From: a virus
Direction: 5' to 3' (one strand)
DNA: 23,114 nucleotides
IMG/VR virus record: IMGVR_UViG_3300010149_000187
Location: 1 to 23,114 of that record
Below the pieces are notes generated by a model. The model ran no database searches and was not told the origin of the DNA. It was given only the letters and a program-made list of their open reading frames with translations. A program made the translations under genes and the position numbers. The stretch's first letter is position 1, and the number at the start of each line of letters is the position of its first letter. Below are positions 1 through 23,114 of the stretch, in pieces.

Positions 1-519
1 ACCAATCAAAAATGTTTTAGTTCTTGCTGTGCCTTCTTTAATTGAAATCAGATTAGAGCCTAAAGCGTCTTTAAACTCATAAACTCCGGTGCCGTCATCT
101 GTTGCTGTGATATCTTCTGTTGTTTGAAACACATAGTCAACATCATCAACCGTGGTGTTAAACTTGAAACCATCATTAATTTGAATTGTCGATGGACGAC
201 CAGCAACACTCGAAAGATTAAGCGACAGTTTTACATCTGCTACAGACGAAGTAGTTGATTTTGGAATATAACCAATACCTTCTGCAAGAGATACAACAGA
301 AGACCTCAGTTGAGCGGTACCAAGATATGATTCGTTCAGAGCAAAGTTAGCAATCAAACCATTATAATGAGTGTTATAAGCCAACACATCAAGAATATTC
401 GACAAACCTGAGGCTTCGAAGTTGTAGTCAGAAAACTCATCTTGTTCAGCAAGAAATGTTTTTAGATTGTTTTTAATAGCATCGATGTCTAATGCTGTTG
501 ATTTAATTGTTGTAGCCAT
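1..519 (-). CDS. gp6: Baseplate wedge protein gp6, N-terminal part (cut by window edge)
   Basis: The minus strand is open from an ATG at 519 to the left edge, giving 173 residues that start MATTIKSTALDID. The stretch FEASGLSNILDVLAYNTHYN, about 35 residues in, is the conserved N-terminal signature of T4 gp6-family baseplate wedge proteins, which form the inner iris of the baseplate. T4 gp6 is about 660 residues, so most of the gene lies outside the window. The ATG directly abuts the TAA of gp25 (TAAATG), and a GAGG ribosome-binding site sits about 9 nt upstream inside gp25. The order 25-6 follows other T4-like phages. Identification rests on recognised family motifs. Confidence 0.88.
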   Translation of the reverse strand, partial: MATTIKSTALDIDAIKNNLKTFLAEQDEFSDYNFEASGLSNILDVLAYNTHYNGLIANFALNESYLGTAQLRSSVVSLAEGIGYIPKSTTSSVADVKLSLNLSSVAGRPSTIQINDGFKFNTTVDDVDYVFQTTEDITATDDGTGVYEFKDALGSNLISIKEGTARTKTFLIG

Positions 520-969
520 TTATCTTAACCTCGATAGTGTTGTTGTGAACTCAACTATCTCCTGTGTGTTTACAACTTGAAAAGTAAGTGTAACTTGTAT
601 TGAATTATTATCTGGCAGAACAGCAATATCAATGTTCAAGACTTCTGCCCGTGGTTCGTATCTTTCTATGTTACTTATAATTTGTTCTTTGATATATGGG
701 GATACAATATCACCATAAGCAAGTTCGAAGAGTTGGCTACCAAGATTGACACCAAAGTCTGGTGCAAATGGTTTCTCTAGAAAGTCCGTTAGAATAAGTG
801 TCTTAATCGCCTGCTTTACAGCCGCCGCGTCAGTCTTCTTGAAGATTTCACCGCTTGTAGGTTTTGCAGTAAAAGTCAAGTCGATGTCCGTATACTGTCG
901 ATTACGAGATGTCGTAATCGTTGCTGTCTGTAAGTTAGTATCTTCTAATGCGAATGCTCTTCTTGCCAT
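520..969 (-). CDS. gp25: Baseplate wedge protein gp25 (GPW/gp25 family)
   Basis: 149 residues, close to T4 gp25 (132). It belongs to the GPW/gp25 family, a lysozyme-fold-like structural protein of contractile baseplates that joins the wedge to the sheath initiator region. Visible family marks are FAPDFGVNLGSQLFEL in the middle and the EPR motif in ERYEPRAEV near the C-terminus, followed by a beta-rich end (IQVTLTFQV). It is followed without a gap by gp6, as in other T4-like phages. The start at 969 is odd in having a late-promoter octamer only 5 nt upstream (see 975-982) and no clear Shine-Dalgarno sequence. Confidence 0.93.
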   Translation of the reverse strand: MARRAFALEDTNLQTATITTSRNRQYTDIDLTFTAKPTSGEIFKKTDAAAVKQAIKTLILTDFLEKPFAPDFGVNLGSQLFELAYGDIVSPYIKEQIISNIERYEPRAEVLNIDIAVLPDNNSIQVTLTFQVVNTQEIVEFTTTLSRLR

Positions 970-974
970 AATTC

Positions 975-982
975 TATTTATA
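975..982 (-). promoter_or_regulatory. T4-type late promoter (TATAAATA) upstream of gp25
   Basis: The minus strand reads TATAAATA at 982-975, a perfect T4 late -10 octamer. Only five bases (GAATT) separate it from the gp25 ATG. T4 late transcripts normally begin about 6 nt after the octamer, so the predicted start falls on or beside the ATG. It also overlaps the last codon and stop of the upstream gene region. The octamer is seen directly; activity is inferred. Confidence 0.7.
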
Positions 983-1573
983 TCAGTTTTCTAGTATTTC
1001 TATGAGTTCGTTGTTTTTTTGTAGTTGGTTGTTGAATACTGTCTGAATTTCTTTATTAAATCTTGCATCAAACGATTCAGGAACATTTGGAAACTCAAGA
1101 CCAATCTGTGCTGTCAGACTTCCATCTGGATTATATGTGTCATAATCTAATGTCAATTGCTCATAATTGATATTATCTTTCCAGAACTCAGCGACATCGA
1201 ATGTCTTCTCAAAGTCGATATTACCCTCTCTGTCGATGACTTGATAGTAGCACAAGCGACCATTATACTTCTTTTCTGTTACACTGTCAAGAGATTCTAA
1301 ACCGCCAGGTCTATAGAGACCTTCGCTTACAACAAGTCTCACATCATTGAAGTGGGTTGTGTTGCCATTGATTGTGCGAATTGCTTCTGCGTGAAGATAT
1401 AGATTTCGTGCAATCTGAAATCTCTCTGCATTTGTCGAGATGTGATTTAGTGGTGTTCTGTCACCATAGGCTCCAAGAAACTTAGCAATCGTCACACCAG
1501 GTGCCAATCTAGTTGCTGAACTAATCGAGTCCTGAAAGTTCGGGTTATATACTGGGTCAACAAGAATAATCAT
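983..1573 (-). CDS. Unrecognised baseplate-locus structural protein
   Basis: 196 residues starting MIILVDPVYNPNFQDS. I do not recognise a family. It lies between the needle protein and gp25 in a run of baseplate genes, and its ATG overlaps the end of the 1570-2967 gene (ATGA type overlap), so it is very probably translated with them and structural. It has no signal peptide or membrane segment. A helical N-terminal half (ERFQIARNLYLHAEAIRTI) is followed by a mixed, tyrosine-rich middle (LTLDYDTYNPDGSL) and a C-terminal amphipathic helix rich in N, Q and E (NKEIQTVFNNQLQKNNELIE). It could be a wedge or hub accessory protein; nothing points to an enzyme. Confidence 0.8.
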   Translation of the reverse strand: MIILVDPVYNPNFQDSISSATRLAPGVTIAKFLGAYGDRTPLNHISTNAERFQIARNLYLHAEAIRTINGNTTHFNDVRLVVSEGLYRPGGLESLDSVTEKKYNGRLCYYQVIDREGNIDFEKTFDVAEFWKDNINYEQLTLDYDTYNPDGSLTAQIGLEFPNVPESFDARFNKEIQTVFNNQLQKNNELIEILEN

Positions 1574-2967
1574 TTAAATCTCTTACCTCTATTTTCAATC
1601 GCATTACCAATCGGAGTAAATCCAAAGCGACCCTTAGGTGCTTTACCAACACTCCTACCAATTTTAGGTGGCGTAACTGTATTATATGTCTGGCTCAATC
1701 TGCCTTCTGCTACAAGTCTACCACCAATCGAGCGATTACCACTTGAGCGGAATGAAGAGCGTATCTCTTGTGTAGACGGACGCTTATCAAAGATGCCGTT
1801 ATAGTCATCAACAAATGTAATCTGATTTGCGAGGTCATCAGCAACCTTTACATTCTTAATCGAATATGTGCCAGCCATTGTATGACCCGCAACGATAGGA
1901 ATTGTGATAGGTGGACCTGATGGAGGAATCGGAACGGCTTTAGGAGTAACAGGAAAACCAAAGCCGCCAGCACCCAGAGACCCAGCGGTACCTGCTGTCA
2001 ATGCTGAGAATGCATTATTGGATAAGATTGCTTCGAGTGACTGACCCAGAAGATTACCATAGAAGGTAGCGCCTGAAGCGAATGGAACAGGACCAAGAGG
2101 ACCCATATATGCTTTACCAGTAAAGTCAACAAACTGTCCGCCAATCGCACCACTCGCTCCCATGACAGACACTTTTGCCGCACCTGTGATGTTTGTATTC
2201 GTAGCCGTTACAGCAAACTCTTTCTTACCCGTTACAAGAATAGCATTATCGCCATGAATACCGATATCACCTTCTGCTAGTTGCTCGTAGTCTTTCTTCG
2301 TAACAATTCTGTAGTCATCAAACTGCATGTCTGTTCTACGACCGACTGTGCGATTACTTCTGCTACCCGACACTTCGTTGATATCGTTACCAAGAATTCT
2401 TGTCTTGTTGTTCTGAACAATACGCTCTTTCTTATTACCACCTACATTGACATTGTAGTTACCTGCAACATCTACATTGTAGTCACCTTTGACAACGAGA
2501 TTGAGATTGCCATTGTAGACCATGTTGCCGTGACCTTCGACAATCAATGTCTGGTCACCACCTGTGACTTCTACTTTATTATTGACAGCGGAGATGATGA
2601 CAGAGCCATCTGCTCTCATCTCAACACCAGCACCTTTGCGATGCTTGATGAGAACACGTTCACCACCTGGCGTGTCATCATACTCAACGACATGACCAGA
2701 TGTTGTTTCTTGAACTTGATTGAATGGAAACTCAGATGCACGTTGTGGTTCAATGTTCAGCGATACGCCGACTTCACCACCACCGATATAGAGTTCGTTA
2801 ATCTTCGTGCCACGAGCCGCTTTATTAATTGACGAGCCGTAGTTATACTCACGCTTCGGAAACTCACCAGTCGGATCCTGCATACCATCAGCAGGAACAC
2901 CAATTGTTACCTCTTGCCCTTCACCTTGCTTGAGTCTGGCTTCTAAGTTATCTTTTTTCGTAGTCAT
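1570..2967 (-). CDS. gp5: Central spike/needle protein, gp5 C-terminal beta-helix type
   Basis: 465 residues. Residues about 104-200 show short repeats of the VxVxGxxx kind (LNLVVKGDYNVDVAGNYNVN) that build the triple-stranded beta-helix of T4 gp5C and VgrG needles. Residues 1-100 contain GEFPKREYNYGSSINKAARG and a beta-rich stretch. After residue 290 the chain is Gly/Pro-rich (VPIPPSGPPITIPIV) and ends in a basic tail (ENRGKRFK). It should form the membrane-puncturing needle under the hub. Unlike T4 gp5, it carries neither an OB-fold nor a lysozyme domain; these lie in the separate upstream gene at 4868-5743. The start overlaps the stop of the 2964-4868 gene. The beta-helix call is well supported; the function of the long tail is unknown. 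Confidence 0.82.
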   Translation of the reverse strand: MTTKKDNLEARLKQGEGQEVTIGVPADGMQDPTGEFPKREYNYGSSINKAARGTKINELYIGGGEVGVSLNIEPQRASEFPFNQVQETTSGHVVEYDDTPGGERVLIKHRKGAGVEMRADGSVIISAVNNKVEVTGGDQTLIVEGHGNMVYNGNLNLVVKGDYNVDVAGNYNVNVGGNKKERIVQNNKTRILGNDINEVSGSRSNRTVGRRTDMQFDDYRIVTKKDYEQLAEGDIGIHGDNAILVTGKKEFAVTATNTNITGAAKVSVMGASGAIGGQFVDFTGKAYMGPLGPVPFASGATFYGNLLGQSLEAILSNNAFSALTAGTAGSLGAGGFGFPVTPKAVPIPPSGPPITIPIVAGHTMAGTYSIKNVKVADDLANQITFVDDYNGIFDKRPSTQEIRSSFRSSGNRSIGGRLVAEGRLSQTYNTVTPPKIGRSVGKAPKGRFGFTPIGNAIENRGKRFK

Positions 2968-4868
2968 ACTATTTCACTCGATTTTAATGGCTCAGTATTC
3001 AGTGGGTCTGTTGTTACATTTTTCTTTCTAAAGACAGCTTCAACATAATCAGGAACATCAAAGTATGGGTCAAATTCAGAAATATCTAGGTCGTTGTGAC
3101 CAAAGACTTGACCACCAGGATACTTCTGATAATATATCGACAAGAACTTTTCAAGAGTTGTGAACTGCTCTCGTGTGAAAGATTGAGCAGAACGCAGTTC
3201 ACTAGGATTTTTTACACCCGATGATGCATTAATACCACCAACAAGAGCGACACCAAGTGACCTTGTGTTATGATTGTTCGTAGATGTATGTTCACCCACT
3301 TTATTCGGCGGACGTCCTCTCTGAAGTCTACCATCTCTTCTAATTATATAGTGATAGCCAATGCCATCGTGTCCAAGTTGATTGTGTATCTCATTGATTT
3401 CAACAGAACCGACATTCTTGTTTGTAAATGTATCTGTTGCATGAAGAACGACTTCAGTAATTTCACGACGAATTAATGTAAATTCGGTTTCAAGTTCCTC
3501 AACAGATGCGATATATGTAAACAAATCGCTTGATGTGTTTGCACCTGACCACTTCTCATTTAGTTTAGCAATCAGGTCTGGTTCATCAAAGAGTGGGTCA
3601 ACAACAACAGAACCTGAGATTGTTGAGTTGATAACATCAGTTAAGAGTGTATCACCAACACTATTATATCTGTCTGTTATCGTGGCAATTTCAGAATCAG
3701 GAATACCATTCTGTTTTAATACCTGTGATGTCTTATTGATTAACTCTTTAGTCGTCGAGCCTTCTACCTGAGAAGCAAGTTCAATCGCTCGAGGCGATAC
3801 AGAAACATTCGATAGTGAAACTTCTTGCACAGACTGTGTGAAGAGTCGTGTATTACCACTTACTACATTCTGTAATATAGTCTGCTTTTTCGCATCAGGG
3901 AAAATAGATATGCCACCTGTGAGAGAATTGAGAACTTGACTGGCTTCTCGTGTTACTGTTTCAAAAACATCACCAAGAAGACCTTTTCCTAGCAGACCCG
4001 ATGAGACACCTTCAAGAACATTTTCTTTTAAATTTTCTGCCTGAGAGACCAAGTTATTGATTGTTCCAGTAGCGTCTTTTACTGTGCTAACAATATCTTT
4101 TGCACCATCCAGTGCATCGAGAGAGTTCTTTGCGCTTGTTACACCTTCGCTCAATGCACCAATTGATGTTACATTACTCACAGTATCTTTGAGTCCTGCT
4201 ACACTGTTGATGCTATTTACAGAACTTACACCTTTGACGACATCTGTTATATTTCCAAAGTCAGCGACTTGACTTATTTTACTGACATCCGCGAGTTCGC
4301 CTACTGATGCGCCTAAATCTGTGAATGATGATGTCAGGTCACCTGCTAGACTTGAAGCACCTGCTTTAGCGGCGCTCATCACACCATCGATGCTAGGAAT
4401 GCCTCCACCTGATGTGAGTTTTGCACCCATATCAGAAATAGAACCCAGACCCGTTAGAAGAGAGACGATTGAAGCAACAGTGTCAGCTATTCCGCCACCT
4501 GAAATGCTTGTTGCAAAACCACCAGCGGCAGAATCATATGAGACAAAGCCACTATCATTTAGATTTGCGTTGATTGTTGCTGTTGAATATGGCATAGTGA
4601 TTGCTGTCGGATCTAATACACCTGAAAGATTAGGAACACCATCAGTAATCTCACAAAGACCTTCACCTAAGAGAACATCGTTTGGTGTCATCTGAACACC
4701 GTCTAGACTTTTGATACCAGCGTTGATAGCACCAGCTTTCTCACCAACGAGCGTTGCGGCTTTACCATATACTTCATCTTCAGCAATAGGAGCGAAGCCG
4801 AACTCTTTTTTTCTGTCGGCTGCAATGAGTCGAGTATTCAGTTCATCTTTTGTAAAAGTTCTTGCCAT
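2964..4868 (-). CDS. Tail-associated N-acetylmuramoyl-L-alanine amidase with long helical N-terminal region
   Basis: 634 residues. The last 165 align well with T7 lysozyme (Amidase_2): VVLHATDT matches the first zinc His (H476), GIGYHYIIRRDG matches GYHFIIKRDG (Y505), LGVALVGGIN matches the core strand, FGHNDLD gives the second zinc His (H591), and EFDPYFDV replaces KACPSFDL, with D600 in the place of the zinc Cys and E598 in the place of the catalytic Lys. It should cut the stem peptide from peptidoglycan during DNA entry. Residues 1-330 are low-complexity and rich in S, G, V, A and D with repeated short helices (DVVKGVSSVNSINSVAGL), so this part may be a coiled scaffold or hub arm. Both ends overlap neighbouring genes by a few bases. 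The amidase domain is firm; placement in the hub is inferred from the operon. Confidence 0.87.
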   Translation of the reverse strand: MARTFTKDELNTRLIAADRKKEFGFAPIAEDEVYGKAATLVGEKAGAINAGIKSLDGVQMTPNDVLLGEGLCEITDGVPNLSGVLDPTAITMPYSTATINANLNDSGFVSYDSAAGGFATSISGGGIADTVASIVSLLTGLGSISDMGAKLTSGGGIPSIDGVMSAAKAGASSLAGDLTSSFTDLGASVGELADVSKISQVADFGNITDVVKGVSSVNSINSVAGLKDTVSNVTSIGALSEGVTSAKNSLDALDGAKDIVSTVKDATGTINNLVSQAENLKENVLEGVSSGLLGKGLLGDVFETVTREASQVLNSLTGGISIFPDAKKQTILQNVVSGNTRLFTQSVQEVSLSNVSVSPRAIELASQVEGSTTKELINKTSQVLKQNGIPDSEIATITDRYNSVGDTLLTDVINSTISGSVVVDPLFDEPDLIAKLNEKWSGANTSSDLFTYIASVEELETEFTLIRREITEVVLHATDTFTNKNVGSVEINEIHNQLGHDGIGYHYIIRRDGRLQRGRPPNKVGEHTSTNNHNTRSLGVALVGGINASSGVKNPSELRSAQSFTREQFTTLEKFLSIYYQKYPGGQVFGHNDLDISEFDPYFDVPDYVEAVFRKKNVTTDPLNTEPLKSSEIV

Positions 4869-5743
4869 TATACTATCCTATCAAGAAAATCTTTTGCTTT
4901 TGCTTGAATACCAGATGATTGACTTATATCGTTCAGATAATATCTTGCAAAGATTTCAGCAGTGCCTTTCGGTCCTTCGACCTTGTCTGACTGAATCAAA
5001 AGAATATTTGCTTGTGCTTTCTCATTATTTAGTTCATATGCAACGAAACGTAATTGAGTCGTAAACAACTCATAATCGTTTGAGAAGTTCTGAAGTTTTC
5101 TATAGCGGTCTGTATTGAAATTACCAATGCCTTTACCATCTTTACCCGTAACACCTGTTGTCATCTGAGATGCATTTGATAGACCTGCAACAATTGACAC
5201 ACTTTGCTTGATTGTATAACCCAGGTTAAGAAAGAACTTAACAGCAACCTTTTCACGATTATTTTGTGTAGTTTTAGAGGGTACTGTGATGAGTTCATTC
5301 TCAATTGGTCTATCACCTTCAGTAATCACATCAAATCCTAGATTAGTAACTTGGTCCGCTTGATTACTTTTCCTCAAATCAAATACATTCTGATTTGTCT
5401 GAACTTCTGTTGGTGTCTCGATGTGTGGTAAAGAACCAAGCACAATTGGAACTTGTGAGTTTACGCCATCAGCAAAGATTCCGAATACAAGCGCATTTGC
5501 TTGAATGTTTGGACTACGACCAATACCTGAAATGCCACCTTCTGTTGTTGGAAGCATACATTGCGCCCACGGCAAATCATTCTGAGGAATATCTTTTGTT
5601 GACTCTGTGTGAATACCATGAACACGAATCTTCACACGACCTTCCAGTCCGTATGGTGGAGTTGAGTCAATCACTGTAGCAACAAACCAACGAGTGTTAT
5701 CACCATAGTATTCTGACGAGATTGGTTTCATTTCATAATTCAT
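4868..5743 (-). CDS. gp5: gp5-like hub protein: OB-fold plus degenerate tail-lysozyme domain
   Basis: 291 residues. About 15-110 is a gp5/VgrG OB-fold: RWFVATVIDSTPP, LEGRVKIRVHGIH, DLPWAQCMLPTTEGG and QVPIVLGSLPH are the usual landmarks. About 160-285 resembles the phage tail lysozyme domain: a helix KVAVKFFLNLGYTIKQSVSI, then VAGLSNASQM, GKGIGNFN, and TTQLRFVAYELNNEKAQA. In active members the second of these has a catalytic Glu (consensus NLxxES); here Ser192 appears to stand there, so the domain may be inactive. In the hub, the OB-fold would connect the gp27-like ring to the needle. It overlaps both neighbours (start 5743 against the stop of 5740-7152). OB-fold confident; lysozyme relationship moderate. 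Confidence 0.8.
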   Translation of the reverse strand: MNYEMKPISSEYYGDNTRWFVATVIDSTPPYGLEGRVKIRVHGIHTESTKDIPQNDLPWAQCMLPTTEGGISGIGRSPNIQANALVFGIFADGVNSQVPIVLGSLPHIETPTEVQTNQNVFDLRKSNQADQVTNLGFDVITEGDRPIENELITVPSKTTQNNREKVAVKFFLNLGYTIKQSVSIVAGLSNASQMTTGVTGKDGKGIGNFNTDRYRKLQNFSNDYELFTTQLRFVAYELNNEKAQANILLIQSDKVEGPKGTAEIFARYYLNDISQSSGIQAKAKDFLDRIV

Positions 5744-7152
5744 GATTGTCTCTCAAGTTTACACACATTCATGCTGACTGTATGTTCAGTTCCTACAAAT
5801 GTATGACGCACATCATAAATAAGTGCTTTACCGGAACGTTCTTTGTCTGTCAAGTCGTCTTTGTCACCATCATCTGTTCTTTCTACATCATCACTTGATA
5901 TTTGAAGAGAGATGACATCGCCACAACCAGCGCCACTAATAAAGAAAGTCTCGCCCGCAACAGAGATATTGAACATATCTTTCAATAAATGATTTCTGAT
6001 TGCTCGTCCCTCAATCTTCTTCTTAAATTTAGATGCATCATATTCGTCGTGATAACTCTTGTCTTCACCATAAACGCCACTGGACGTAAGTGTGTGATAG
6101 CCAATTGAATTATAATCGTCCATGAATATTTCATCAAACTTAGCAAGCGGGTCAAAAACGTTCTGACGTTTTATATCGATTGTAGTTTCTTCGCTAAGAT
6201 TTTTCAATGTATCACGAATTGAATAATGGCTCTTTGTAACACGACCTGTATTTAAATTTGTGTTTGCGTATTCAGCACCAATCGAACCTGTCTTGATAAG
6301 TGCAAGAGTGTTTGACATCTCTACATAGTTAAGGTCTTTGATAATAGATGCTCGTTCAAGACCCGTTGCTTTTTCAGCCGCAGAGATATTAGATGGATTA
6401 TATGTGAATGGAAGTTTGCTATTCCAAGGTTCTTGTCGTAACATTGCGTCAAGATTACCAAGTCTTAGTCTATCGTCATGGATTGATGCCCAGACGAAGT
6501 ATGGCGAACCAGTAACGGTTGTTGCTCGTTTCAAAAGCCAGTTTACTGCTTTGAGTGGAGATATTGTTGGAATAATAACTTTCATATCTTCTTGTAGAGC
6601 CGCATTTTCTGTAAGTTTACCATTCGTGATGGTTGCGTCTGTGTAAGACGCATCAACAGATTTCTTGAGTTCAGAAAGAATAATCTTTGATAGAATGTTT
6701 GTGACTTTACCTTTATATGACTTACTCACTTCTTTGAGGTTGCTCAGAACTGCATGTTCGTCAACAAAGTTGATTACATACATGCTTGCATTGCCAGCAC
6801 CCGCTCCTTTGATACGCTTCTCAACTTCTGTAAGAATGAATGTTCGCTGTTCGTTGGTTGCTTCTTTGTTGCCTGGAGGAAATACTTCTACTGGTTGTCC
6901 TGCTTCATCTGTTGTGACACCCGCAATAACGAGCCGCAGTTTCTCGGTACCCTTAAACGACATCTTCTCAAAAATACCTTTATCATCAAGAAGCACTAAG
7001 TTTCCTGTGACAAATGGTTTGTCAAGACTTTCAAATAGACTTAGTTCAGCAATCATTGTTTTGACATCAACACCTGTTGTGTCAAATCCACCGAGTCTAT
7101 CAGCAGATATAAATGCTTGCTTAATTACATACTGTTGTCCAGGACCTGCCAT
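5740..7152 (-). CDS. Baseplate central hub protein (gp27-like)
   Basis: 470 residues beginning MAGPGQQYVIKQAFISADR. The opening beta-rich region (MIAELSLFESLDKPFVTGNL, then a short LLDDKGIFEKM) is typical of gp27/gpD-type hub proteins that form the ring above the spike. The middle has a helical insertion (about 130-210) and then KAVNWLLKRATTVTGSPYFVWAS, a common hub-protein segment. The C-terminus (GCGDVISLQI, LIYDVRHTFVG, EHTVSMNVCKL) looks like the final beta-barrel that contacts the tube. Its place directly before the OB-fold gene is what a gp27-gp5 pair would show. The ribosome-binding site AGAGGAC lies 9 nt before the ATG. The general hub role is well supported by pattern and position; direct homology to T4 gp27 is not certain by eye. 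Confidence 0.78.
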   Translation of the reverse strand: MAGPGQQYVIKQAFISADRLGGFDTTGVDVKTMIAELSLFESLDKPFVTGNLVLLDDKGIFEKMSFKGTEKLRLVIAGVTTDEAGQPVEVFPPGNKEATNEQRTFILTEVEKRIKGAGAGNASMYVINFVDEHAVLSNLKEVSKSYKGKVTNILSKIILSELKKSVDASYTDATITNGKLTENAALQEDMKVIIPTISPLKAVNWLLKRATTVTGSPYFVWASIHDDRLRLGNLDAMLRQEPWNSKLPFTYNPSNISAAEKATGLERASIIKDLNYVEMSNTLALIKTGSIGAEYANTNLNTGRVTKSHYSIRDTLKNLSEETTIDIKRQNVFDPLAKFDEIFMDDYNSIGYHTLTSSGVYGEDKSYHDEYDASKFKKKIEGRAIRNHLLKDMFNISVAGETFFISGAGCGDVISLQISSDDVERTDDGDKDDLTDKERSGKALIYDVRHTFVGTEHTVSMNVCKLERQS

Positions 7153-7155
7153 TGA

Positions 7156-7902
7156 CTATTGTCCTCTATGAAACTCAAAGAACTCCGACACAATAGAGCC
7201 AATAACGTCTGGATTGAACACACTGATTTCTCTCAAACTATCATTGGCCGCCTCGAGGCGCTCTCCCCATGTCACCGGAACATAATCAGAAGGAATAGCA
7301 TAAGTGTGTGGGTCAATATCTTGAGTAACTCCGCTTGCATCTTCGTAGTGATGCACAGAATTATATTGTAAATAATCTGCTAGAACACTAGCTGTAACTT
7401 GCCCAAACTCAGCGTCAAGATATGTGATTGTCTCACCACTGTTTAAATTATTACCGCCACTGTCATATACAATCTGACCCAAGTCTAGATTACGCTTGAT
7501 AACTGTCCCTGTCGTGCCGCTTGTCGTTCCTCGGAATACATCACCAGGAGTGAAGATGTTTGCTATCTCAGTTGTTGTTACCAGTGTGCGATACGGATAC
7601 TTACTCTTTTTCATATTAAGAACTTCGGTTGACGATATTGGCCAACCTTCTCGTCTTACATTGTCGTTCAATAGAAAAAATGTCCAGTAGTAGTCTACTG
7701 TTCCATAAAGACGATAAGATAGAGTGTCTGGTCGCTCACCTGACTGAATAGTATACTTGTTATAAAAAGCAGTATTCTCTTTCAATTGGTCAATCAAGTC
7801 AACATACTGTGTGATGTTGTTAAACAGAACTGGGTCTTCGGCATCACCAAAGCGATATTGAATAAGTGGTATGTCGTTGAAATAGTTTGTAATAGCAGTC
7901 AT
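7156..7902 (-). CDS. gp53: Baseplate wedge protein gp53
   Basis: 248 residues. The signature RPDTLSYRLYGTVDYYWTFF followed by LLND matches T4 gp53 (PEELANAIYGNPQLYWVLL, then CND), the LysM-like core of this wedge protein; GWPISSTEV continues the match. T4 gp53 is about 196 residues. The extra length lies at about 117-170, a beta-rich segment (FTPGDVFRGTTSGTTGTV, then SGETITYLDAEFG) with the pattern of the small beta domains found in many phage structural proteins. gp53 seals adjacent wedges together when the baseplate closes. Its ATG at 7902 overlaps the stop of gp48 by one base, and it ends 3 nt before the start region of the hub gene, so translation is coupled. Confidence 0.88.
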   Translation of the reverse strand: MTAITNYFNDIPLIQYRFGDAEDPVLFNNITQYVDLIDQLKENTAFYNKYTIQSGERPDTLSYRLYGTVDYYWTFFLLNDNVRREGWPISSTEVLNMKKSKYPYRTLVTTTEIANIFTPGDVFRGTTSGTTGTVIKRNLDLGQIVYDSGGNNLNSGETITYLDAEFGQVTASVLADYLQYNSVHHYEDASGVTQDIDPHTYAIPSDYVPVTWGERLEAANDSLREISVFNPDVIGSIVSEFFEFHRGQ

Positions 7903-8921
7903 TAGAAGCCCTCTTTAATGTCTGTTTTGCTCAGTGTTCTAATTTCAACAAACGAGAGCGTCATGTCAATTTCAGTGAACTTACCATCCTCATGAAAAGA
8001 CATGTTGGTAGGATTGTAGTTTGTGGAGATGTCACGCAAGTGACATGGTAAAATCTTTGTTCCAATCTGTTCTCCATCATATTCAATCTGAATGCCAAAC
8101 TTCTTAGGAAATCTATAGCCAATAGAGATTGACTGTTTTGTCTCACCACCCGAAACAATAGCATTGATTTCTTCGGGATACAACTCTTCTCTGAAGAATT
8201 GAATAATCTTTTCAATCTCGACTGCTTCTTTTCTACTTTCAGCGAAGAACTTGAATGTGAAAGAAAACTCACGAATACCTACTTTTTCAAATAGTGTTCG
8301 TGTGTTAGGATTGATAGTCACACCCACTCCGAGTTTGAATGCGGCACTACCTACTGCCGCCATGCTTCCACCAAACTTGTCAATGATACCAACTGCGGCG
8401 GCTGTAGCAACATCTCTGTCAGCACTCGTGTTTGCAAGAGCATCTTTTATTGTAGAAATACCACTCGTGATACCACCGCCAGCACTCATTGCCGCACCAG
8501 TCACTCCTAAATCGAAGTTACTATAAGATGCATTATCACGATACTGAAGACCAACAGGTAGATAAAGAAGACATTGCCTATTCGAAGGACTAAATCTGGA
8601 CGCACTGCGACGAGGCTGTTGATTTGCCTGTTGACCTCGTGCCGCAACTTCGTCACGCTTATTTCTAGGTGGGTCACCCGAGGTAATTTTTTCTAAGTTT
8701 TCTGCAATATTAAGAGCGCCTTCTTTGTTCTTTCCAAACAGAGTGGCGGCCGCTCCACCGATTTTATCAGTCAACTGGTCAAAGGCTTTTCTATTACTAT
8801 TTTCTTCGTTGAGAACAGTAAAACGAATATGACCCTTATAATTAGGCTCGCTTAGAGGATATCTAAGTTGAGTATCACCAAGTTCCTTATAAGGATTGTA
8901 TAGTTTGTTGAATTCAGCCAT
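7902..8921 (-). CDS. gp48: Baseplate tail-tube cap/initiator gp48
   Basis: 339 residues, near T4 gp48 (about 364). The N-terminal LYNPYKELGDTQLRYPL and SRQCLLYLPVGL-like region (NRQCLLYLPVGLQY), the hydrophobic Ala/Gly-rich middle, and the C-terminal tube-fold strands (REFSFTFKFFAESRKEA, ISIGYRFPKKFGIQI, LSFVEIRTLS) fit gp48, which caps the hub and starts tube assembly. It is the first gene of the minus-strand baseplate operon. A TATAAATA late promoter sits about 37 nt upstream (8959-8966) and a weak GAGA ribosome-binding site precedes the ATG. A Lys/Arg/Gln-rich linker (RGQQANQQPRRSASR, about 100) is likely disordered. Confidence 0.85.
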   Translation of the reverse strand: MAEFNKLYNPYKELGDTQLRYPLSEPNYKGHIRFTVLNEENSNRKAFDQLTDKIGGAAATLFGKNKEGALNIAENLEKITSGDPPRNKRDEVAARGQQANQQPRRSASRFSPSNRQCLLYLPVGLQYRDNASYSNFDLGVTGAAMSAGGGITSGISTIKDALANTSADRDVATAAAVGIIDKFGGSMAAVGSAAFKLGVGVTINPNTRTLFEKVGIREFSFTFKFFAESRKEAVEIEKIIQFFREELYPEEINAIVSGGETKQSISIGYRFPKKFGIQIEYDGEQIGTKILPCHLRDISTNYNPTNMSFHEDGKFTEIDMTLSFVEIRTLSKTDIKEGF

Positions 8922-8930
8922 TTGTTTCTC

Positions 8931-8938
8931 AATAAATA
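8931..8938 (+). promoter_or_regulatory. Late promoter (AATAAATA) for the plus-strand gp4 operon
   Basis: AATAAATA on the plus strand fits the NATAAATA late motif described for T4-like cyanophages. It ends 35 nt before the gp4 ATG at 8974, leaving room for a normal leader with a weak AGGG site. It lies 20 nt from the opposite-facing octamer at 8959-8966, making a divergent late pair. One base differs from the T4 consensus. Confidence 0.55.
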
Positions 8939-8958
8939 AGTGTAAACATTACTTTTGT

Positions 8959-8966
8959 TATTTATA
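8959..8966 (-). promoter_or_regulatory. Late promoter (TATAAATA) for the minus-strand gp48 operon
   Basis: Perfect TATAAATA octamer on the minus strand, 37 nt before the gp48 ATG at 8921. It is the only clear promoter for the long baseplate operon apart from the internal octamer before gp25. Because the two octamers face away from each other and their transcripts cross over the 8931-8966 gap, both 5' leaders are partly complementary. Confidence 0.72.
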
Positions 8967-8973
8967 GGGTTTT

Positions 8974-9450
8974 ATGGCATATTCGGGCAGATACACAGTA
9001 AAAAATCCAAAGAAGTATAAAGGTGACCATACAAACGTCACTTATCGCTCTCTTTGGGAAAAACACGCATTCAAGTGGTGCGACAACAACTCTGACATCA
9101 TTGAGTGGTCAAGCGAAGAGGTTGTCATACCATACTTATACGAGGTCGACAAAAGATATCATAGATATTTCATGGACTTGAAGATTAAGTTTCAAAATGG
9201 CAAGACTGTGCTTGTTGAGATAAAACCAGATAAAGAGACACGTCCACCCGAGGGCGCGAAGCGAACAAAGCGATATATCAACGAAGCATTCACTTATGTT
9301 AAGAACCAGAACAAATGGGAAGCGGCTCATGAATACGCACAGGATAGAGGTTGGGAATTCTGGATATGGACAGAAAAGAAAGAACCGTTGAAGTCTATTA
9401 TTCCCAAATCAACAAAACAGTTAAAACCGTTCAAGAGGCGTAAGAAATGA
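8974..9450 (+). CDS. gp4: Head completion nuclease gp4
   Basis: 158 residues, near T4 gp4 (150). SGRYTVKNPKKYKGDHTNVT, then YRSLWEKHAFKWCDNN and IIEWSSEEVVIPY are the conserved N-terminal block of gp4. The nuclease-like core follows: RYHRYFMDLKIKFQNGKTVL, then VEIKPDKE, a D...ExK arrangement as in PD-(D/E)xK-type folds. gp4 acts at head completion, trimming or sealing DNA ends before head-tail joining. It starts the plus-strand late operon and ends with a basic tail (KQLKPFKRRKK). Its TGA overlaps the next ATG (ATGA). Confidence 0.9.
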   Translation: MAYSGRYTVKNPKKYKGDHTNVTYRSLWEKHAFKWCDNNSDIIEWSSEEVVIPYLYEVDKRYHRYFMDLKIKFQNGKTVLVEIKPDKETRPPEGAKRTKRYINEAFTYVKNQNKWEAAHEYAQDRGWEFWIWTEKKEPLKSIIPKSTKQLKPFKRRKK

Positions 9451-10109
9451 GTGATTTTGATATATGGATGATAAGGGTCAAAGATAACGACAAGTCCGAG
9501 ACATATGCGAAATATTGTGCAAAGAGTTGGGCAGATGCTGGCTTTGAAGTAAACTTCTTTGATGCTGTGACTCCTGACACACTACATCTTGGTAAGCATT
9601 TAGACTTTGACAAGAAACACAAACCCGCAGAGAAGGGTTGTTTCATCAGTCAGTATCTTCTATGGAAGAAATGCTATGAAGAAGACCGACCTATTCTCGT
9701 TCTTGAGCATGATGCATATCTTGAAAATCCTGAGATGATTATCTACAATCCAGGTCTTGCAATGCAGTATCTAGGTCAGCATTGCATGGAAGCAGTTCTC
9801 TATAATCCATGGTGGGCAAAGGAGATGTGCAAACTTGCAGAAACTCTGTCAGACTTGAGAGGACCTTTCGGTATGGTAGAGCATTTTCTAGGCATTCCTG
9901 TCTCGGGTCATAGTCGATATGGTCTTCTATCTAGACATGGAGTTCCTCATACTCGCTTTCTAGGACCTAGGGCTCCTGTCAAGCATGTCATCATACCTGA
10001 ACTAGGAACATCACTAGAACACAGTAAAGGTAAGACTTCTGACAGAATTGTGACAGAGCAAGCAGATTTATTTAAAATAGTTCCATTAACAGTCGCTCTA
10101 AAAGCATAA
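9447..10109 (+). CDS. Glycosyltransferase-like protein (GT25/LPS type)
   Basis: 220 residues. WMIRVKDNDKSETYAKYCAK opens the fold, AEKGCFISQYLLWKKCYEED is the GT25-type acceptor-helix region, and PILVLEHDAYLENP (E87, D89) gives the acidic metal-site motif typical of LPS-biosynthesis glycosyltransferases. The later part (FGMVEHFLGIPVSGHSRYG) differs from standard GT25 members. It could glycosylate virion proteins or alter surface sugars; the substrate is unknown. It lies inside a structural operon between gp4 and a virion-completion gene, with its ATG overlapping the gp4 stop and the strong site AAGAGGCG upstream, so it is expressed late. A second protein with the matching FEHDVVF motif is at 22689-23114. 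Confidence 0.72.
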   Translation: MSDFDIWMIRVKDNDKSETYAKYCAKSWADAGFEVNFFDAVTPDTLHLGKHLDFDKKHKPAEKGCFISQYLLWKKCYEEDRPILVLEHDAYLENPEMIIYNPGLAMQYLGQHCMEAVLYNPWWAKEMCKLAETLSDLRGPFGMVEHFLGIPVSGHSRYGLLSRHGVPHTRFLGPRAPVKHVIIPELGTSLEHSKGKTSDRIVTEQADLFKIVPLTVALKA

Positions 10110-10112
10110 ATA
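10105..10112 (+). promoter_or_regulatory. Late promoter (CATAAATA) 5 nt before the 10118 start
   Basis: CATAAATA fits the NATAAATA late motif. It overlaps the TAA stop of the glycosyltransferase gene (10107-10109) and is followed by AGAGC and the ATG at 10118, a 5-nt gap identical to those at 975-982 and 17561-17568. The AAGAG in the gap could also act as a weak ribosome-binding site for read-through mRNA. Confidence 0.55.
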
Positions 10113-10117
10113 AGAGC

Positions 10118-10702
10118 ATGGCAAGTAATATATTCAATAGACTAGAACTACAGGCATTTCGTGCTGGTATCACTCCACGCACTAAAGAAAGTCGTGCATG
10201 GTTTCAAAAGAAGGCATCTAATCTACGCTCTATCAATCGTGAAGCGTTGATGAAAGAAGAGCCACTGAAGCGTGGTCGTAAAGAAATCATTGGTTCGATG
10301 CAGATGTTTACCTACGACCCAAAGACGAAAGATACACTACCTTACTATGATGCGTTTCCTCTTGTTGTCGTAGTTGGTCCTGCAGAAGGTGGATTCTATG
10401 GACTTAATCTTCACTATCTACCACCAATTCTTCGTGCAAAGATGCTTGATGGTCTGATGAGTATTGCTACAAGTAAGAATAGCGACGATGCAAAGTTTAG
10501 ACTTTCATATAGTATGCTACAGCGAAGCACCAAACTTAAATACTTCAAGCCATGTTTCAAACATTATTTGAACAAACATGTGACAAGTCAGTTTGCTGAG
10601 GTTCTTGCACCCGAATGGGAGATTGCTACATTCTTACCGACTGCTGATTTCCGTAAGAGAAATAGAAATAAGGTATATTCAGATAGTAGAGAGATGATTT
10701 AA
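10118..10702 (+). CDS. Virion-completion protein conserved in T4-like phages (possibly gp2-type DNA end protector)
   Basis: 194 residues. The central motif MQMFTYDPKTKDTLPYYDAF, PLVVVVGPAEGGFYGLNLHY, LPPILRAKMLDGLM is a well-conserved block of T4-like marine phages. The C-terminal part (YFKPCFKHYLNKHVTSQFAE, then APEWEIATFLPTADF) is also typical. I recall this family being annotated as the gp2 DNA end protector, and the gene order (near gp4) would agree, but I cannot confirm the name from the sequence alone; gp3 is the alternative. It is a basic, soluble protein without membrane segments. It ends in TAATG overlap with the next gene, so the two are coupled. Confidence 0.72.
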   Translation: MASNIFNRLELQAFRAGITPRTKESRAWFQKKASNLRSINREALMKEEPLKRGRKEIIGSMQMFTYDPKTKDTLPYYDAFPLVVVVGPAEGGFYGLNLHYLPPILRAKMLDGLMSIATSKNSDDAKFRLSYSMLQRSTKLKYFKPCFKHYLNKHVTSQFAEVLAPEWEIATFLPTADFRKRNRNKVYSDSREMI

Positions 10703-11421
10703 TGGCATTCGAGATAGACACATTAAAAGCCGAGATTACTCAAGGCAGTGGAATGGCTATTGGTAATCTGTATCATGTTCAGTTACCTACCTTCACTGCT
10801 CAGAATCTTGACATTACGGTTCCTTCGATGAGTCTGCTATGTAAAGCGGCTACACTTCCCGGCAGACAAATTCTGTCAGCAGATAAACAGATGGGTATCT
10901 ACAACACAAAGATTGCATATGGCTTTGCGGCTGAAGATGTAACTCTTACGTTCTATGCTCTGAATGACTTTGAGATTCGTAAATATTTTGAAGTGTGGCA
11001 AGCCGCCGCAGTCAATCATCTGACTGGCGAAGTAGGCTATCTAGACGAGTATACAGCACCGGTTACAATTAGTCATTTGAAGAAAGAGGTCGCGTTTCCT
11101 ATCTTCAAAAAGAAATTGTTTGATACTTCAAAGGTACCTGCTTTCATTCGTGGTAGATTACCACGCATCGGTCCTCTCGACTTAGCACAAGGTGAGTTTG
11201 ACCTTGACTTATTTGCGGGCGGTGGAATCACTTATTCTTTGACACTAAATAAAGCGTATCCGACGACACTACAAGCGATTGAGTTGGGAAATGAGGGACA
11301 ACTGTTAGAGATTACAGTTCAGTTGTCTTATAAAAATTGGGAGAGTAAAACAAAAGGAAGACCAAGTCTCACAGAAGAGATTACGGGAAGTCTTCTTGGC
11401 GAGTTGCTCGGCAGATTATAA
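10702..11421 (+). CDS. gp54: Tail-tube-family protein, probably baseplate tube initiator gp54
   Basis: 239 residues with the T4 gp19/gp54 tube fold. Characteristic segments are YHVQLPTFTAQNLDITVPSM, then AATLPGRQILSADKQMG, VTLTFYALNDFEIRKYFEVW and YSLTLNKAYPTTLQAIELG. It is longer than T4 gp19 (163 residues), mainly because of an insertion at about 115-175 (YTAPVTISHLKKEVAFPIFK), and shorter than T4 gp54 (about 320). Proximity to gp26 and the tape measure suggests the tube initiator that sits on gp48 rather than the main tube protein, but both share the fold. The start overlaps the previous stop (TAATG). Confidence 0.78.
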   Translation: MAFEIDTLKAEITQGSGMAIGNLYHVQLPTFTAQNLDITVPSMSLLCKAATLPGRQILSADKQMGIYNTKIAYGFAAEDVTLTFYALNDFEIRKYFEVWQAAAVNHLTGEVGYLDEYTAPVTISHLKKEVAFPIFKKKLFDTSKVPAFIRGRLPRIGPLDLAQGEFDLDLFAGGGITYSLTLNKAYPTTLQAIELGNEGQLLEITVQLSYKNWESKTKGRPSLTEEITGSLLGELLGRL

Positions 11422-11433
11422 TTGGAGTAAATT

Positions 11434-12138
11434 ATGGCATTACCAAAGTTAAATGAAAATTTAAAATATGAAATGACTGTCCCTTCGTCTGAAAGGGCAG
11501 TTACCTATAGACCTTATCTGGTCAAAGAAGAGAAAATTCTTTTACAAGCGTTTGAGTCACAAGACCAGAAACTTGCTATGAGAGCAATGGTCGACACGAT
11601 TGTGGCGTGTGTAAATGAACCGATTAGTTCAACTGACTTATCGACATTTGATGTTGAATATATGTTTACACAAATTCGTGCAAAGTCAGTAGGTGAAAAA
11701 TCACAACTAGAGTTCAAGTGTGAGAAGTGTGAAGAGATGACTCCAGTGTCAATTGACCTGACATCTATTCAGATTGAAAAAAGTGATGTGAGTAATATCA
11801 TTGAGGTTACTGATAACATTAACATCGAGATGAGATATCCAACATATGATAGTTTTGTCAAGAACTTTAAAGAAGGTATGAGCGAGTCCGAGTTTGGTTT
11901 TCTTATGCTCGAAGATTGTATTGTAGCAGTCATGACAGAAGACGAGCGATTTCTTGCATCTGATGTGAGCAACAAAGAATTGAATGACTTTATCAACTCA
12001 ATGACAAATGCTCAGTTTGAAAAAGTAGGAGAGTTCTTGAGAACTGTTCCTGTAATGAAAAAAGAAGTTGAGTTTACATGTGCGTCCTGTCAGCACGAAA
12101 ATACAATTACGCTAGAAGGACTCCAAGATTTTTTTTAG
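11434..12138 (+). CDS. gp26: T4 gp26-family baseplate hub assembly protein (tail-assembly-chaperone analogue)
   Basis: 234 residues matching the T4 baseplate protein gp26 family: LPKLNENLKYEMTVPSSERA, TYRPYLVKEEKILLQAFES and a helical N-terminal domain, then two CxxC pairs (C96/C99 in FKCEKCEEM, C216/C219 in FTCASCQHEN) that could bind one zinc. A good ribosome-binding site, GGAG, is 6 nt upstream of the ATG. The last codons are GAT TTT TTT followed by TAG, so the gene ends in a perfect U_UUU_UUU slippery heptamer. A -1 shift would add 62 residues (see 12135-12323). Its position, between a tube-type gene and the tape measure, mirrors the G-GT-H order of lambda-like phages, which suggests a chaperone for the tape measure. 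Confidence 0.85.
   Translation: MALPKLNENLKYEMTVPSSERAVTYRPYLVKEEKILLQAFESQDQKLAMRAMVDTIVACVNEPISSTDLSTFDVEYMFTQIRAKSVGEKSQLEFKCEKCEEMTPVSIDLTSIQIEKSDVSNIIEVTDNINIEMRYPTYDSFVKNFKEGMSESEFGFLMLEDCIVAVMTEDERFLASDVSNKELNDFINSMTNAQFEKVGEFLRTVPVMKKEVEFTCASCQHENTITLEGLQDFF
12129..12135 (+). other. Predicted -1 ribosomal frameshift site U_UUU_UUU
   Basis: Eight T residues (12129-12136) end gp26. In the gp26 frame they read T TTT TTT TAG, the canonical X_XXY_YYZ layout with the stop codon directly after the slippery heptamer. Slipping one base back puts the ribosome in the frame of the downstream extension (TTA GTA TGC). No obvious strong stimulatory hairpin is seen downstream; an internal Shine-Dalgarno stimulator upstream is also not clear. 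Confidence 0.72.
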
Positions 12139-12323
12139 TATGCCTCTCACATGATACATTGGTCAATCACTTTAAGACCAACTTCGCGTTGATGCAACAC
12201 TTTAATTATTCATTGTATGATATAGAGACAATGATGCCGTGGGAAAGAGAGATATACTTAGTATTATTACAAGAATATCTTAAAGAACGAGAAGAAGAAG
12301 CCAGAAGACAAGAAATGGGATAA
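12135..12323 (+). CDS. gp26 C-terminal extension reached by -1 frameshift (gp51/GT-like)
   Basis: After the slip, 62 further residues follow: LVCLSHDTLVNHFKTNFALM, then a helical region with MMPWEREIYLVLLQEYLKER and EEEARRQEMG, giving a 296-residue fusion. The frame is open upstream to 12078, but the ATG there has no ribosome-binding site, lies inside gp26 and would yield an out-of-frame, basic N-terminus unlike the rest. The conserved-looking sequence begins right at the slippery site. The MPWERE(I/L)Y pattern and length match the T domain of lambda-type GT chaperones, which recruits the tape measure (encoded 3 nt downstream). I recall similar segments in T4-like marine phages, sometimes annotated as a separate small hub protein (gp51 or similar), but cannot confirm that. 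Confidence 0.7.
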   Translation, partial: LVCLSHDTLVNHFKTNFALMQHFNYSLYDIETMMPWEREIYLVLLQEYLKEREEEARRQEMG

Positions 12324-12326
12324 CCA

Positions 12327-13946
12327 ATGGCCGAAGCAACAATAGGACATCTAATCGAAGAATTGAAAATGTCTACTCAGGCGCAGATAAACTTTGCGGG
12401 CGAAGATACACGGGAAGTTGTTAATTCTGTTAATAATCTAACCGATGTCTTCACTGATTACTTCAAGATATTGAAAGGTCAAGAAGGCGATAAACTCGAA
12501 AAAGAGCGTGAAGAGAAGAAGCCAAAGGCCGCTGCCGCAGAACTTCCTAACTTTGGTTCCATGGTTAAAGACGCAGGTGGTTTTGGCTTTCTTGGTATTG
12601 TCGGTGCTATTGGCGCGGCACTTGCTGGACTTGCTGTAGGCTTTCTTGATGGTATTCGTGATACTTTCAAACTCATTACACCTACATTCATAAAGAAATT
12701 ATTTAGAAGTAAAGTATTTCAACCAGTAATACGATTCTTCGATGCGTTTGGAGATATCTTCCGTAAAGCAGGAACCGGTCAAATACTGAAAGGTGACACT
12801 TTCAAGGTGTTTGGTAGATTTACTGCTACAATGCAGGATATTGCTACAGGGATTACTAAATTTCTTAAACCACTTGTAACAGCAAAAGATGCTGTGTTCA
12901 ATGGTTTTGCTAGAATGGGAAACTTCTTCTCTTCATTAAAGCGACAGTTCAAATTATTCTTTTTAGCCAGTGGTGTTATTCGTTCTCAGATTAACAATCT
13001 GAAAAGTATATTTTCTATATTTGGTTCAACCGCACAAACAGGCGGTAAGATTTTTCAAGGACTGTTCAGCGTAATTAAACCATTCTTTGGTATATTTGCA
13101 AGATTAGGTAAATTTCTTGGCGGTCCAATTACAGTTGCTATATTCGGTATCATTGATTCTTTCATGGGAGCATTTCAAGGCTTCAAAGAAGAAGGGTTTC
13201 TTGGCGGCATTCTTGGCGCAATTGGTGGTCTTGCTCGTGGTATTATCGGTATGCCTCTTGACTTGTTGAAAAGTGGTATAAGTTTCATTGCAGGCAAACT
13301 TGGATTTGAGAACTTCTCGAATATGCTTGACAGTTTCTCATTCAGTGATATGATTTTTGGTATGTTTATGAAAGTTGCGAACATAGGCAACGAAATCATC
13401 AGTAATCTGTTTGGTGGATTTGAAGATGGTTTTGGCGCTGGTATGAAACAGATGCTCAAAACATTGATGATTTATGTTAAGAGAATGTTGTTGTTTCCTG
13501 TTGCAATACTGGCTGGTGGTGTTGCGGCACTTGCGGCTGCATTGCCTGGCGGTAAGAGTCCGCTAGAAGCCTTCAAAGAAACGTTTAGTAAAGTTATTAC
13601 AGTGGGTGAAGGTTCTGCCCCTACAGCAGTACCTAGTGAACAGACATCTGGCGGCGGCGAAGAAGGTGAAGTGCCTCAGACGAAAAGAAAAAGAGTTAGT
13701 CCACTAGAGTTCAACAAAGCGAGAATTGAACGACTAGAAAGAATGTCACAAAAAGGTGACCTTTCTTCAAGACAAGCAGACGAACTTGAGAGAAGAAGAA
13801 AAGAAGTCGAGAGAATGGAAAAACAGCAGACTGGTGGTATGACTGCTGTGAATGCTCCTACAACAAACAACAATACTACGACCAACAACAATACAACCGC
13901 ATCAGGTTCTTCGTCAGCAACAGACCGCAAAGCACCCGAAGGATAA
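12327..13946 (+). CDS. Tape-measure-like tail length/baseplate hub protein (gp29-like)
   Basis: 539 residues, near T4 gp29 (590). The N-terminus is helical and charged. Residues about 85-110 form a hydrophobic Gly/Ala segment (GFLGIVGAIGAALAGLAVGF), and further hydrophobic helices follow near 240-300 (LGGILGAIGGLARGIIG) and 385-410 (FPVAILAGGVAALAAALPGG). This mix of membrane-like helices is usual for tape measures that also help DNA cross the inner membrane. The C-terminus has a charged coiled coil (LERMSQKGDLSSRQADELER) and an Asn/Thr-repeat tail (TTNNNTTTNNNTTASG). It sits 3 nt after the gp26 extension, the usual place for a tape measure after its chaperone. Sequence homology to gp29 is not visible; the call is from character and context. 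Confidence 0.78.
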   Translation: MAEATIGHLIEELKMSTQAQINFAGEDTREVVNSVNNLTDVFTDYFKILKGQEGDKLEKEREEKKPKAAAAELPNFGSMVKDAGGFGFLGIVGAIGAALAGLAVGFLDGIRDTFKLITPTFIKKLFRSKVFQPVIRFFDAFGDIFRKAGTGQILKGDTFKVFGRFTATMQDIATGITKFLKPLVTAKDAVFNGFARMGNFFSSLKRQFKLFFLASGVIRSQINNLKSIFSIFGSTAQTGGKIFQGLFSVIKPFFGIFARLGKFLGGPITVAIFGIIDSFMGAFQGFKEEGFLGGILGAIGGLARGIIGMPLDLLKSGISFIAGKLGFENFSNMLDSFSFSDMIFGMFMKVANIGNEIISNLFGGFEDGFGAGMKQMLKTLMIYVKRMLLFPVAILAGGVAALAAALPGGKSPLEAFKETFSKVITVGEGSAPTAVPSEQTSGGGEEGEVPQTKRKRVSPLEFNKARIERLERMSQKGDLSSRQADELERRRKEVERMEKQQTGGMTAVNAPTTNNNTTTNNNTTASGSSSATDRKAPEG

Positions 13947-13974
13947 AAAAAAGGAAGACCGAAGTCTCCCTTTT
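13945..13974 (-). terminator. C(UUCG)G rho-independent terminator of the gp32 operon, probably bidirectional
   Basis: On the minus strand the RNA reads GGGAGAC-UUCG-GUCUUCC followed by eight U. The 7-bp stem has one G-U pair and closes on the very stable C(UUCG)G loop, a type known from T4 terminators. On the plus strand the same DNA gives a stem with one mismatch and a CGAA loop followed by TTTT, so it may also end the tape-measure transcript, whose stop codon (13944-13946) overlaps its edge. Confidence 0.85.
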
Positions 13975-13997
13975 CCCACATACAGTTTTCTTAGTTT

Positions 13998-14031
13998 CTA
14001 ATAGGACATCGTATGTGTCTCAACCTATTAG
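13998..14031. repeat. 8-bp inverted repeat overlapping the gp32 stop codon
   Basis: CTAATAGG at 13998-14005 and CCTATTAG at 14024-14031 are perfectly complementary around an 18-nt loop. The right arm contains the gp32 stop codon. No U-run follows on either strand, so it is not itself a terminator; it may protect the gp32 mRNA 3' end or take part in regulation. Confidence 0.6.
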
Positions 14032-14951
14032 TCTTCGGCTGCCAACTTAGCAAAGTATGACAGCGTATCGTCATCGTCATCTGTCGATGCGATATTTGGC
14101 TGAGGTGCAGAAGCAATCACTTCTGGTTCAGCAGTCTTCAGAGGAGCGGACTCAGCAGACTGAGATACTGCTTCGTTCTTCATAGTAGAACCAGCACCAG
14201 TTGCAGAACCTAGAACCGTCTCAAGACGGGCTTTCAATTCTTCGTAAGACTTGTATGAAGAGATATCAGTAAACTCATTCACATCATGAAGTTGATTGTA
14301 AGTTGCTTCGAGTTTTGTCTCATCAGCATCGAACAATGATGTCTGTGCTTTGAACTCAGACTTGTCATAGTTACGATAGCCAGCAACATTACGAATCTTC
14401 AGTTGGAAGTTTGCACCAGCCCAGAAGTCGAACGGATTGATAGGCTCTTCACCAGGAAACTCGGGTTGCATTTTATCCATAATCTTGTCAAAGATTTTTT
14501 TACCGAAGTCATAAAGAAAGACTTTACCTTCGTTAGCAGGATTAGCAGGGTCGCTTACGACAAGGATGTTAGCAACATAATGCAAACGGCGCTTCTGTGT
14601 GCGGGCTACATCTTTGTCGCTTTCTACACCAGAGTTCCACAAACGAGAGTTGTATTCAGACACAGGGTCATTCTCGTTCAGTGTTGTGCGAGACTTTTCA
14701 ATATACCATTGACCAGTCGGACCTTTGAAGAAGTGGTCAAAGTAACGGATCCAAGGAAGTTCTTGACCTTCAGCGGCAGGCAGAAAGCGAACCTCTGCAT
14801 AGCCATTCCCAGACTCATCAACAGATGGCTTCCAGAAACGAGGGTCATCATACTTGTTTTCGGTTTTCTTGGTACCAGAAACTTCTTGTGCGGCTGACAC
14901 CAGTTTACTGATATCAGAACCACGATTAGATTTTAGATTTGCAAAAGACAT
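14028..14951 (-). CDS. gp32: Single-stranded DNA-binding protein gp32
   Basis: 307 residues (T4 gp32 has 301). Matches to T4 run through the core: EVRFLPAAEG, HFFKGPTGQWYIEKS, YVANILVVSDPANPANEGKV, then FLYDFGKKIFDKI, FWAGANFQLKIRNVAGYRNY. The acidic C-terminal tail (STDDDDDTLSYFAKLAAED) is the usual protein-interaction tail, and a basic N-terminus (ANLKSNRGSD) serves cooperativity. The protein coats ssDNA in replication, recombination and repair. The zinc-binding cysteines of T4 (C77, C87, C90) correspond to S87, D95 and S98 here, while the His (H73) remains. The ribosome-binding site CGGAG is 7 nt before the ATG. It has its own sigma70-like promoter at 14991-15019 and ends at the UUCG terminator. 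Confidence 0.95.
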   Translation of the reverse strand: MSFANLKSNRGSDISKLVSAAQEVSGTKKTENKYDDPRFWKPSVDESGNGYAEVRFLPAAEGQELPWIRYFDHFFKGPTGQWYIEKSRTTLNENDPVSEYNSRLWNSGVESDKDVARTQKRRLHYVANILVVSDPANPANEGKVFLYDFGKKIFDKIMDKMQPEFPGEEPINPFDFWAGANFQLKIRNVAGYRNYDKSEFKAQTSLFDADETKLEATYNQLHDVNEFTDISSYKSYEELKARLETVLGSATGAGSTMKNEAVSQSAESAPLKTAEPEVIASAPQPNIASTDDDDDTLSYFAKLAAED

Positions 14952-14990
14952 TTGTATTTCTCCGTATATTTGCGTTTCGTATATTTTTGT

Positions 14991-15019
14991 ATTGTATCAC
15001 AACATGATATATTAGTCAA
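14991..15019 (-). promoter_or_regulatory. Sigma70-like promoter for gp32
   Basis: Minus strand TTGACT (15019-15014), 17-nt spacer, TACAAT (14996-14991). Two of twelve consensus bases differ. The predicted start is about 33 nt before the gp32 ATG. The -35 box lies in the last codons of gp33, so gp32 can be made independently of the upstream genes. Confidence 0.75.
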
Positions 15020-15251
15020 GAGGTAATGTGTTACCTTTAGGCAAGAAGTTTAAATTCATTGCCTCTGCTTCAATCCGCTCTTTGATATTGAGCGAAATGA
15101 ATTTCTTTACGTCTTCCAACTCTATGCTATTCTCATCACAGAGATGGACGACAGCATCCATATAAGTTAGACCCTTAGTTCTAACAGTAGTCTCAATCAT
15201 TTTTGTAAACTTCTTCTTAGATAGAAAATTATTCTGTGAACTATCCATCAT
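15012..15251 (-). CDS. gp33: Late transcription coactivator gp33
   Basis: 79 residues, a little shorter than T4 gp33 (112). The core (FTKMIETTVRTKGLTYMDAV, then VHLCDENSIELEDVKKFIS) and the C-terminal EAEAMNLNFLPKGNTLPLD match gp33 of marine T4-like phages. gp33 bridges the host RNA polymerase flap and the sliding clamp to activate late promoters; it works with the gp55 sigma factor, not in this window. Location beside gp32 agrees with T4, although gp59 is absent between them. The start ATGATGG overlaps the upstream stop, and no strong ribosome-binding site is seen, so translation is probably coupled. Confidence 0.82.
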   Translation of the reverse strand: MMDSSQNNFLSKKKFTKMIETTVRTKGLTYMDAVVHLCDENSIELEDVKKFISLNIKERIEAEAMNLNFLPKGNTLPLD

Positions 15252-15511
15252 ACAATTGCATCAAAAGTTTGTAGACTATTTAGTCGAAAACTACGCCAAC
15301 CTTCTACGTCAAGGTCATAGACACGAACAGTTTCTTTCTTCTCGTTAGCAACAACCTGAGTAGGTTTTTGTTCTTCGGGAATGAACTTGTCATTCAGTGT
15401 TGCCCGCATATTACGAACTTGACCATCTTTCAATTTAACGAAAGAAAGTTTCACAATACCCTCACGCAATGTTTGGGTTACATTATCATAATCAAAATTA
15501 GTTCCAGTCAT
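15248..15511 (-). CDS. Small SH3-like beta-barrel protein (WYL_2-type)
   Basis: 87 residues from the ATG at 15511, chosen over longer upstream starts because GAGG lies 8 nt before it and the extra residues overlap another gene in a different frame. REGIVKLSFVKLKDGQVRNM, then RATLNDKFIP and VRVYDLDVEGWRSFRLNSLQ form the pattern of the small phage WYL_2/Sm-like barrels, with the typical D-x-E-x-x-W-R-S-F-R end. The function of this family in phages is not established. It overlaps gp33 and may share its transcript. Confidence 0.75.
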   Translation of the reverse strand: MTGTNFDYDNVTQTLREGIVKLSFVKLKDGQVRNMRATLNDKFIPEEQKPTQVVANEKKETVRVYDLDVEGWRSFRLNSLQTFDAIV

Positions 15512-15665
15512 TATCGAACCTCGTTGTTTGTCGGTATGTATCACCGAAGTGTTCATTAGCGTATTTAGCCTCATCAGACCAATACAATTCTTCACGATAG
15601 TCTTCGTCATAGTTGCCTTCGAACAGGTCTTCAGCAACTTTCTTTTTACGGCGGTCAATCATCAT
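15498..15665 (-). CDS. Small charged hypothetical protein
   Basis: 55 residues from the ATG at 15665 (MMIDRRKKKVAEDLFEGNYD). An AAGGAG ribosome-binding site 5 nt upstream supports this start over the one at 15683; the start overlaps the TGA of the 15662-16201 gene, and the 3' end overlaps the next gene by 14 nt. The basic N-terminus is followed by a strongly acidic, Tyr-rich body (EDYREELYWSDEAKYANEHF). Function not recognised; small early phage genes of this sort often act on host proteins. Confidence 0.65.
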   Translation of the reverse strand: MMIDRRKKKVAEDLFEGNYDEDYREELYWSDEAKYANEHFGDTYRQTTRFDNDWN

Positions 15666-16201
15666 GCACACTCCTTCCACCAATCAGGGCTTTCACGATT
15701 TGTCCATTTAGCAAATGAACGTTTCTCATTCAAGTAGTAGAAGCGATATGCATCTACTGGGTCTTCGCGTTTGCAATAGTCAGGCATTGCTTGAGCGAAT
15801 TTGGTCAATCCCACTTTGGGGATTTTCTTAGGTATGTTGAGTAGTATATCAGATAAACGAGTATCTGTCAAGTGATATTTTCCATATCTACGAGTATATT
15901 CTTTGCAACACTCACGGAAGTGACGATACAACCAGAAGTAGTTCTCGTCGGACTCACGCACCCAAATGTTTGACGGATGATTGACATGAGATGCTTTGTA
16001 AAGAAAACCATGATAATCAGGATGCGCCCAACGTTTGATTTTGCGACCATTCGCGGTCTTGTCGATATACAAAGCACCATCAAGCACACGGTGTGCGGTT
16101 GACATCAGTTGAGCATACTCAACAATCATCTTGACAATATGCTTGTCGCACATCGCCTGGGCTGCCTTGATAGGGTCATTGTCTAAGTGGAAAATATTCA
16201 T
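15662..16201 (-). CDS. Conserved phage protein of unknown function (DxDPxxAAxxxCDKH motif)
   Basis: 179 residues. The N-terminus IFHLDNDPIKAAQAMCDKHI followed by VKMIVEYAQLMSTAHRVLDG is a motif I know from many phage and environmental hypothetical proteins. It has many His, Trp and Tyr residues (YHGFLYKASHVNHPSNIWVR, then ENYFWLYRHF), and the C-terminus has YYLNEKRSFAKWTNRESPDW. The conserved D, C, H and K near residue 15-20 could be a catalytic or metal site, but I will not name an enzyme. Start overlaps the previous stop (ATGA), with GAGAG 9 nt upstream. Confidence 0.82.
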   Translation of the reverse strand: MNIFHLDNDPIKAAQAMCDKHIVKMIVEYAQLMSTAHRVLDGALYIDKTANGRKIKRWAHPDYHGFLYKASHVNHPSNIWVRESDENYFWLYRHFRECCKEYTRRYGKYHLTDTRLSDILLNIPKKIPKVGLTKFAQAMPDYCKREDPVDAYRFYYLNEKRSFAKWTNRESPDWWKECA

Positions 16202-16461
16202 GCCAAACTCTCAATCTCTGTCAATAAATCAGCGACTTCTTGAAAGGTCAAGTGACCAATCACATCATCAGCGATAGTTGTATTGTAACACAACTCTCCG
16301 TTGATGTCAAGCACTGCCACTTCGAAAAGTCCATCAGTGTTGCCATACGAACTCTGATTACAAATCACAGATGCACCATACCCATTATCAAAAGTATATA
16401 TTTTCTGATATTGATTACGTTTCCGTATCGATACATGTGATACATTACGCTCCGACTGCAT
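16198..16461 (-). CDS. Conserved small phage protein, unknown function
   Basis: 87 residues from the ATG at 16461 (MQSERNVSHVSIRKRN). GGAGG 9 nt upstream favours this start over a start at 16566, whose extra residues overlap the upstream gene. The core IYTFDNGYGASVICNQSSYG, then GLFEVAVLDINGELCYNTTI and DDVIGHLTFQEVADLL is a pattern I have met in cyanophage hypothetical proteins: two short beta-rich blocks and a final helix. No known activity. Confidence 0.75.
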   Translation of the reverse strand: MQSERNVSHVSIRKRNQYQKIYTFDNGYGASVICNQSSYGNTDGLFEVAVLDINGELCYNTTIADDVIGHLTFQEVADLLTEIESLA

Positions 16462-16693
16462 TGTAGTAACCCTCCGCTTTGACACGAAACTTCGGTTCGT
16501 TTTCAAGTTGTGACACAACATAAAGTTCAGAACCAGTAAACCACGCACACGCATCACGCATGTCATTCAGTTCGTTTACAGGAATAACTGTATCGATGGG
16601 CATCTTCCAGTTATCCATACCATCGGTAAGAACATCAAACTTCTCTTTGAGAACATCAAGACGTTCCTGTGTTGCAAATGTAAGTAATGCCAT
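16445..16693 (-). CDS. Small hypothetical protein
   Basis: 82 residues: an N-terminal helix (TFATQERLDVLKEKFDVLTD), a proline/valine strand, and a C-terminal part (FTGSELYVVSQLENEPKFRV). Its ATG overlaps the stop of the preceding gene (TAATG), with GGTGG upstream. Not recognised. It belongs to the early operon that leads to gp33 and gp32. Confidence 0.68.
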   Translation of the reverse strand: MALLTFATQERLDVLKEKFDVLTDGMDNWKMPIDTVIPVNELNDMRDACAWFTGSELYVVSQLENEPKFRVKAEGYYNAVGA

Positions 16694-16908
16694 TATATCG
16701 CCACCTTTACCATCTTCTCGAAGTTCTCCAGAGGAATGTCAATCTCCCAATCGTAGTAACCTTCAATGACACAATAGTCACGGCGGTCACTGCCAGGCCC
16801 ATCTAGAATGCCTTTCAGAGTGACAATCTTCTCTACTTGTTTGCGTGTCTTCAAGCAGAGACCCTCAACGATAAACTGTTTTCCAACCATGTTATAAAAT
16901 TTACTCAT
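16693..16908 (-). CDS. Small hypothetical protein
   Basis: 71 residues. Beta-rich and charged: MVGKQFIVEGLCLKTRKQVE, then VTLKGILDGPGSDRRDYCVI and WEIDIPLENFEKMVKV. The site AGAGGA lies 9 nt before the ATG, and a sigma70-like promoter at 16940-16967 is directly upstream, so this is the first gene of an internal transcript. Short barrel-like pattern; no family recognised. Confidence 0.72.
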   Translation of the reverse strand: MSKFYNMVGKQFIVEGLCLKTRKQVEKIVTLKGILDGPGSDRRDYCVIEGYYDWEIDIPLENFEKMVKVAI

Positions 16909-16923
16909 AATAAAGTTCCTCTC

Positions 16924-17088
16924 TCAATCTGTATTACCATTATTACATACTTCTTCGAAAATGTCAAGCAAAAACTTTTCATTATTCGAAAGATAATCTT
17001 CGTAGGATAGAACAGCGTCTTTGTAACCTTCACGCTCCTCACAGTTTCTTAAATACATTTTGTGACAAAATTCATCAAACGTTATCAT
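16924..17088 (-). CDS. Tiny acidic protein, unknown function
   Basis: 54 residues starting MITFDEFCHKMYLRNCEERE and ending EEVCNNGNTD. The ribosome-binding site AAAGGA is 7 nt before the ATG, and the ATG overlaps the stop of the preceding small gene (TGATGATA). The run is largely helical (YKDAVLSYEDYLSNNEKFLL). The last codons contain the promoter of the next transcript. Its regular ribosome-binding site and close packing support it as real despite its length. Confidence 0.62.
   Translation of the reverse strand: MITFDEFCHKMYLRNCEEREGYKDAVLSYEDYLSNNEKFLLDIFEEVCNNGNTD
16940..16967 (-). promoter_or_regulatory. Sigma70-like promoter inside the early operon
   Basis: Minus strand TTGACA (16967-16962), a 16-nt spacer, and TAATAA(T) (16945-16940). 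The -35 is perfect. It lies in the 3' end of the 16924-17088 gene and would start transcription some 25 nt before the ATG at 16908. Confidence 0.68.
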
Positions 17089-17179
17089 CAGCAAATCCTT
17101 TCTTTATTGCTTCCCAGTTTTCAACGCATATCTCACCGATACAATACCTCTCATAATATGTCCACAGTAAACTATGCAT
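17075..17179 (-). CDS. Micro-protein, unknown function
   Basis: 34 residues, MHSLLWTYYERYCIGEICVE, then NWEAIKKGFADDNV. GAGG is 7 nt before the ATG, whose first base is the last base of the preceding stop (TAATG). It is rich in aromatic residues and has two Cys. It is flanked tightly by similar small genes, each with its own ribosome-binding site, which is the best evidence that it is translated. Confidence 0.55.
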   Translation of the reverse strand: MHSLLWTYYERYCIGEICVENWEAIKKGFADDNV

Positions 17180-17334
17180 TAGTTCACCTCACGGAATTGA
17201 TATAGGAACATCTCTGCATCACGCAAATGCATGAACCCTTCGATATACGTTTCTTGTTGAAACGGATATACCTTGACTTCATACAGACCGTCTTTAGTCT
17301 GACCCAAAAATTCTGCCATAGTTTCAGTATGCAT
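17179..17334 (-). CDS. Tiny hypothetical protein
   Basis: 51 residues from ATG at 17334 (MHTETMAEFLGQTKDGLYEV). GGAGAGG is 9 nt upstream. An internal Met at residue 6 is a possible alternative start. The pattern is strand-strand-helix: GLYEVKVYPFQQETYIEGF, then MHLRDAEMFLYQFREVN. It overlaps the previous gene by 11 nt and the next by one base. Not recognised. Confidence 0.6.
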   Translation of the reverse strand: MHTETMAEFLGQTKDGLYEVKVYPFQQETYIEGFMHLRDAEMFLYQFREVN

Positions 17335-17479
17335 CGTTCATATCCTCTCCAAATTCTTCAATCAAAGCATCGTGTTCAGGCGTTCCTGCATAATACTCAC
17401 AGAAACTATCGACACAGTGACCACTGATATCGTTGTCTTCACCACAGTAATCACACTGTCCATAATCAAATTCATCCAT
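17324..17479 (-). CDS. Tiny zinc-finger-like acidic protein
   Basis: 51 residues from the ATG at 17479; a second ATG at 17485 is too close to the AGGA ribosome-binding site (1 nt against 7 nt). The N-terminal half holds C9, C12, H21, C22 and C27 in QCDYCGEDNDISGHCVDSFC, a plausible zinc site of the CxxC...HC/C type. The rest is acidic (EHDALIEEFGEDMND). It is the first gene of the early operon, directly behind a near-consensus promoter. In phages such proteins often bind host transcription or replication proteins; here that is only a guess. Confidence 0.65.
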   Translation of the reverse strand: MDEFDYGQCDYCGEDNDISGHCVDSFCEYYAGTPEHDALIEEFGEDMNDAY

Positions 17480-17508
17480 AATCATTTCCTCTCTCTTGAC
17501 TATATCTT

Positions 17509-17537
17509 AATATACCACATAAATAATCTTTTGTCAA
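17509..17537 (-). promoter_or_regulatory. Strong sigma70-like early promoter of the small-gene/gp33/gp32 block
   Basis: Minus strand TTGACA (17537-17532), exactly 17 nt, TATATT (17514-17509). Eleven of twelve consensus bases. It starts transcription about 20-25 nt before the first small gene. Its spacer contains a plus-strand late octamer (17518-17525), so early and late transcription machines would compete for the same DNA. Confidence 0.82.
17518..17525 (+). promoter_or_regulatory. Late promoter (CATAAATA), upstream of two
   Basis: CATAAATA fits the NATAAATA late motif. It would start transcription about 43 nt before the ATG at 17574, through T-rich DNA without a Shine-Dalgarno sequence. 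It lies inside the spacer of the opposite early promoter. Confidence 0.5.
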
Positions 17538-17560
17538 GTCTTTTTTTAACTTTTTTTTAA

Positions 17561-17568
17561 TATAAATA
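17561..17568 (+). promoter_or_regulatory. Late promoter (TATAAATA) 5 nt before the 17574 start
   Basis: Perfect TATAAATA octamer, then ACAAT and the ATG at 17574. The predicted start of transcription coincides with the start codon. No ribosome-binding site precedes the ATG; the upstream bases are nearly all T and A. Confidence 0.72.
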
Positions 17569-17573
17569 ACAAT

Positions 17574-17843
17574 ATGACAGACGAAATATTCGATTTTGGA
17601 TTTACAATTGTAGATGAAGCTGAACTAGACGCAGTTCAAGCGGCTCAACAAAGTGTTGCGGCTGTCTCTACATCTGTAGATGAAACAAAAGAAAAACTAG
17701 ATAAACTCTATAATGCGATACAACCATTATTGAATAATCTAAAAGCCAATCCTGATAAAGACTATATTCTTTGGCCGAATCGTCTTGAGAAAGTAGAGTC
17801 TTTTGAAGACTTCATTCAAGACATTTATACAGGTAAGAAATAA
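17574..17843 (+). CDS. Small conserved phage protein, acidic coiled-coil type
   Basis: 89 residues: an acidic start (EIFDFGFTIVDEAELDAVQA), a helical coiled-coil-like middle (STSVDETKEKLDKLYNAIQP) and a conserved-looking end (DKDYILWPNRLEKVESFEDF). I recall close relatives in cyanophage genomes, without a known function. Tandem late promoters upstream suggest a structural or assembly role. There is no Shine-Dalgarno sequence; no in-frame alternative ATG exists before the stop at 17547. The stop overlaps the next ATG (TAATG). Confidence 0.8.
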   Translation: MTDEIFDFGFTIVDEAELDAVQAAQQSVAAVSTSVDETKEKLDKLYNAIQPLLNNLKANPDKDYILWPNRLEKVESFEDFIQDIYTGKK

Positions 17844-18661
17844 TGTATCTATTTCCTCAGCCCAGAGAATTTGTAGAAAAGGGTGTTCTCAGTAAGTATA
17901 TTCATGGTGAGAGTATTACCGAGTTTACAGAAGAACTCAGTGCGGCTATGGGCAGAAGAAGTTTTGAAGAGTGGGTATCATTGCTATCATATGGTGGTCA
18001 AGTAGCCGCACATATTACTTGTTCTAAGTATGAGAACATACTTGTCTGCACGAGTTATGATAATTCCAAATCAACTGTTGTAACAGATAAGAATGACAAC
18101 TACAACATATCAAGCGATGCGGGAACTCATATGTTTCCTATAGTCTGGAAACGTATGGAGTGTGCAGGTAACGTATATGTTACTAAGCCTTCTGTTACTA
18201 GTTCTATATTTGAAAAAGGATATGAAGCACTTGGCGTAAAAACTCTTCGAGTAGACGATTACTATCATATAGACCATCCAAGACCTTATAACATAATCAA
18301 TGCTCCCGTGGCTAAGTTTGATGCTGTTATCTTGCTGACACCTAAAAAGATTAATCCTAATAACAATAAATTCAAAATTGAAGAGATTAAAAAAGATTTT
18401 GCTAGATACTGTAAAGAAGATTTCGATATCATTACATTATTCGAGCCAGATTATAATACACAAATTGTAGGAAGTAAAAAGAAAAAAACCAGTGATGTTA
18501 TTCAATTTACTTCTGCACAAATTAACCCAAACAATTATGAAGATAAATATAGAGAAATTAAATATGATGTGACAGGCAAGCGTCATGTCGTTCAATCGAT
18601 AGGATATTTTAATCTTCAGAGATTTTACAATAAAGTTGTAAATCAATTTAGGATTTTTTAA
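17843..18661 (+). CDS. Unrecognised late protein, probable paralogue of the next gene
   Basis: 272 residues. Not recognised. Shared landmarks with 18664-19590: an FEEWVSLLSYGGQVAA-type helix, IFEKGYEALGV, then KFDAVILLTPKK and IEEIKKDFARYCKEDF. The FDAV...IEEI...DF..Y order looks like a Rossmann-like alpha/beta fold such as a methyltransferase-type domain, although no cofactor motif is clear. A Lys-rich patch (GSKKKKTSD) sits near residue 212. It is soluble, without signal peptide. AGGTAAGA precedes the ATG. Late expression is expected from the promoters at 17518-17568. Confidence 0.82.
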   Translation: MYLFPQPREFVEKGVLSKYIHGESITEFTEELSAAMGRRSFEEWVSLLSYGGQVAAHITCSKYENILVCTSYDNSKSTVVTDKNDNYNISSDAGTHMFPIVWKRMECAGNVYVTKPSVTSSIFEKGYEALGVKTLRVDDYYHIDHPRPYNIINAPVAKFDAVILLTPKKINPNNNKFKIEEIKKDFARYCKEDFDIITLFEPDYNTQIVGSKKKKTSDVIQFTSAQINPNNYEDKYREIKYDVTGKRHVVQSIGYFNLQRFYNKVVNQFRIF

Positions 18662-18663
18662 GC

Positions 18664-19590
18664 ATGACAGATACATCAAGACAAGTTATTGAAGAAATTA
18701 TAAGTTCTACTGACTCATCGTTCTCAACGCGAAATCGTGTTTTGGGTAACACCGAAATGAAAAATATTTCAATCAACATATTTCGGACATTAAAAAATCA
18801 TGCAGTGCTTTATGGAAAAGACTATTCTTATTTCGAAGCGGTGAATGTCTGGGGCTCGTTTATGCATGTTGCTCATGGTGTGTTAATGAGAAACATGATG
18901 AAACTCAGAGGTCGTAGAAACGTTTTGTATGTTCATAACTTTGCTGAAGCATCGGGTGACGACGACCCAGCATTCTATGATACGATAGGGCAGTTTCAGC
19001 CACTAAATGTCAATAGAGTTCTTGCTCCCGCAATCTCAAATCATCTTAATTATTCAGATTTAAATTTTTATCCAGTATATTCTGGAACTGACACAAACTT
19101 TACTAAAGCTGTATTTGATGAAGCGGGTCTTACTAGCGTCTCTGCGACAGGTCAGTATAGACTTGGAGACAATATCGTATTATCAAATATTCCCGAAGGT
19201 GTAACGTTTGATGCTGTGTATTTTCATGGTATTGAACGAGCCGAAGATAGACTATACTCTATCGAAGAAATTCGTCAAGACTTTTCTGCTTACATTACAG
19301 ATAATTGTCAATTCTACGATTACTATGAACAACAAGCGGCTCGGGAAGCAATGTTAAACGCAAGCACATCTGATTTCGAAGTAGAGGCTAGATGGTCAAG
19401 CACACCTAGAAATAATAAAGAGATTTTTGAATATGCATTTAGGGCTGTTGCTCCTACAGGTGACGTTGATGCAACTGTTGCGACTGCAAGAGAACTTCAA
19501 GTTGATATTAAAGAACAATATGTAGAAAACGTAAAATTTCTTCACGGTCAAGCAAAAAATCTTGGCGACAAAATTCTTAAGGTATTCTAA
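18664..19590 (+). CDS. Unrecognised late protein, probable paralogue of the previous gene
   Basis: 308 residues. The N-terminal helix run (YFEAVNVWGSFMHVAHGVLM) precedes a strand NVLYVHNFAEA; then TKAVFDEAGLTSV, TFDAVYFHGIERAEDRLYSI and EEIRQDFSAYI parallel the preceding protein. The final 70 residues (ATARELQVDIKEQYVENVKF) are helical and extra. Function unknown; perhaps a virion or assembly protein. It begins 2 nt after the previous stop and ends in TAATG overlap with the kinase gene. Confidence 0.82.
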   Translation: MTDTSRQVIEEIISSTDSSFSTRNRVLGNTEMKNISINIFRTLKNHAVLYGKDYSYFEAVNVWGSFMHVAHGVLMRNMMKLRGRRNVLYVHNFAEASGDDDPAFYDTIGQFQPLNVNRVLAPAISNHLNYSDLNFYPVYSGTDTNFTKAVFDEAGLTSVSATGQYRLGDNIVLSNIPEGVTFDAVYFHGIERAEDRLYSIEEIRQDFSAYITDNCQFYDYYEQQAAREAMLNASTSDFEVEARWSSTPRNNKEIFEYAFRAVAPTGDVDATVATARELQVDIKEQYVENVKFLHGQAKNLGDKILKVF

Positions 19591-20270
19591 TGCTAAAGTT
19601 TAAACAGTTTCTCAGCGAGGGTGTAGATGACCCCGCAATCTTCAAAGCAGTGTTTCTTGCTGGCGGACCTGGGTCTGGTAAATCGTTTATCGTAGGTAAG
19701 ACTGGTCTTCCTGTTCTCGGAATGAAAGTCGTCAACTCTGACGATGCATTTGAGAATGCGATGAAGAAGGCTGGTAAAGCAATGACTCCTGATGAAATCT
19801 TCTCTGATGAAGGTCAAGAGATTCGCGGTAGAGCAAAAGCGTTGACTGGTAAGAAACAAGCAATGTATATCACAGGTCGTCTTGGTCTAGTCATTGACGG
19901 AACTGGTAAGGACTTTGCAAAGGTTAAGAAACAAGTCAAAACGCTTCAAGATTTAGGTTATGATACCACAATGATTTTGGTGAACACTGACCTTGATACT
20001 GCAATCGAAAGAGATAAACTGAGGTCACGCTCACTTGGTAAGAAAAAGGTCACCGATTACTGGAAAACAGTTCAGAGCAATATCGGTGCTTTTCAAACCA
20101 TGTTCGGTAAAAAGAACTTTATAGTGGTTGACAACTCAACTGGTAAAGATTATCAGAAAGAAACGCTTCGTGCGTATCGTGATATCAAGAAGTTTATAAG
20201 TAAAGAACCTGATAATCCACTTGCAAAGAAATGGATTAAACAAGAGCGGGCAAAGAAAAAGAGAACCTAA
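19590..20270 (+). CDS. P-loop kinase (zeta-toxin-like) with a capsid-targeting-like N-terminus
   Basis: 226 residues. Walker A GGPGSGKS is at 25-32, then KVVNSDD (D51/D52, expected catalytic/substrate site), GLVIDGTGKDFAKVKKQVK, MILVNTD and an Arg-rich lid (IERDKLRSRSLGKKK). This is the zeta-toxin/polynucleotide-kinase-like arrangement common in cyanophage relatives. The first 11 residues, MLKFKQFLSEG, resemble the T4 capsid-targeting peptide of internal proteins (MKTYQEFIAEA), and LSE|G fits the gp21 protease rule (L/I)xE. If so, the kinase would be packaged in the head, trimmed and injected with the DNA. The basic C-terminus (KKWIKQERAKKKRT) could bind DNA. Kinase fold firm; substrate and packaging inferred. 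Confidence 0.85.
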   Translation: MLKFKQFLSEGVDDPAIFKAVFLAGGPGSGKSFIVGKTGLPVLGMKVVNSDDAFENAMKKAGKAMTPDEIFSDEGQEIRGRAKALTGKKQAMYITGRLGLVIDGTGKDFAKVKKQVKTLQDLGYDTTMILVNTDLDTAIERDKLRSRSLGKKKVTDYWKTVQSNIGAFQTMFGKKNFIVVDNSTGKDYQKETLRAYRDIKKFISKEPDNPLAKKWIKQERAKKKRT

Positions 20271-20278
20271 GTTCTCTT
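20259..20278 (-). terminator. Hairpin terminator shared by two convergent genes
   Basis: AAGAGAAC, loop CTAA, GTTCTCTT: a perfect 8-bp stem. The four-base loop holds the TAA of the plus-strand kinase gene (20268-20270) and the TAG of the minus-strand gene (20269-20267). On the minus strand the stem runs into TTTTTCTTT, giving a good rho-independent terminator; on the plus strand the tract is only moderately T-rich (TTCTCC). Confidence 0.75.
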
Positions 20279-20452
20279 CTCCAATTCTTCAACACGCTTT
20301 TCTAGTGCATTAACTCTATCTAGCAAAGATGGAGTTTTATTCTTACTTTCTTTATACATCCGATACATGTAACGGTCATAAGACTCTCGCGGACCTTCGT
20401 TGTTCTTTGCATATGTTTCCAATAAAACTTGACCTACAGACTTATCTGACAT
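20267..20452 (-). CDS. Small hypothetical protein with C-terminal coiled coil
   Basis: 61 residues from the ATG at 20452 (MSDKSVGQVLLETYAKNNEG). A GAGAG site lies about 9 nt upstream, and the longer version from 20470 would overlap the previous gene more and has no good ribosome-binding site. The C-terminus (SLLDRVNALEKRVEELEKRT) is a clear short coiled coil, so the protein probably oligomerises. Its stop sits in the loop of the terminator hairpin. Confidence 0.7.
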   Translation of the reverse strand: MSDKSVGQVLLETYAKNNEGPRESYDRYMYRMYKESKNKTPSLLDRVNALEKRVEELEKRT

Positions 20453-20624
20453 CAGACAGTTCTCTCTCAAAATATTGAAGACCTTCTCCTAGAAGAAGAA
20501 ACACTCCTGCAACAACACCAATAGCACTGAATTCAACCAAGTTGACACCTATCAGTGCGCCACCTATACAGATACCAACAAGATTTGATGCTGGCGTTTT
20601 AAAGAATGCTTTTACTTTTTTCAT
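20442..20624 (-). CDS. Small membrane protein
   Basis: 60 residues. A basic N-terminus (MKKVKAFFKTP) is followed by hydrophobic stretch(es) (LVGICIGGALIGVNLVEFSA, then IGVVAGVFLLLGEGL), which give one or two membrane helices, and a charged end (QYFERELSDVR). GAGGA precedes the ATG. Function unknown; small early membrane proteins in phages may affect lysis timing, superinfection or host transport, but nothing here decides. Confidence 0.68.
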   Translation of the reverse strand: MKKVKAFFKTPASNLVGICIGGALIGVNLVEFSAIGVVAGVFLLLGEGLQYFERELSDVR

Positions 20625-20627
20625 ATC

Positions 20628-20831
20628 TTAATCCTCAATGTAAACAATGTTTGAGTCTTGAACGACAACCAACTTGTCGTTTTCAACGAAGTTGTTGACA
20701 CGCTTGTAGTAAGCGAGGTCAGTGTCAGAGAATTGCTCCATAGAGAAACCCTCATTCATCGCAAACATGCGATAGTTGTTGTCATCCTCAGGATAACCAA
20801 GGTCTTTCAGAATGTCGTTTACAGTAACCAT
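20628..20831 (-). CDS. Small hypothetical protein
   Basis: 67 residues, acidic (MVTVNDILKDLGYPEDDNNY, then FSDTDLAYYKRVNNFVENDK). AAGGA lies 8 nt before the ATG. It ends 3 nt before the next gene's ATG. It follows the tRNA gene by about 17 nt and must be transcribed with it from the strong promoter at 20937-20965. Not recognised. Confidence 0.7.
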   Translation of the reverse strand: MVTVNDILKDLGYPEDDNNYRMFAMNEGFSMEQFSDTDLAYYKRVNNFVENDKLVVVQDSNIVYIED

Positions 20832-20847
20832 TTTAATTCCTTATGTT

Positions 20848-20923
20848 TGGCGAACTCACCAGGACTCGAACCTGGAACGCAAGATTAGAAGTCTAGTGTG
20901 ATATCCAGTTTCACCATGAGTCC
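20848..20923 (-). tRNA. tRNA-Arg (anticodon UCU), CCA encoded
   Basis: 76 nt on the minus strand. Acceptor GGACTCA pairs with TGAGTTC (one G-U), followed by G and an encoded CCA. D arm GTGA/TCAC with TGG in the loop; anticodon loop CTTCTAA with anticodon TCT at 20889-20887; T arm CCAGG-TTCGAGT-CCTGG. The anticodon stem has one U-U mismatch (28-42). It reads AGA, which is frequent in this AT-rich phage, so it probably helps translation in a host where AGA is rare. Confidence 0.93.
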
Positions 20924-20936
20924 CGATTGTCTTTAT

Positions 20937-20965
20937 ATTATATCAGGTAACTACTCTTTTGTCAA
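20937..20965 (-). promoter_or_regulatory. Perfect sigma70 consensus promoter for tRNA-Arg and three small genes
   Basis: Minus strand TTGACA (20965-20960), exactly 17 nt, TATAAT (20942-20937): all twelve consensus bases. The predicted start is about 6-8 nt before the tRNA 5' end. It lies at the 3' end of the 20943-21581 gene. Confidence 0.88.
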
Positions 20966-21581
20966 TACTTATTTCGACATTTTCGGGTATTTCTATCTTA
21001 ATATCTTTGTGATGGTGATGCAGAACAAACTTTGTGTCTTTGAACTCCTTGAACATATTCGGCCAGATTGGGCGCCAGTTGTTTGCAAGACGATGTGTGT
21101 TGTGAACACCTCTATCGCTCTCAAGCAATACATCAGTAAAACTTGTCAAGTCCATATCGAAAATACTATCAAAGCCATATAGATGAACTTCGGTTGCTTT
21201 CATTTTCTTACAAGCAAAGTGTGTTGCCATGTGTCCACACGAGAAGTTTGTAGCGGCTTGTCCGGGTGACTGATTGGGAAGTTGAGCGTATGATGGGATG
21301 TCAGTATGAAATGTTCTTACACAATGAGAATACTTCATATAAAAAGTTCCTTGATTTTCCATCCATAGTTTTGGACGCATACCAAGAATCCAGTCATACA
21401 TATCAAGTTGAATCTCACCCTTTTGTAGAGCCGCCATCATTTTGAAGTCAACCATGCAAGTAGCATAGACTTCGCTTTTAGGCAATGAGAAAGGAGGAAA
21501 ATTACAAATCAGTAACTTACCTTTTGTGCCTCTTTTAAATAGACCTGACGAAGGTCCGTTACCTAATACATTTACTCTCAT
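20943..21581 (-). CDS. DUF115/sialyltransferase-like protein
   Basis: 212 residues. It opens with VNVLGNGPSSGLFKRG, the GNGPS nucleotide-sugar loop seen in GT42 sialyltransferases and DUF115/Maf-type proteins. It continues with LLICNFPPFSLPKSEVYATC, then a helical segment; SCGHMATHFACKKMKATEVH followed by LYGFDSIFD resembles the S-G-...-A-...-GFD block of these families. The C-terminus carries HHHH (VLHHHHKDIKIEI). It should transfer a sugar, or bind a nucleotide sugar; donor and acceptor unknown. It ends with a consensus promoter inside its last codons. It lies next to two other sugar-transfer genes, so it is part of a glycan-related cluster. Confidence 0.65.
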   Translation of the reverse strand: MRVNVLGNGPSSGLFKRGTKGKLLICNFPPFSLPKSEVYATCMVDFKMMAALQKGEIQLDMYDWILGMRPKLWMENQGTFYMKYSHCVRTFHTDIPSYAQLPNQSPGQAATNFSCGHMATHFACKKMKATEVHLYGFDSIFDMDLTSFTDVLLESDRGVHNTHRLANNWRPIWPNMFKEFKDTKFVLHHHHKDIKIEIPENVEISIDKRVVT

Positions 21582-21583
21582 TA

Positions 21584-22000
21584 TTAACTTTCAAGCGATA
21601 CAAGTTTTCGATTCTCTAAGTGCTGTTCAGCAATTGCATCTTTAGACTGACCCATATAACGAACAGCATGATGCTTCTCAATCATATATTCGTTGATAGA
21701 TTGGTCTGCATAGTCTGTTGTGCGCCAGAGTTCACCCAGAATGCGTCCAAACTTACCTTCAGCGTCTTTTTGTGTTTTGAGAACAATACCACCTTTGTCG
21801 TCTAGCATCTTTGTGATAAATGCTTTTGCGGCTAATCCATACTTCTTCTCTTCGAGGTCGCGTGTGCGTGACTCAGGCGTATCGATACCATACAAACGAA
21901 TACGCTCTTTCTTTAACCAGACACCAAATCCTAAATCAATGTCTACATCAACAGTATCACCGTCAATAATCTTTACTACTTCACATCTATATTCATACAT
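21584..22000 (-). CDS. SNase-type (thermonuclease) nuclease
   Basis: 138 residues, a complete SNase domain. VVKIIDGDTVDVDID supplies the calcium-site Asp (D13/D15); RIRLYGIDTPES supplies R35, D40, T41 and E43, the same spacing as in staphylococcal nuclease; FGRILGEL supplies the second catalytic Arg (R86). There is no signal peptide, so it acts inside the infected cell or virion, probably on host DNA/RNA. AGGAG precedes the ATG, which overlaps the previous stop (TAATG). All catalytic residues are present, so it is expected to be active. Confidence 0.9.
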   Translation of the reverse strand: MYEYRCEVVKIIDGDTVDVDIDLGFGVWLKKERIRLYGIDTPESRTRDLEEKKYGLAAKAFITKMLDDKGGIVLKTQKDAEGKFGRILGELWRTTDYADQSINEYMIEKHHAVRYMGQSKDAIAEQHLENRKLVSLES

Positions 22001-22692
22001 TATTGGGCTCCTATATCGTGCCAGTTTTCTTTTATATATCTTAAATTTTCCAACTCATGTGGCTTTGGTCGACCACCACAATCAACAATCTTGATATTAT
22101 TTGGAATATATTCAGGAAACTTCCACTGTCCCATCACCTTTTTACCCAAATCAAACTTCAAATTCTTTTTCCACTTGTCACCTAGTTCTTCGTCCAGATA
22201 GCAGATGTCGTTGTCTCTCAGAAACTTACCTGTCCATACCTGGTCACCACCATCAAACTTGATGAGTTTCTTCTCGTTAGGAAGAAACAACTCATAGATG
22301 TCTTGCATACGACCCGTTTCATATATCATCATTGAAGAACAAAACTTATTGTTCATCCATCCAATCGAATCAGCAAGACACGCCATCTTACTATTTTTGT
22401 TAATAGCAAAGTCTATTACTTCATCAAAGTTCTTCAGCAGAACATTGTCGATGTCTAGATATACATTCCAACCTGCAGGCATCTCGTTACTATAACAATA
22501 CATCTTGTTCCACCAAGTCTTGAATGGTGCGGCAATTGGTGTTGCAAGGTCATCAATCTGATTAGGTCTATCAGTAATGCAGTAAGGGTCAACGATGTAA
22601 TCAGATAACTCTGTAAAGCGTTGAATTAACTTTCGAGCATAGAGCATCGAATACTTTTCTGTGCAGACTGTAATTAAATTAATACGGCTCAT
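22000..22692 (-). CDS. Glycosyltransferase-like protein with DxD motif
   Basis: 230 residues. The N-terminus (RINLITVCTEKYSMLYARKL) is the first strand-helix of a GT-A fold; GWNVYLDIDNVLLKNFDEVI contains the DxD metal/nucleotide-sugar motif (D80, D82), as in GT8-type enzymes; IKFDGGDQVWTGKFLR and the C-terminal VDCGGRPKPHELENL (His/Lys near the end) complete the pattern. Substrate unknown. It could modify phage structural proteins or host surface glycans. Its ATG overlaps the stop of the GT25-like gene (ATGA). Confidence 0.78.
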   Translation of the reverse strand: MSRINLITVCTEKYSMLYARKLIQRFTELSDYIVDPYCITDRPNQIDDLATPIAAPFKTWWNKMYCYSNEMPAGWNVYLDIDNVLLKNFDEVIDFAINKNSKMACLADSIGWMNNKFCSSMMIYETGRMQDIYELFLPNEKKLIKFDGGDQVWTGKFLRDNDICYLDEELGDKWKKNLKFDLGKKVMGQWKFPEYIPNNIKIVDCGGRPKPHELENLRYIKENWHDIGAQ

Positions 22693-23114
22693 GGTTCAAT
22701 AATCTCAAATTTCTCGTTAAACTGATGCTTTGCAACACAACCATCGGGTCTCTGAATCGTAGAGAATGTATCTAACACCATAGCAATAAATGGATTATGT
22801 TCTTGAAGCCATGGCATATTTTTAAGATTTAAAAAGATGTCTGTTGGTTGTGCTGTGACAGTAGCCTCGTCAAGCAACCTCTTTGCTCCACTAGGCTTCA
22901 GCAAATATGCATGAGCGCCAGGGAAGTATTCTTTTGTTGAAAGACGATTGACGCCAAGTTTAGGTGGATTCTTCCAGTCACCATAACTTGGTTGACCAAT
23001 ATTAATCATGTGTGTATACGGAATATAATCAGGCATAGGCTGAATAAACACAACATCATGCTCAAAGACAGCAATCTCTTCGTTGTTCTCTGCACAGTAT
23101 CTCCATAGAGAGTG
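22689..23114 (-). CDS. GT25-like glycosyltransferase, C-terminal part (cut by window edge)
   Basis: 142 residues are visible, open to the right edge in the minus frame (first visible residues HSLWRYCAENNEEIAVF). FEHDVVF is the acidic metal motif shared with the 9447-10109 protein. PGAHAYLLKPSGAKRLLDEA followed by QPTDIFLN is the GT25 C-terminal block (the G-A-x-A-Y-L-x-S/K-G-A motif). The GTG at 23051 is not the start, because the frame and the homology continue upstream. It forms an operon with the DxD enzyme, SNase and GNGPS protein. Confidence 0.8.
   Translation of the reverse strand, partial: HSLWRYCAENNEEIAVFEHDVVFIQPMPDYIPYTHMINIGQPSYGDWKNPPKLGVNRLSTKEYFPGAHAYLLKPSGAKRLLDEATVTAQPTDIFLNLKNMPWLQEHNPFIAMVLDTFSTIQRPDGCVAKHQFNEKFEIIEP

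Follow-up and report, generated by a model that had tools for sequence, protein, structure and literature searches.

Frameshifted TAC-N/TAC-NC chaperones are said to have been found in several T4-like phage groups by Vladimirov, Gautam and Davidson in 2022, with genes 26 and 51 being separate in T4. In phage lambda, gpGT is a minor -1 fusion of the short chaperone gpG, and its coding region precedes that of the tape measure protein (PMC5009743); a 2016 review described this G-T frameshifting as conserved in long-tailed phages except T4 (PMC5009743). According to the passages in which two later papers cite it, the study by Vladimirov, Gautam and Davidson (Virology 2022;566:9-15, doi 10.1016/j.virol.2021.11.003) identified the chaperone genes of T4-like phages (PMC10885494, PMC12846349); as cited there, it makes outdated the statement, in a sequence-only reading of the DNA analysed here, that such a frameshift is not usually described for the T4 group. 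In some T4-like phages two genes, a short one and a long fused one, take the place of frameshifting (PMC10885494), and poly-T slip signals are cited for T4-like TAC-N genes (PMC12846349). A review from 2010 describes T4 gp51 as an essential protein without known function (PMC3004832).

The window, i.e. the whole stretch of DNA analysed here, is a virus fragment from IMG/VR, 23,114 bases long. Around gp26 its + strand encodes head closure, glycosyltransferase-like, DNA end protector and tail tube proteins, gp26, and a tape-measure-like protein. The gene between those for head closure and DNA end protector (9447-10109) is glycosyltransferase family 25-like (Pfam, 3.2e-11). On the - strand, the baseplate region carries a 634-aa ORF (2964-4868) whose C-terminal part resembles, by reading, an N-acetylmuramoyl-L-alanine amidase domain. 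The features of the gp26 junction are the following.

11434-12138, + strand: gp26, 234 aa, putative short chaperone of tail assembly (TAC-N, G-like) (PF12322, phrog_150, AlphaFold model, Foldseek)
12114-12120, + strand: Shine-Dalgarno-like AGAAGGA, proposed 5' stimulator, 8 nt upstream of the heptamer
12129-12135, + strand: slippery heptamer T TTT TTT (sequence; NNT TTT TTN conserved in non-redundant relatives)
12136-12138, + strand: gp26 stop codon TAG (sequence)
12135-12323, + strand: extension of 62 codons in the -1 frame, closed by TAA (gp51, proposed TAC-C, T-like) (phrog_634, phrog_150, phase, substitutions)
12159-12181, + strand: weak candidate hairpin, possible 3' stimulator, TTGGTC (12159-12164) with GACCAA (12176-12181)
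12327-13946, + strand: tape-measure-like gene, 539 aa (phrog_3827, phrog_4200, matches of relatives)

Very probably, this locus encodes a lambda G/GT-like chaperone pair produced via -1 ribosomal frameshifting. gp26 would be the short tail assembly chaperone, and a minority of ribosomes would slip by -1 at U UUU UUU just ahead of the gp26 stop, thereby appending a 62-residue helical domain and giving a long form, gp26-gp51, as the minor product in a fixed ratio. If the pair works like lambda G/GT, the part common to both forms may hold the protein of the tape-measure-like gene (12327-13946), and the extension may recruit tail tube or hub subunits. As in a lambda-type TAC pair, a slippery heptamer close to where the first frame ends connects it to a second, overlapping frame in -1 phase; this second frame is coding from the slip onwards without a conserved start codon, and the locus lies directly upstream of a tape-measure-like gene. 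The locus differs from gpG/gpGT by a U-run slip site placed where the short frame ends and by the annotation of its family as baseplate hub. The G/GT-like system proposed by the sequence-only reading is supported by the slip site, the phase, the point at which homology starts, the coding evolution of the extension, its in-frame fusion in T4 gp51 and the downstream tape-measure-like gene; the SD-like element and the excess of structure in the downstream RNA also favour it. A large marine sample hereby supports lambda-style chaperone logic in T4-like phages, and the slip site at the gp26 junction, which the SD-like element may stimulate, is one that can be measured.

The last codons of gp26 are GAT (12127-12129), TTT, TTT and TAG (12136-12138), with a run of 8 T at 12129-12136. 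The sequence confirms the T TTT TTT slippery site reported at the gp26 end, and also the 62-codon extension said to open after a -1 slip: the shifted frame continues with TTA GTA TGC CTC (LVCL) and stays open up to TAA at 12321-12323, so that the product of gp26 and extension would have 296 aa. A single T7 run is unremarkable, as 11 are present anywhere in the window versus 13.8 expected; judged from the aligned loci, it is the conservation and placement of the slip site, not the T7 run alone, that go beyond chance. Among 60 non-redundant representatives (below 80% identity), 58 carry NNT TTT TTN at the gp26 end and two lack the T6 site, compared with a background in the same loci of 12/77 D/S/N-Phe-TTN contexts and 21/355 of all X-Phe-TTN contexts; the alignment across T4-like phages that had been suggested as a check thus does reveal a conserved T-run. 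The variants found in relatives (GATTTTTTT, AGTTTTTTC, GATTTTTTC, AATTTTTTC and others) differ in the preceding codon, which therefore varies while the final T is retained. The run comprises 6 T in 34, 8 T in 21 and 7 T in three of the 58 representatives, and the zero-frame stop mostly follows 0-2 codons after the slip site. In Pelagibacter phage Mosig (L002) the site lies 8 codons ahead of the gp26 stop, not 0-2. The -1 phase of the extension is kept in 192/193 related loci with both parts, the sole exception (L057) having one additional T within the extension.

The extension matches the C-terminal half of phrog_634 (1.6e-24), a profile annotated as baseplate hub assembly catalyst (gp51), and, in addition, the C-terminus of the gp26 family phrog_150 (2e-6); by these matches it belongs to the family annotated gp51. 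Homology begins directly after the Phe-Phe, ahead of any conserved start codon. For codons 2-17, which precede the first conserved Met, 675/461/1481 substitutions were counted by codon position, and 1035 synonymous versus 519 nonsynonymous single changes, these being counts over pairs of related sequences in which events are not independent; both other frames contain stops. Right after the slip, the pattern of substitutions is that of a sequence translated in the -1 frame.

gp26 itself was assigned to Pfam PF12322 (T4_baseplate; 8.1e-58, 196 bits versus a curated cut-off of 24.5) and to phrog_150 (2.3e-59). Its AlphaFold model (pLDDT 87.7) strongly matches models of viral gp26, and the most probable match of Foldseek in the PDB was the HK97 tail assembly chaperone 2ob9 (2ob9_A), with a probability of 0.94, a TM-score by target of 0.52 and a weak E-value of 0.4; searched by sequence against the PDB, neither gp26 nor its profile gave a match. 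As had been noted from the sequence, the extension ends 3 nt before the tape-measure-like gene, the next ATG being at 12327. The protein encoded there (12327-13946) matches phrog_3827 (0.0034) and phrog_4200 (0.0064), its relatives match many tape-measure PHROG families (best 3.4e-13), and the complete downstream ORFs of relatives vary widely in length. The structure model of this tape-measure candidate is all-helical, at low confidence (pLDDT 52).

T4 (RB59), IME13 and SJ_PmiM have two separate and divergent genes for gp26 and gp51. The profile of the fused product (296) covers T4 gp26 only to the junction (10-237), whereas it crosses the junction in the gp51 of T4 (75-282) and of IME13 (67-288); PHROG 150 displays the same split (gp51 13-280, gp26 14-235 of 282), and both T4 proteins match PF12322. 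By these profile matches, T4 gp51 joins a complete gp26-like domain to the extension in a natural in-frame fusion, and T4 gp26 and T4 gp51 would be the homologues of the window's short and fused form, respectively. Where the window has overlapping frames with a slip site, T4 has a divergent gene pair without one; T4 gp26 retains the Phe-Phe, coded TTC TTT. In the tree, T4-type gp26 and gp51 cluster together, apart from the frameshift type (97/95), a topology that fits one duplication, although long branches and an arbitrary root call for caution. T4 gp51 hereby gains a specific testable role, that of the long chaperone form.

Upstream of the heptamer, by ~9 nt, lie codons for L-E-G, and many relatives carry GGAGGG at this place. 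The Glu is encoded by GAG in 36/39 cases versus 31% elsewhere in gp26 (p 2e-15), the Leu codon ends in G in 27/47 versus 28%, and the Gly codon is GGG in 13/56 versus 5%, p-values for these codons being overstated because representatives are treated as independent. Pairing with the anti-SD was best 11-12 nt before the heptamer, with a mean of -7.3 kcal/mol versus an average of -0.5, and a mean of -4.4 kcal/mol was obtained at the gp26 start codon. The spacing of the SD-like element is fixed relative to the slip site and not to any start codon; the window itself carries the weaker GAA form, AGAAGGA. The E. coli dnaX -1 frameshift likewise has a homopolymeric heptamer that is preceded, at roughly 9-10 nt, by an SD-like element; the gp26 junction differs from dnaX by a U-run instead of an A-run and by the lack of a 3' hairpin shared among all clades. 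Frameshifted T4-like chaperones being already known since 2022, the SD-like element is the part not found described: we found in the literature no description of a strong conserved element of this kind ~9 nt upstream of a T4-like chaperone slip site.

Downstream RNA is more structured than controls among relatives (mean z about -2 versus -0.5), the window giving z = -2.3 for 60 nt and -1.5 for a 70-nt stretch. Hairpins vary between clades, and no consensus RNA structure was found over 51 relatives. One cyanophage clade keeps a 12-pair downstream hairpin with 94% of cells paired; only one of its pairs changes on both sides, and that pair is broken in 13/41 sequences, so that its conservation is suggestive only. 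Both the SD-like element and the downstream structure may act as stimulators of slipping. To a broader proposal, namely that a conserved internal SD at dnaX-like spacing and clade-specific 3' hairpins together drive the chaperone frameshift of marine T4-like phages and that the T4 gp26/gp51 pair is a later duplication replacing the slip, we would give about an even chance; an anatomy of SD plus clade-specific hairpin was not found described in the literature for tail chaperone frameshifts.

Could the downstream frame instead be a separate gene, gp51, translated by reinitiation or from its own start codon? GenBank annotates it as such, often with a start ~50 nt past the gp26 stop. That the extension has no credible start, as the sequence-only reading held, is true in part: within the window the -1 frame has an ATG at 12078 inside gp26 (81-codon ORF) and a TTG at 12159, but among the aligned loci this ATG is found only in the window and in a 100% identical copy (L010). 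In several relatives (L001, L003, L059-L061, L063, L064, L078-L082) the -1 frame opens merely 7-10 nt before the gp26 stop, which makes an upstream start impossible there. The absence of starts expected in relatives holds for the window clade, which has no ATG near the gp26 stop, but not for some other groups, where an ATG overlaps this stop (ValKK3, Vibrio 1.081.O, Cr30, RHph_I9, phiM12, D482, K355); a separately started short protein is therefore possible in those T4-like groups outside the clade. Further evidence against a separate gene comes from the 16 codons before the conserved Met, which are kept as protein in the -1 frame, from an SD-like element whose distance is set by the slip site rather than by a start codon, and from T4 gp51, which is no short gene but includes the gp26-like domain. 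We thus consider a separate gene highly unlikely. In L091, L093, L094, L095, L096 and L100, a T-run slip site occurs alongside an ATG in the extension frame that overlaps the gp26 stop (TAATG/TGATG), so that frameshift and reinitiation could both operate in these loci.

Slippage of RNA polymerase rather than of the ribosome is conceivable as the source of the long form, since the 8 consecutive T of the window are long enough for it. A run of 6 T is short for polymerase slippage, however, and as 34/58 relatives have only 6, a long homopolymer is not common to all members; the phase of the heptamer (X XXY YYZ) and the conserved SD-like element 11-12 nt upstream indicate the ribosome, which leaves transcriptional slippage highly unlikely. 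Practically negligible is the probability that the gp26 stop is a sequencing or assembly indel splitting one long gene. Homopolymers are error-prone, and L057 indeed has an apparent 1-nt insertion, but the same arrangement is present in the isolate genomes P-SSM2, HTVC008M, Melnitz, Cr30 and ValKK3 as well as in independent contigs, where the site may be T7, T6C, T6A or T6G and its distance from the stop varies. This explanation is refuted by the isolate genomes.

Many cyanophage records probably place the start of gp51 wrongly. Starts are annotated up to ~75 nt past the gp26 stop in L001, L003, L004, L006, L008, L009 and other cyanophage and pelagiphage records, and in several of them the late start removes conserved coding sequence; in L005 and L007 the extension is left unannotated. 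When Vibrio, Caulobacter and Serratia phages served as queries, each scan yielded two loci only. In L098, L102 and L203-L207 (Ackermannviridae, Vibrio K355), the -1 phase at the gp26/extension junction is retained, with such sites as G GTT TTC, A ATT TTC or A CTT TTC in place of the T6 run and, in some of these loci, an ATG overlapping the gp26 stop. The G GTT TTC site resembles the T7 gene 10 site.
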